A DNA stretch of 64,000 bases from contig JARKVD010000012.1 in NCBI GenBank assembly GCA_029851835.1, positions 32,830 to 96,829 of the forward strand, given 5' to 3'. This document shows positions 1-64,000 of this stretch, piece after piece. Position numbers and translations under genes: made by a program. Every line of letters begins with the position of its first letter. Position 1 is the first letter of the stretch. This DNA comes from Clostridium sp. (GTDB taxonomy: Bacteria > Bacillota > Clostridia > Clostridiales > Clostridiaceae). A model generated the notes under the pieces. The model did no database searches. It was given only the letters and a program-made list of their open reading frames with translations, and was not told where the DNA came from.

Positions 1-1055
1 ACTACTATGCTAAATACCGGTTGAAGAATACTTCCGTCAAAGTATCCATATACGTCTTTACCTAATTCAGCATCAAGAAGGGCCTGTTTTAAAGGTGCGC
101 CTTGAGTCTCTAATAATAGATATTCTAAGGTACTTAAAGCTAAGTATAATTCATCATCAGTAGACCTTCCAGTTACAAAATTCATGGCCATAAATGTCTT
201 TTCTTCTGAATTATCTTCAGCAGAAATAGAATACTCTTTAACTACTTCCTTCATCTTTTCAAATGGTTCTTCCGGAGCAATTTTAGCATCAACTTCTCTT
301 CTCTCAAAGTTAACTAAGTAATTGTCATTTATAAAAGCTAACATTTTCTCAAGATTACCATCTCCATATAAGAAAATAAAGCTGTTTGATGGGTGATAAT
401 ATTTTGCATGGAAGTCTAAAAAATCTTCCTGGGTCAAATCTGGAATAAAATCTGGATCTCCACCTGATTCACACCCATAAGTATTGTTTTCAAATAAGGA
501 GCCTTGAATATTTCTCATTAAAACACCATCTGGAGAAGAAAAAGCTCCCTTCATTTCATTATAAACAACTCCTTTATATGTTAATTCATCTTCGATATTC
601 TCTAGCTCATAATGCCATCCTTCTTGCATTAATATTTCTTTAGTAGAATAAATATTGGGATAAAAAACTGCATCTAAATATACATCCATTAAGTTAAAAA
701 AGTCTTTCTCATTCTTACTTGCTAACGGATATATTGTTTTATCACTAAAAGTCATTGCATTTAAAAATGTGTTTAAAGATCCCTTAATTAACTCAACAAA
801 TGGTTCCTTAGTAGGAAATTTTTTAGAACCACATAAAACACTATGCTCTAATATATGTGCTACTCCAGTATCATCACTTGGAGGAGTTTTAAATCCAATA
901 GAAAAAACTTTATTAGAATCATCATTCTCTAAATGTAAAAGTTTCGCTCCTGTTTTTTCATGCTCAAATATTCTAGCTATGGAATTTAACTCTTCTACCT
1001 TTTCTTGTCTTTCTAATTTAAATCCATGATATACTTTACCAACTTTATATTCCAT
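1..1055 (-). CDS. M16C (presequence protease/HypA-like) insulinase-family metallopeptidase, N-terminal part, truncated by window edge
   Basis: Reverse-strand translation from ATG at 1055 gives MEYKVGKVYHGFKLERQEKVEELNSIARIFEHEKTGAKLLHLENDDSNKVFSIGFKTPPSDDTGVAHILEHSVLCGS..., with the inverted zinc motif HxxEH (HILEH). Open to the window edge; absent from the ORF track because no stop lies in the window. Confidence 0.93.
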   Translation of the reverse strand, partial: MEYKVGKVYHGFKLERQEKVEELNSIARIFEHEKTGAKLLHLENDDSNKVFSIGFKTPPSDDTGVAHILEHSVLCGSKKFPTKEPFVELIKGSLNTFLNAMTFSDKTIYPLASKNEKDFFNLMDVYLDAVFYPNIYSTKEILMQEGWHYELENIEDELTYKGVVYNEMKGAFSSPDGVLMRNIQGSLFENNTYGCESGGDPDFIPDLTQEDFLDFHAKYYHPSNSFIFLYGDGNLEKMLAFINDNYLVNFERREVDAKIAPEEPFEKMKEVVKEYSISAEDNSEEKTFMAMNFVTGRSTDDELYLALSTLEYLLLETQGAPLKQALLDAELGKDVYGYFDGSILQPVFSIV

Positions 1056-1223
1056 ACTAATCCTCCTAATTAAACGTATGTAATTTTATTATGTGTACTA
1101 TAAACATTAGTTTAAGATTTTACATCAACCACTCAAGCTTTATCCGCTCAATTTATTTTGCAGTGAGCCTTATAATATTATTTATCCTCATAATATTAAT
1201 ATTCCCTAATTATATTTAATTAA

Positions 1224-1309
1224 AAGAAACTCCTTCTCATATTTATTCGAAGGAGTACTCCACTTAGTAAGTTCTAGCTATCCAAATCAAAGATTTGGAC
1301 TCTTACTTA
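1224..1309 (-). repeat. Dispersed intergenic repeat copy A
   Basis: Reverse complement taagtaagagtccaaatctttgatttggatag..gaacttact..ccttcgaataaatatgagaaggagtttc aligns with copies B, C and D; contains perfect hairpins TCCAAATC-AAA-GATTTGGA and ACTCCTTC..GAAGGAGT. Confidence 0.7.
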
Positions 1310-1384
1310 TAGAGAGTTAATACTAAGTACACATAGTATTATCCCTCTAATATGTTCTCTAATTTAATTATTCTACTCTACCTT

Positions 1385-4300
1385 TCAAATCTCCTCTAAC
1401 ATTGGAACCATTATTTTAGCTAAAGTATTAATATAATTTAATTGATCATAATTAAATTCCTTATGATTTATGGATGAAGAAAGATGTATAGCACCAATAA
1501 TCTTTTTCTTATTCTTTAATAAAACAACCATGTTAGATTTAATATCTGGAATTACCATTGATTTGTTATACTGTTTAATACAACTCCAATCAATTCCACA
1601 TATATTTTCATTTGACTCTATTGCTGAATTTACAACATGCATACTATATTCTGTATCAATAACTTCATATTTATTAATACTTTTGCAATATTGATTTGCT
1701 ATCTGATTTTCTTTAATCCTATAAAGAGTACATATATCTGCTTCTGTTATCTCTGCTATACGATTCATTGTATTAACTATTTTTTCATTGATTGAAATAT
1801 CTTCATTTATTAAGTCTATAAACTCAATTACCGTGGACACATTCTTATAATCCTGATCTCCACTTCCTACAAATATACCGCTTAATCTATTAGTAGTACT
1901 TATCTTGAATCCAAAAGATTCACTCCATACTTTGGTTCTATTACGTCCTCCACTTTTCGCCTCATATAAGGCTTGATCTGATTTTTCAATTAGTTCGTCA
2001 TAGGTAGTTGCATGTGTCGGATAACTTGCGACACCCATACTTACCGTAACTTCCCGTTTATCCCCCATAAGTTTTTCTTCTCTTATTTTATTTCTAATTC
2101 TCTCTGCAATAACTTCAGCCTCGTTTACCCCAATATCAGGAAGAACAATAATAAACTCTTCACCACCATATCTTCCAATAATATCATTCTTACGAATATT
2201 ATTTAATATGGTCTTACATAATCTACTTAGTACACTGTCTCCCATCCTATGTCCATAGTTATCATTTATTTCTTTAAACTTATCAATATCAAGCATTATT
2301 ATAGAAAATTCTGTACCATAGGTATAAGATTTCTCTATTTGCTCTTGAACAAAGACTTCTAAATGCTTTCTCATCAGTGCACTAGTTAAATTATCTATAC
2401 TTGAGCTCTTTCTAATATTATCTCTATCAATAATCATATATAGTATTCTTGAAATATTAAAACACTTTTTCATAGTATTGATATTAATATTATTTATTCT
2501 TTTAGTGCTTTCTACATAAATATATCCAACTAAATCATTTGTATATTCGTGGCTATTAGCTACTCTCCCACCTTTTAGAATTTGTATAATAGGGATGCAC
2601 ATAATAGTTTTATTATTATCTACATCATAGCTAAAAACTTCACCACTAATACTAATAGTTCTTTTTTCCTTTGAGATTAATGGTATTTTCTTACTTCTAA
2701 CTATATTGATTAAAGACAAATCATCTGGTATATTCTTCTCTTGATCTGTTGAGGCTGCAACCTTTACCTTTCCTTCATTTTCAACTAAAATCGTAGTCTT
2801 ACATGAAACAGACAATAGATTAATATATTTGCATATAATGTTCAAATTTTCATTGATATTCCCATTCAGTTTACCAAGCATATTATCAACGGTATTTAAA
2901 TCCTCAAAATAACTTCTATTCTGCATTTTAAGCTCTTTTAGAAATATGGAATTAACTATATTTTGTTTCATTAACCCATTTAAATATTCAACTATGTTTT
3001 TAACATTAGAAACATTAACTTCTATATTCGAATTTGCTTTAATTACTCCATAATGCTGTCTTACTTTCATTAATAGTTCAAAAGCTTCGATTATATTTGG
3101 ATTGATGTTTATAAATTTTTCTACGTAATTGTTTGGCATTCCTTCAAGTGTATCTATAATTAAACCACAGCATTCATATATATATCCAGCTGTGCAAGTA
3201 TAATTTTCTTCTTTATAATAACCCTTAGCTAACTGAAAGTTTATTTTCCAAGAAAGCACTAGGTTTTTATCTTTTATCACTTCTAGTCTATCAGCAAGTT
3301 TTCTATAATTACTATCTTGATTTAAAACTACACCTAAATATTCAATCTCAACCTTATTTACACCTGACTTAATTGATTCTTTATTTTTTAAAATATATTT
3401 GTAAACCTCAATTGCATCATCTTCAAATCCTAAATATATAAGCTTATTTATGCAATAACATAACATTGAGACCCTAAAATCCATATATAGAATTTTTTCA
3501 GATGATTTGATAATTAAATCTATATTGACATTACTTCTGTCATAACATAAGCAATAAATATTATGAAGAAGAGCAATTTCGTATCCTACTAAAGACTTAG
3601 AATTTCCTAGAATTTCAAGCCCCTGCTCTAAGTATTTCTTACCTTCCTCTTTACTTCCAGTTATCTCTGAAATAAAATACATGAAAATACAATAAGGTCC
3701 AGCTTCCTGCCAATATTTCATATAATCTTTATCAATATAATGACTACATAGCTTTGCATATCTGTAGCTTTCATTGTATTTACCTTTTTTATATAATATT
3801 GTTCCTATATATGAAAAGTTATAAAAATTAGATGATAAAACTTCACTCTCCATTGCTTTATTAGATGAAACATTAAAATACTCATAAGCTTTACTATAGT
3901 TCATCATCACATAATGCACAAAGCCTAAATTAGATAAACAATTAACCTTGTAGGAGTCATCATCTACTAATGCAACTAAACTATTAGATTTTTCGAACCA
4001 CTTTAATGCCTCTTCTTCACATTGTAAATAATCACTATATAAGACTCCCATACTATTAGTTATTCTACATAACCTTTTAGTAAAATTAAGCTTTTCACAT
4101 CTTTCAACCATTTGTTTCAAAAGTTCTAAACTCTCAATTTCTTTACCTTGAACAACTAAAGAATCAATATAGTAATTCATAAAAGCTAGTCTATATTCCT
4201 CATCCTCTTCCTCACATAAACTTATTCCATAATTACATAATTCTTTTACGCTGTCATACTCCTGTTTATTGTACTTTCTCCAAATAATCATTGATAAATA

Positions 4301-6769
4301 CTTAATTTTACCAAGTCTATAATCAGATTTATTTACAGCGGCCCTCATTTTTTTTAAATACTTAGTAACGTTTTTGTCATACCCAAGATCTATTGATAAA
4401 AATAGAATTTCTCTTAAAATATCTATATATTCATTTAGATACTTTTCTTCATTACAAAGGTTTTGGGCAGATAAATAATAATCCATACTTGTCTTTTTTT
4501 CTGATAGTTTATTATATAACTCACCTAGACTCATATTAGCTGCAATCTCTTCTTTTCTAAGATCTTCAAACTCTCTATTTTCATCTATAAAATTTAATAT
4601 TTTAAAATTAAACTTTATAGCCTCTTCAATCTTATTTAGCTTTTCTAATTCCTTTTTCCTTGCTTTATAAAATTCTAAAATTCTCTTATCCTTAACCTTT
4701 TCTAAATGATATATTATCTCATCAATATACTCACCTTGGTTCTCATCATCAAATGACATTAAGATTTTAGCAATTTCATTATGTTTTTTAATACTTAAAT
4801 TCTCATCTATACTTCTATATAAATAATTTTTTAAAAACTTATTATAAAAAGTATATTTAGTAGATTTATTATTTGTGGTCTTAGATAAAATTCCTTTTGA
4901 AATTAAATATGTTAAACTCTCTCTTAGCTTTTCCTTAGATAAGTTCAAAAACTCTACTATTATTGATAAATTTATAGGCATATAAAAATATGACATTTCA
5001 TGAAGTATATCTAAATATTCTTCCTCTAACCCTGAAAGTTGATTTCTGCATACTTCTTCCATATCAGTAGACATGTATATTTCATGATTAGAAATTTTCT
5101 TCCACATTCCATCAGACTCATCTATATATATTACCTTCTTATCTCTAAGATATTTAATTCCCTCTTCTACTAACAGTGGATTACCCATGGAATGCCTATA
5201 TAATATATCCGTAAAGCCTTCTGAAATTTTATCTACGTTAAGTATATTCTTTAAAACTCTCGATGTCATTTCTTCACTTAAAGGTGTAAGATGGATTTCT
5301 AAATCTACTTTGTTTTTTATTTTACTTAACATTTCTGTAAAATCAGAATTTCCAAGACAATCTCCATCTCGATAAGAAATAATAACAAGAAGATTTCTAG
5401 AACATCTCGATCTACTTAAAATATATTGGATAATACCTAGCGTAAAGGTATCATACATATGAATATTATCCAAAATAATTATTCCTTGCTTATCAGCATA
5501 GTACTCTAACAAAAACAAGGATATTTTAATCATTAAAGCCACATTATTTTTTATCTTGAACTCTACACTTCCATAGTTATCTGTTGTATCTTCTCCATAC
5601 ATTTCTGGAATTACCATAGATAACTCTTTTTTATATTTATTTAAAAGACTTTTATCTGCATTTGTAACTACCTGCTTTAATAAATTACTGATAGCAATGC
5701 TACTTCCATAATCAGTAACATAAAAACAGCTTAAATAATTTTTATAATCAGTCTGAATCAAATGCTTTATATGTGTAATTAATCTAGTTTTTCCGATTCC
5801 AATTTCTCCGTGAATTAGAATAACACTTTGATTACTTTTTTCATTTATACCTTCACTTATTGATTTAATTATATTAGAAACTTCTTCATTTCTTCCTATC
5901 AATGGGGTATTAAAATTTAATTTCTCCTTTTTATTACTTACAAATGAATATGTTGTGTCAAACACCTTATTTACTTCATCTATAATATCAAGAATTTTAT
6001 AATCTTTACTTTTAACATTCTTGTACAAATTATAAATAAGGGTGCTCATTTTTTCACCAATTAACTGTAAATATTGATGCTTCTTTTCACTACTAAGAGT
6101 TTCGTCTATATCCTGCTGAATCCTTCCATATAATCTTACTCCTTTATTTTGAAGAACAATACTAATGAGTATTTCTTTCAGTTTTTCAACATAATATGGT
6201 TCATGAGGAGCTTTACTACTGGTAAAAATGGTATCCTTGTAATTATCACTAGACTCATAATGTATAGGTATGCCCAGCTCTCTACAATCTAACAAGGCAG
6301 TTATCTTATCCTTTAATTTAACTCTATTATCTTTTGAAACATATATACTCTCTACACTAAAAGGCATTATTTTTATATAACTATAACATTGCTCTTGAGC
6401 TAATCTACATATGTCTACAAATATATCTAATAATACAGACTCCTCAATTTCATCAAATATATCCATTAATAATTTATAGTCGCTAATTGAATCTGTAACG
6501 TAGAAATACTCAATCTTTTTATCTTTACTACTTAAATTCATAGTAGAACCAAACTCAAGTATATTTACACATGTATCTTTTAAAATGCTAATCTTTTCAA
6601 ACTCATTAATGCATATTTCTAAAAGTGTTTTTTCAACATGAATAGAATTTAATATATACACATTTACCTTTTTCTTATTTTTTGTAATATCTACAGCCTC
6701 ATACATAGAATAGGATCTACTATTGCTAAGCAGCTTGTCTATCCTATATTTCCCATTAATTAATCTCAT
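1385..6769 (-). CDS. Giant multi-domain signalling protein: degenerate Ser/Thr-kinase-like N-terminus, AAA/STAND NTPase, TPR-like region, GAF, GGDEF (GGEEF, I-site RKND), C-terminal GAF-like
   Basis: 1794-aa ORF with SD taggtgg. Walker A GEIGIGKT, Walker B-like GIIILDNIH, RKNDIIGRYGGEEF, and helical repeats between. Kinase-like start (GKYRIDKLLSNS) lacks visible HRD and DFG. Confidence 0.88.
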   Translation of the reverse strand: MRLINGKYRIDKLLSNSRSYSMYEAVDITKNKKKVNVYILNSIHVEKTLLEICINEFEKISILKDTCVNILEFGSTMNLSSKDKKIEYFYVTDSISDYKLLMDIFDEIEESVLLDIFVDICRLAQEQCYSYIKIMPFSVESIYVSKDNRVKLKDKITALLDCRELGIPIHYESSDNYKDTIFTSSKAPHEPYYVEKLKEILISIVLQNKGVRLYGRIQQDIDETLSSEKKHQYLQLIGEKMSTLIYNLYKNVKSKDYKILDIIDEVNKVFDTTYSFVSNKKEKLNFNTPLIGRNEEVSNIIKSISEGINEKSNQSVILIHGEIGIGKTRLITHIKHLIQTDYKNYLSCFYVTDYGSSIAISNLLKQVVTNADKSLLNKYKKELSMVIPEMYGEDTTDNYGSVEFKIKNNVALMIKISLFLLEYYADKQGIIILDNIHMYDTFTLGIIQYILSRSRCSRNLLVIISYRDGDCLGNSDFTEMLSKIKNKVDLEIHLTPLSEEMTSRVLKNILNVDKISEGFTDILYRHSMGNPLLVEEGIKYLRDKKVIYIDESDGMWKKISNHEIYMSTDMEEVCRNQLSGLEEEYLDILHEMSYFYMPINLSIIVEFLNLSKEKLRESLTYLISKGILSKTTNNKSTKYTFYNKFLKNYLYRSIDENLSIKKHNEIAKILMSFDDENQGEYIDEIIYHLEKVKDKRILEFYKARKKELEKLNKIEEAIKFNFKILNFIDENREFEDLRKEEIAANMSLGELYNKLSEKKTSMDYYLSAQNLCNEEKYLNEYIDILREILFLSIDLGYDKNVTKYLKKMRAAVNKSDYRLGKIKYLSMIIWRKYNKQEYDSVKELCNYGISLCEEEDEEYRLAFMNYYIDSLVVQGKEIESLELLKQMVERCEKLNFTKRLCRITNSMGVLYSDYLQCEEEALKWFEKSNSLVALVDDDSYKVNCLSNLGFVHYVMMNYSKAYEYFNVSSNKAMESEVLSSNFYNFSYIGTILYKKGKYNESYRYAKLCSHYIDKDYMKYWQEAGPYCIFMYFISEITGSKEEGKKYLEQGLEILGNSKSLVGYEIALLHNIYCLCYDRSNVNIDLIIKSSEKILYMDFRVSMLCYCINKLIYLGFEDDAIEVYKYILKNKESIKSGVNKVEIEYLGVVLNQDSNYRKLADRLEVIKDKNLVLSWKINFQLAKGYYKEENYTCTAGYIYECCGLIIDTLEGMPNNYVEKFININPNIIEAFELLMKVRQHYGVIKANSNIEVNVSNVKNIVEYLNGLMKQNIVNSIFLKELKMQNRSYFEDLNTVDNMLGKLNGNINENLNIICKYINLLSVSCKTTILVENEGKVKVAASTDQEKNIPDDLSLINIVRSKKIPLISKEKRTISISGEVFSYDVDNNKTIMCIPIIQILKGGRVANSHEYTNDLVGYIYVESTKRINNININTMKKCFNISRILYMIIDRDNIRKSSSIDNLTSALMRKHLEVFVQEQIEKSYTYGTEFSIIMLDIDKFKEINDNYGHRMGDSVLSRLCKTILNNIRKNDIIGRYGGEEFIIVLPDIGVNEAEVIAERIRNKIREEKLMGDKREVTVSMGVASYPTHATTYDELIEKSDQALYEAKSGGRNRTKVWSESFGFKISTTNRLSGIFVGSGDQDYKNVSTVIEFIDLINEDISINEKIVNTMNRIAEITEADICTLYRIKENQIANQYCKSINKYEVIDTEYSMHVVNSAIESNENICGIDWSCIKQYNKSMVIPDIKSNMVVLLKNKKKIIGAIHLSSSINHKEFNYDQLNYINTLAKIMVPMLEEI

Positions 6770-6906
6770 AGTAATACCACCTATACAAATAATAAATAAT
6801 AAAAATTAACCCCATTAATTTTTATATACTTAGATATAATATTATATCACACCTTGTAATTTTATGGTATATAATACATATTTTTAGCATTATTTCCCTT
6901 AATCTC

Positions 6907-6941
6907 AAAAAAATAATATCTCCTAAGAGATATTATTTTTT
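6907..6941 (-). terminator. Intrinsic terminator of map
   Basis: Hairpin aaaaaataatatctc-ctaa-gagatattatttttt adjoining the map stop codon. Confidence 0.8.
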
Positions 6942-7806
6942 ATGTCAAAATTTCATATCCATTTTCAGTTACCAAAATTGTATGCTCCCACTGAGCTGAT
7001 AATTTTCCATCCGCTGTAACTGCAGTCCATTCATCTTCCAATATTTCAACTTCTGCAACTCCCTCATTTATCATAGGTTCAATTGTGAAAGTCATGCCTG
7101 GAAGTAAAATCATGCCTTCCCCTCTTTCACCTATATGAGGTACAAATGGATCCTCATGGAACTCATTTCCTATTCCATGTCCACCAAAATCATATACTAC
7201 TGAATATCCTTTACTTGTGGCATATTCATTAATAACAAAACCTATGTCTCCTAAAGTATTAAAAGGCTTAACTTCCTCAATTCCTCTTCTTAAGCATTCC
7301 TTAGTAGTCTCAACTAAGTCCTTTGCCTTATCACTTACATTTCCTATCATAAATGTTCTGTTAGCGTCACCATAATATCCGTCTAAAATACATGTAACAT
7401 CAACATTTACAATATCTCCATCCTTGATAATAGTATTTTCATCTGGTATTCCATGGCATACAACCTCATTTATTGAAATGCAAGTACTCTTTGGATATCC
7501 ATGATATCCTAGTGGTGCTGGATATGCCCCTTTAGCTACAGTATATTCATGCACCCACTTGTTTACTTCTTCAGTAGATATTCCAACACATATTTTTTCC
7601 TCTACCATATCTAAAATTTCTTTTGTTAAAGCCGATGCTTTTCTTATACCCTCAATATCCTTAGATGATTTAATAATATCTCTTGGTATCTCATAACCTA
7701 CTTGTTGACTTAGTTTTTCTAAATACATATCTTGATCCATATGACACTTTTTATATTTAATACCGCTTCCACACCAGCAAGCATCATTTCTGTTTATTTT
7801 ATTCAT
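6940..7806 (-). CDS. map: Methionine aminopeptidase type I with N-terminal SEC-C zinc motif
   Basis: N-terminal NDACWCGSGIKYKKCH (SEC-C), then MetAP motifs NVDVTCILDGYYGDANRTF, GHGIGNEFHEDP, TIEPMI. Confidence 0.95.
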   Translation of the reverse strand: MNKINRNDACWCGSGIKYKKCHMDQDMYLEKLSQQVGYEIPRDIIKSSKDIEGIRKASALTKEILDMVEEKICVGISTEEVNKWVHEYTVAKGAYPAPLGYHGYPKSTCISINEVVCHGIPDENTIIKDGDIVNVDVTCILDGYYGDANRTFMIGNVSDKAKDLVETTKECLRRGIEEVKPFNTLGDIGFVINEYATSKGYSVVYDFGGHGIGNEFHEDPFVPHIGERGEGMILLPGMTFTIEPMINEGVAEVEILEDEWTAVTADGKLSAQWEHTILVTENGYEILT

Positions 7807-7869
7807 AACTTACCTCCGATTAAAGTATATAAATCCACGACTTATAAACACCTTATAAATTTATCTTTT

Positions 7870-7942
7870 TAAGTGAGACTCCAAATCTTTGATTTTATCA
7901 GTGGAACTTACTTCCCTGAATCAACCTGAAGTGGGTTTACAT
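7870..7942 (+). repeat. Dispersed intergenic repeat copy B
   Basis: taagtgagactccaaatctttgattttatcagtggaacttacttccctgaatcaacctgaagtgggttta aligns to copies A, C and D. Confidence 0.7.
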
Positions 7943-8018
7943 ATATTATATCACTTATTCTAATTTATTAAATTTATTTTATGTCTATATTTTCATTATA
8001 AATTTATATGTTGACTCT

Positions 8019-8669
8019 TTAAAAGTGATAAGTATAAATATATCTTCCTTTACCATTCCTCAACAATCTCCAATACTCATTAAGAGAAACATGCTTCCTA
8101 TTTGCACTATGCTGTGCAGCAAAAATATCATGTTTATCAATTGTAATATTAAACTCCTTTGACGTTATAATTTGTGTATGATATGGCTTTCTTCTTTCAT
8201 CTGCATACTGCACAACATCCCCAACCATTAAGTGCTCATACAATTCATCAAATCTATCTATCGCTTCTTCAACCGTATACTCCTTATATCCTTTAGCCAT
8301 ACCGTTCCCTATATCTCCATTATAGCCCCAGTATAACCTAAAGTATTCCGAACTTCTCCATGTTAAAGAGCATTTTCTAAGGTTCATTGGGTCTCTTGTA
8401 TAACAAAACCAGGCTGTTTCCTTTTCATAATCATATCCAACCATCTTCATTCCACCAGCAACTAATGCCTGGCAAATAAAATTAGTGCAATCATTATCCT
8501 TGTAAAGAGGATACTCCTTTGTATTTGGCGCCTCAGCATAAGTTTGTGCATATGCTATGGCAGCTTCTCTATTATAAGAGTATTTTACTTCACGTACTCT
8601 TTTACTTTTAAGTAGGGTTTTTCTTAAGCTTTTTTGGAATTTACGAAATATATTTCTATTCTTCATCAT
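8019..8669 (-). CDS. Putative amidase-domain protein (Amidase_6-like)
   Basis: YNREAAIAYAQTYAEAPNTKEYPLYKDNDCTNFICQALVAGG and later HTQIITS, typical of this NlpC/P60-like amidase family. Confidence 0.8.
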   Translation of the reverse strand: MMKNRNIFRKFQKSLRKTLLKSKRVREVKYSYNREAAIAYAQTYAEAPNTKEYPLYKDNDCTNFICQALVAGGMKMVGYDYEKETAWFCYTRDPMNLRKCSLTWRSSEYFRLYWGYNGDIGNGMAKGYKEYTVEEAIDRFDELYEHLMVGDVVQYADERRKPYHTQIITSKEFNITIDKHDIFAAQHSANRKHVSLNEYWRLLRNGKGRYIYTYHF

Positions 8670-8794
8670 AACCTCCCTGCTTAAACATTTTAAGTTGTAT
8701 TAATCAGCATTCATCTGATTATTAATAATACATCTTGTTCCATATACTTATTATACTAATGCACTAATTATATGGTGTCTAAAACCTTTTAACA

Positions 8795-9664
8795 TTATCT
8801 CTTATCACTTTCAAAGAATAAAGCTAAAACTCCAGCACCCGTATGACTACCAATTGTAGGTCCTAGTATATTTATTACACAGTCTTTCACATTCCCTTTT
8901 TTACGGCATAGCTTCTCTAAATACTTAGCTTCCTCATAACAATCCCCATGAGAAATAGTTATCAGTTGCATTTCATCTGAAGACTTTTCTGTAAAAATTT
9001 TAGCAAGCTCATGAATGGACTTCTTCCTTCCCCTAGCTTTATATAATGGAATTAACTTTCCATAATTGTCAACATGAAGTATTGGTTTAATATCTAGGAG
9101 AGTTCCTACAGTAGCTGCTGTACTTGAAACACGACCTCCTTTTTTTAGATGATGCAAATCATCTACAGTAAAATAGTGATTTACTTTTAACTTCACATCT
9201 TCAATATAATCTACTATTTCACCCTTACTTTTATCTGCCTTCATCATCTCATAAACCTTTATAGCTATAAATCCAATTCCCATGCTGGCTGATAAGGTAT
9301 CTATTACGTTAATATCACAATCTGTATACTTCTCCTTAAGATTATTTACAGCAACAACAGCATTATTAGCGGTACCTGAAAGTCCTGATGATAGAGCTAA
9401 GTATATAACTGACTTTCCTTCTAAAATTAACTTTTCAAAAGCCTCCTCAAATTTATAAGTATTTACCTGAGATGTTGTATATATTTCTCCTTTTCTCATA
9501 TTATCGTAAAACCGCTTTAAATCAAGAGTCTGGCCAAAGTAATCCTCTAAGGTTTTTTCTTCTATGTTACAACTTAAAGCTAAGCCCATTACGTTAGGCT
9601 GCTGAATAAAACCTATAGGTAAATCACTCCCTGAATCTACCATAAGTATTAAATTTTCTCTCAT
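8795..9664 (-). CDS. DegV family protein (fatty-acid binding)
   Basis: MVDSGSDLP, TTSQVN, LSSGLSGTANNA, HHLKKGGRVS signatures. Confidence 0.93.
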   Translation of the reverse strand: MRENLILMVDSGSDLPIGFIQQPNVMGLALSCNIEEKTLEDYFGQTLDLKRFYDNMRKGEIYTTSQVNTYKFEEAFEKLILEGKSVIYLALSSGLSGTANNAVVAVNNLKEKYTDCDINVIDTLSASMGIGFIAIKVYEMMKADKSKGEIVDYIEDVKLKVNHYFTVDDLHHLKKGGRVSSTAATVGTLLDIKPILHVDNYGKLIPLYKARGRKKSIHELAKIFTEKSSDEMQLITISHGDCYEEAKYLEKLCRKKGNVKDCVINILGPTIGSHTGAGVLALFFESDKR

Positions 9665-9739
9665 ATCTCATACCCCCTTCAGTTATAATTCTTATCATGT
9701 TACTAAAATAAAATACAATAAGTTCACGAAAATAAAATA

Positions 9740-9817
9740 AGACTAATTAATTATGATACATACTATAATTTTACTATATTTTAAGTAATTTTCCAGTATA
9801 ATCAAGTTAATTAGTCT
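9740..9817. repeat. Inverted repeat, 11-bp perfect arms AGACTAATTAA / TTAATTAGTCT, 56-nt spacer
   Basis: Read directly downstream of accA. Confidence 0.7.
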
Positions 9818-9836
9818 AATATTATAAAATTTTATT

Positions 9837-10646
9837 TTAATTTTCAATAAATCTTCCTAGTTTTCTGAACTTATAATAACGCTTTATAAGCAGTGAATCT
9901 ATTGATTCTTTTTCAAATCTTTCAATTGCCTCATTTAAGTTAACAGATATACGGTGTATCATGGCATCAAAATCTTCTTGAGCACCACCTGCTGGTTCTT
10001 TAATGGTTCTATCTATAATTCCAAATTGTAATAAATGTTCTGCAGTAATCTTCATTCTTTCTGCAGCTTCCTTTGACTTAGAGGCATCTCTGTATAATAT
10101 AGATGCAAATCCTTCAGGTGATAAGACAGAGTAAATAGAGTTTTCTAGCATCCAAACTTCATCTGCTACTGCTAAAGCTAAAGCTCCACCACTTCCACCT
10201 TCACCAATAAGCATGGATATAATTGGTGTCTTTAAGTTACTCATAGCCATTAGATTTTTAGCTATTGCTTCTCCAATACCTCGCTCTTCGGACTCCATGC
10301 CACAGAAAGCTCCTGGAGTATCCACAAATATAACAACCGGTCTTTTAAACTTTTCAGCCTGCTTCATTAACCTTAAAGCTTTTCTATAGCCCTCCGGCTT
10401 TGGCATTCCAAAGTTTCTATCAACATTTTCCTTTGTTGACTTTCCCTTTTGAATTCCTATAACAGTTACACTTCTGTTATTAAACTTAGCAATCCCACCA
10501 ACTATTGCTCCATCTTCTCCAAAATATCTATCACCCTTAAGTTCTATAAAATCTTCAAAGATGCTGTTTATATAATCTAATGCCCTAGGTCTCTTAGTAT
10601 TTCTAGATATAGTTACCTTATCCCATGCAGCATTTCTTTCATCCAT
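9837..10646 (-). CDS. accA: Acetyl-CoA carboxylase carboxyltransferase subunit alpha
   Basis: FVDTPGAFCGMESEERG, GEGGSGGALALAVAD; in fab/acc operon. Confidence 0.96.
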   Translation of the reverse strand: MDERNAAWDKVTISRNTKRPRALDYINSIFEDFIELKGDRYFGEDGAIVGGIAKFNNRSVTVIGIQKGKSTKENVDRNFGMPKPEGYRKALRLMKQAEKFKRPVVIFVDTPGAFCGMESEERGIGEAIAKNLMAMSNLKTPIISMLIGEGGSGGALALAVADEVWMLENSIYSVLSPEGFASILYRDASKSKEAAERMKITAEHLLQFGIIDRTIKEPAGGAQEDFDAMIHRISVNLNEAIERFEKESIDSLLIKRYYKFRKLGRFIEN

Positions 10647-10670
10647 TTACTACACCTCCCTGCTTTGCTC

Positions 10671-11531
10671 CTAAATATTATGAAGGTCTAATAGTTTTCC
10701 TAAGGTCTTTTTCATTTCTTTTCTATGAACTATTTTATCAACAAAGCCCTTCTCCAATAAAAACTCTGCCCTTTGAAAATCTTCTGGGAGCTCCTCTCCT
10801 ATGGTTTGTTGAATAACCCTTCTTCCCGCAAATCCAATAAGCGTCTTAGGTTCTGCAAGAATTATATCACCAAGCATTCCAAAGCTTGCCGTAACTCCAC
10901 CAGTTGTAGGGTCTGTTAAAACAGTAATATATAAAAGTCCTTGTTCATTATGATAAGCTAAAGCTGATGAGGTTTTTGCCATCTGCATTAATGAAAATAT
11001 TCCTTCATGCATCCTTGCTCCACCTGAACAGGTAAAAATTATTATTGGAAGCCTCTTCTTTGTTGAGTATTCAATAGCTCTTGTAAGCTTCTCGCCAACA
11101 GCGCTTCCCATGCTCCCCATCATAAAATTACTGTCCATAACACATATAACAGTTCTATAGCCTTCAATTTTCCCTTCCCCTGTTACTACAGCTTCATTTA
11201 TATTCAGCTTCTGCTTAGAAATCTGAAGTTTTTCTTCATATCCCGGGAAATCTAATGGATTTGTAGAGGTAATATTTGAAAATAACTCCTTGAAGGTTCC
11301 TTCATCAACAACCTGTTTAATTCTCTCTTTTGCTGATATTCTAAAATGGCATTCACAAGAAAAACAAACCTTTAAATTATTTTCTAAGTCCCCTCTATAA
11401 AGTATCTTCCCACAACTAGGACATTTAACCCACATACCATCTGGTATTTGAGGTTTATTGGTCTGCTCCATTCTTTCAGGTTTTACTTCTATATAAACAT
11501 TCTTTTTAAATAACGCCTTTAACTCTTTCAT
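10671..11531 (-). CDS. accD: Acetyl-CoA carboxylase carboxyltransferase subunit beta
   Basis: Four-cysteine zinc ribbon ([26 protein letters not shown]), [20 protein letters not shown]. Confidence 0.96.
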
Positions 11532-11561
11532 TTTTATCCCTCATTTAGGTTAGCTAAATAC

Positions 11562-12905
11562 TTAGTATCCAAGCTCACTTGCTAAGAAACTTGTATCAAA
11601 ATCCCCACTTGCAAACTTTTGGTTAGATAAAATCTCTAGTTGAAGATCAATATTAGTCTCTACACCTTCTATAATAAATTCACTTAAAGCACTCTTCATT
11701 TTATTTATGGCTTCTTCTCTAGTTTTTCCATGAACGATAAGTTTACCAACCATTGAGTCATAGCTATGGGGAATTACATAATTTTGATAAACCGCTGAAT
11801 CTAGCCTAATGCCATTTCCCCCTGGAATGTGTAATCTTGTTATTTCACCAGGACAAGGCATGAAGTTCTTCATTGGATTCTCAGCATTAATTCTGCACTC
11901 TATTGAATGTCCTTTTAGTTCAATATCTTCCTGTAAAAAAGATAATGTCTTACCTGCTGCAACTTTAATCTGTTCTTTAATTAGATCTATTCCTGTAACC
12001 ATTTCAGTAACTGGATGCTCAACCTGTATTCTTGTATTCATCTCCATAAAGTAGAAATTTAAATTCTTATCAACTAAAAATTCAATGGTTCCTACACCTA
12101 CATAGCCTATAGATTTTGCTGCTTCAACTGCAATTTTACCCATACGTTCTCTTAACTTTTCATCAACTACAACAGAAGGTGCTTCTTCAAGAAGCTTCTG
12201 ATTTTTTCTTTGAACTGAGCACTCACGCTCTCCAAGATAAACTGTATTTCCATGTTCATCAGCTAAAAGCTGAACTTCAATATGCCTTGGCTTTTCAATA
12301 AATTTCTCCATATACATATCGTCATTTTTAAAGGAAATCATAGCTTCTTTTTTCGCTGCTACAAAATCTTTTATTAAGCTGGTTTCATCATGTACAATTC
12401 TTATTCCTTTACCACCGCCTCCAGCTGATGCTTTTATAATCACTGGGTAGCCTATTTCCTTGGCAATTTTCACTGCTTCATCCTCATTCTTAACTAACCC
12501 CTTAGAACCTGGAACAACTGGTACACCAGCAGCCTCCATTAACTGCTTAGCTCTCGATTTATCACCCATCGCTTTTATATTTTCAGAGGTTGGTCCAATA
12601 AATTTTATATTGCACTCTTCACACATCTTAGCAAAACGGCTATTTTCAGAAAGAAAACCAAACCCAGGATGTATAGCTTCTGCTTCTTTTAAAATTGTTG
12701 CACTAAGAATACTATTTTCATTTAAATAACTATCCTTAGAGGCTTTAGGTCCTATACATATACTTTCATCTGCAAGCTGAACATGTAGTCCTTCTTCATC
12801 TCCCTCTGCATACACTGCCACAGTTTTGATTCCTATTTCCCTACACGCTCTGATTATTCTAACTGCTATTTCTCCCCTATTTGCAATTAATATTTTCTTA
12901 AACAT
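11562..12905 (-). CDS. accC: Acetyl-CoA carboxylase, biotin carboxylase subunit
   Basis: MFKKILIANRGEIAVRIIRACRE; GGGGKGIR; FMEMNTRIQVEHPVTE. Confidence 0.97.
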   Translation of the reverse strand: MFKKILIANRGEIAVRIIRACREIGIKTVAVYAEGDEEGLHVQLADESICIGPKASKDSYLNENSILSATILKEAEAIHPGFGFLSENSRFAKMCEECNIKFIGPTSENIKAMGDKSRAKQLMEAAGVPVVPGSKGLVKNEDEAVKIAKEIGYPVIIKASAGGGGKGIRIVHDETSLIKDFVAAKKEAMISFKNDDMYMEKFIEKPRHIEVQLLADEHGNTVYLGERECSVQRKNQKLLEEAPSVVVDEKLRERMGKIAVEAAKSIGYVGVGTIEFLVDKNLNFYFMEMNTRIQVEHPVTEMVTGIDLIKEQIKVAAGKTLSFLQEDIELKGHSIECRINAENPMKNFMPCPGEITRLHIPGGNGIRLDSAVYQNYVIPHSYDSMVGKLIVHGKTREEAINKMKSALSEFIIEGVETNIDLQLEILSNQKFASGDFDTSFLASELGY

Positions 12906-12924
12906 ATAGTTACCTTCCTTACCC

Positions 12925-13383
12925 TTATACTCCTACAGCAAAAGTTAACTCAGCTTGGCAAACAACCTTGTCACCAACTTTAGCAGTTGCTTGACCAATT
13001 CCCATTGGTCCCTTCATTTTGATAATTTCTACTTCTAATCTTAATCTATCGCCTGGTACAACTTTTTCTCTAAACCTAGCATTTTTAATTCCACCAAAGT
13101 AAGCAATTTTACCTCTAAATTTCTCATCATATAATAATGCTATTGCTCCAACCTGTGCTAATGCCTCAATTATTATTACCCCTGGAAGCACTGGCTCTTG
13201 TGGAAAATGTCCTTGGAAAAAGTACTCATTCACAGTTACACTTTTATATCCTACTGCTCTCTTTAATGGTTCTAAACTCTCTATTGAATCCACAAATAAA
13301 AATGGATATCTATGAGGTATTATTTCTTGAATTTCTTTTATATTTAAAGATATTGTGTTCTCTAATCTTAATCTATCCTCCAT
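12925..13383 (-). CDS. fabZ: 3-hydroxyacyl-ACP dehydratase
   Basis: [31 protein letters not shown]. Confidence 0.96.
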
Positions 13384-13402
13384 AAATAACTCTCCTTAAT
13401 TA

Positions 13403-13906
13403 TTACTTATTTCTTATAGCTATTAATGGCTGACCATATTCAACAACTTCACCATTTGAAACTAATATTTCTGCTATAACACCATCATTTTCACATTCAA
13501 TTTCATTCATTAGCTTCATGGCCTCAACTATACAAAGGATATCACCCTTAGAAACCTTATCGCCAACCTTTACAAAAGGCTCTGCACCTTCACTTGGTGC
13601 TGCATAAAATGTTCCTACCATAGGCGACTTAACCATAATACAGTCCTCTAATGAATTCTTTTCTATTGTAACTGCATCTTCTTTTTTATCTACTATGTTA
13701 ACTTGATTTTTTACTTCACTTGTAACTACACTCTCATTTGCAACAACAGGTACATTAATTGTATTAACCTCTTTAGCCTTCTCACTTCTATCGCTATAAA
13801 CGTTTTTGCTCATCCTTATTTTAAGTCCTGGCTCCTCTAGTTCAAGTTCTCTAAGATTAGATTCATTAACTATTTTTATTAATTTTTCTATAGCTGTATA
13901 ATCCAT
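13403..13906 (-). CDS. accB: Biotin carboxyl carrier protein of acetyl-CoA carboxylase
   Basis: C-terminal biotinylation motif VEAMKLMNEI. Confidence 0.96.
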   Translation of the reverse strand: MDYTAIEKLIKIVNESNLRELELEEPGLKIRMSKNVYSDRSEKAKEVNTINVPVVANESVVTSEVKNQVNIVDKKEDAVTIEKNSLEDCIMVKSPMVGTFYAAPSEGAEPFVKVGDKVSKGDILCIVEAMKLMNEIECENDGVIAEILVSNGEVVEYGQPLIAIRNK

Positions 13907-13909
13907 GGA

Positions 13910-15148
13910 TTATTCCTCCCATCTCTTAAATAAAAGTGTAGCATTATGTCCTCCGAAGCCTAGTGAATTTGTTAAAGCATACTTAAGTTTAGCTTCTCTT
14001 CCAACGTTAGGAACATAATCTAAGTCACACTCCTCATCCTTTTCTTCATAGCCAATTGTTGCTGGAATGAAGCCCTCTTGAAGTGCTTTTATACAAACTA
14101 TGGACTCAACTGCTCCTGATGCTCCAAGCAAGTGCCCTATCATAGATTTAGTAGAACTTACTGGTATGTTATATGCTCCCTCACCGAATACATCTTTAAT
14201 TGCTATTGTTTCAAATTTATCATTATAAGGTGTACTTGTTCCATGAGCATTGATGTAAGATACTTCATTTAATTCTATTCCTGCTTCATCAATAGCCTGC
14301 TTCATAGCCCTTGCTGCCCCTTCTCCCTCTGGGCTTGGTGATGTAATATGGTATGCATCACAAGTAGCTCCATATCCAACCACCTCTGCATATATTTTTG
14401 CACCTCTTGCTATTGCATGGTCTAATTCTTCTAATATAACAACTCCCGCTCCTTCACCCATAACAAATCCACTTCTATTCTTATCAAAAGGAGTTGAAGC
14501 TTTTTTAGGGTCCAGGCTATTGCTTAACGCTGTTAAAGCAGTGAATCCAGCCATTCCTATTCCTGTTATAGATGCTTCTGTTCCACCAGCTATTATTACA
14601 TCTGCTCTATTAGCCTTTATCATTTCGAAGGCTTCTCCAATACTGTTTGTTCCAGTAGCACAAGCTGTTACAACAGATATACATGGTCCTTTAGCTCCAT
14701 ACTTTATTGCAATGTTTCCTGCAGCTATATTCTCAATCATCATAGGTATTAAGAATGGTGAAACCTTTGTTGTGTCCTTTGTTATCATTCTTTTATGCTC
14801 ATTCTCCATAGTCCCAAGACCACCAATACCTGAACTTACTAATACTCCAAGTCTGTATTTATCCATTGTCTCTAAATCTATTTTAGAATCCTTTATAGCT
14901 TCTTCAGTTGCCACCATAGCATATTGGCAGTATTTATCCATTCTTCTAGCTTCTCTTTTATCTATAGCTACCTCTGGATTAAAATCTTTAACTTCTGCTG
15001 CAACCTTTACTTTAAAATTTTCTGTATCCATTGATTTTATAAAATCTATCCCACACTGGCTTGCTTTAACTCCATTCCAAAATCTCTCTACATCATTTCC
15101 TATTGGAGTTACTGCTCCCATGCCTGTTATTACAACTCTCTTACTCAC
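13910..15148 (-). CDS. fabF: Beta-ketoacyl-ACP synthase II
   Basis: MSKRVVITGMGAVTPIG; VTACATGTNSIG active-site Cys; NAHGTSTPYND. Confidence 0.96.
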   Translation of the reverse strand: MSKRVVITGMGAVTPIGNDVERFWNGVKASQCGIDFIKSMDTENFKVKVAAEVKDFNPEVAIDKREARRMDKYCQYAMVATEEAIKDSKIDLETMDKYRLGVLVSSGIGGLGTMENEHKRMITKDTTKVSPFLIPMMIENIAAGNIAIKYGAKGPCISVVTACATGTNSIGEAFEMIKANRADVIIAGGTEASITGIGMAGFTALTALSNSLDPKKASTPFDKNRSGFVMGEGAGVVILEELDHAIARGAKIYAEVVGYGATCDAYHITSPSPEGEGAARAMKQAIDEAGIELNEVSYINAHGTSTPYNDKFETIAIKDVFGEGAYNIPVSSTKSMIGHLLGASGAVESIVCIKALQEGFIPATIGYEEKDEECDLDYVPNVGREAKLKYALTNSLGFGGHNATLLFKRWEE

Positions 15149-15167
15149 TAGTTACTTCCTCCTATTA

Positions 15168-15908
15168 CTACATAACCATTCCGCCATCAACGTTTATAAC
15201 TTGCCCTGTAATATATGCACCATCTTCTGATGCAAGAAATGCTACCACCTTTGCAATATCCTCTGCAGCTCCAAATCTCTGAAGTGGAATTACATCTAAC
15301 ATTGCCTTTTTTACATTATCATTTAACACATCTGTCATATCACTTTGAATAAATCCAGGTGCAATTGCATTTACCGTTATTCCTCTGCTAGCTACTTCTT
15401 TAGCTATAGATTTAGTAAACCCTATAACTCCAGCTTTTGATGCGGCATAATTTGATTGTCCAGCATTTCCTATGACTCCTACAACTGATGAAATGTTTAT
15501 TATCTTTCCACCACGTTGTTTAATCATATGTGATATTACATTTTTACAAGTGTTGTACACACCCTTAAGATTTATATCTAAAACTCTATCAAAGCTATCT
15601 TCTTTCATTCTCATTAGTAAGCCATCTTTAGTTATTCCTGCATTATTTACAAGTATATCTACAGACCCAAACTCTTTTATACTTTCATCAATTAATCTTT
15701 TTCCATCCTCAAAGCAGCTCACATCACCTTTTACTAGCAAAGCATCTCCACCTAAAGCTTTAATCTCATCTGCTACTGCCTGTGCTTCACCTTCACTGCT
15801 CACATAATTTATTGTTACATTAGCTCCACGCTTTCCAAATTCCAAAGCAATTGCTCTGCCTATGCCTCGGCTTCCCCCTGTAACAACAACATTTTTACCC
15901 TTAAACAT
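15168..15908 (-). CDS. fabG: 3-oxoacyl-ACP reductase
   Basis: TGGSRGIGRAIA, NNAGITKD, YAASKAG SDR motifs. Confidence 0.95.
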   Translation of the reverse strand: MFKGKNVVVTGGSRGIGRAIALEFGKRGANVTINYVSSEGEAQAVADEIKALGGDALLVKGDVSCFEDGKRLIDESIKEFGSVDILVNNAGITKDGLLMRMKEDSFDRVLDINLKGVYNTCKNVISHMIKQRGGKIINISSVVGVIGNAGQSNYAASKAGVIGFTKSIAKEVASRGITVNAIAPGFIQSDMTDVLNDNVKKAMLDVIPLQRFGAAEDIAKVVAFLASEDGAYITGQVINVDGGMVM

Positions 15909-15922
15909 ATATTAATTCACTC

Positions 15923-16864
15923 CTATGCACCTTCACTTAAATTCTTTATGGTATTTTCTAAAGAGGCTATGTCCTCCACATTAAATACCTTAGCGTCCTT
16001 ATTAATTTTCTTTATAAATCCACTTAAGGATTTTCCTGGTCCTACCTCTATAAAAGTATCAATCCCCATATACAGCATAGACTCTATAGTTTTTTGCCAT
16101 TGAACAGAAGATTTAACCTGATTTTCTAAAAGCTCTGCTAAATTACTAAAGTCACTTAGAACTTCCCCTGTAACATTTGGGAGTATAACAACATCTGTTT
16201 TTTCTATTTTTATTTCATCTAACTCTTTTCTTAACTTCTTTGATGCCTCTCCCATAAGCTTAGTATGAAATGCACCGCTTACTGTAAGCTTAAGGCATCT
16301 TTTCACCTTTTTACTCTTTAACACTTCTATAGCTTCATCTATTAAAGGCTCTTCACCTGAAATTACAATTTGATTAGGACAATTATAATTTGCAACTGCA
16401 ATAATCCCTCTTTCTCTTAACTCTTCACAAACAGCTTCAATATCCTCCATGTTTCCACCTATTACTGCGGCCATTGCACCCTTGCTTTTATCACTGTCCT
16501 CCTTCATGAAAAATCCCCTTTTTCTAACTAAACTCAATCCATCCCCAAAACTTAAAGCGCCACTTCCAATTAAAGCTGAGTACTCTCCAAGACTTAATCC
16601 AGCCATAGCTGACGGATTTATTCCCTTAGACTTTAAGATTTCTAAAACGGCCATTGATACAGTAACTATTGCCACCTGATTATTTTCAGTAGAAGTTAGA
16701 TCTTCAAGAGGACCGTTAAAACAAAGATCTGCAATATCTTTCTTTAAGATTGAACTTGCCTTATCAAAAATTATCCTTGCTTCTTCAAAGTTCTCATATA
16801 ACTCTCTTCCCATTCCAACATACTGGCATCCTTGACCTGGGAAAATAAATCCTAGTTTTTTCAT
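15923..16864 (-). CDS. fabD: Malonyl-CoA:ACP transacylase
   Basis: FPGQGCQYVGMG, GLSLGEYSAL. Confidence 0.96.
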   Translation of the reverse strand: MKKLGFIFPGQGCQYVGMGRELYENFEEARIIFDKASSILKKDIADLCFNGPLEDLTSTENNQVAIVTVSMAVLEILKSKGINPSAMAGLSLGEYSALIGSGALSFGDGLSLVRKRGFFMKEDSDKSKGAMAAVIGGNMEDIEAVCEELRERGIIAVANYNCPNQIVISGEEPLIDEAIEVLKSKKVKRCLKLTVSGAFHTKLMGEASKKLRKELDEIKIEKTDVVILPNVTGEVLSDFSNLAELLENQVKSSVQWQKTIESMLYMGIDTFIEVGPGKSLSGFIKKINKDAKVFNVEDIASLENTIKNLSEGA

Positions 16865-16878
16865 TATTAAACCACTCC

Positions 16879-17820
16879 CTAAAAATACTCTCCAACAGCT
16901 TTGACTAACTTTTCCGTCTTTTCAACAAAGTCTTTAATTATCTCTTCACAGCTTTCTTGCTTTTTAACTAAAGCTGCAACTTGACCAGCCATAACACTTC
17001 CGTTATTTATATCTCCATCTACAACAGCTTTTCTAAGAGCTCCAATTCCCATTGCCTCTAAATCCTCTGGTGAATTTCCTCCCTTTTCAAGCTTTATATA
17101 CTCTCTTGTTAATCTATTTCTTAAAACTCTTACAGGATGCCCAGTGCTTCTGCCTGTTACAACAGAATCCATATCCTTTGCATCTATAACCTTTTGCTTA
17201 TAGTTTTCATGAACTGTACATTCCTTAGCAACTAAAAATCTAGTTCCAACCTGGAAACCTTTTGCTCCTAAAGCTAATGCTGCCATCATTCCTCTTTCAT
17301 CAGCAATTCCACCCGCTGCTATAACAGGAATATTTACTGCATCAACCACCTGAGGTACAAGAGCCATTGTTGTAAGCTCTCCTATATGTCCACCTGCTTC
17401 ACACCCCTCTGCTATTATCATATCTGCTCCGCTTCTTTCCATTCTTTTTGCTAAAGCAACGGACGCTACTACTGGAATTACTTTTATTCCATGTGACTTC
17501 CACATATCCATGTATTTACCTGGACTTCCTGCTCCAGTTGTAACAACTTTAACGCCTTCTTCACATACAATCTTTGCAACCTCATCTGCATTACTGTTTA
17601 AAAGCATTATATTTACTGCAAAAGGCTTATCTGTAAGCTCCTTTGCTCTTCTTATTTCAGCCCTTACATTCTCTGGTGTGTTTCCACCTGTTGCAATAAT
17701 CCCAAGCCCACCAGCATTAGAAACTGCACTGGCTAATGTACTATCTGCTATCCATGCCATAGCCCCTTGAATAATTGGATATTTAATTCCTAAAGCTTCA
17801 CATATATCCGATTTAAACAT
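16879..17820 (-). CDS. fabK: Enoyl-ACP reductase II (FMN-dependent, FabK-type)
   Basis: PIIQGAMAWIADSTLASAVSNAGGLGII; EGCEAGGHIGE; operon context. Confidence 0.94.
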   Translation of the reverse strand: MFKSDICEALGIKYPIIQGAMAWIADSTLASAVSNAGGLGIIATGGNTPENVRAEIRRAKELTDKPFAVNIMLLNSNADEVAKIVCEEGVKVVTTGAGSPGKYMDMWKSHGIKVIPVVASVALAKRMERSGADMIIAEGCEAGGHIGELTTMALVPQVVDAVNIPVIAAGGIADERGMMAALALGAKGFQVGTRFLVAKECTVHENYKQKVIDAKDMDSVVTGRSTGHPVRVLRNRLTREYIKLEKGGNSPEDLEAMGIGALRKAVVDGDINNGSVMAGQVAALVKKQESCEEIIKDFVEKTEKLVKAVGEYF

Positions 17821-17839
17821 ATATACCTCCTATGGTTAA

Positions 17840-17863
17840 GGTCAGATAGTTAACTACCTGACC
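17840..17863. repeat. 24-bp near-perfect palindrome in acpP-fabK gap
   Basis: GGTCAGATAGTTAACTACCTGACC, one mismatched pair. Confidence 0.75.
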
Positions 17864-17890
17864 CCGTAAAACCTGAACTCTTATATTTCC

Positions 17891-18121
17891 TTAGTTTATT
17901 TTGCTTTCGATATATTTTGATATATCTTCTACACTCTTGATATCTTCAATATCTTCATTTGGAATTTCTATATCAAGTTCTTCTTCTAAACTCATAACTA
18001 TTTCAAATATTTCTAATGAGTCTATACCTAAATCATCTGTAAATGAAGCTGTTATATTTACTTCATTTGCCTCTATACCTAACTGCTTTGCCACTACATT
18101 TTTAACTCTTTCTAATACCAT
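17891..18121 (-). CDS. acpP: Acyl carrier protein
   Basis: FTDDLGIDSLEIFEIVMSLEEE phosphopantetheine motif (DSL). Confidence 0.95.
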   Translation of the reverse strand: MVLERVKNVVAKQLGIEANEVNITASFTDDLGIDSLEIFEIVMSLEEELDIEIPNEDIEDIKSVEDISKYIESKIN

Positions 18122-18152
18122 TCTACTTTCCTCCTAAATATATATAATTTTA

Positions 18153-19130
18153 TTATTTGTTCCACTTTAATAGAGCACTTCCGTAAGTTAACCCCCCGCC
18201 AAATCCAATGATTACAATATTGCTCCCATTAGCCAGAACTCCAGCCTTATTTGCTTCATCTAACGCTACTGGAATACTTGCTCCAGATGTATTACCTACA
18301 TGCTGTAAGTTAATAATAAATCTATCTAAAGGCATCTCTACCTTTTTAGAAAAACTCTCTATCATCCTCATATTCGCTTGATGAGGAAGGATAAAAGTTA
18401 TATTTTCCTTTTCCAATTTGCTTTCATTTAATATTCTAGTGAATTCTTCATCCATAGTTTTAACTGCAAATTTATAGATGTCTTTGCCATTCATTTTTAA
18501 TTTGCCTTCAGCCTTTTCTTTTAAATGTGTATATGGATTATTAACTGGTGAACCTTCACAAGTTAATGACTCCCATTTTTCACCTACACTTTTACAACTA
18601 ATGTAATTTATGTGGCTCTCTTCATCAACACTTAAAACAACAGCTCCAGCCCCATCTCCAAATAGCACACAAGTATTTCTATCTTTCCAGTCTGTTATCT
18701 TTGATAGGACCTCTGCACCAATAACTAAAGCCTTTGTTGCTCTTCCAGTAGCAATATAGTTGTTAGCCATATCTAAAGCAAATATAAATCCACTACAAGC
18801 TGCATTAATATCAAAAGCCATTGCATTATCTGCTCCAATATTCTTTTGCACCTTACAAGCTGCTGAAGGTACTATACTATCAGCACTTACGGTAGCAACT
18901 ATAATTAGGTCTATATCTTGAGCAGCTATATTACTGTCTTTTAATGCACCTATAGCCGCCTCTGCAGCTAAGTCTGAAGTTGTTTCACCCTGTGATATTC
19001 TTCTTTCTACTATGCCAGTTCTTTCCTTAATCCATTCATCTGATGTATCAACAAGAGCTTCAATTGCTGTGTTAGACATCACATTGCTTGGCATATATGA
19101 TCCAGTACCTAGTATTCTTGAACCCTTCAC
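18153..19130 (-). CDS. fabH: Beta-ketoacyl-ACP synthase III
   Basis: DINAACSGFIFAL active-site Cys; LPHQANMRMIES; GNTSGASIPVAL. Confidence 0.96.
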   Translation of the reverse strand: MKGSRILGTGSYMPSNVMSNTAIEALVDTSDEWIKERTGIVERRISQGETTSDLAAEAAIGALKDSNIAAQDIDLIIVATVSADSIVPSAACKVQKNIGADNAMAFDINAACSGFIFALDMANNYIATGRATKALVIGAEVLSKITDWKDRNTCVLFGDGAGAVVLSVDEESHINYISCKSVGEKWESLTCEGSPVNNPYTHLKEKAEGKLKMNGKDIYKFAVKTMDEEFTRILNESKLEKENITFILPHQANMRMIESFSKKVEMPLDRFIINLQHVGNTSGASIPVALDEANKAGVLANGSNIVIIGFGGGLTYGSALLKWNK

Positions 19131-19142
19131 TCTTTTAACTCC

Positions 19143-19607
19143 TTATCTACTTTTCAAATTATACTTTTCCATAAAGAATTTATTTATTTTATCTAAAGAC
19201 TTAATTAGCACTTCTTCTTCCACCTCTGATAATCCACCTACAGTTTCATTAATCATCTCCTGATGGAATTTTTCATGAATTCTATATGCAAGTTTACCTT
19301 TTCTAGTTAAAGCTATCATTACAGCCCTTCTATCTTCTTCTCCTCTAGTTCTTTCTACATATCCTTTTTTCACTAGCTTAGTTATAGCAGTAGTTAATGT
19401 ACCAACTGTAATACCTAAATCATTAGCTACTTCTGTCATTGTTCTTGGTTTATACATTCCTATAGCTTCAATAGTATGTATCTCCGTAACTGATAAATCA
19501 TTAAGCTCACCTTGTTTTAAGGCTTTCTCCTCGATTTCCAAAATATCATTAAATAATGTTACTAATAGTTCATTTATAACTTTCCTGTTAGGATTTAAGG
19601 TTTTCAT
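19143..19607 (-). CDS. fabT: MarR-family regulator of fatty acid synthesis (FabT-like)
   Basis: MarR wHTH (MTEVANDLGITVGTLTTAITKLVKKGYVERTRGEEDRRAVMIALT); first gene of fab operon. The ORF track start (19637) is a TTG; the ATG at 19607 has SD aaaagggg. Confidence 0.85.
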   Translation of the reverse strand: MKTLNPNRKVINELLVTLFNDILEIEEKALKQGELNDLSVTEIHTIEAIGMYKPRTMTEVANDLGITVGTLTTAITKLVKKGYVERTRGEEDRRAVMIALTRKGKLAYRIHEKFHQEMINETVGGLSEVEEEVLIKSLDKINKFFMEKYNLKSR

Positions 19608-19625
19608 CGCGATTTTCCCCTTTTG

Positions 19626-19638
19626 TTTGATTTTCAAA
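19626..19638. promoter_or_regulatory. Candidate FabT-type operator 2
   Basis: TTTGATTTTCAAA (TTTGA-N3-TCAAA). Confidence 0.6.
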
Positions 19639-19641
19639 TAA

Positions 19642-19654
19642 TTTGATAGTCAAA
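19642..19654. promoter_or_regulatory. Candidate FabT-type operator 1
   Basis: TTTGATAGTCAAA (TTTGA-N3-TCAAA), abutting the -10 box. Confidence 0.68.
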
Positions 19655-19682
19655 GTATATTACTAAAAAAAAGTAAAGTCAA
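19654..19682 (-). promoter_or_regulatory. Sigma-A-type promoter of fab operon
   Basis: On - strand: TTGACT, 17-nt spacer, TATACT. Confidence 0.72.
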
Positions 19683-19779
19683 TAAATAAATTTGATTTTA
19701 ACATTTTGTTTTTATTTATCTGACTTTCTTAATATTTTGAGATTGGGCTTAGTGAACCTTATCACAAGCCCAATTCACT

Positions 19780-20661
19780 TTAATATTCTCTTGAACCGGT
19801 ATACTGTAATGGGTCTACTGGAACTCCATTAACCCTTATTTCAAAATGTAGATGAGGCCCCGTACTGTCACCTGTACTTCCAACTTCAGCTACAATTTGA
19901 CCCTTCATTACTTTTTCACCAGTAGATACTTTTAATGTGCTGCAGTGTGCATATACTGTTTCTGTACCATCACCATGATCAATCATTACAACATTACCAT
20001 AACCGCTTGCAACTCCTGAAAAATATACAGTTCCGTCTAAGGCAGCTTCAATAGGCGTTCCTGAATTAGCAGCTAAATCAATGCCCTTATGGTTATATCC
20101 ACTTCTTTGTTCTCCAAAAGTAGATGTTAATATTCCCTTAATAGGTGTATTCAAAGAATTATGAAGAAAAACTTCTTTATAAAGTTCTGAACTACCACTA
20201 CTTAGAGTATTAAATGCTACCTTTTCATTAGTTTTTAAACTTTCAGGTACAGCTTTTATATCAGCTTCTTTTTTTACTGTAAAGCTCACTAACCCTTCCT
20301 TATTTTTATCATTATACTCTATTATCCTATTTGAAATTTCCTCCTCATTTAAAATATCCTTTTCATCACATTTAATCTCCTGGTAGGATATTTTATTATT
20401 TACTTCTACATCCTTGATTTTGTCGATTCCCGAACTTCCAATATAGATATGTTTAACAATTTCGATAGCATCACTACCAACTTCCTCATTTGCAACAATC
20501 CCTATATTTACTCCGTCAGACTTCATGACTAAAGCATTTACTGCATCCTCTTCAAGGGCTCCCCTCTTGCTTTCTGGTAATCCGTTCATGGTAACCATTG
20601 TAATAATGCATAAGGTTGATACGCACACTATGACTATTTCTTTCCATAGTTTAATTTTCAT
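19780..20661 (-). CDS. Membrane-anchored M23 family metallopeptidase
   Basis: N-terminal TM; HKGIDLAANSGTPIEAALDGTVYFSG, GPHLHFEIRVNG. Confidence 0.92.
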   Translation of the reverse strand: MKIKLWKEIVIVCVSTLCIITMVTMNGLPESKRGALEEDAVNALVMKSDGVNIGIVANEEVGSDAIEIVKHIYIGSSGIDKIKDVEVNNKISYQEIKCDEKDILNEEEISNRIIEYNDKNKEGLVSFTVKKEADIKAVPESLKTNEKVAFNTLSSGSSELYKEVFLHNSLNTPIKGILTSTFGEQRSGYNHKGIDLAANSGTPIEAALDGTVYFSGVASGYGNVVMIDHGDGTETVYAHCSTLKVSTGEKVMKGQIVAEVGSTGDSTGPHLHFEIRVNGVPVDPLQYTGSREY

Positions 20662-20970
20662 AGTATTTCCTCCTTACTACAGTGATAATATACCCCATTC
20701 CTCTTTTTTTAATCACTTCTCTAAATTTATATTATAAACATCAAGTCCATTTTAATTTTACTTTTAGTTTATTTAATTTTACTTTTAATAGGTTTACTAT
20801 GTGATATACTAAAGGTATAATAAAATTTTGCTTAAAGTTATTATTTAAAACTAAACTATTAAATAATGATTTTTAACAGTATATTATGTATACATCTAAT
20901 GTAATCACATTGTATACTTTTTCTTCGATTAATATCATTATTTGTCGATAAAATAGAAAGGTGCGATAAA

Positions 20971-21960
20971 ATGAGTACTTTTATGTTTAAAACAAAAACT
21001 TTAGATTATACACCAGTCAGCAATGTATTTATAGATAGCTATATGGCAAATGCAAGAGGCGAATATGTAAAAGTTTATTTACTAGGCCTTAAATATTGCA
21101 TGAGTGGTGAAATAGGAGTTAACTCTTCTCTAATAGCTTCAGCTCTTTCACTTCTAGAAACAGACGTAATAAATGCCTGGAACTATTGGAATGACGAAGG
21201 AGTCATAAAACTTACACCTATTGATAATTTAGGTAACTTTAATATTGAATTTATAGATTTAATTAAAGCTCCTAATAACAATAAATCCATAAATCTCCTC
21301 AAAGAATTAGGTAATTCTTTAGTTAAAGATATGCTTCAGGACATTGAACGTCTTTTAGCAAGACCTCTTTCATCAAAAGAAATGGAAACTTATTTAGGCT
21401 GGCAGCAAGACTTTAGCTTTTCCCCTGAGCTTATACTTCTTCTCATAGAATATTGTGTATCTAAAGGTAAATCCGATTACAGGTACATCGAAAAAATTGC
21501 ATTATCATGGCACGATAATGGAATTACTAACATTGATCAGGCCCAGGATTATATCAAAAAACATGAAGATAAATGGATAAACATACGAAAAATACTGACT
21601 TACTTGGGAATAAAAAATGGCGAGGTAATGAAACCTCAGGAGGATATGCTCGAAAAATGGTTAAATGTATACAAATTCTCCCTAGAAATTATCTACAAGG
21701 CATGTGATATCTGTTTCGAAAGGCTAAATAGAGCAGATTTCAAGTATATTGATGGTATACTAAACAGCTGGTTCAAAGACAATATAAAAACTCTTCAAGA
21801 TATAGAATTAAAAGATAGAAAAAAAATTAATGCCAAGACAATTTCCACAGAAGCCTCCTCAATGAAAAAAAGCAAGGGCAAATTTAATAACTATGAACAA
21901 AGAAGCTATGACTTCGACGATTTAGAAAGAAAACTTTTAGGATGGGATAACAATGATTAA
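20971..21960 (+). CDS. DnaD-domain replication protein
   Basis: DnaD C-terminal domain features (LSSKEMETYLGWQQDFSFSPELILLLIEYCVSKGKSDYRYIEKIALSWHDNGI); overlaps downstream DnaI-like gene. Confidence 0.88.
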   Translation: MSTFMFKTKTLDYTPVSNVFIDSYMANARGEYVKVYLLGLKYCMSGEIGVNSSLIASALSLLETDVINAWNYWNDEGVIKLTPIDNLGNFNIEFIDLIKAPNNNKSINLLKELGNSLVKDMLQDIERLLARPLSSKEMETYLGWQQDFSFSPELILLLIEYCVSKGKSDYRYIEKIALSWHDNGITNIDQAQDYIKKHEDKWINIRKILTYLGIKNGEVMKPQEDMLEKWLNVYKFSLEIIYKACDICFERLNRADFKYIDGILNSWFKDNIKTLQDIELKDRKKINAKTISTEASSMKKSKGKFNNYEQRSYDFDDLERKLLGWDNND

Positions 21961-22927
21961 TAATCATCATTTACAAGTTATGAAAATCTATGACGATATA
22001 AAAGAAAGTCAAAAAAGATCTCTTGAGGGACGAAAGGAAGAAGTGCGAAAAAAAATACCTGAAGTAGAATCCATAGAGCGTGAAATAGGCAAACTCTGCA
22101 TAAAGGTTTCTATCAATGCACTACAGGACATTCCAAATAGAGAAGAACACCTTAAAACTTTAAGAGAAGACATAACAACCTTAAGAATAAAAAAAACAGA
22201 GCTTTTAGTTTCTAATGGCTATCCAGTAGACTACCTTGATTTACATTATTCCTGCAATAAGTGTAAGGATACAGGATACATTGGTTTGGAAAAGTGCAGC
22301 TGTTACAAACAGAAGTTAAATAAACTATATTATAGAAATAGCGACCTATTTAATGTCTCAGATAAAAATAATTTTGCAAACTTTAGTATGGATTTTTACA
22401 GCACCCAAAATGAAGGTCCTGAAAAATATAGTCCTAGAGAAAATATGAAAAAGATAGTAAACGGCTGTTTAAAATTTTTATCCAACTTTGAAAATACCGA
22501 TGAAAACATTTTGTTTTATGGAAATTCGGGAACAGGTAAAACTTTTTTATCTCACTGCATGGCAAAAGAATTAGTTGATAGTGGACACTTTGTAGTTTAT
22601 AAAACTGCTGAAGAATTAATAAAAAATCTTAGAGATGTTAGATTTAATAATAACTCAACCTTAGAAGACCACTTAATAAACTGCGACCTTCTAATTATAG
22701 ACGATTTAGGGACTGAAATATCCTCTGAATTTTCAAAATCTGAATTATTTAACTTACTAAACACCAAGCTTCTAAGAAATAAAAAGATGCTTATTTCAAC
22801 AAATTACTCTTTAGATGAACTTCTTTCTCTTTATTCTGAAAGAATTACCTCTAGATTGTTTGGCAACTTTACTTTATATAAGTTCTACGGAAAAGATATC
22901 AGACTCCAGAAAAAACTATCAAATTAA
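21953..22927 (+). CDS. DnaC/DnaI-like helicase loader ATPase
   Basis: CNKCKDTGYIGLEKCSC zinc motif; GNSGTGKTFLSHCMA Walker A; LLIIDDLGTE Walker B. Confidence 0.9.
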   Translation: MINNHHLQVMKIYDDIKESQKRSLEGRKEEVRKKIPEVESIEREIGKLCIKVSINALQDIPNREEHLKTLREDITTLRIKKTELLVSNGYPVDYLDLHYSCNKCKDTGYIGLEKCSCYKQKLNKLYYRNSDLFNVSDKNNFANFSMDFYSTQNEGPEKYSPRENMKKIVNGCLKFLSNFENTDENILFYGNSGTGKTFLSHCMAKELVDSGHFVVYKTAEELIKNLRDVRFNNNSTLEDHLINCDLLIIDDLGTEISSEFSKSELFNLLNTKLLRNKKMLISTNYSLDELLSLYSERITSRLFGNFTLYKFYGKDIRLQKKLSN

Positions 22928-22964
22928 TGAAAAACCACAGTTATCTTTAACTGTGGTTTTTCAT
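22925..22964 (+). terminator. Intrinsic terminator after dnaD-dnaI
   Basis: aatgaaaaaccacagtta-tcttt-aactgtggtttttcatt. Confidence 0.85.
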
Positions 22965-23042
22965 TAAGCAAATTTACAATTCTATGATTTGAAAATATGA
23001 ACTTACTCCTCTGAATGAATGTGAAAAGGGGCTTCTTTATAT
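22965..23042 (+). repeat. Dispersed intergenic repeat copy D (diverged)
   Basis: taagcaaatttacaattctatgatttgaaaatatgaacttactcctctgaatgaatgtgaaaaggggcttcttta aligns to copy C. Confidence 0.55.
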
Positions 23043-23054
23043 TAAATGTTTAAA

Positions 23055-24326
23055 CTAAAATTCATAAAGTCCGCCCATAAACAAATAATCATCATTATTC
23101 TCTTTTACAGTATTTCTTAAATCTTCCTTTTCTTTATCAATTAAAGCTGATGACCTAACTATTACCTTATCTCCATACTGAGCTCTAAGTTTATCAATAG
23201 CATTATCCAATACCCTCTGCTTTTCATTTTTATCAGTATCAAATATAGAACTTTGATAAACCTCATTGCTAGTGAGCTTTGTTAATCTAACCCCTAGCAG
23301 CCTAATAGGTTCACCTTTCCACATCTCCTTAAATATTTTACTTACATTCTTATATATTTCTTCAGTGGAATCTGTAGTAGTTAACAATGTTTTCTGGTGA
23401 GAATATGAATTAAAAGAGCTTGATTTAATCGATACTACAACTACACCACATAACATATTACTAGCCCTTAACCGCTTAGCCACGCTCTCTGTAAGAGATA
23501 GTAACACATTTAAAGCATCTCTTCCTGAATATATATCCTCCCTTGTGGTTGTAGAGTTTCCTATTCCCTTTGTGTCATCATATCTATTTTCATTCACAGG
23601 CGAATCATCAATTCCATTGGCATAATTGTAAATTACATCTGCAAAAGATTTAAATAAGTTTCTAAGAATATCTAAATTGTACTTAGCCAAATCTCCAATG
23701 GTGCATATATTCAGGTTTAAAAGTTTTTTCTCTGCGGCTTTTCCAACCATAAATAATTCTCCAACAGGCATTGGCCACATCTTTTTTTCTATTTCATATT
23801 TAAATAAAGTATGCACGGAATTCTTCTTTGGAAAATCACTTGCCATTTTAGCTAATAACTTATTATCTCCTATTCCAACATTTACAGTGAAACCTAACTC
23901 TCTTTCAATCCTAGATTTTATTTCATAGGCCTTTTCCATATAATCATTTCTAAAATGGCTGACATCCATAAACACTTCATCTATAGAATACCTTTCAATT
24001 GATGAAGAATACTCTTGCAATAATTTATACATGGCATTACTGCATTTTATATATATTTTTCTATCAGGAGAATATATTTTTAATTTAGGACACTTTTTAA
24101 TAGCAGCTACAATAGGTTCTCCAGTAATAATGTTATACCTTTTAGCGGGAATAGATTTTGCTAAAACAACTCCTCTTCGCTCCTCCAGGCTCCCACCTAT
24201 TACAGATGGTATTGTTCTAATATCTATAGAGTTCTTATCCCTTTTCAACTCTTCTATAGCCGTCCATGAAAGGAAGGCTGAATTAACATCTATATGAAAT
24301 ATAATTCTCCTTGGTATTTCATTCAT
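23055..24326 (-). CDS. dinB: DNA polymerase IV (Y-family)
   Basis: IIFHIDVNSAFLSW, ERYSIDEVFMDVS, VNVGIGDNKLLAKMASDFPKKN. Confidence 0.94.
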   Translation of the reverse strand: MNEIPRRIIFHIDVNSAFLSWTAIEELKRDKNSIDIRTIPSVIGGSLEERRGVVLAKSIPAKRYNIITGEPIVAAIKKCPKLKIYSPDRKIYIKCSNAMYKLLQEYSSSIERYSIDEVFMDVSHFRNDYMEKAYEIKSRIERELGFTVNVGIGDNKLLAKMASDFPKKNSVHTLFKYEIEKKMWPMPVGELFMVGKAAEKKLLNLNICTIGDLAKYNLDILRNLFKSFADVIYNYANGIDDSPVNENRYDDTKGIGNSTTTREDIYSGRDALNVLLSLTESVAKRLRASNMLCGVVVVSIKSSSFNSYSHQKTLLTTTDSTEEIYKNVSKIFKEMWKGEPIRLLGVRLTKLTSNEVYQSSIFDTDKNEKQRVLDNAIDKLRAQYGDKVIVRSSALIDKEKEDLRNTVKENNDDYLFMGGLYEF

Positions 24327-24340
24327 TTTTTCAACCTCCT

Positions 24341-24416
24341 TAAGTGAACATCCAAATCTATGATCTATCTAATGTTAACTTCCTCCTTCAAAATCATGTG
24401 AGAAGGAGTTTCCTTA
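24341..24416 (+). repeat. Dispersed intergenic repeat copy C
   Basis: taagtgaacatccaaatctatgatctatctaatgttaacttcctccttcaaaatcatgtgagaaggagtttcctta. Confidence 0.68.
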
Positions 24417-24539
24417 ATACCCATTTAAGCCTTTTCCTTTGTAAATAGACTTAAAATTATATTTATTATATATAATCCTAACGAACATACGTTTAATTGT
24501 AAACATAAAAAAAGATCCTGAATAAATTCAGAATCTTTA

Positions 24540-24615
24540 TGGAGCTTCCAGTCGGAATCGAACCAACAACCTGCTGATTACAAATCAGCTGCTCTACCGT
24601 TGAGCCATGGAAGCA
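24540..24615 (-). tRNA. tRNA-Thr (anticodon TGT), CCA encoded
   Basis: gcttccatggctcaacggtagagcagctgatttgtaatcagcaggttgttggttcgattccgactggaagctcca folds as cloverleaf. Confidence 0.95.
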
Positions 24616-24620
24616 AACAT

Positions 24621-24696
24621 GGCGACCCAGAAGGGACTCGAACCCTCGACCTCCGGCGTGACAGGCCGGCACTCTAACCAACTGAGCCACTGGGCC
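24621..24696 (-). tRNA. tRNA-Asp (anticodon GTC), CCA encoded
   Basis: ggcccagtggctcagttggttagagtgccggcctgtcacgccggaggtcgagggttcgagtcccttctgggtcgcca. Confidence 0.96.
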
Positions 24697-24712
24697 ACAT
24701 TATAAGTTTAAA

Positions 24713-24788
24713 TGGTGGTCGCAACAGGGATCGAACCTGTGACCCCCTGCTTGTAAGGCAGGTGCTCTCCCAGCTGAGCTATGCGACC
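24713..24788 (-). tRNA. tRNA-Val (anticodon TAC), CCA encoded
   Basis: ggtcgcatagctcagctgggagagcacctgccttacaagcagggggtcacaggttcgatccctgttgcgaccacca. Confidence 0.96.
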
Positions 24789-24793
24789 TTATA

Positions 24794-24868
24794 TGGTGAC
24801 TCCTAGGGGAATCGAACCCCTGTTACCACCGTGAAAGGGTGGTGTCTTAACCGCTTGACCAAGGAGCC
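24794..24868 (-). tRNA. tRNA-Glu (anticodon TTC), CCA encoded
   Basis: ggctccttggtcaagcggttaagacaccaccctttcacggtggtaacaggggttcgattcccctaggagtcacca. Confidence 0.96.
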
Positions 24869-24955
24869 ATATGTCATTTAACATCAGTTTCTTGTCTTTG
24901 TTTCTCGTCTTCGTTTCTCTTTCGTTTGTTTCGTTCGAGCCACTCGACATGTATT

Positions 24956-24984
24956 ATAATACAAAATAATTAACCCTTTGTCAA
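24956..24984 (-). promoter_or_regulatory. Promoter of tRNA operon
   Basis: On - strand: TTGACA, 17-nt spacer, TATTAT. Confidence 0.8.
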
Positions 24985-25247
24985 CAACTTTTATTAAATT
25001 TATTTTTATTTTTTTATTTTACTTTTTATGTTAATTTATTTTCCTTTTTATTAATTGCATTTAAACCTTGAAATCCATTGGTATTACTAATGTCTATCAT
25101 ATTTCCCCAGATATTATATTCCCCTATATACTATATGATATTTTGGTATATAATATTAGATAAATACTAAAAAATATAAAAAACAAAAAACTTTTTTTAA
25201 AAAAGTTTTTTAGTTTTTTTTTAAAAATTTATTATGAGGTGAATAAT

Positions 25248-26486
25248 TTGTATCATGATTTAATAATAATTGGTGCTGGATCTTGTGGAGTTGTATCTGC
25301 AATTAAGGCAAAAGATTTAAATATAGATGTGGCTGTTATTGATGGTAACGATAGAATATGCAAAAAATTATTAACTACAGGAAATGGTCGCTGCAATATT
25401 ACTAATGAAAATTTATCATTAAGTAGGTTTCATAGTGAAAATACAACCTTTTTTAATGAAATACTTACAAAATATAATTTAGATTATACCTTAGATTTCT
25501 TTAAGTCCATTGGAATTTATACCTGTACCTTAGAATCAGGGAAAATGTATCCAATATCTCTTCAAGCATCATCTGTAATAGATATACTAAGATTAAATTT
25601 ATCTGAAAGAGAAATTCCACTGTATATGGAAAATAAAGTTTCTAATATATTTAAGAACAAGAAAGGCTTATTTGAAATAAAAACAAATGATACTACTTAT
25701 ACTTGTAAAAAAGTTCTACTTTGTACTGGTGGAAAGAGTTATACCAAACTTGGTTCAGATGGCTCTGGTTACAAACTAGCAAAATCCTTAGGTCATAGCA
25801 TTATTCAACCTACTCCTGGAATTGTCCAACTTAAATTAAAGTACGACAGGCTTAAGGCTCTATCTGGAGTAAAATTTACAAGCCATTGCAGTATACTCAT
25901 TAACGATGAAGTAAAACGAACTGAATTTGGTGAAATACTATTTACTGATTACGGCATTTCCGGTCCTCCAATTCTTCAATTAAGCCGTGTTGCATCTAGA
26001 GGTGTTTTAAACAATGATAATGTAATTATAGATGTAAATCTAACAAACTCTGAATATGATCAGGTTGTGGAGTCTTTAGAAACCCACTTTGCTACCTTCT
26101 CTCACAGAAGTATTCATGATAATCTTGTAGGCTTAATAAATAAAAAATTTATTCCTATAGTTTTAAAAGAAGTCGGGATTATGGATATCCATATGCCGAC
26201 CTATGACGTGGATTATGAAAACAGATTTAAGCTCTATAGACTACTTACATCTTGGAAGTTTAAGGTTACCAATACTAACACCTTTGAGAATGCTCAAGTA
26301 ACAATTGGTGGAATTAATACCAAAGAAGTTAATCCTTCAACCCTGGAATCATATGTAGAGCCAGGATTGTACTTTGGAGGCGAAATTCTTGATGTAGATG
26401 GTGATTGTGGTGGATTCAACCTTCAATGGTGCTGGAGCTCATCTAGTGCCGCCATAAATGGTATTTATGAATCTCTTAATAAATAA
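25248..26486 (+). CDS. NAD(P)/FAD-dependent oxidoreductase (HI0933/BaiN-like)
   Basis: DLIIIGAGSCGVVSAIKA; LLTTGNGRCNITNE; GGEILDVDGDCGGFNLQWCWSSS. The TTG at 25248 has SD atgaggtg; the ORF track GTG at 25239 lies inside that SD. Confidence 0.9.
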   Translation: MYHDLIIIGAGSCGVVSAIKAKDLNIDVAVIDGNDRICKKLLTTGNGRCNITNENLSLSRFHSENTTFFNEILTKYNLDYTLDFFKSIGIYTCTLESGKMYPISLQASSVIDILRLNLSEREIPLYMENKVSNIFKNKKGLFEIKTNDTTYTCKKVLLCTGGKSYTKLGSDGSGYKLAKSLGHSIIQPTPGIVQLKLKYDRLKALSGVKFTSHCSILINDEVKRTEFGEILFTDYGISGPPILQLSRVASRGVLNNDNVIIDVNLTNSEYDQVVESLETHFATFSHRSIHDNLVGLINKKFIPIVLKEVGIMDIHMPTYDVDYENRFKLYRLLTSWKFKVTNTNTFENAQVTIGGINTKEVNPSTLESYVEPGLYFGGEILDVDGDCGGFNLQWCWSSSSAAINGIYESLNK

Positions 26487-26495
26487 CTTAAAATG

Positions 26496-26540
26496 TTTCA
26501 AAGGCTGATAAAATTTATTACTTTTATCAGCCTTTGAAAT
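26496..26540. terminator. Terminator hairpin between convergent genes
   Basis: tttcaaaggctgataaaa..ttttatcagcctttgaaa. Confidence 0.8.
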
Positions 26541-26561
26541 ACTTTATACCTTATTATATTT

Positions 26562-27635
26562 TTATAACTTGATCTTTCCTGCTCTTTTTTTTAACTCTAT
26601 GAACTTAGAATCTTCCTTTAAAAAGCTATACTCATCCATATCTAATAAATTAACAACCGCTTTGCTCATTTTTATCATTGTAGAGTATTCTCCATTAATT
26701 TTTAACTCATTAAAATACCATGGATTCTCTATATCCTCTACACTTATCTCAAGCCCCTCAATAGCTTTCTCTATAGATTCTAAGCACCTATTTTCATCTT
26801 TATAATATGCATAAAAACCTGCAAGCTGAATAAAATGATTGAACACATTATTAAACTTGTTATGCTTTGCTAATTGATTTATATTGTATGAAATATCCAT
26901 ATACTGCTCTGCTTTATTTAAGTCTTCTTTGTAGTATGATGCAGCTAATCCATGAAGGATTGCCTGTGCTTCTGTTATAGAATGTAAAAACTCCCACTGA
27001 TATAGCTTTCTTCCCTCTTGAACTTCATTTTTTCTGATATACATGCTAGCCTTCATTATATTTGTATTACCAATAGGCCTTTTTAGTTTATCAAGTACAT
27101 CTAAAGCCTTATCATAATCCTCAAAGGATGCATAATACATACTAAGCTGAAGCCTTGAAGCTTCTAGTATTTCATCATCCGTAGAATTATTTACTATATC
27201 CTCGTATATACTAATAGCTTTTCCATAAATATTTTTTATTTTTTCTTCATCTCTAATTAATGCACAACTCATAGTCATTAAGGTTGCTAATTTAAACTTT
27301 AATTTATAATTTCTATTATATTTATTTATATATTCCTTGCATAATTCTAAGCTTTCGTCAATATTTTCTTCATTAATTATCTTTTTTACTTCTTCATATA
27401 TTTCATTTTCTCTTTCCTCTGAAAGCTCCGCATCATAGTTTAAAAGCTCGTCTATAGAAATATTAAAGAATCTAGCCAGAACAGGCAGCATTTCTATGTC
27501 TGGATAGGATACACCGCTCTCCCACTTTGATATGGCCCCTTTGGATACCCCTATGTACTCACCTAACTGCTCCTGAGTTATCTTCTTTGATTTTCTTAAG
27601 TTATAAATACTTTCTCCAATTTTTATCTTATCCAT
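26562..27635 (-). CDS. XRE-family HTH regulator with TPR-like C-terminal region
   Basis: IGESIYNLRKSKKITQEQLGEYIGVSKGAISKWESGVSYPDIEMLPVLARFFNISIDELL, followed by helical repeats. Confidence 0.9.
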   Translation of the reverse strand: MDKIKIGESIYNLRKSKKITQEQLGEYIGVSKGAISKWESGVSYPDIEMLPVLARFFNISIDELLNYDAELSEERENEIYEEVKKIINEENIDESLELCKEYINKYNRNYKLKFKLATLMTMSCALIRDEEKIKNIYGKAISIYEDIVNNSTDDEILEASRLQLSMYYASFEDYDKALDVLDKLKRPIGNTNIMKASMYIRKNEVQEGRKLYQWEFLHSITEAQAILHGLAASYYKEDLNKAEQYMDISYNINQLAKHNKFNNVFNHFIQLAGFYAYYKDENRCLESIEKAIEGLEISVEDIENPWYFNELKINGEYSTMIKMSKAVVNLLDMDEYSFLKEDSKFIELKKRAGKIKL

Positions 27636-27829
27636 ATAAACATCTCCTAAAATTTATTAGGTACCCTAGTTAAATTATAGAAGTTAATAATACCGAAAAC
27701 AATGGATAGTCTTTCTTATTTTATCTCTTATTAGTTTCCTTTTAGTAAACTAATCTAATTAATCTTCATTTGATAAAATTATTTGCGAATTATATTATTA
27801 ATGGCTTATTCTTCACTTTAAATTTTTAT

Positions 27830-27864
27830 ATAAAAATAAGCCCAGCACTTCTGCTAGGCTTAAA
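27830..27864 (-). terminator. Terminator of purA
   Basis: - strand: taagcctagcag-aagt-gctgggcttattttt. Confidence 0.82.
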
Positions 27865-27875
27865 CTTACTTTACA

Positions 27876-29162
27876 TTAAAGTTCTCCAACTCTCATAGTT
27901 TGGTCTCTCTTTGGACCTACTGAAATTATAGATATCTTAACTCCAGTAAACTCCTCTATCTTCTTAAGGTATATTTTAGCGTTCTCTGGAAGCTCTTCAT
28001 AGCTTCTAGCATCATTTATGCTGTCATCCCATCCATCGAACTCTTCATATACTGGTTCACATTCTGCTAAGTCTTCTAAGCTTGCTGGGAAGTAATCAAT
28101 AACTTTTCCATCTAACTTATAACCTACACATACTTTTAACTTTTCAAGACCAGCGAGAGTATCTATTTTAGTTACTCCAAAGCTTGTTAAACCAGAAACT
28201 CTAGCTGCAGTTTTTAAGATAACAAGGTCTAACCATCCACACCTTCTACTTCTTCCAGTTGTAACTCCATACTCATGGCCTTTCTCTCTTATCCACTCAC
28301 CGATTTCATCATCAAGCTCTGTTGGGAATGGTCCTTTACCAACCCTTGTAGTATACCCCTTAACGATACCTACAGCGCTATCTATCATAGTTGGTCCAAT
28401 TCCAACTCCAGTACAAATTCCACCAGATATAGTATTTGATGAAGTTACATATGGGTATGTTCCAAAGTCTATATCCAGTAAAGTACCTTGAGCTCCCTCA
28501 AACAGAACATTTTTGTCAGCCTTAATGCTATCAAACACTCTAACCGATGCATCAGCTACATAAGGCTTCATTCTCTCACCATAAGCCTTATACGCATTAT
28601 AAACCGTTTCTAAATCTAAAGCTTCTCCACCATATAGTTTAACTATTTGATCATTCTTTCCTGGTAAATACTCTTCAAGCTTTTTTCTTAAAACTTCAGG
28701 CTTTATAAGGTCACAAACTCTTATTCCACATCTTTCAACCTTATCTGTGTAACAAGGTCCTATCCCCTTTTTAGTTGTTCCTATATCATTTTTTCCTCTA
28801 GCTTCTTCCTTTAAAGAATCTAGTATTCTATGATATGGCATTATAACCTGAGCCCTGTCACTTATAAGTAATCTTTCTGGCGTTATATTTTCCCCAAGAC
28901 CACTTAAGTAGTCCATTTCTTTAAATAAAGCCTCTGGATCTACTACAACTCCATTACCTATAACGTTAAGCTTATCACTGTAAAGTATTCCTGATGGAAT
29001 TAGGTGCAACTTATACTCTTTTTCTCCTACAACTACAGTGTGACCTGCGTTATTTCCACCTTGGAATCTAACTACTACATCTGCTTCTTCAGCAAGATAG
29101 TCAGTCATCTTTCCCTTTCCTTCATCTCCCCATTGTGCTCCTAGTACTACAAATGATGGCAT
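27876..29162 (-). CDS. purA: Adenylosuccinate synthetase
   Basis: [39 protein letters not shown]. Confidence 0.97.
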
Positions 29163-29208
29163 ACTTTTCCTCGCTTTCTTTCACTTAATATAAATTAAAA
29201 ATTCTATT

Positions 29209-30597
29209 CTATCTTATCTTGTTTAATTTTTCATTTAATATTCTAGCAACATGAACTCCACTAGCAGATGCTTGTGATAAAGAGTGAGTAACTCCTGATC
29301 CATCTCCTAATACATAAAGATTTTTAACCTTAGTTTCTAAGTTGCTATCTACACTTATAATTGAGTTATAGAATTTAACCTCAACACCATATAAAAGTGT
29401 ATCTTCATTAGCTGTTCCTGGTGCTATCTTGTCTAGAGCATAAATCATCTCTATTATAGCATCTAATTGACGCTTAGGTATAACAAGACTTAAATCTCCA
29501 GGTGTAGCCTTTAATGTTGGAACTGTAAAGCTCTTATCCATTCTGTGTTCATTAGTCCTTCTTCCCTTAACTAAATCACCGAATCTTTGAACTAGAACTC
29601 CTCCACCAAGCATATTGCTTAGTTTAGCTATTGATTCACCATATTCATTACTGTTTTTGAATGGCTCTGTAAAGTTATTAGTAACAAGTAGTGCAAAGTT
29701 TGTATTATCTGTATGAAGCTCTGGATTAGAATAACTGTGTCCATTAACAGTAACTATACCATTAGTGTTTTCTTCTACTACCTCTCCATGTGGATTCATA
29801 CAGAAAGTTCTAACTAAATCTCCATATTGTTTAGTTCTATAAACAACTTTACTTTCATATACTTTTTCAGTTATATGTTCAAATACCGCTGCTGGAAGTT
29901 CTACTCTAACTCCAATATCAACTCTATTGCTTTGATTTTCTATTCCTAGTTTACTACATACATTTGATATCCACTTAGATCCTGATCTTCCTGTTGCAAC
30001 AACTAAATTTTCACACTTATATTCACCTTTATCAGTTGTTAAAACAAACTCATCATTTTCTTTTTCTATATTTATAACCTCAGTGTTAAATTTCATTTCA
30101 ACTTTATCTTTAAGATAATCGTACATGTTTCCTAGTATCTTAACATTTCTATCAGTACCAAGATGTCTAACCTTTGCATCTAATAAATGAAGGTCATGCT
30201 TTAATGCTTCTGTTTTTAAAGTACTTTCAATTGTAGAATATAATCTAGCATCACTTCCACCATTATCACAAAGTACTTTATCAACGTAATACATTAAATC
30301 TAAAGCTTCTTTTTTCCCTACGTACTTATATAAATCCCCGCCAAAGTTATTAGTGATGTTATATTTACCATCTGAAAGACTTCCCGCACCACCATAACCA
30401 TTCATAATATTACAGTATTTACAGTGAACACAAGATTTTATCTTCACTCCATCGATAGGACATTTACGTTTTTCTAAACTGTTTCCCTTTTCGATTATTA
30501 ATACTTTAGCTTTTGATTGAAGAACTGATAATTCATAAGCAGTAAAAATACCACTAGCTCCAGCCCCTACTATTATAATGTCATAATTATTATTCAT
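29209..30597 (-). CDS. FAD-dependent dehydrogenase (NAD(P)/FAD-dependent oxidoreductase)
   Basis: YDIIIVGAGASGIFTAYEL; cysteine-rich CVHCKYCNIMNGYGGAGSLSDGKYN; LYVLGDGSGVTHSLSQASASGVH. Confidence 0.88.
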   Translation of the reverse strand: MNNNYDIIIVGAGASGIFTAYELSVLQSKAKVLIIEKGNSLEKRKCPIDGVKIKSCVHCKYCNIMNGYGGAGSLSDGKYNITNNFGGDLYKYVGKKEALDLMYYVDKVLCDNGGSDARLYSTIESTLKTEALKHDLHLLDAKVRHLGTDRNVKILGNMYDYLKDKVEMKFNTEVINIEKENDEFVLTTDKGEYKCENLVVATGRSGSKWISNVCSKLGIENQSNRVDIGVRVELPAAVFEHITEKVYESKVVYRTKQYGDLVRTFCMNPHGEVVEENTNGIVTVNGHSYSNPELHTDNTNFALLVTNNFTEPFKNSNEYGESIAKLSNMLGGGVLVQRFGDLVKGRRTNEHRMDKSFTVPTLKATPGDLSLVIPKRQLDAIIEMIYALDKIAPGTANEDTLLYGVEVKFYNSIISVDSNLETKVKNLYVLGDGSGVTHSLSQASASGVHVARILNEKLNKIR

Positions 30598-30771
30598 GTT
30601 TAATCACCCCATAGATATCTTATCAAAGTGATTCATGTTTTTCAACGAAAATACGAATATTTTTATTGACTCTTAAAAAAACATTCATATTTAACCTGTA
30701 TAATTCAAAAATTAAAAGTTTACTTCTTTTAGACGTTCGTATTTGTGCCTTAATAAAATCTATTCTATATA

Positions 30772-30811
30772 AATAAAAGAGATATCATTAAAAATGATAT
30801 CTCTTTTATTT
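30772..30811 (-). terminator. Intrinsic terminator downstream of yhaM-like gene
   Basis: aataaaagagatatcatt-aaa-aatgatatctcttttatt. Confidence 0.8.
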
Positions 30812-30822
30812 ATTACATCAAT

Positions 30823-31779
30823 TTATAAAATAGATTTATAAATACTTATTCCATCTAAACTATATATTTTATCTGAAAACTCACCTTGCTTAACATCTTT
30901 TATTGCTTTTTGCATATCATACATTCTTGCATCAATAACATCTAAGTGATGCAATAGCTCAGCTTCTGGAATCATAGGCTTTTTAGGACTTCCATACTCT
31001 GGTTCATAGTGATGGGTTAAAATCATATGTTGTAAAAGCATTATTACTTCTTTATCAGCTCCAATGCTCTTACCTGCCTCATCAATCATGTTAATTCCTT
31101 GTATTATATGTCCCAACAACTGACCTTCTACACTATACCTTGATACAATGCCTAATTCACTTGATTCCATTTCTTTAATCTTTGCTATATCGTGTAAAAT
31201 TACTCCAGCATAAACTAGATCCTTATTGAGGTAAGTATATATCTCCATTAACTTTTCTGCAACTTTAAGCATAGTAGTAACATGATATAAAAGCCCTCCC
31301 TTAATAGCATGGTGGTTAGACTTCGCTGCGGGATAATGCATAAGCTTATCACTTACCTTGCTTACAATAGATTCAGTTATACCTTTTATATATTGATTTT
31401 CAATTTTTTCAATATAATCTAATATAACCTCAAACATATCTTCTGACTTATAGGGTGCAGCCATGATGAATTCATCTATATCTATATTATCTTCTTCAAC
31501 AACACATCTAATTTTATCTATCTTTAACTGTAATTTGCCTCTATATTCTGTAACAACAGCTCTTACTTTTACAAGAATATTTTCCTTTATAATTGTTTCT
31601 ATACCATTATTACACTCCCATAACTTTGCATTGATTTCTCCAGTAGAATCTATAAGCATTAAGTCTAGATATTTATTTGTGGTGCTGTTATTAGTAATTT
31701 TACAATCTGAGCTTTTTACTAAATAAAAGCCTTCAATTCTATCACCTTTAATAAATTCACCGATCTTCTTATTCTCCAT
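30823..31779 (-). CDS. 3'-5' exoribonuclease YhaM-like (OB-fold + HD domain)
   Basis: GGLLYHVTTMLKVAEKLMEIYTYLNKDLVYAGVILHDIAKIKEM (HD motif). Confidence 0.88.
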   Translation of the reverse strand: MENKKIGEFIKGDRIEGFYLVKSSDCKITNNSTTNKYLDLMLIDSTGEINAKLWECNNGIETIIKENILVKVRAVVTEYRGKLQLKIDKIRCVVEEDNIDIDEFIMAAPYKSEDMFEVILDYIEKIENQYIKGITESIVSKVSDKLMHYPAAKSNHHAIKGGLLYHVTTMLKVAEKLMEIYTYLNKDLVYAGVILHDIAKIKEMESSELGIVSRYSVEGQLLGHIIQGINMIDEAGKSIGADKEVIMLLQHMILTHHYEPEYGSPKKPMIPEAELLHHLDVIDARMYDMQKAIKDVKQGEFSDKIYSLDGISIYKSIL

Positions 31780-31808
31780 AAGTAGCGCTCTCCTTAACCA
31801 TTTCTTCC

Positions 31809-32288
31809 TTAATTGGCTAAGCTAATCCTTTTAACTATCTTTCCTTCTTCATCAGTAAAATTATTTATTATAATTCTAATCAAGTCAACTAGAATCCATA
31901 TACCAAATCCACCAAAGGTTAATAGCATAAGTATAGCCGTACCAGCCTTACCTACATAAAATCTATGAAATCCAATAAAGCCAAGAAGAATACATAAAAC
32001 TAAAGTAATACCCCAAGCCTTACTGCTGTAATCACCATCTTCAATATATTCTACAGCTTTCTTGTCTTTTTTCATCCTTGGATTTTTAATAATTACTTTA
32101 TTTTTTACATCTTCTTTAACTTCATCTTTTATCATGTTTTGTTCATTACTTGAAGCTATAACTTCTTTATTAAAACCATAGTTTATTTCAACATCTTCTG
32201 ATAAGTTATCCGATGCTGAATTTTCTTCTAATAAATTTTCATCTAATAACTTATTATTAAGTTTACCATCGTCTTCATAAATGCTCAT
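31809..32288 (-). CDS. TM2 domain-containing membrane protein
   Basis: GITLVLCILLGFIGFHRFYVGKAGTAILMLLTFGGFGIWILVDLI. Confidence 0.9.
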   Translation of the reverse strand: MSIYEDDGKLNNKLLDENLLEENSASDNLSEDVEINYGFNKEVIASSNEQNMIKDEVKEDVKNKVIIKNPRMKKDKKAVEYIEDGDYSSKAWGITLVLCILLGFIGFHRFYVGKAGTAILMLLTFGGFGIWILVDLIRIIINNFTDEEGKIVKRISLAN

Positions 32289-32419
32289 TCTACTTTCACC
32301 TCACATAAAATATACCTAGTATATCTTTATGTAAAGAGTTTATAGTCTATGCACCAAATACGATTCTTGTTCTTGTTGTTGTCTTTATTGCAACACCCCT
32401 AATTTATGAGGGGCTTACT

Positions 32420-33751
32420 TTATTCTTGATGAACAAGGTCTAAATCACCAAATTTACTATACCTACCTATCCATGCAAGATTAACTGTACCTACTTCACC
32501 ATTTCTGTGTTTAGCTAATATACATTCTGCTAAACTTTCATCTTCTTTATCTTTACTATAATAGTACTCTCTATAAAGGAACATAACAATATCTGCGTCC
32601 TGTTCTATAGATCCAGACTCTCTAAGATCCGAAAGCATTGGTCTATGGTCTGCTCTTTGCTCTGGAGCACGAGATAACTGTGATAGAGCAATTATAGGGC
32701 ACTTCATTTCCTTTGCTAGTGCCTTTATACTTCTTGATATCTCTGAAACCTCTTGCTGTCTATTATCTGAATTACTTCCTGTCATTAACTGAAGGTAGTC
32801 AATTATGATCATATCTATACCGTGCTCAATTTTAAGCCTTCTACACTTAGATCTCATTTCCATTATAGATATACCAGCAGTATCATCAATATATATACCG
32901 GCCGCTGCTAATGGTCCAGACGCCCTTGCAATGTTTTCCCAATCACTGTCACTAAGATCTCCATTTCTAAGCTTACCCATATCAACATTAGCCTCTGCAC
33001 AAAGAAGCTTATATGCAAGCTGCTCCTTACTCATTTCCAAAGAAAATATAGCAACCTTTTTACCGCTTCTTATTGCAACGTTCTGAGCTATATTAAGACA
33101 GAATGTTGTTTTTCCCATGGAAGGTCTCGCAGCTAGAAGAATCATATCTCCTGGCTGAAAACCTGAGGTTTTAGCATCTAAATCCTTAAAACCACTTGCA
33201 ACACCATTAATTTGACCTTTATTATTAAATATTTTTTCTATCTCTAAAAATCCTCTTTCAAGGACCGTACTCATAGCTTCAAAATCACTTGAGCTTCTTT
33301 TTTCTGAAATATTGAATACCTTTTTTTCTGCTGCATCTATAACAGACTCAACATCATCTTGCTTATCATAACACTCCTCTATAATCTCTGTAGAACTTCT
33401 TATTAATCTTCTTAACGTAGATTTATCCTCTACAATTTTTATATATGAAGATAAGTTGGCAGTAGATGGTACTGATGTACTTATCTCAGTAATGTAAGTA
33501 ATTCCCCCTACTTGATCAAGCATATTATTTGACTTTAAGTAATCAACTAAAGTTATCATATCTATGGGTATATCCTTATTATATAAATCCCTTATAGCCT
33601 TAAACATAGTCTTATGTGCATCCCTATAAAAATCATCCGCCTCAAGGACTTCTGCCGCTTGGGCAATTGCATTCTTATCTATAAGCATAGAACCTATTAC
33701 TGACTGCTCTGCTTCTATGTTTTGTGGCATTGTTCTAAGCGACTCACTCAC
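32420..33751 (-). CDS. dnaB: Replicative DNA helicase
   Basis: MPQNIEAEQSVIGSML; ARPSMGKTTFCLNIA; IIIDYLQLM; SDLRESGSIEQDADIVMFLYR. Confidence 0.97.
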   Translation of the reverse strand: MSESLRTMPQNIEAEQSVIGSMLIDKNAIAQAAEVLEADDFYRDAHKTMFKAIRDLYNKDIPIDMITLVDYLKSNNMLDQVGGITYITEISTSVPSTANLSSYIKIVEDKSTLRRLIRSSTEIIEECYDKQDDVESVIDAAEKKVFNISEKRSSSDFEAMSTVLERGFLEIEKIFNNKGQINGVASGFKDLDAKTSGFQPGDMILLAARPSMGKTTFCLNIAQNVAIRSGKKVAIFSLEMSKEQLAYKLLCAEANVDMGKLRNGDLSDSDWENIARASGPLAAAGIYIDDTAGISIMEMRSKCRRLKIEHGIDMIIIDYLQLMTGSNSDNRQQEVSEISRSIKALAKEMKCPIIALSQLSRAPEQRADHRPMLSDLRESGSIEQDADIVMFLYREYYYSKDKEDESLAECILAKHRNGEVGTVNLAWIGRYSKFGDLDLVHQE

Positions 33752-33830
33752 ATCCTCACCTCTTTTGTGCTATATTTAATAAAAATTAAAACCCTGTAAT
33801 GTTGCGCCACAAGGTTTTAATTTAATAATT

Positions 33831-35720
33831 TTAAAATACTATTGCTAATAACTCTTCTATGTTTGATACTGGTACAACTTCTATATCCACTAGATTATTA
33901 GGTATATCTTTTTTGTTATCAATTGGAACTAGTACCTTTCTTATGCCTTTTCTTCTTGCTCCATAGATCTTTTCCCTGACTCCTCCAACTGGTTTAATAC
34001 TTCCTCTTAATGAAATTTCACCAGTAACTGCTATATCTTGTCTTATAGGCTTATCTAAAATAGCACTTATTATACATGCTGTAATAGCGCCCCCCGCTGA
34101 AGGACCATCAATCTTTCCTCCACCAATTACATTGACATGAATATCATAATCTTTAATATCCTTATCAGTTATTTTTCTAATAACTGATGCAGCATTAAAT
34201 ACTGAATCCTTTGCCATGGAGCCTGCAGTATCATTGAATCTAATAGTTCCTTTTCCTTTTTCCCTAGCCTCAAAAGCAGCACACTCAATCTCTATAGTTG
34301 AACCTAAGAAGCCAGATACTCCTAAACCATATATTTGTCCAACTTCCTTACTATCTAAATTACTGCCATCCTCATAGGGTGTTAACCTATTATTAGATAC
34401 TACTTCATTAAAATCCTTTAATGTTATTGTAATGTCAGTTTCATCTGGGTTATTAAGCAACACATAACCATAGACATCAGCAAGAATATTAACAGCTTTT
34501 CTTCCTTCTATAGTATAACTGCTTATTTCTTTTGCTAAACCATCTTCTAATTTTATATTTAACTTTTTGGCTGAATTTAATACAACATCCTCTATATCCT
34601 TAGCAGATAAAGGCTCAAAATATACTTCTGTACACCTTGATCTCAATGCAGGATTAATTTCTCCTGGCTCCCTTGTTGTAGCTCCAATAAGAACGAAATC
34701 TGCTGGTGCTCCATTATCAAATAAGTATTTGATATATTTAGGTGTCTGTTCGTCATCAGGATCATAGTATGATGATGAAAATTCTACTCTTTTATCTTCT
34801 AAAACCTTTAAAAGTTTATTCTGAAGTGTAAAGTCAAGTTCTCCAATTTCATCTATAAAGAGAACTCCTCCATGAGCATCTGTAACTAAACCTGTCTTCG
34901 GCTCTGGAATTCCACCTTCTGCTAAGTCTCTTTTACTCCCTTGATATATTGGATCATGTACTGAACCTAACAATGGGTTAGAAATTTCTCTTGGATCCCA
35001 TCTTAAGGTAGTTCCATCCACTTCAACAAAGTTAGCACCCTCTTCATATGGAGTATGTTTTAATTTTTTAACTTCTTCTAAAGCAATCCTTGCTGCTGTT
35101 GTTTTACCAACCCCAGGAGGTCCATATAAAATTATATGTTGTGGGTATGGTGATGCCATTTTTGATATTAAGGATTTTATTGCTCTCTCTTGACCAACTA
35201 TTTCTGAAAAGCTTTCTGGTCTTAAAAGACTCATTATATTTTGAGTAAGACGCTTTGAGTCAAGCTTTTCAAGTTGCTCATACTTCTTTAAAGTTTTACT
35301 GTTTTCAGCACCTCTTTGCTTTTTTACGATTCCAAGTCTAATATCATCAATATATTTATCTTGCTTTTCCATTATAAGCTTTTCGACTTCAGAATCTATC
35401 CTGTTTTGAATATATCTTTTAGCCATAAGTTCGCTTACTTCCTTGCTTGTGGCTTCTAACACATTCCCAATAGTATTATCATCAGGAATTATTTCAATTC
35501 CCTTTCCGTTAGTTATTATCTTATTTATAGCATATAATTTTTTATATTTATCCTTGCTGTTAAGATGTTTCTGTACTTTAAATTTAACTGCTCTGCCTCT
35601 TATAGTTCCCTCATCTAAAAGCTTGTACATAACATCATATAGAATATCTATTTCAACTTCGATTGACATTTCTTCTTCAATTCCTAGTTCTTTTAATTTA
35701 TCTAATGAATTTATCTCCAA
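33831..35720 (-). CDS. lonC: Lon-family ATP-dependent protease (LonC-type)
   Basis: YGPPGVGKTTAARIAL, GGVLFIDEIGELD, catalytic Ser in GGGKIDGPSAGGAIT; 629 aa. Confidence 0.85.
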   Translation of the reverse strand: MEINSLDKLKELGIEEEMSIEVEIDILYDVMYKLLDEGTIRGRAVKFKVQKHLNSKDKYKKLYAINKIITNGKGIEIIPDDNTIGNVLEATSKEVSELMAKRYIQNRIDSEVEKLIMEKQDKYIDDIRLGIVKKQRGAENSKTLKKYEQLEKLDSKRLTQNIMSLLRPESFSEIVGQERAIKSLISKMASPYPQHIILYGPPGVGKTTAARIALEEVKKLKHTPYEEGANFVEVDGTTLRWDPREISNPLLGSVHDPIYQGSKRDLAEGGIPEPKTGLVTDAHGGVLFIDEIGELDFTLQNKLLKVLEDKRVEFSSSYYDPDDEQTPKYIKYLFDNGAPADFVLIGATTREPGEINPALRSRCTEVYFEPLSAKDIEDVVLNSAKKLNIKLEDGLAKEISSYTIEGRKAVNILADVYGYVLLNNPDETDITITLKDFNEVVSNNRLTPYEDGSNLDSKEVGQIYGLGVSGFLGSTIEIECAAFEAREKGKGTIRFNDTAGSMAKDSVFNAASVIRKITDKDIKDYDIHVNVIGGGKIDGPSAGGAITACIISAILDKPIRQDIAVTGEISLRGSIKPVGGVREKIYGARRKGIRKVLVPIDNKKDIPNNLVDIEVVPVSNIEELLAIVF

Positions 35721-35728
35721 AATTATTT

Positions 35729-35758
35729 AGCATAGAAGAAGAGCTTCTTCTATGCTTT
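35729..35758 (-). terminator. Terminator hairpin between rplI and lonC
   Basis: agcatagaagaag-agc-ttcttctatgct. Confidence 0.65.
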
Positions 35759-35779
35759 CCTCCCCTCGGTTATTAAATT

Positions 35780-36226
35780 TTATTGCTTTTCTTTTATAAC
35801 AACTTTAATCTTAGTAGATATTTCTGGGTAAAGCTTAACTTCCGCAGTATATATTCCTAAAGTTTTAATTGTGTTCATAACGATTTTCTTTTTATCTATA
35901 GAAACATTTAATTGTTTCTCCATTTCCTGAGAAATATCTTTAGATGTAATTGCTCCAAATAACTTTCCAGCTTCTCCTGCTTTTGTATATATCGCAACTT
36001 CTTTATCCTTTAACTCGTTAGCAAGCTTTTGCGCTGCTTCTATCTCTGCTGTTTTCTTTTTTCTGTCAGCCTCATTCTTTTTATTTAATATATGCATATT
36101 AACATCATTAGCTTCTTGAGCTAATTTCTTCGGAAATAATAAGTTTCTAGCATACCCATCTGATACGTTAACAACTTCTCCTTTTTTTCCAACTGATTTA
36201 ACATCTTGTAATAAAATAACTTTCAT
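35780..36226 (-). CDS. rplI: Ribosomal protein bL9
   Basis: [36 protein letters not shown]. Confidence 0.98.
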
Positions 36227-36228
36227 TA

Positions 36229-38226
36229 TTAGTCACCCTTCCTTAAGTATTTTTCTATTGCTTTGTTTAATAATTCTTCCGCCTCTTCCTGTGAGGTTTC
36301 TTTTAATTTAGCTGCTGCCATTGTTAAATGACCGCCACCACCTAAATCTTCTAAAATAACTTGAACATTTATATCACCTAAGGATCTTCCACTTATATAT
36401 GTTTCCCCTTCTATTTTAGCAATAACAAAGGATGCCTGAATACCTGTAATATTTAGCAATTCATCAGCAGCCTGTGCTGCTAAAACTGAATTTGATAAAT
36501 TGGGTGGACATTTTGCTATGGCGATTCCTTCTTTTAATTTTGCTGTTCTTATTATTTCAGATCTAGTTATATATACGTCTAATGCTTCGCTAAAAATTCG
36601 CTTTACATCAACGGTATCTGCACCCTGTCTTCTTAGAAATGCTGCTGCCTCAAAGGTTCTTACCCCTGTCTTAAAACAGAAGTTTTTTGTATCTAAACAT
36701 ATTCCTGCTAAAAGTGCTACAGCTTCAATTTCTTTTAATGTAGGCTTTTCTACCATATACTGAATTAATTCAGTAATTAACTCAGATGTAGAAGAAGCAT
36801 AAGTTTCAACATAATTAATTATGGATCCTTGAATAAAATCCTTAGCCTTTCTATGATGATCTATAATTACAAGCCTACTAATACTTTTTACTACATCCTT
36901 AGATAGAACATAACTTTCATTATGAACATCTACTAATATTAATAAACTTTTATCATCCTTAAGATTATTTATTTCAGACGGTTTAACAAAAGTATTACTA
37001 TATTCCTCTTTCTCTTTTAACCTGTCAACCATATAATCAACAGCATCATGTTGGTCACCTAGAATGATATAACATTCCTTGTTTAAGGACTTTATAGTGC
37101 TGTACATTCCAATTGCAGCTCCTAAACAATCCATATCAGGATTATGGTGACCCATAATAAAGATTCTACTACTCTCATTTACTAAGTCTAATAGAGCATG
37201 CCCTATTACTCTCGCCCTAACCTTAGTTCTTTTTTCAACTTCTTTTGTCTTTCCACCATAGAAAGAAATTTTTTCAAAGCTTTTAATTACACATTGGTCT
37301 CCACCTCTGCCAAGAGCAAGTTCCTGTGCAGTCGATGCAAATTCATAGTTCTCTGCTGGGGTATTACCACCTCTTCCTATACCAATGCTTAAAGTAACTG
37401 CAAGTTTGTTACCTGTGCTAATTTCCCTCATTATATCAAGTATATCAAATTTTTTATTAATTTCATTATCTAAGTTTATATCTTTTGTAACTAATATATA
37501 TTTGTTAGATGAATATTTCGTTATCATTGCCTCTAAGCCATTTGCATAATTATTTATAGCTCTATCTATGTCTGCTATAAGCTGTGGCCTTAAGCCTTCT
37601 TCTGTGGTCTTGATAACATCATCTAAATTATCTACTTCAATTAAAACTACACTTTCTTTAGTTTCACCAATTTGCTTCTCTAACTCAATACTATCAGTAA
37701 TATCGTAGAAATACATCATTACTAAATTGTTGTACTTATCCGAAGTTCCATCACTAACTACATTAGTATATATATTATACATCCTATTATTAAAAGAAAC
37801 CTTCTTATATTCAGATTTTCTTCCATCTAGTATAAGCTTTACATTTATTTCTTTTATAAACTCCTTAATATTTTTTCTTACAATAGTTTTATTATCTGTT
37901 ATTCTTCTTAATTCTTCGTTATACCAAATAATATTACCATTTTCCATTAAAAATAATATAGGGAATGGTACTCGTGAAAATACCGTTGTTTTTACGGAGT
38001 TAATTCTCGAGGTAATCAGTTCATCATCATTAATTTCAGCTTCATTTTTTAACTTTATATTTAAATTGTTATAAATCATTAAAGCTAGCCAAACCATAAG
38101 AAGTAAACTAAGAATAAAAAATGTCTTTGCCATAAATAGAATAATACTTATTATGGAAAATAAGATTAAAGCTATCTTGCTATTCATAAGCTTATCTATC
38201 TTATCACTAACGTATCTCTTTTTCAT
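36229..38226 (-). CDS. gdpP: Cyclic-di-AMP phosphodiesterase (PAS + degenerate GGDEF + DHH/DHHA1)
   Basis: [47 protein letters not shown]. Confidence 0.95.
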
Positions 38227-38229
38227 ATG

Positions 38230-39225
38230 CTACACCTTTCTTAGTCTATGTGGGTCAAGCCTTCTAAAATCTAATAGCATCTCCACAAATCCAATAATTC
38301 CAAATATAAAAAACATACCCATCATAAATACGGCTATAATTATTAATACTCTAGCTGCTTTGGGCAACATCAGTCTCTTTGTAAAAAAATACTGAGTAGC
38401 TGCAATACCATTTATTCCTAATATAACTAAAGTTATCATGTATACAGAATTATATACTGTAATACCCCATTGAAATCCACGTCCATATAATATAAGCGCT
38501 ATACACATAATACCAATTAAAGCTGCTCCAACTAAATTAGTAACATAAAAATCGCTAAACTTTATAACTTCTAGTTTTGCATATCTTAACTTACTTAATA
38601 TTACTGAAAACAGTAAATAACATACATAACCCTGTAAAAATGAAGCTATTACAATTACTGAAGGGAAAATCATTAATATAAGTTCTGGTGTTATTACAGA
38701 CTTCATCTGATTCATCATTTCTATCTGCTTACCGGTAACTCCAATAGACTCATACATTTTTACACTTTGATCTATAGAAACAGCAAAAATATCTGAAAGC
38801 TCTACCGCTTGACTTTTCACAAATTCAAATATATTTTGCCCGCTAATAAGTATACCCGTTAGTGTAAAATCAAGTGTAATTGCTATACCACTAGCTAAAA
38901 TTGTATAAATCAATATTCTGTATGGCTTATATTGCTTTCTTACTGCATATCCTAGGGCCATCCCAACAATTCCATAGCTTACCCCCATTGTAACTCCTGT
39001 AATAGGATTAAACATTATTGAAGTTATAACCATACTTACAATTACACAGCCTGCAGAATATTTAAAATCATGACAATAATGAACTACTGCTACTATTATA
39101 GGAAGTATCATCATAGCTATTCCATACAAAAATGAAAAATATGATGATAGTATTACTATTACAGATATAAGTGCAGCCATTATTGCAGACTCTGTTAATC
39201 CTCTAGTACTAATCTTTTGTTCCAT
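38230..39225 (-). CDS. DUF2232 / YybS-like membrane protein
   Basis: Multi-TM protein next to gdpP; TRGLTESAIMAALISVIVILSSYF. Confidence 0.85.
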   Translation of the reverse strand: MEQKISTRGLTESAIMAALISVIVILSSYFSFLYGIAMMILPIIVAVVHYCHDFKYSAGCVIVSMVITSIMFNPITGVTMGVSYGIVGMALGYAVRKQYKPYRILIYTILASGIAITLDFTLTGILISGQNIFEFVKSQAVELSDIFAVSIDQSVKMYESIGVTGKQIEMMNQMKSVITPELILMIFPSVIVIASFLQGYVCYLLFSVILSKLRYAKLEVIKFSDFYVTNLVGAALIGIMCIALILYGRGFQWGITVYNSVYMITLVILGINGIAATQYFFTKRLMLPKAARVLIIIAVFMMGMFFIFGIIGFVEMLLDFRRLDPHRLRKV

Positions 39226-39234
39226 AAAATCCTC

Positions 39235-39555
39235 CTACTGATTTCGCTCTCTAATATGATCATGTAATTTAGATAACTCCTTTCCATTTTTCTCCAACGG
39301 ATCTCCTTCCATGATACCTAGTTTGAGCTTCTTCTTCATAGTTTCATCCACTGCCAAATGAGAATATCCAAGTTTTTCTGATAGTATATATAGTATTATT
39401 ATAGCCCCAGAAATACAATCTAAAATCGCATCATGTGCTATATTGCTTCCTTTGCTTAAAACTTTGAAAAAATCCCCTATAATACATAATAAATCTGCCT
39501 TAAGACTTTCAATGATTTTTATGTTAGACATAATATTGAAATCTTCACGCTTCAT
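39235..39555 (-). CDS. MazG-like family protein
   Basis: IKIIESLKADLLCIIGDFFKVLSKGSN..AILDCISGAIIILYILSEKLGYS; position beside DUF2232. Confidence 0.7.
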   Translation of the reverse strand: MKREDFNIMSNIKIIESLKADLLCIIGDFFKVLSKGSNIAHDAILDCISGAIIILYILSEKLGYSHLAVDETMKKKLKLGIMEGDPLEKNGKELSKLHDHIRERNQ

Positions 39556-39696
39556 CGAACTCCCCCTTCCATTTGGCTATAAATCTATTGTAAATTTTTT
39601 TTAGTTTTAATGCAACAATCTAGTGGTTATATTTGGATTTATTTCACATATGAGTAATTTTTTTTGCATATATTTGATAATTATCACTCTAATAAT

Positions 39697-39735
39697 AAAA
39701 AGACTAGCAAATAATTTATTTGCTAGTCTTTTTTA
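39697..39735 (-). terminator. Terminator of rpsF-ssb-rpsR operon
   Basis: aaaaagactagcaaata-att-tatttgctagtctttttt. Confidence 0.88.
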
Positions 39736-39768
39736 ACCATAAGTTATTAACTAAAACTTAGTATTATA

Positions 39769-40023
39769 TTATTCAGTTGTGAATGGTAATAATGCTATGT
39801 TTCTAGCTCTCTTAATAGCTACTGTTAACATTCTTTGGTGTTTAGCACAGTTTCCAGAAATTCTTCTTGGTAATATTTTACCTTTTTCTGTAACATACTT
39901 TCTTAATTTATTGATATCTTTGTAATCTATAGAAGTGGCTTTATCCATACAGAAAGAACAAACTTTTCTCTTCATTCTTTTTCTGTTTCCGCCTTTTCTC
40001 TTATCATTTCTATCATAAGCCAT
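39769..40023 (-). CDS. rpsR: Ribosomal protein bS18
   Basis: [62 protein letters not shown]. Confidence 0.98.
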
Positions 40024-40053
40024 TGTGCACTTACCTCCTTTTACCTAAATTTA

Positions 40054-40491
40054 TTAAAATGGCATATCCTCACCGTCATCAATTGGAGTCATATCTCCGC
40101 CACCAAAATAATCTGATGGAATTGATGGTTCCATGTGAGATCCCATACCTGTATTCATTCCTGATGATTTATTGCCTCCCCATTCAAGGAAACTTACTTC
40201 ATCAGCCACTACTTCAGTTACATATCTTCTTCCGCCGTCTTTAGCCTCATAAGAACGAGTTTCAATTCTACCAGCTACACTCATAAGTTTACCCTTACTC
40301 ATGTAATTTGCTGTATTTTCCGCAGTTTTTCCCCATACTACTATAGGAATAAAATCTGCACTTTGTTGACCTTCTTTCTTAAATCTTCTATCAACTGCAA
40401 GTGTGAACGTTGCTACAGCTGTACCTGTACCTGGAGTAAATTTTAACTCTGGGTCTTTGGTTAATCTTCCGATTAAAACAACTTTATTCAT
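40054..40491 (-). CDS. ssb: Single-stranded DNA-binding protein
   Basis: [35 protein letters not shown]; acidic C-terminal tip DDGEDMPF. Start taken at the internal ATG. Confidence 0.96.
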
Positions 40492-40500
40492 AAATAACAC

Positions 40501-40791
40501 CTACTTGCTTTCTGGATTGATTATGATATGTCTTATAACACCATCAGTAATTCTGAATACTCTGTCTAACTCTTTAGGTAACTCAGTGCTAGCTTTGAAG
40601 TTGATTAGAGTGTAAGTACCTTCGTTAACTTTAGCGATTTCGTAAGCAAGCTTTCTTCTACCCCAAACGTCAACATTCTCAACTTCTCCACCATTGTTCT
40701 CTATTACACCTTTAAACTTTTCTATGTTAGCTTTAACAGCTTCCTCGTCTAATGATGGGTGTAATACGAATATAGTTTCATATGATCTCAT
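40501..40791 (-). CDS. rpsF: Ribosomal protein bS6
   Basis: MRSYETIFVLHPSLDEEAVKANIEKF; SD ggaggtg upstream of this ATG. Confidence 0.97.
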   Translation of the reverse strand: MRSYETIFVLHPSLDEEAVKANIEKFKGVIENNGGEVENVDVWGRRKLAYEIAKVNEGTYTLINFKASTELPKELDRVFRITDGVIRHIIINPESK

Positions 40792-40805
40792 TAGTTTCAC
40801 CTCCT

Positions 40806-40842
40806 CCCCCCGGACTAACGGCTGTGATTTTCACAGCAGGGA
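40806..40842 (-). promoter_or_regulatory. Candidate S6:S18-binding autoregulatory leader
   Basis: - strand cctgctgtga-aaa-tcacagccgttagtccggggggaggag: 7-bp hairpin with CCG elements directly before the rpsF SD. Confidence 0.45.
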
Positions 40843-40900
40843 TTACATCAATAAATTTTATCACACCACAAATTTTAAGTCAAGTAACTAATTCATGATT

Positions 40901-41098
40901 TTAGTTATTCTCTTCAGTTACCTTAATTACCTTTTTTATGCTTTTCTCAAATTTGCTTCTAGGAATCATAACAATTCTGTCACATCCAAGGCATCTAATT
41001 TTTATATCTGCACCAACTCTTATAACTTCCCACTTATTACTTCCACAGGGGTGTGTCTTTTTGGTTTCTACTATATCATTTAAATCAAACTCTTTCAT
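40901..41098 (-). CDS. DUF951 family protein
   Basis: DIVETKKTHPCGSNKWEVIRVGADIKIRCLGCDRIVMIPRSKFEKSIKKV. Confidence 0.92.
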   Translation of the reverse strand: MKEFDLNDIVETKKTHPCGSNKWEVIRVGADIKIRCLGCDRIVMIPRSKFEKSIKKVIKVTEENN

Positions 41099-41144
41099 AG
41101 TCTCTCCTATATAACATTATTGACATTAATATTTAATTGTAATC

Positions 41145-41405
41145 TTAATTGTTATTAAAGGTTACTTCCTTAATTTTATTATCCTTTAATTCATATATTG
41201 CTTTATGAGCCATTTTCTCTTGATTAATTATGCCCCTTAACCCATTCGAGTCTTTTAACTCCACCTTTAAGCTTATACCACAACTTTTGGTTATATATGT
41301 TGGTGTAGGCATCATTGTTACCTTTAACCTCTTTTCTAAGCAAAGTGACTCAGCTGACATGGCCTCATGGGTATTATTAAAGGTCACTATATAAAATTCT
41401 TTCAT
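41145..41405 (-). CDS. DUF3343 domain protein (putative Se/S-transfer partner)
   Basis: YIVTFNNTHEAMSAESLCLEKRLKVTMMPTPTYITKSCGISLKVE. Confidence 0.85.
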   Translation of the reverse strand: MKEFYIVTFNNTHEAMSAESLCLEKRLKVTMMPTPTYITKSCGISLKVELKDSNGLRGIINQEKMAHKAIYELKDNKIKEVTFNNN

Positions 41406-41428
41406 TGCAATTATCTCCTAAACATATT

Positions 41429-42037
41429 TTAAAGTTTTATTGTATTGCTTCTGTTCATTATTTCAACAATAGCATACATATTTGTTATTTCCCCAACCGC
41501 AATTTTATCTTTTAACTTATAAAAGTCTAGACATAGACCACAACTTTGAACATTCGTTCCCATTTCTTTTAGTTTTTTTATACTTTCTAATACCAGTGAA
41601 TCCTCTACAACTAATTTAACCCCACCATTTATGAATATCAAATTCTCTGGTATAACCTCAGCTTCTGATAAAGCAAATAAATAACTCTTCATAAGGGCTG
41701 TACCTAATTCACTAGATCCACTACCTAATTCTTCTGAAGATATAATGATAGTAAGTGGTTGCTTTTCATTTATAGGGTATTCATTTTCTTTCTCAATCCC
41801 TTTAGCTTCACCCTTAGTAATTTTTATTTCAAACAAATTAATATCTTTATTCTCACTTTCAAAACTATAACCATTAGAACCTGCAAATTTTTCAACATTA
41901 TTTTTTGCAACTTCATTATCAACTATTACTATTGCTGTACCACTTTCAATACCATCAAAGTACTTTTTTGTATTTATAACTGGTATAGGGCAATTAAGAC
42001 CTTTACAATCAATTATATTTTTAATATTTTTCATCAC
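41429..42037 (-). CDS. yedF: Sulfurtransferase-like selenium metabolism protein YedF (TusA-like + DsrE-like)
   Basis: IDCKGLNCPIPVINTKKYF (TusA CPxP); C-terminal GTNVQSCGLCLDFYKLKDKIAVGEITNMY. Confidence 0.9.
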   Translation of the reverse strand: MMKNIKNIIDCKGLNCPIPVINTKKYFDGIESGTAIVIVDNEVAKNNVEKFAGSNGYSFESENKDINLFEIKITKGEAKGIEKENEYPINEKQPLTIIISSEELGSGSSELGTALMKSYLFALSEAEVIPENLIFINGGVKLVVEDSLVLESIKKLKEMGTNVQSCGLCLDFYKLKDKIAVGEITNMYAIVEIMNRSNTIKL

Positions 42038-42331
42038 TATTCCCCCTTTTAAGCCACCATAATTATTTTCTTGTTAGTAAATTTGTTTAACTAATTATAT
42101 TTTTGTATATTTATATCATTATGATGTATTATTAAATTGTTATGGGCCATTAATATAAATAAATTAATTCCATATAAAAAATAAATCCAAAACATGATTT
42201 GAACCTATATTTTATTATAACAAATTACCCTAAAGTAATTATATCAAAATAGAAACTTATATTAAATTTAATTTTTAAATACATTTCATAAATCTATTAT
42301 GTATTTCAATATGAATTAGGAGGTATATTTA

Positions 42332-43489
42332 ATGCAAATATATGTGGATAATGCAGCAACAACTTTCCCGAAACCAAATAGTGTCTATAATGAAATGATG
42401 AATTATATGACCACTATAGGTGGTAATCCTGGAAGGGGTGCATCTACTTCATCTCTAAAAGGTAATAAACTTATATTTCAATGTAGACACGCTCTTTGTA
42501 AATTATTTAATTATGAAGATACAAAAAATGTTGTTTTTACATCTAATATAACTATGTCTTTAAATATGCTTATTAAAGGTTCAGTTAAACCTGGCTGGCA
42601 TGTAATTACATCATCTATGGATCATAATAGCACTCTACGAACATTAAAAGAACTTGAACTTCAAGGAATTATAGAACTTGATATTTTACAATGTAATTCT
42701 TTAGGATTAATTGATATCACCCAATTTAAAAATACTATTAAAGAAAATACTAAGCTAGTTGTCCTATCCCATGCTTCAAATATTATTGGAACTATTCAAC
42801 CTTTAGAATTGATTGGTTCCATATGCAATGAAAAAGATATATTTTTCATTGTAGATTCTGCTCAGACTGCTGGAGTTTTGAATGTTGATTTTAAATCTTT
42901 AAATTGTAGTGCTCTAGCATTTACTGGACATAAGAGTTTACTAGGTCCTCAAGGTATTGGCGGCTTTATAATTGACGATGCCCTTAATGATATTTGCTCT
43001 TCGCTGATTGTAGGGGGCACAGGCAGTTCTTCTTCTGATATTATGCAACCAAAATTTTTACCTGATAAATTTGAAAGCGGAACTTTAAATACTCCAGGAA
43101 TTGTCGGTTTATTAGCAGGTATTAAGTTTTTACAAAAAGAAGGTATTAGTACTATTAAAGAACATGAAGAATACCTTACCCAAAGATTTATCGACGGAAT
43201 ACTAAATATAAAATCTATGAAGGTTTATGGAGATTTTTCGGCATTAAACAGAACTTCAACTGTATCTGTAAATTCATCAATTTTAGATAATAGTGAGTTA
43301 GGTTATATTCTTGATTCCGAATACAACATAATTACACGTACAGGACTTCATTGTGCACCTTTAGCTCACAAAACTATTGGAACTTATCCTTCTGGTACAC
43401 TAAGACTTAGCTTTGGTTATTTTAACGATGAAAAGGACGTTGATTATATTTTAAAATCAATAGATGAAATTGTAAAAAGAAGTTTATAA
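42332..43489 (+). CDS. Class V aminotransferase / cysteine desulfurase family protein
   Basis: IYVDNAATTFPKP; FTGHKSLLGPQGIGG PLP lysine; RTGLHCAPLAH catalytic Cys. Confidence 0.92.
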   Translation: MQIYVDNAATTFPKPNSVYNEMMNYMTTIGGNPGRGASTSSLKGNKLIFQCRHALCKLFNYEDTKNVVFTSNITMSLNMLIKGSVKPGWHVITSSMDHNSTLRTLKELELQGIIELDILQCNSLGLIDITQFKNTIKENTKLVVLSHASNIIGTIQPLELIGSICNEKDIFFIVDSAQTAGVLNVDFKSLNCSALAFTGHKSLLGPQGIGGFIIDDALNDICSSLIVGGTGSSSSDIMQPKFLPDKFESGTLNTPGIVGLLAGIKFLQKEGISTIKEHEEYLTQRFIDGILNIKSMKVYGDFSALNRTSTVSVNSSILDNSELGYILDSEYNIITRTGLHCAPLAHKTIGTYPSGTLRLSFGYFNDEKDVDYILKSIDEIVKRSL

Positions 43490-43559
43490 TTTAATATATA
43501 TTCATGTATTAAATCCACCTCTTTGGTAATACTTACTACTAAGGAGGTGTATGTTTTTT

Positions 43560-44168
43560 ATGGTTAAAAAAGTCATCTTTGATGCATTGTCAGAAAACTG
43601 CATCTATAACATTAGGGAAGTAGTATCTCAAGAACTTGTTCAGGCTATAAAAGAAAATAAAGAAATTATAATTTTATGTATAGGCACTGACAGATCAACT
43701 GGTGATAGCCTTGGTCCAATTGTAGGAGATAAACTTAATTTTTTAATAAGAGATAATGTTTATCTTTACGGAAATCTTGAAAATCCAGTCCATGCTAAAA
43801 ACATAACCGAAATTAATGAATTAATTCTTAAAACCTACTCAAACCCTTATATAATTGCAATTGATGCATCTCTAGGAGATCTTCAGGATGTAGGAAAAGT
43901 TATAATTGAGTCTAAACCTTTAAGCCCTGGTTTAGCTTTAAACAAAAAACTTCCTCCTGTAGGTAATCTTAGTATAACGGGAGTAGTTAACATTTCTGGT
44001 TCACTTGAGTTTATGGTACTTCAAAATACAAGGCTTTATATAGTAATGAAGCTGGCGGAAACAATTTCATCTGGATTATATCATGCAATTTTAAAAACAA
44101 TTGGTGGTAGAAAGTCATCATCCATAACTAAAGAGGATTTTTTATTAGATATATCAAAGATTTTATAA
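43560..44168 (+). CDS. yyaC: Spore protease YyaC (GPR-like)
   Basis: ILCIGTDRSTGDSLGPIVGDKL; AIDASLGDLQDVGKV; KLPPVGNLSITGVVN. ATG at 43560 preferred: SD aaggaggtg ends only ~1 nt before the ATG at 43551. Confidence 0.92.
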   Translation: MVKKVIFDALSENCIYNIREVVSQELVQAIKENKEIIILCIGTDRSTGDSLGPIVGDKLNFLIRDNVYLYGNLENPVHAKNITEINELILKTYSNPYIIAIDASLGDLQDVGKVIIESKPLSPGLALNKKLPPVGNLSITGVVNISGSLEFMVLQNTRLYIVMKLAETISSGLYHAILKTIGGRKSSSITKEDFLLDISKIL

Positions 44169-44171
44169 AAG

Positions 44172-44215
44172 GTATAAATAATAAATGTTTCACGTGAAAC
44201 ACTTATTATTTATAC
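44172..44215 (+). terminator. Terminator-like palindrome of yyaC, concentric with parS
   Basis: 22-nt arms GTATAAATAATAAATGTTTCAC / GTGAAACACTTATTATTTATAC (one mismatch), then TTTTTTT. Confidence 0.75.
44186..44201. promoter_or_regulatory. parS site 1
   Basis: TGTTTCACGTGAAACA, a match to the Bacillus-type parS consensus. Confidence 0.93.
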
Positions 44216-44231
44216 TTTTTTTATATGAAAA

Positions 44232-44265
44232 GAAGATAAGATTAAATTAGTTTAACCTTATCTTC
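44232..44265 (-). terminator. Terminator hairpin for parA-parB-DUF4446
   Basis: gaagataag..cttatcttc just past the DUF4446 stop on the - strand. Confidence 0.6.
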
Positions 44266-44271
44266 AAAATT

Positions 44272-44775
44272 TTAATTATTTGTATGTATTGCTTGATGCA
44301 ATACACTACTTTCTTCTTCTGATAAATCATATCTAGAAATTCCATTGTCTATAGGTTTAGCGTAAGTAATGCTTTCATTTCTTGAATATATACTTGTTAT
44401 AATAACTCCGTTGTTATTTCCATCTAGCATTGCAATTGAATAGCTTAAATCACTTCCTACATCCTCAAATGCTTTATATCTCTTCATTGCTACCTTCTGA
44501 ACACATGAATTGATTAACTTTGAAGTGTTTTCACATATCTCTTTTACATTATCTGTTGTATCTTGCATGCTATCAATTTTATCTAATGATTTCACTATTA
44601 ATTCCTCAAGATTTTTGCTGTTAGTGCCTCTCATCATTTTTCTATATTTATTCTTCATTTTACTTGTAGATGCAATACATGATATTACAACTATAATAAG
44701 TATAAATACTAAAACTATTAATGCTAAAGTTATATATGTACCATAATTATTTATTAAATTTATTATCTCTTGCAT
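44272..44775 (-). CDS. DUF4446 family membrane protein
   Basis: N-terminal TM; ...YKAFEDVGSDLSYSIAMLDGNNNGVIITSIYSRNESITYAKPI; next to parB. Confidence 0.9.
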   Translation of the reverse strand: MQEIINLINNYGTYITLALIVLVFILIIVVISCIASTSKMKNKYRKMMRGTNSKNLEELIVKSLDKIDSMQDTTDNVKEICENTSKLINSCVQKVAMKRYKAFEDVGSDLSYSIAMLDGNNNGVIITSIYSRNESITYAKPIDNGISRYDLSEEESSVLHQAIHTNN

Positions 44776-44792
44776 ACTTATCCTCCTAAATT

Positions 44793-44808
44793 TGTTTCAC
44801 GTGAAACA
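44793..44808. promoter_or_regulatory. parS site 2
   Basis: TGTTTCACGTGAAACA immediately after the parB stop codon. Confidence 0.95.
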
Positions 44809-45666
44809 TTAAGCTTCTAGGATTTCTATTATTCTTTGTAAATCTTCTGGAGAATAATATTCTATCTCTATTTTTCCTTTGTTTTTAGAATTGTTATTTA
44901 TATTTACTTTAGTATTAAAGTGATTCTCTAATCTTACCTTAATATCTTTATAATATATATCTTCTACTGGTTTTCTAATTGGCTCTTTATCCTCTTGATG
45001 CTTGCCGTAATTCTTTACTAAACTTTCAGTTTGTCTTACATTTAGATTTTCATCAATTACTTTCTGTGCAACAATATATTGACTCTCTTTATTATCCAAA
45101 CCAAGAATTGCTCTTCCATGACCTTCAGAAATAACTCCCTCAATTAGATATCCTTGAATTCTTTCATCAAGATTTAAAAGTCTTAACGCATTTGCTATTG
45201 TACTTCTTGATTTCGAAACTTGTTTGCTTATTTCTTCTTGTGTTAAATCAAATTCCTTTAATAATCTTTTGTAAGCCATTGCTTCTTCTATTGGATTAAG
45301 ATTTTCTCTAATTATGTTTTCAATTAAAGAAATTTCTACTACCTCTTTTTCAGTTAAATCCTTTACTATTACAGGGACCTCTTTTAGATTTAACTGCTTT
45401 GCAGCTCTCCAACGACGTTCACCTGCAATAATTGTATATATATTATTTTCTTCTTTTACAATAATAGGTTGTATAATACCATGCTCTTTAATAGAATTAG
45501 CTAATTCCATAAGTTTTTCATCATCGAAGTTTTTCCTTGGTTGATCCTTATTAGGTTTAATTAAATTAATATCAATAGTTAATACTTGTTCCCTATCATT
45601 AAATTTCAAATCGCTTTCAGGTATAAGTGATGCTAATCCCTTGCCTAACGCACTTGTCTTTTTCAT
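44809..45666 (-). CDS. parB: Chromosome partitioning protein ParB
   Basis: KTSALGKGLASLIPE; IAGERRWRAAKQL; SLIENIIRENLNPIEEA. Confidence 0.96.
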   Translation of the reverse strand: MKKTSALGKGLASLIPESDLKFNDREQVLTIDINLIKPNKDQPRKNFDDEKLMELANSIKEHGIIQPIIVKEENNIYTIIAGERRWRAAKQLNLKEVPVIVKDLTEKEVVEISLIENIIRENLNPIEEAMAYKRLLKEFDLTQEEISKQVSKSRSTIANALRLLNLDERIQGYLIEGVISEGHGRAILGLDNKESQYIVAQKVIDENLNVRQTESLVKNYGKHQEDKEPIRKPVEDIYYKDIKVRLENHFNTKVNINNNSKNKGKIEIEYYSPEDLQRIIEILEA

Positions 45667-45667
45667 C

Positions 45668-46438
45668 CTAGTTTCCTCCTTGTCTACGAATAAATTCTTC
45701 AGTTAAAGCCTCGAAGGCTTCTGCCCCTCTACATTTATCATCATAGAGCATAATAGGTAATCCAAAACTAGGAGATTCCGCCAACTTAACGTTCCTAGGT
45801 ATAAATGTATCATATACTTTATCTTTGAAGTGATTTCTAATTTCATCTACAACTTCATTACATAATCTTGTTCTGCTATCATACATACTCATGATAACAC
45901 CTTCTATTTCTAAAGCAGTATTTAAATACCTCTTTATAAGTTGAATTGTACTCATTAATTGTCCAACCCCTTCAAGTGCATAGAATTCACATTGAATTGG
46001 AATTAAAACAGAATTAGATGCTGTTAATGCATTCAAAGTTAAAACTCCTAATGATGGTGGGCAATCGATAAATATAAAATCATATTGATCTTTAATTTCA
46101 TCTATTTTATTTTTTAATACCTTTTCTCTCTCTTCATGACCAACAATTTCAACTTCAGCTGCTGCTAAGTTCATATTTGATGGTGCAATATAAAAGTTAT
46201 CTATTATTTCACTTTTCTTAATAACTTCACCCAATGATACATTACTAGTTAGAACATCATACATTGAATAATTAATTTTTCTTTTATCGAGTCCTAATCC
46301 GCTAGTTGTATTTCCTTGTGGATCTATATCAATGGCTAAAACTTTATATCCGTTCATAGCTAGATATGAACATAGATTAATGTTTGTAGTTGTTTTTCCT
46401 ACTCCGCCTTTTTGATTAAATATACATATTACCTTCAT
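45668..46438 (-). CDS. parA: Chromosome partitioning ATPase ParA
   Basis: FNQKGGVGKTTTNINL; AIDIDPQGNTTSGLG. Confidence 0.96.
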   Translation of the reverse strand: MKVICIFNQKGGVGKTTTNINLCSYLAMNGYKVLAIDIDPQGNTTSGLGLDKRKINYSMYDVLTSNVSLGEVIKKSEIIDNFYIAPSNMNLAAAEVEIVGHEEREKVLKNKIDEIKDQYDFIFIDCPPSLGVLTLNALTASNSVLIPIQCEFYALEGVGQLMSTIQLIKRYLNTALEIEGVIMSMYDSRTRLCNEVVDEIRNHFKDKVYDTFIPRNVKLAESPSFGLPIMLYDDKCRGAEAFEALTEEFIRRQGGN

Positions 46439-46638
46439 TTTATTCCCCCCCTTTATGAAAAATTTGTAATATATTTATTTTGTTCAATTAATCTTAATTT
46501 AAACATATTTATGTTATTTTTCTACTGCAAATCTTGTAAATTCAACTATGTATTTATATTATATATTGATATAGATTTTATTTAAAGTAATTATTAGTAT
46601 AAAATGAGCACATATTTAAATTTTTCATTGTAAAATAA

Positions 46639-46676
46639 AAAAGTCTAAATGTTTCACGTGAAACATTTAGACTTTT
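46639..46676 (-). terminator. noc terminator: perfect 38-bp palindrome concentric with parS
   Basis: AAAAGTCTAAATGTTTCAC|GTGAAACATTTAGACTTTT, followed on - strand by T-rich tail. Confidence 0.88.
46650..46665. promoter_or_regulatory. parS site 3
   Basis: TGTTTCACGTGAAACA. Confidence 0.95.
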
Positions 46677-46679
46677 ACC

Positions 46680-47456
46680 TTACTTCTTCTTTATAGTAAT
46701 CGTAACTTGAATAGAATCATCTAACTCTTTAGAACGATACTTTGCATCTATTCCAAATTTATCAAATACTTGTTTTACAGTATTAACATATATGGCCGGA
46801 CTAAAAGAACCTTTAATTCTTTTCTTGCCATCTGCTGCAACTTCACTATGTTGTAACTTTAATAACTCTCTATCTATAGCTTCTTCAGTTTTTTTAACAT
46901 TTAAGCCTTCTTTAATTATCTTATCTAAAATTTTATACTGTAACTCACTATCCGGTAATTTTAACAGAGCTCTTGCATGTCTCTCTGTAAGCTTATTTTC
47001 AACTAAAGTATCAATTATATCTTGATTTAACTTTAAAATTCTAAGTTTGTTTGCAATAGTTGATTGCTTCTTACCTATTACTTCTGATAGCTGATCTTGA
47101 GTATATGAATGTACTTTTATAAGATTGTTATATGCTAATGCTTCCTCATAAAAGTTTAAATCTTCTCTCTGCAAATTTTCTAATAGTGCAATAGCTGCTG
47201 AATCAGTATCATTAATATTAGTTATAATAGCTGGAACTTCAGTTAAACCTGCTTCCTTGGCCGCTCTTAACCTACGTTCACCTGCAATTAATTCATAACC
47301 ATTTTCCGTTTCTCTAACAGATAATGGTTGAATTATCCCATATACTCTTATAGACTGAGCTAATTCTTGTATAGCTTCCTCATTAAACACTATTCTTGGT
47401 TGATAAATATTAGGTTGTATTGAGTCAACCGCTATATAATTAATATTATTTCCCAT
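46680..47456 (-). CDS. noc: Nucleoid occlusion protein (ParB paralogue)
   Basis: Second ParB/Spo0J-family protein (IAGERRLRAAKEAGLTEVP; ALLENLQREDLNFYEEA) in the canonical noc position beside rsmG-mnmG. Confidence 0.88.
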   Translation of the reverse strand: MGNNINYIAVDSIQPNIYQPRIVFNEEAIQELAQSIRVYGIIQPLSVRETENGYELIAGERRLRAAKEAGLTEVPAIITNINDTDSAAIALLENLQREDLNFYEEALAYNNLIKVHSYTQDQLSEVIGKKQSTIANKLRILKLNQDIIDTLVENKLTERHARALLKLPDSELQYKILDKIIKEGLNVKKTEEAIDRELLKLQHSEVAADGKKRIKGSFSPAIYVNTVKQVFDKFGIDAKYRSKELDDSIQVTITIKKK

Positions 47457-47556
47457 TTTTTACCATCCTTTTATGAAATTCCTCTATATACTATTCTATA
47501 TACAATGTTAAAATCCTCTTTATATATCAAAATTTCACCTAAATATTTTATGTGTC

Positions 47557-48276
47557 TTACTTTATTGGGTTTTTAGTTACCATTCCTGCTTTTCTAGGAT
47601 ATTTTTTAGGCGTATCCTTTACCTTTTTAACTACCAACAAATTATGTTTTAAATCGCTATCTTCAATATCTACTTCTATTATTTCTTCTATTTTACCTCC
47701 TAGAACTTTTAATGCTACTTCTGCAGCCTTAATTTCATCTTCTATAGCTGGCCCTTTTAATGCAACAAAGTATCCTCCAACTTTTACATATGGTAAACAG
47801 AACTCTAATAATACAGTTAGATTTGCTACTGCCCTTGATACAGCAAGATCAAATCTTTGCCTATACTCAACCGTTTGTGCAAAATCCTCTGCTCTTCCAT
47901 GAATTGTTTTTATATTAGATAGGTTTAAGTCATTTATTACCTCATTTAAAAAATTTATTCTTTTATTTAAAGAGTCTAATAAGACCATTTTACTATCTTC
48001 TTTTACAATTTTCATTGGAATTCCAGGAAATCCTCCTCCTGTTCCAATATCAATTATAGACTTTGCATTTTTTACATAATCACAATTAAAAACCTTTATT
48101 GAGTCAATAAAATGCTTTTTTATTATTTCTTCGTCATCAGTAATGGCAGTTAAATTTATTTTTTGATTCCATTCTTGTATAAGCTCTTTATATTTAATAA
48201 ATTTATTATACTTCTCTTCCTCAAAGCTCAACCCCATACTTTGGCAAGCTTCGTTTAACATATCGAAATATTCCAT
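47557..48276 (-). CDS. rsmG: 16S rRNA (guanine527-N7)-methyltransferase
   Basis: [29 protein letters not shown] at 48276 follows SD ggagg. Confidence 0.96.
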
Positions 48277-48312
48277 GTTAACCTCCAAATTAAACTAATA
48301 AACTAACTTAGT

Positions 48313-50202
48313 TTAGTTTTCTTCACTATTATTTCTTTTTTGCTGCTCTAAGAAAATTAATAAAACTGTAATATCCGCTGGTGAAACACCTGATATCCTT
48401 GATGCCTGACCTATATTAGTAGGCCTAATGTTATTCAACTTTTGTATTGCCTCCGTTCTAAGACCTTTTACTGTTGAATAATCAAGCCCTTCAGGTATCA
48501 TCTTTGTCTCATATTTCTTAAATTGATTTATCTGTTCTAGCTGTTTAGTAATATACCCTTCATATTTAGAAATTATATTAACCTGCTCTGTTACTTGATC
48601 GCTTAGTGGCTGTCTTTCAGTATCTATTTCAGCAACATTATAATAATCTAATTCTGATCTTTTAATTAGCTCATATAAAGAAGTCGGTTTCTTTAATGGC
48701 GCTGATCCCTTGCTCTCTAAAAACTCATTTATTTCTTTTTTATTTGTAACTTGAACATTTTTTAATCTTTCAACCTCAGCTTCAATTTCCGCTCTTTTCT
48801 TCGTAAATGCAGCATATCTTTCCTCAGTAACAAGACCAACTTCATATCCAATATCCGTAAGTCTTAAATCAGCATTATCTTGTCTTAAAAGCAGTCTATA
48901 TTCTGATCTTGAGGTCATCATTCTATAAGGCTCATTAGTTCCCTTTGTAACTAAATCATCAACTAGAACTCCTATATAGGCATCAGATCGCTTCAATATT
49001 AGAGGATCTTTACCCTTAATTTTTAAAGCTGCATTTATCCCTGCTAAAATACCTTGACCCGCGGCTTCTTCATATCCAGAGCTTCCGTTTACCTGGCCTG
49101 CTGAGAATAATCCATCTATGTGCTTAAATTCTAAAGATAACTTTAATTGCGTAGGATCTATACAATCATACTCTATAGCATATCCTGTTCTCATAACCTC
49201 AACATTCTCAAGTCCATCTATAGTTCTTAAAAATGCTATTTGTACATCTTCAGGAAGTGAACTACTCATACCTTGAACATACATTTCTTCTGTTCCTTCA
49301 CCCTCTGGCTCTATAAATAACTGGTGTCTGTCTTTATCTCTAAATCTCATAACCTTATCTTCTATAGACGGACAGTATCTTGGACCTGTGCTCTTTATAG
49401 ACCCATTATATAACGGTGATCTATCTATATTAGCAAGTATAACTTCATGAGTTCTCTCATTAGTATAAGTTAAATAGCAGCTTACTTGGTCTCTAGTAAT
49501 ATCTCCACTCATAAAAGAGAACGGAACTACTTTTTCATCACCATTTTGAATTTCCATCTTTGAGAAGTCAACTGATCTAGCATTAATCCTAGCAGGTGTA
49601 CCAGTTTTAAATCTTCTTAACGAAATTCCTAAATCTATTAGTGAATTAGATAACTCATTTGCTGGGAATAAACCTGCCGGACCTTCATTTACTACTATTT
49701 CTCCAATGATTACATTAGACTTTAAATATGTTCCCGAAGTTAAAATTATAGCTTTGCAAGTGAAGTAAGCGCCGTACTTAGTCATTACTCCTTTAACCAC
49801 GTTATCTTCAACATCAATACTTGTAACCTCTAATTGTCTTAAATCTAAGTTAGGTTCTGTTTCAATAACATGTTTCATGCTTTCTGAATATCTTCTTTTA
49901 TCGGCTTGAGCTCTTAATGAGTGCACAGCTGGTCCTTTTGATAAATTCAGCATCCTTGACTGAATATACGTCTTATCTATATTTCTACCCATTTCTCCAC
50001 CTAAAGCGTCAATTTCTCTAACTAAATGACCCTTAGCTGTTCCCCCTATATTAGGGTTGCATGGCATAAATCCAACACTATCTAAGTTTAAAGTACACAT
50101 AAGTGTCTTTAACCCCATTCTCGCAGTTGCTAATGCAGCTTCACATCCTGCATGTCCTGCACCTATAACAACTACATCATAATCTCCTGCAAAATATTTC
50201 AT
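48313..50202 (-). CDS. mnmG: tRNA uridine-5-carboxymethylaminomethyl modification enzyme MnmG
   Basis: [44 protein letters not shown]. Confidence 0.98.
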
Positions 50203-50212
50203 ATTTTCACCT

Positions 50213-51589
50213 CTATTTACCTAGACAGAAATCCTTAAATATCTTGTCTATTATATTTTCTTCTAGGGAATCTCCCGTAATCTCACCTAGAAATGTCCAT
50301 GCATTTCTTATATCAATAGATGCTAAGTCTATTGCAAATGTATTTTTTAGAATATCTATTGCACTAACAATACTCTCATAGGCTCTAAATAATGATTCCT
50401 TATGTCTTGTATTAGTTATTATAACATTATTTGATGCTATCTCGCCCTTAAAGAAAAGCTCCTTAATGGCATTTCTAACTTCATCAATTCCTTCACCTGT
50501 CTTAGCTGATATTCTAAAAATATTTTCACTGCTTAAACTAGCTAAATCATCTTTATTTATTTTGCTGTTTAAATCACTCTTGTTCAATAATACCATATAT
50601 TTTTTATCTCTTATATGATTAATAATTTCCTTGTCTTCCTCGCTTAACCCTCTGCTGGAATCTAATATAAGTATAATTAAGTCAGCTTCCTTTATTTTTT
50701 CTCTCGATCTTTCAACGCCAATCTTCTCCACTACATCTTCAGTTTCTCTTATTCCTGCAGTATCCACTATTTTTATAGGTACACCTGAAATATTTATATA
50801 TTCTTCTATAACGTCTCTTGTAGTTCCTGGTATATCCGTAACTATAGCTCTATTTTCCCTTGTTAATGCATTAAGTAATGACGATTTACCTACGTTAGGC
50901 TTACCTACAATTACTGTGCTTAAACCCTCACGTAATATCTTACCTTCTTCTGCAGTATCTATTAGTCTTTTTAGTTCTCCCTTAACAACTTCTAAATCTT
51001 TAATTCCCATCTCAGCTGTAACTTCCTCTAAATCATCTTCTGGATAATCTACAGTAGCTTCAATATGAGCTATAGTTGAAATAAGACTTTCTCTTAAAGC
51101 TCCTATTTCCTTGGAAATAATACCCTCACTTTGCATTAAAGCAGACTTCATGCTTAAATCAGTTTTTGCATTTATTATATCGATAACCGCTTCTGCCTGT
51201 GATAAATCTATTCTTCCATTTAAAAACGCTCTTTTAGTAAATTCACCAGGCTCTGCAAGCCTAACCCCTTGCTTTATTACCTGTTCTAAAACTCTTTTAG
51301 TTGCAATAACTCCACCATGGCAGTTAATTTCTATGGTATCTTCAGCTGTAAAGCTTCTTGGACCTTTCATAAATGAAACTATAACTTCATCAACATGATT
51401 TCCATCCTCATCTACAATGTGTCCATATCTCATAGTATAACTCTTCATGTCCATAAGAGACTTTCCGTTTTTAGCTTTAAATATTTTATCTATAAACTCT
51501 CTAGCTTTATCGCCAGAAACTCTTATTACAGCTAATCCACCTTCTCCAATACTGGTTGATATAGCTCCTATTGTATCAAAATCCTTCAT
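50213..51589 (-). CDS. mnmE: tRNA modification GTPase MnmE
   Basis: [26 protein letters not shown]-terminal FCLGK. ATG at 51589 has SD ggagg. Confidence 0.98.
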
Positions 51590-51720
51590 CTCATTACCTC
51601 CCATTAAAGAATAATATACCCTATCGATCTCATTTGTTTTATATAATTAAACATATTATAATACTTTTAATATAAATTGTACCCACAAATATTCATTGTA
51701 TCACATAGTGCATAAAATAA

Positions 51721-51745
51721 AAAGAAAGCCATTTAGGCTTTCTTT
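51721..51745 (-). terminator. Terminator hairpin overlapping jag stop codon
   Basis: - strand AAAGAAAGCC-TAAAT-GGCTTTCTTTTTAT; jag TAA is in the loop. Confidence 0.85.
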
Positions 51746-52359
51746 AACTCAATAACAACTCTTCTGTATGGTTCATCACCTTCACTGTGAGTCGTTACAT
51801 ATTCATTGTTTTGAAGTGTAGAATGAATAACTCTTCTCTCGTATGGGTTCATCGGCTCAAGCTTAAGTGTTTTTCCACTTACCCTAACCTTATCCCCCAT
51901 TTTATTTGCTAACCTCTTAAGTGTGTCTTGTCTAGTCTGTCTATAGTTAGCAGTATCAAGAATTACCCTCTTATAAGTTTCATCATGATTTTTATTTACA
52001 ACTAAGCTTACTAAATATTGAAGTGAATCTAATGTTTCGCCCCTATAACCAATTAAAACACCCATATTAGGTCCTACTAAATCGATTTTTATTTCGTCAT
52101 TCTCTTCCTTAGCATGAATTTCAGCCTTTATTTTCATAGCGTTTAATACACTTCTAAGGAATTTAATTGAATCACCAACACTATCTCTCTTTAAAGTCAC
52201 TCTTACCTTCGCCGGCTTAACCCCTATTATGTTTAAAAAACCTTTGCTACCCTCTTCTAAGATTTCAACCTCAACCTTATCTAAGGTAACATTTAATTCC
52301 TTCAAAGCGTTTTGTATAGCTTCTTCAGTGGTTTTCCCCATGGTTTCTATATTTTTCAT
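51733..52359 (-). CDS. jag: RNA-binding protein Jag/KhpB (Jag-N, KH, R3H)
   Basis: TTEEAIQNALKELNV; GYRGETLDSLQYLVSLVVNK; EPMNPYERRVIHSTLQ. Confidence 0.96.
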   Translation of the reverse strand: MKNIETMGKTTEEAIQNALKELNVTLDKVEVEILEEGSKGFLNIIGVKPAKVRVTLKRDSVGDSIKFLRSVLNAMKIKAEIHAKEENDEIKIDLVGPNMGVLIGYRGETLDSLQYLVSLVVNKNHDETYKRVILDTANYRQTRQDTLKRLANKMGDKVRVSGKTLKLEPMNPYERRVIHSTLQNNEYVTTHSEGDEPYRRVVIELKKA

Positions 52360-52395
52360 GATTTAGATACCGCCTTTCAATAATAAAATCTTTTA

Positions 52396-53058
52396 TTATG
52401 CAGCTTTAGAATTAGGCTTTGCGTAAATTTTATTTAAAACATATGACTGTATCATTTGGAATATGTTTGAAACTGTCCAGTAAAGAACTAAAGCTCCTGG
52501 GAACTTAATAGACATAAATCCAAAGAAAATAGCCATACCAGTAGTCATCATGCTTGTAGAGCTAGCAGCATCTCCTGTTGAAGGTGCCATTATCTTACTT
52601 GAGAAGTAAGTAGTTAGACCTGATAATATTGGTAATATATATGTTGGGTCTGGTGCCATTAAGTCCTTCATCCATAAGAATCCTGCACCTTGATAATCAA
52701 ATTGCTGGAATACATAGAATAGCGCGATTATTAATGGGAATTGTATAAGCATTGGTAGACATCCACCTAGTGGCGAAATATCATTATCCTTATATAATTT
52801 CATCATTTCAGTCTGCTGTCTTTGTGGATCATTCTTGTACCTGTCTTGTAGTTTTTTAAGTTCCGGTTGAATGACACTCATCTTAGCAGTAGTTTTGCTT
52901 TGTTTTAAAGATAATGGTAATAAACATATTCTCGCAATTATCGTAAATAATATTATTGCAATACCAAATGATATGTTTGGGTTAGAAGTAAACATCTCTA
53001 CAAACTGATGTACAGCTACAAACCCCTGCTTAAATATGCCGGATAAAAAGTCAGTCAA
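52396..53058 (-). CDS. yidC: Membrane protein insertase YidC/Oxa1
   Basis: LPLSLKQSKTTAKMSVIQPELKKLQDRYKNDPQRQQ; PLGGCLPMLIQFPLI. Confidence 0.97.
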   Translation of the reverse strand: MTDFLSGIFKQGFVAVHQFVEMFTSNPNISFGIAIILFTIIARICLLPLSLKQSKTTAKMSVIQPELKKLQDRYKNDPQRQQTEMMKLYKDNDISPLGGCLPMLIQFPLIIALFYVFQQFDYQGAGFLWMKDLMAPDPTYILPILSGLTTYFSSKIMAPSTGDAASSTSMMTTGMAIFFGFMSIKFPGALVLYWTVSNIFQMIQSYVLNKIYAKPNSKAA

Positions 53059-53078
53059 ATTAACCCCTCCTAAATTTT

Positions 53079-53291
53079 CTATTTAACGGGATCATGGCCA
53101 CCTTTATGATATGGATGACACCGTAAAATTCTCTTAATAGCCATAAAACCTCCTTTGAAAGCCCCATATTTTTCAATCGCTTGCACAGCATACTCAGAAC
53201 AAGTCGGAGTATATATACAGCACGGTGCCTTCATAGGAGATATATTTTCTCTATAAAATTTAATTACTATTAGTAATAATTTTTTCAACAT
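53079..53291 (-). CDS. yidD: Membrane protein insertion efficiency factor YidD
   Basis: [47 protein letters not shown]. Confidence 0.97.
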
Positions 53292-53619
53292 TATTAAGCC
53301 CTGATTTCTTGAATAGATACTTCACCGAATTTTCAATATCTTTATAAGATTTGTCCCTTGAAGCACTTCTTGCAACAAAAACTAAATCGTATCCCTGCTT
53401 CAAATCTTGTTTATTAAGTCTAGCACTTTCACTAATAAGTCTTTTGACCCTACTTCTAACTACACTTTTTCCGACCTTCTTGCTTACAGATATACCAATT
53501 CTATTTATGCCTTTATTATTTTTAAATACATATAATACAAGTGTGGCTGTAGCAAAAGATCTTCCTCTTCTATATACTAATCTAAATTCAGGATTCTTTC
53601 TTAGCCTTTCTTCTTTCAT
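53260..53619 (-). CDS. rnpA: Ribonuclease P protein component
   Basis: [37 protein letters not shown]. Start taken at the MKEER ATG by homology; ORF track start is upstream. Confidence 0.94.
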
Positions 53620-53672
53620 CGGTTCCGTTGCTCTCTTTCTTAGATTACAGAAAAAGGCCACAAAAGCGGCCC

Positions 53673-53807
53673 TTATGCTGTCAATTTCTTTCTTCCTTTA
53701 AGTCTTCTTCTTCTAAGAACGTTTCTTCCAGAAGCGGTACTCATTCTCTTTCTGAATCCGTGTTCTTTCTTTCTTTGTCTTTTCTTAGGTTGGTAAGTCA
53801 TGAACAT
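53673..53807 (-). CDS. rpmH: Ribosomal protein bL34
   Basis: [44 protein letters not shown] (44 aa), SD aagggggtg; too short for the ORF track. Confidence 0.97.
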
Positions 53808-54010
53808 ATGCTGCACCCCCTTCTTTATATCCTAAGTTATTTATAGTAATTAACTTATAACTACCTTGTAAGTTTCACTATTAGATTATAAATGTTCGTA
53901 AGTTCAATGTCAAGATAGCTAATTTAAACAATTTATTACATTAGTAATATGTCATTTTTTTTATTTTTTAAACCACATTGTTATTAAAATTTCCACAAAA
54001 CTCATTTTTT

Positions 54011-54267
54011 TGTGGATAACTTATTGAACCTCTCTCTATCTTTTGATATCATAAAGAGAGTATTGTTGATAATTTATTTTTCGTACAAGTTATTCACAGC
54101 CTGTTGATTAAATTGTGCATAACCCAAATAAAATGTTCTTTTTTTGATATTTTTAACGTATTTATGCCATTTTAAAGCTGATTTGTCTGTGTATAACTTT
54201 ATTTTGTCTGCTGTGAATATATATATTTACTAATCAATTGCCCAGTAAATTATAAACATGTGAATAA
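54011..54267. other. oriC: oriC subregion 1: DnaA-box cluster (rpmH-dnaA)
   Basis: TGTGGATAA 54011-54019; TTATTCACA 54090-54098; TGTGCATAA 54114-54122; TGTGTATAA 54188-54196; TGTGAATAT 54212-54220 (1 mismatch); TGTGAATAA 54259-54267. Confidence 0.92.
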
Positions 54268-54398
54268 AAGTTTTAACAATAGTAAACAACTCTAATGTAT
54301 ATATCTAGTGTTGTTGATACTCTTGTGAATTTTTATATGTTTTTGCGACAAATTATATGCGATATATCATATATAAATATTTAATAGGAGGATACAGA

Positions 54399-55742
54399 AT
54401 GAACACCTTTGTAAAGGAAATATGGGAAAAGGCCTTAGAAATACTTAAAGCTGAATTAACTGAAGTAAGTTTTAATACTTGGATAAAAAGCATTGACCCA
54501 CTTAATATAACAGATTCATCTATCACTCTTGGTGTTCGTAACGACTTCACTAAGGACATATTAGAAAATAGATATAAAGATCTAATAAAAAATTCAATTC
54601 AAGCAGCATGCAATAAGTCTTATGCTATAAATTTTGTAATTATATCAGAAGAGGCCACTGATGAACTGCCAAAAGTAAACCCTAGAAAACAAAATTTGGT
54701 TGTAAATGATGAGATGTCTGCAACTTTAAACCCTAAATATACCTTTGACTCCTTTGTCATTGGCAATAGCAATAGATTTGCCCATGCAGCTTCTTTAGCT
54801 GTAGCTGAATCTCCAGCCAAAGCTTATAACCCATTATTTATATATGGTGGTGTTGGACTTGGTAAAACACATTTAATGCACGCTATTGGAAGCTATATAA
54901 AGCAAGCAAATTCTAAGTCAAAAGTAGTTTATGTGTCCTCAGAAAAATTTACTAATGAGCTAATTAACTCAATTAAGGATGATAAGAATGTAGAGTTTAG
55001 GAATAAATATAGAAATGTAGACGTTCTTTTAATAGATGATATTCAATTTATTGCCGGTAAGGAATCAACTCAAGAGGAGTTCTTCCATACCTTTAATGCT
55101 CTTCACGATGCAAATAAACAAATCATTCTTTCAAGTGATAGACCTCCAAAAGAAATACCTACATTAGAAGATAGACTTAGATCTAGATTTGAATGGGGTC
55201 TTATTGCTGATATACAGCCACCTGATTTTGAAACAAGAATAGCCATATTAAAGAAAAAGGCTGATGTCGAAAATCTTAACATTCCTAATGAGGTTATGGT
55301 ATATATAGCTACTCAAATCAAATCAAACATTAGGGAGCTTGAGGGTGCTCTAATAAGAATAGTCGCTTATTCCTCATTGACTAATAAAGAAATAAGCGTC
55401 GACCTAGCTTCTGAAGCATTAAAAGATATAATTTCAAATAAAAATTCTAGACAAATAACTATCGGGTTGATTCAAGATATAGTTTCTAGTTACTATAACT
55501 TAAAAGTTGAAGATTTCAAATCAGCAAGAAGAACAAGGAATGTTGCCTTTCCAAGACAAATTGCAATGTATCTTTCAAGAAAACTTACTGATACCTCTCT
55601 TCCTAAAATCGGTGAAGAGTTTGGTGGCAGGGATCATACAACAGTTATCCACGCCTACGAAAAAATATCTCAAAACTTAAAGAAGGATGAAAGCCTTCAA
55701 ACAGCTATAGCTGAGCTTACAAAAAGGATTAATCAAAAATAG
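54399..55742 (+). CDS. dnaA: Chromosomal replication initiator DnaA
   Basis: [47 protein letters not shown] at 54399 has SD aggagg. Confidence 0.98.
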
Positions 55743-55777
55743 TTAACCACAACTGTTATTACTTTTTGATAAATTTC

Positions 55778-55965
55778 TGTGGATTATTAACAAAAAACAT
55801 ATATGATACTTGATATTGTGGATAACTGATAACATCATTGCATCTTTTATCCACAATATTTTTACCTCAAAAAACGTTGAATTAGTAAGGGTTGAGGCAC
55901 TTATTAACAAACTAACAGCCCCTACTACTACTACTACTAAATAATATTAATATATCTTAGCTATT
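55778..55965. other. oriC: oriC subregion 2: DnaA boxes, GC cluster, DnaA-trios, AT-rich DUE (dnaA-dnaN)
   Basis: TGTGGATTA 55778-55786; TGTGGATAA 55817-55825; TTATCCACA 55847-55855; TTATTAACA 55901-55909; GCCCC then (CTA)x6 55922-55939; AT-rich 55939-55960. Confidence 0.92.
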
Positions 55966-56002
55966 AGACGCTATTTTTCATGTGTATAAAGGAGGACTTA
56001 AA

Positions 56003-57109
56003 ATGAAATTTTTAATAGAAAAAAATGTACTTCAAGAAGCAATATCAGATGTTCAAAAAGCTATCACGGGTAAATCCACTTTACCGATACTTCAAGGTAT
56101 ATATATTTCTGCAAAAAATGGAATGGTTACTTTAATCGGTTCTGATATCGAAGTTAGTATAGAAACAAAGGTTATTGCTAATATCGTTGAGGAGGGAGAA
56201 GTGGTTCTTGATTCTAGGTTATTTGGTGAAATTGTAAGGAAACTTCCAAATGATACAGTTGAATTAGCTACTATTAATGATTCTGAACTTGAGTTAAAAT
56301 GCCAAAAATCAAATGTTCAACTAGTATACTTAAATCCGAGTGAATATCCAAGCTTACCTAGTATAGACGAAGATGTTGTGCTTACTGTCGCTCAAAAAAC
56401 CTTGAAAAACATGATAAAATCAACAATCTTTGCAATTGCTCAGGATGACACAAGACCAATATTAACAGGTGTTCTTCTTCAAGTTAAAGAAGGCAAATTA
56501 AATATGGTAGCCTTAGATGGATTTAGGGTTGCTCTTAAGAGTGAGAATATGGATTGTTCATTTAATAAAGAATCTGTAGTTCCAGGGAAGACTCTTAATG
56601 AAGTATCTAAAATACTTAAAGATAATGATGATAATGTTCAAATTACGTTTACTAAAAATCAAATCTTATTTAACTTTGGAAATACAAAGGTTATATCAAG
56701 GTTATTAGAAGGTGACTTCATTAAATACGAAGCTATCATACCTAAAGAACATAATTTAAAGGTCACTGTTAAAAGAGATGAAATTTTAGGTTGTATTGAA
56801 AGAGCCTCATTAATGGCTAAGGATGGAAATACTAACCTGGTAAAACTAGATATAGCTGATGACACTTTAGTCGTTACATCTAATTCTCAATTGGGAAAGG
56901 CTAGGGAAGAAATGCAAATAATTTTGCAAGGTGAAGGGCTTAAAATTGCATTTAACTCTAAATATTTAATCGACGTATTTAAAATAATGGATGAGGAAAC
57001 TATAATAATGGAGTTTACTTCACCAGTTACACCTTGCGTTATAAAAAATTTAGAAAGTAATAATAGTGTATACTTATTACTTCCTGTTAGAGTTGCAAAT
57101 CACAATTAA
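56003..57109 (+). CDS. dnaN: DNA polymerase III beta subunit (sliding clamp)
   Basis: MKFLIEKNVLQEAISDVQKAI; TRPILTGVLLQV; YLLLPVRV. ATG at 56003 after SD aaaggagg. Confidence 0.97.
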   Translation: MKFLIEKNVLQEAISDVQKAITGKSTLPILQGIYISAKNGMVTLIGSDIEVSIETKVIANIVEEGEVVLDSRLFGEIVRKLPNDTVELATINDSELELKCQKSNVQLVYLNPSEYPSLPSIDEDVVLTVAQKTLKNMIKSTIFAIAQDDTRPILTGVLLQVKEGKLNMVALDGFRVALKSENMDCSFNKESVVPGKTLNEVSKILKDNDDNVQITFTKNQILFNFGNTKVISRLLEGDFIKYEAIIPKEHNLKVTVKRDEILGCIERASLMAKDGNTNLVKLDIADDTLVVTSNSQLGKAREEMQIILQGEGLKIAFNSKYLIDVFKIMDEETIIMEFTSPVTPCVIKNLESNNSVYLLLPVRVANHN

Positions 57110-57121
57110 GGTGGGAAAATT

Positions 57122-57328
57122 ATGATAGAGATAAAAATCGACACAGAGTTTATTAAGCTAGACTCGTTTTTAAAGTTTGCTGGAGCTACAACTTTAGGAT
57201 CAGAATCTAAATTCTTTATTCAAAATGGAGATGTTAAAGTTAATGGTGAAGTAGAACTTAGAAGAGGAAAAAAACTTTACCCAGGAGACAATATTGAGTT
57301 CCAAGGGGAAATTTATACTGTTTTATAG
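57122..57328 (+). CDS. yaaA: S4-domain RNA-binding protein YaaA/RlbA
   Basis: IKIDTEFIKLDSFLKFAGATTLGSESKFFIQNGDVKVNGEVELRRGKKLYPGD. Confidence 0.94.
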   Translation: MIEIKIDTEFIKLDSFLKFAGATTLGSESKFFIQNGDVKVNGEVELRRGKKLYPGDNIEFQGEIYTVL

Positions 57329-57332
57329 ATTA

Positions 57333-57359
57333 AAAAGGCTGAGAAATAAATCAGCCTTT
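57333..57359 (+). other. Hairpin between yaaA and recF (weak terminator or attenuator)
   Basis: aaaggctga-gaaataaa-tcagccttt, no strong T run after it. Confidence 0.55.
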
Positions 57360-57471
57360 GAGTCTTTATATAGACTTAACACACTTTAGGGGTAAGTGGT
57401 CGAATTATATTTTTAAGGTAATATTCACACTTAGAATATATATTATGATATAATTTTAGGTGGGTGTTTTT

Positions 57472-58566
57472 ATGTACGTTAAATATTTAAACTTAATAAA
57501 TTTTAGAAATTATAAAAATATGACTATCGAATTATGTAGTGGGACTAATGTCTTTCAAGGAGATAATGCTCAAGGAAAGACAAATATTCTTGAATCACTA
57601 TATTATTCCAGTATAGGAAAATCACATAGAACGAATAAGGATAAGGAACTTATAGAGTGGAACAGTGAAGAAGCTTATATTGGCGCCTATATAGTTAAGG
57701 AACGCCTAGATAAAAAAATTAATATAAAACTTTTTAAAAATGGTAAGAAAGCTATAAACATAAATTCCATAAAAATATCTAAACTTCAAGATCTTATGGG
57801 AGTTCTTAATGTAGTTATGTTCTCACCAGAGGATTTAGATATAGTTAAGGATTCACCGTCCTATAGAAGAAGATTTTTGGATATTGAATTATGTAAGCTT
57901 GATAAAAAGTATTATTACTGCCTGTCATCTTATAAAAAAGTGCTAAATGAGCGTAATGTAATTTTAAAAAAATTTAGTGGCAATGAAGATATGATCGATA
58001 TCTATGATATAAGATTAGCTGAGTTTGGAAGTTATATAATTTCAAAGAGATTGAAATATATTAAAAAATTAAATGATTTTTCTAAAGATATTCATAGAGA
58101 TATAACTCAAGGTAAAGAGGAAATAAAATTTGAATATTTAATGCAGCTTAAAAGTGAAGAAAACTTAAAAGAGTCACTTTATGAGCTAATTAAATTAAAT
58201 AGAAAAAAAGATATAGAAAAAAGAGTTACGTCAATAGGACCACATAGAGATGATTTTTCAATTTTTATAAATAATATAGATGTAAAAACTTATGGTTCAC
58301 AAGGACAACAAAGAACTTCAGTGTTAACTATAAAGTTTGCATCATTACGAATTATAAAAGATTTAATAGGCGAATACCCTTTGTTATTACTTGATGATGT
58401 ATTGTCTGAACTAGATTCAAAAAGGCAAGAATATATATTAAAGTCTATAAATGGTATACAAACCTTAATTACGTGTACCGGAATTGCAGATATTAAACGA
58501 CATTTAAAAAATAACAATATGAAAATATTTAATGTGGATCAAGGAAGTTTAGGAGAAATTAAATAA
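57472..58566 (+). CDS. recF: DNA replication/repair protein RecF
   Basis: GDNAQGKTNILESLYY; GPHRDDF; LLLDDVLSELDSKRQ. ATG at 57472 has SD aggtggg; ORF track GTG lies in that SD. Confidence 0.97.
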   Translation: MYVKYLNLINFRNYKNMTIELCSGTNVFQGDNAQGKTNILESLYYSSIGKSHRTNKDKELIEWNSEEAYIGAYIVKERLDKKINIKLFKNGKKAININSIKISKLQDLMGVLNVVMFSPEDLDIVKDSPSYRRRFLDIELCKLDKKYYYCLSSYKKVLNERNVILKKFSGNEDMIDIYDIRLAEFGSYIISKRLKYIKKLNDFSKDIHRDITQGKEEIKFEYLMQLKSEENLKESLYELIKLNRKKDIEKRVTSIGPHRDDFSIFINNIDVKTYGSQGQQRTSVLTIKFASLRIIKDLIGEYPLLLLDDVLSELDSKRQEYILKSINGIQTLITCTGIADIKRHLKNNNMKIFNVDQGSLGEIK

Positions 58567-58585
58567 GGTAGTTAGGGGGGAAACC

Positions 58586-58849
58586 ATGTTTTTACATCTA
58601 GGAGAGAATATAGTTGTGCCAGTAAAGGACATAATAGGTATTTTTGATTATGAATCTTCAAGATATGGATCAGATACTAATCAATTTATAAGATTAGCAG
58701 AAGAAGATGGATTTGTAGAGAGAGTAACTAACGAAAATCCTAAATCATTTATTATAGCTGAAGTTGATAAGATGAGTAAGATTTATATGTCCCCAATATC
58801 ATCAACAACTCTATGTAAAAGGGCAAATTTATCATACTGTGAACTTTAG
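58586..58849 (+). CDS. remB: Extracellular matrix regulator RemB (YaaB, DUF370-type)
   Basis: MFLHLGENIVVPVKDIIGIFDYESS; recF-gyrB context. Confidence 0.9.
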   Translation: MFLHLGENIVVPVKDIIGIFDYESSRYGSDTNQFIRLAEEDGFVERVTNENPKSFIIAEVDKMSKIYMSPISSTTLCKRANLSYCEL

Positions 58850-58854
58850 GGTAA

Positions 58855-60777
<1,923 letters not shown>

Positions 60778-60807
60778 TATTGAGCTAGTATTAAGGTAGG
60801 TGGAAAA

Positions 60808-63357
60808 ATGGATACTATAGATAAAATAATACCCGTTGATATACAGCATGAAATGAAAAAATCCTATATAGATTATGCCATGAGTGTTATTGTTGGTAGA
60901 GCTTTGCCAGATGTTAGAGATGGACTTAAGCCTGTTCACAGAAGAATACTATACTCTATGAGTGAACTTGGTATTACTTATGAAAAAGGATATAGAAAAT
61001 GTGCTAGAATAGTCGGAGACGTACTAGGTAAATATCACCCACATGGTGATAGTTCAGTGTATGACGCTTTAGTTAGAATGGCTCAGGACTTTTCTATAAG
61101 ATATATGCTTGTAGATGGGCACGGAAACTTTGGTTCAGTTGATGGTGACGGGGCAGCGGCAATGAGATATACAGAGGCTAAGATGAGTAAAATCACTAGC
61201 CAGATGCTTCGTGATATAAATAAAAATACAGTAGACTTTATTCCAAACTTTGATGGTGAGGAGTTAGAGCCTGTAGTTTTACCAGCTAGATTCCCAGCAT
61301 TACTTGTTAATGGTTCTTCAGGTATAGCTGTTGGTATGGCAACCAATATACCTCCTCATAACCTTGTGGAAGTTATAAATGCTGTAATAATGTTAATTGA
61401 TGATCCAGAAGCTACTGTTTCTGATTTTATGACTCATATTAAAGGACCAGATTTCCCAACTGGGGGAATAATCCTTGGTAAAAGTGGGTTTAGAAGTGCA
61501 TATGAAACTGGTAGAGGGAGAGTATTAGTTAGATCAAAAGCTGAAATTGAAGAGCATAATGGTAGAAATAGAATAATAGTTTCTGAAATACCATATATGG
61601 TTAATAAGGCTAATCTAATAGAAAATATAGCAAACCTTGTAAAGGATAAAAAGATTGATGGCATATCTGATCTAAGAGATGAATCAGATAGAGATGGTAT
61701 GAGAATTGTTATAGAACTTAAGAGAGATGCTAATGCAAACGTAGTTCTAAACAGACTATACAAACACACTAAGATGCAAGATACCTTTGGTATTATAATG
61801 ATTGCTTTAGTTAATAATGAGCCTAAGGTTCTTAACTTAAAAGAAATATTAGTTAATTACTTAAATCATCAGAAGGATGTTGTAACTAGAAGGACTATAT
61901 TTGAGTTAGATAAGGCTAATGCTAGAGCTCATATTCTAGAAGGTTTAAGAATAGCTCTTGATCATATTGATGAGGTAATAACTTTAATAAGAGGATCTAA
62001 GACTACGCAAGAAGCTAAAGATGGATTAATGAGTAAGTTTAATTTAACTGAAAAACAGGCTCAGGCAATTCTTGATTTAAGACTTCAAAGATTAACTGGT
62101 TTAGAAAGGGATAAGATTGAAGACGAGTATAATGAATTAATGAAAACTATAACTTACTTACAGTCAATTCTAAACAGTGAAGAAATCCTTCTTGGAATAA
62201 TAAAGGATGAATTAATTGAGATAAAGACTAAGTATGGTGATGAAAGAAGAACTCAAATTGAAAAGAATCCATATAGCTTTGAAGATGAGGATTTAATTGA
62301 TGATGAGGAAATTGTAATAACATTAACCCATGGTGGTTATATAAAGAGATTACCAGCAGATACTTATAATGCTCAAAGAAGAGGGGGAAGAGGTATACAA
62401 GGTGTAGCAGCTAAGGAAGATGACTTTGTAGAACATATCTTAGTAACCAAGACTCTTCAGAACATTATATTCTTCTCTAACAAAGGTAAGGCATATAAGC
62501 TTAAGGCTTATGAAATTCCTGAAGCAGGAAGAACTGCAAAAGGAATGAACATAGTAAACCTACTTCCATTAGAAGCTGGAGAGAATATACAAGCAGTTAT
62601 GGCTATAAAGACCTTTGACAGTGATAACTATCTTATGATGGGAACTAAGTCTGGTATGGTTAAGAAAACATCACTAGACAAGTTTGAAAACATAAGAAAG
62701 AATGGATTAAATGCCATAAATCTTAAAGAGGATGATGAAATAGTTGGAGTTAGAATAACTAAGGGTAACGATGAAGTTCTATTTGTAACTAAGGATGGAT
62801 ACTCAATAAGATTTAGAGAAGAAGAAGTTAGAAATATGGGAAGAACCACAACTGGGGTTAAAGCTATAACTCTTAGAGATGGTGACGTAGCTGTATCTAT
62901 GGTTATTGCCAAAGAAGAAGAGGAACTTCTAATAGTTAGTGAAAAAGGTTTTGGTAAGAGAACAGCAATATCTAACTATACTCTTCAAAGAAGAGGTGGA
63001 AAAGGACTTAAAACTTATAAAATAACAGATAAGACTGGAAATGTTGTAAGTGGAAGAGTTGTTAAAGACCTTGACGAGATGATGTTAATAAACAGCGATG
63101 GTATAGTTATAAGAATAAATGTAAGTGATATATCTACAACTGGAAGAAACGCCATGGGTGTTACTTTAATGAAAACTGGTGAAGATGTAAATATAGTTGC
63201 AGTAGCTAAAATTAATTACAATAGTGAAAAACCTCAAGATGAGCAGCTTAGTATAGATGAAATTAATAGCAAAAATAAGGGATTAGAATCTGATGTAGAA
63301 GCTGTAGAGGATGTAGAGGATGTAGATAACACTTACGAGGAAAATGATGATATGTAA
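60808..63357 (+). CDS. gyrA: DNA gyrase subunit A
   Basis: [44 protein letters not shown]; GyrA-box QRRGGRG. Confidence 0.98.
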
Positions 63358-63390
63358 ATATTAAATAGACTAATTATATTTAATTAAAGA

Positions 63391-63437
63391 AAAAGAAGTT
63401 TAGCTTAATCCATTATTATTAGGTTAAACTTCTTTTT
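63391..63437 (+). terminator. Terminator of gyrA
   Basis: aaaagaagtttagc..ggttaaacttcttttta. Confidence 0.83.
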
Positions 63438-63759
63438 ACATTTATAGATTTAAGTTAATAGTTTTTTATTAACTAGCTAACTTTACAATTGATTAAATGT
63501 GAAATAAATAAGGTGAAAAAACATATATCATTCATTATAAAAGATAATAGAGTATAAACATATCCAAGTGTATCTTTATATGAATTTATAAGAAAATAAA
63601 AGAATATAATAGATATGAAAAGATAATCTTATCAGAATAAATAATTATAAAAAATGAGTGATTAAGTTATCATGATAAGATATGTCTTGTCGCTGAGAGA
63701 TACATCAGCAAAACAACAAAACAACTAATAAATTTTAAATAAAAAAATAAAAAAAGTTG

Positions 63760-63788
63760 TTGACAGATGCGAAAGCCTCTGATAAAAT
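63760..63788 (+). promoter_or_regulatory. rRNA operon promoter
   Basis: TTGACA (63760-63765), 17-nt spacer, TAAAAT (63783-63788), upstream of 16S with AT-rich UP-like tract. Confidence 0.88.
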
Positions 63789-63825
63789 AATAAAAGTAGT
63801 CAGCCGAACAGCTGAAAGCAAGAAT

Positions 63826-63838
63826 TGGTCTTTGAAAA
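63826..63838 (+). promoter_or_regulatory. boxA-like antitermination element in rrn leader
   Basis: ggtctttgaaaat resembles rrn boxA (GCTCTTTGAAAA). Confidence 0.65.
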
Positions 63839-63946
63839 TTAAACAGAGAAATAAAGGTAAAACCAGTTAATTCCGATAGAAATTAATCTATCAAATAAAT
63901 GACTTAACAAGTCAGCGAAACAAATTAGAGCGCAGCTCAAACTTTT

Positions 63947-64000
63947 AAATTGAGAGTTTGATCCTGGCTCAGGACGAACGCTGGCGGCGTGCCTAACACA
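63947..64000 (+). rRNA. 16S rRNA 5' end (truncated by window)
   Basis: aaattgagagtttgatcctggctcaggacgaacgctggcggcgtgcctaacaca. Confidence 0.98.

What the first reader, a model, noticed from the sequence alone, without database searches (positions are those of the whole stretch)
44172..46676. parS sites built into terminator palindromes around parAB-noc
Three identical parS (TGTTTCACGTGAAACA) lie within 2.5 kb. Site 1 is exactly concentric with a 44-bp palindrome (one mismatch) followed by T7, just after yyaC. Site 3 is exactly concentric with a perfect 38-bp palindrome plus T-rich tail, just after noc. So one sequence appears to serve as ParB nucleation site in DNA and terminator stem in RNA. 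This could couple ParB loading to transcription ending, protect parS from polymerase passage, or let ParB affect readthrough.
Basis: partly seen in the sequence, partly recalled or inferred. Interest (0 to 1): 0.6.

Follow-up and report, generated by a model that had tools for sequence, protein, structure and literature searches.

The report
Centromere sites doubling as terminator hairpins
In this clostridium two of the three DNA sites where the chromosome-segregation protein ParB loads also form the tip of an RNA hairpin that should stop transcription of the gene just upstream; relatives evolved the same fusion repeatedly with different flanking sequences, which points to economical reuse of a palindrome rather than to a special coupling of the two processes.

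Summary
Three identical parS sites lie at 44186, 44793 and 46650. The first and third are exactly concentric with long palindromes that fold as strong hairpins with a T tract, directly after yyaC and noc. The middle one, inside the parAB-DUF4446 operon, has no arms. In 100 related loci, parS after noc has at least 8 complementary arm pairs in 30 of 103 cases; about 1.4 are expected when arms are swapped between loci. Arm sequences differ between lineages while pairing is kept. One genus shows it in 16 of 16 genomes, with compensatory changes. The T tract sits on the noc strand. Loci with a parS hairpin almost always lack a separate noc terminator (2 of 22 have one, against 32 of 38 without arms), so the hairpin stands in for it. 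The shielding and ParB-coupling ideas are not supported. RNA polymerase must copy all of parS to make the hairpin. In a sister genome parS is broken by a one-base deletion while the hairpin persists. Best reading: recurrent co-option of the parS palindrome as the tip of an ordinary intrinsic terminator, analogous to uptake-sequence terminators. I found no earlier report. Actual transcript ends and ParB binding remain untested.

The parts
44186..44201 (.). parS site 1 (TGTTTCACGTGAAACA)
   Evidence: exact match
44172..44215 (+). 44-bp palindrome concentric with parS 1 (one mismatch pair); predicted terminator stem of yyaC, weaker tail on the minus strand
   Evidence: fold -22.2 kcal/mol on +, -21.5 on -
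44216..44222 (+). T7 tract after hairpin 1
   Evidence: sequence
44793..44808 (.). parS site 2, between parB stop and DUF4446 start, no complementary arms, no terminator
46650..46665 (.). parS site 3
   Evidence: exact match
46639..46676 (-). perfect 38-bp palindrome concentric with parS 3; predicted terminator of noc
   Evidence: fold -23.8 kcal/mol
46629..46638 (-). T-rich tail (TTATTTTACA on the minus strand)
43551..44168 (+). yyaC (TIGR02841, PF06866)
44272..44775 (-). DUF4446 gene (PF14584)
44232..44265 (-). separate terminator-like hairpin of the DUF4446 gene
44809..45666 (-). parB (spo0J)
45668..46438 (-). parA (soj)
46680..47456 (-). noc (nearest solved chains are Noc; TIGR04285 313.6 bits against a cut-off of 315)

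Best explanation
parS is a 16-bp perfect palindrome, so any transcript crossing it can form a 6-bp stem with an ACGU tetraloop. In this family parS sits at fixed spots, one of them a few bases after the noc stop codon. There it has repeatedly been extended by lineage-specific complementary arms, often A-rich on the 5' side, and a T tract, turning it into the apical part of an ordinary intrinsic (Rho-independent) terminator that replaces a separate noc terminator; the same has happened at the yyaC 3' end. ParB uses only the 16-bp core in DNA; RNA polymerase uses the hairpin and T tract. The two functions share letters but work independently. Shown: anatomy, non-chance arms, covariation, T-tract strand, replacement of ordinary terminators, separability. 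Inferred: real transcript ends, ParB occupancy, and independence of the two functions in the cell.
For: Arms of at least 8 pairs: noc-parA sites 30/103, yyaC sites 8/22, in-operon parB-DUF4446 sites 6/94 (Fisher p 3e-5 and 7e-4 against the in-operon sites). Swapping arms between loci gives about 1.4, 0.4 and 0.4. After collapsing similar flanks, 15 of 72 against 0.21. There are 16 distinct arm families at noc ends, and at least 9 to 19 state changes on the tree depending on definition. T tract on the noc strand 21:5, p 0.0025; T-rich tails in 25/30 hairpin sites against 7/61 without arms. Genus g33: 16/16 genomes concentric, 99.6% of cells paired, 6 pairs and 12 cells with changes on both sides against shuffled means of 1.7 and 2.5. 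A separate terminator is present in 2/22 with arms against 32/38 without, p 9e-9 without correction for relatedness. G005 keeps a -20.3 kcal/mol hairpin although parS has lost one base.
Against: No RNA 3'-end data. On the tree only 8 independent contrasts exist; the replacement is in the expected direction in about 4, never the reverse, and the rest are ties, so the phylogenetically controlled sign test is not significant. Six in-operon sites also have long arms but lack T tracts, so some palindrome extension happens without termination. The G005 deletion could be an assembly error.
Confidence: 0.8

Rival explanations
1. Functional coupling: ParB bound or loaded at parS alters termination or readthrough, or the paused polymerase alters ParB clamp loading, so that the fusion is selected for coordination.
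For: Exact concentricity; ParB-family proteins can repress nearby promoters (PMC7022226, P. aeruginosa parS3/parS4) and the relative KorB silences at long range (PMC11790492).
Against: The fusion is present at only about a third of noc ends, comes and goes, is replaced by plain terminators next to parS, and persists when parS is broken. Site 2 lacks it.
Confidence: 0.07
2. Protection: placing parS in a terminator keeps transcription away from the ParB loading site.
For: Two of the three parS sites lie at operon ends (after yyaC and after noc).
Against: The hairpin can only form after the whole of parS has been transcribed. A terminator upstream of parS occurs in only 11 of 85 loci, one just downstream in 21. 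The most widespread site (parB-DUF4446) is inside an operon.
Confidence: 0.04
3. Neutral palindrome growth: template switching at the parS hairpin during replication perfects the flanks, with no selection for termination.
For: Long arms without T tracts at 6/94 in-operon sites; correction of one arm by the other would also give paired changes like those in g33.
Against: Strong enrichment at gene 3' ends over in-operon sites, T tract on the gene strand, mutual exclusion with separate terminators, no long-armed intragenic site among Bacillota in the broad set. It may still supply the raw variation.
Confidence: 0.09

Closest known systems
Intrinsic terminators built from DNA uptake signal sequences (USS/DUS) in Neisseria and Pasteurellaceae (PMC1852404)
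   Same: A DNA-level recognition sequence co-opted as terminator hairpin, enriched at gene 3' ends, with A/T tails; the authors also favour evolutionary expediency.
   Different: USS terminators are formed by pairs of oppositely directed copies of a sequence present a thousand times or more per genome; here a single inherently palindromic, low-copy centromere site forms the tip and lineage-specific arms do the rest.
Chromosomal ParABS parS sites near oriC (Spo0J/Soj of Bacillota)
   Same: Same 16-bp consensus, parAB neighbours, origin-proximal gene order gidA-gidB-noc-parA-parB.
   Different: No report found of chromosomal parS as part of terminators.
Ordinary intrinsic terminators
   Same: Stem-loop plus T tract after a stop codon.
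   Different: Loop and apical 6 bp are fixed by a DNA-binding site; stems are long and AT-rich.

Membership tests
Intrinsic (Rho-independent) terminator | stable RNA stem-loop directly downstream of a stop codon | tested here: met
Intrinsic (Rho-independent) terminator | T tract on the transcript strand after the stem | tested here: met
   T7 at 44216-44222; TTATTTTACA on the minus strand at 46638-46629; family-wide strand bias 21:5
Intrinsic (Rho-independent) terminator | pairing conserved while sequence changes | tested here: met
   g33 covariation, arm-swap tests
Intrinsic (Rho-independent) terminator | transcripts end there | not testable with these tools
   no RNA data
Chromosomal parS of ParABS | TGTTTCACGTGAAACA consensus beside parAB | tested here: met
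Chromosomal parS of ParABS | bound by ParB in the cell | not testable with these tools
   ChIP needed
USS/DUS-type co-opted terminator | hairpin formed by two inverted copies of an abundant uptake sequence | tested here: not met
   one palindromic site per hairpin; three exact parS copies in the assembly

The most novel reading that the evidence does not exclude
ParB loading and transcription termination influence each other at concentric sites: ParB clamps at parS change hairpin folding or readthrough into parAB, or a polymerase paused at the T tract gates ParB loading, making the site a cell-cycle-sensitive terminator.
Probability: 0.07. Interest if true: 0.75.

Novelty: new variant of a known kind. 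Interest (0 to 1): 0.45.

Why it matters
It indicates that a centromere-like ParB loading site can share its letters with a transcription terminator, and that this has evolved repeatedly. If the hairpins terminate as predicted, ParB loading sites in these bacteria must tolerate being transcribed in full. Natural pairs of genomes, with and without arms, with intact and broken parS, make the interplay of ParB, SMC loading and transcription directly testable. Annotation tools that treat parS and terminators separately will miss these.

Tried and rejected
Shielding of parS from transcription: rejected by anatomy and by the family survey. An extended ParB recognition site: rejected because arms differ freely between lineages and most parS sites have none. 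Noc as the binder of these parS sites: disfavoured, because the residues aligned with solved Noc proteins (QSTIANKL...LKL, TERHARAL) are Noc-type (their role in specificity is from memory, Jalal et al. 2020). A known RNA family at the sites: none, only four tRNAs in the window. Earlier report of parS in chromosomal terminators: no paper found in the held library with the term sets tried. More genera to gain phylogenetic power added few genomes, and a family-wide pattern search was not analysed further.

Full report
WHAT IS THERE. The window is an origin-proximal segment of a clostridial genome. Gene order on the minus strand is trmE, gidA, gidB, noc, parA, parB, DUF4446; yyaC comes towards it on the plus strand. 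Three exact parS sites lie at 44186, 44793 and 46650, and they are the only exact ones in the incomplete assembly. Site 1 is the centre of a 44-bp palindrome with one mismatch pair plus T7, 3 nt after yyaC. Site 3 is the centre of a perfect 38-bp palindrome plus a T-rich tail, 3 nt after noc. Site 2, between the parB stop and DUF4446, has no arms. As RNA, parS alone gives only a 6-bp stem with an ACGU loop, -3.9 kcal/mol; the arms bring it to -22 to -24.

IS IT MORE THAN CHANCE. Random flanks with the window's dinucleotide make-up give such arms with a probability of about 2.5e-6 per site. I then fetched the region from 100 relatives of the same family, anchored on yyaC in nearly all cases and not selected for parS arms. 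parS occupies three standard places: yyaC-DUF4446, DUF4446-parB and parA-noc. I scored how far complementarity continues beyond the core, and compared with left and right arms swapped between loci. At least 8 pairs: parA-noc 28 of 103 against 1.44 expected; yyaC side 8 of 22 against 0.43; in-operon DUF4446-parB 6 of 94 against 0.44. With slightly longer arms the parA-noc count is 30. Collapsing similar flanks leaves 15 of 72 against 0.21. In a broad set of named contigs, Bacillota show the same excess (16 of 80 with at least 6 pairs beyond the three fixed by the search pattern, expected 0.42) while Pseudomonadota show none (0 of 29). In the Bacillota part no long-armed site is intragenic, whereas 15 of 67 short-armed ones are.

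WHY I READ THE HAIRPINS AS TERMINATORS. (1) At noc ends the T tract is on the noc strand, 21 to 5 (p 0.0025); T-rich tails follow 25 of 30 armed sites and 7 of 61 unarmed ones. (2) In genus g33 all 16 genomes with noc have it. In 14 distinct sequences, 99.6% of cells pair; 6 pairs and 12 cells show changes on both sides, against shuffled means of 1.7 and 2.5 and no shuffle reaching them, and every slid register fails. (3) Replacement: where parS lies within 60 nt of the noc stop, a separate terminator-like hairpin is found in 2 of 22 armed loci and 32 of 38 unarmed loci (p 9e-9, not corrected for relatedness). On the tree this rests on about 8 independent contrasts, of which about 4 differ, all in the expected direction and none the other way, so the controlled test lacks power. 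(4) Recurrence: 16 arm families at noc ends, 19 state changes over all 98 scored loci or 9 in the restricted set of 60, against 18 for shuffled labels. The trait is inherited but arises or is lost often. (5) Separability: in G005, sister of G006, the noc-end parS has lost one base (TGTTCACGTGAAACA), yet the arms AAAGACTACAAAA / TTTTGTAGTCTTT remain and the hairpin still folds at -20.3 kcal/mol, against -27.8 in G006.

HOW IT WORKS, MOST LIKELY. parS was already fixed just after the noc stop codon: median 14 nt away in armed and 5 nt in unarmed loci among those within 60 nt. Its palindrome offers a ready loop. The end of noc is often A-rich, and in several genomes the last codons and the stop codon are part of the 5' arm. 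A few changes on the other side give a terminator that can replace the usual one just downstream. In other genomes the 3' half of parS (GAAACA) instead pairs with TGTTTT at the base of an adjacent terminator (L225, L227, L229, L252 and L267), a second way of sharing letters. ParB is taken to need only the 16-bp core, so both functions coexist. Shown: the sequence evidence above. Inferred: that transcripts end there and that ParB binds there.

Dual use: supported. Protection of parS from polymerase: contradicted by the anatomy, since the hairpin requires transcription of the entire site, and by the survey: of 85 loci with parS within 400 nt of the noc stop, 33 are concentric, 21 have a terminator just downstream, 9 overlap, and only 11 have one upstream of parS. 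ParB-controlled readthrough: no evidence, and the frequent loss and replacement argue against a conserved coupling.

RELATION TO WHAT IS KNOWN. The nearest analogue is the co-option of DNA uptake sequences as terminators in Neisseria and Pasteurellaceae (PMC1852404). I found no paper in the held library describing chromosomal parS inside terminators with the term sets tried. A review of chromosomal ParB discusses promoter repression next to parS and contains the word terminator nowhere (PMC7022226). Subscription papers could not be searched.

LIMITS. No RNA or ChIP data. Loci are family-level samples with unequal genus representation. The G005 deletion rests on one assembly.

Noticed in passing
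L225, L227, L229, L252, L254, L267 (noc 3' ends): The 3' half of parS (GAAACA) serves as the base of the 5' arm of an adjacent terminator, pairing with TGTTTT next to the T tract; a second mode of parS-terminator sharing, in about three lineages.
   Followed up: partly
L199, L294, L317-L327: Whole species groups use parS with an altered centre (CACATG or CATGTG) at the sites examined; in the RNA only the loop changes.
   Followed up: no
L271 (G098): All three local sites read TGTTCCACGTGGAACA, a symmetric double change, one of them concentric with a 44-bp perfect palindrome.
   Followed up: partly
L198 position 3762 in yyaC-forward orientation (G005): noc-end parS broken by a one-base deletion while the hairpin arms persist.
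   Followed up: yes
L327 / L211 (G110): noc reads as a decayed gene with four stops in frame, yet parS with arms is kept downstream.
   Followed up: no
L253, L211, L218, L202, L215, L248 (between DUF4446 and parB): Six in-operon parS sites have long complementary arms without a T tract on the gene strand; not explained by termination.
   Followed up: no
whole assembly G000: No near-exact copy of the Bacillus Noc site (ATTTCCCGGGAAAT with flanks; best has 2 mismatches) although the noc product has Noc-type residues; the Noc binding site here may differ.
   Followed up: partly
L296 (G017): Seven exact parS within 1.9 kb around gidB; one after the gidB end has a GC-rich concentric hairpin of -35.6 kcal/mol.
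   Followed up: no
L293 (G023): parA, parB and noc present but no parS within two mismatches in the region, and no exact parS in the genome.
   Followed up: no
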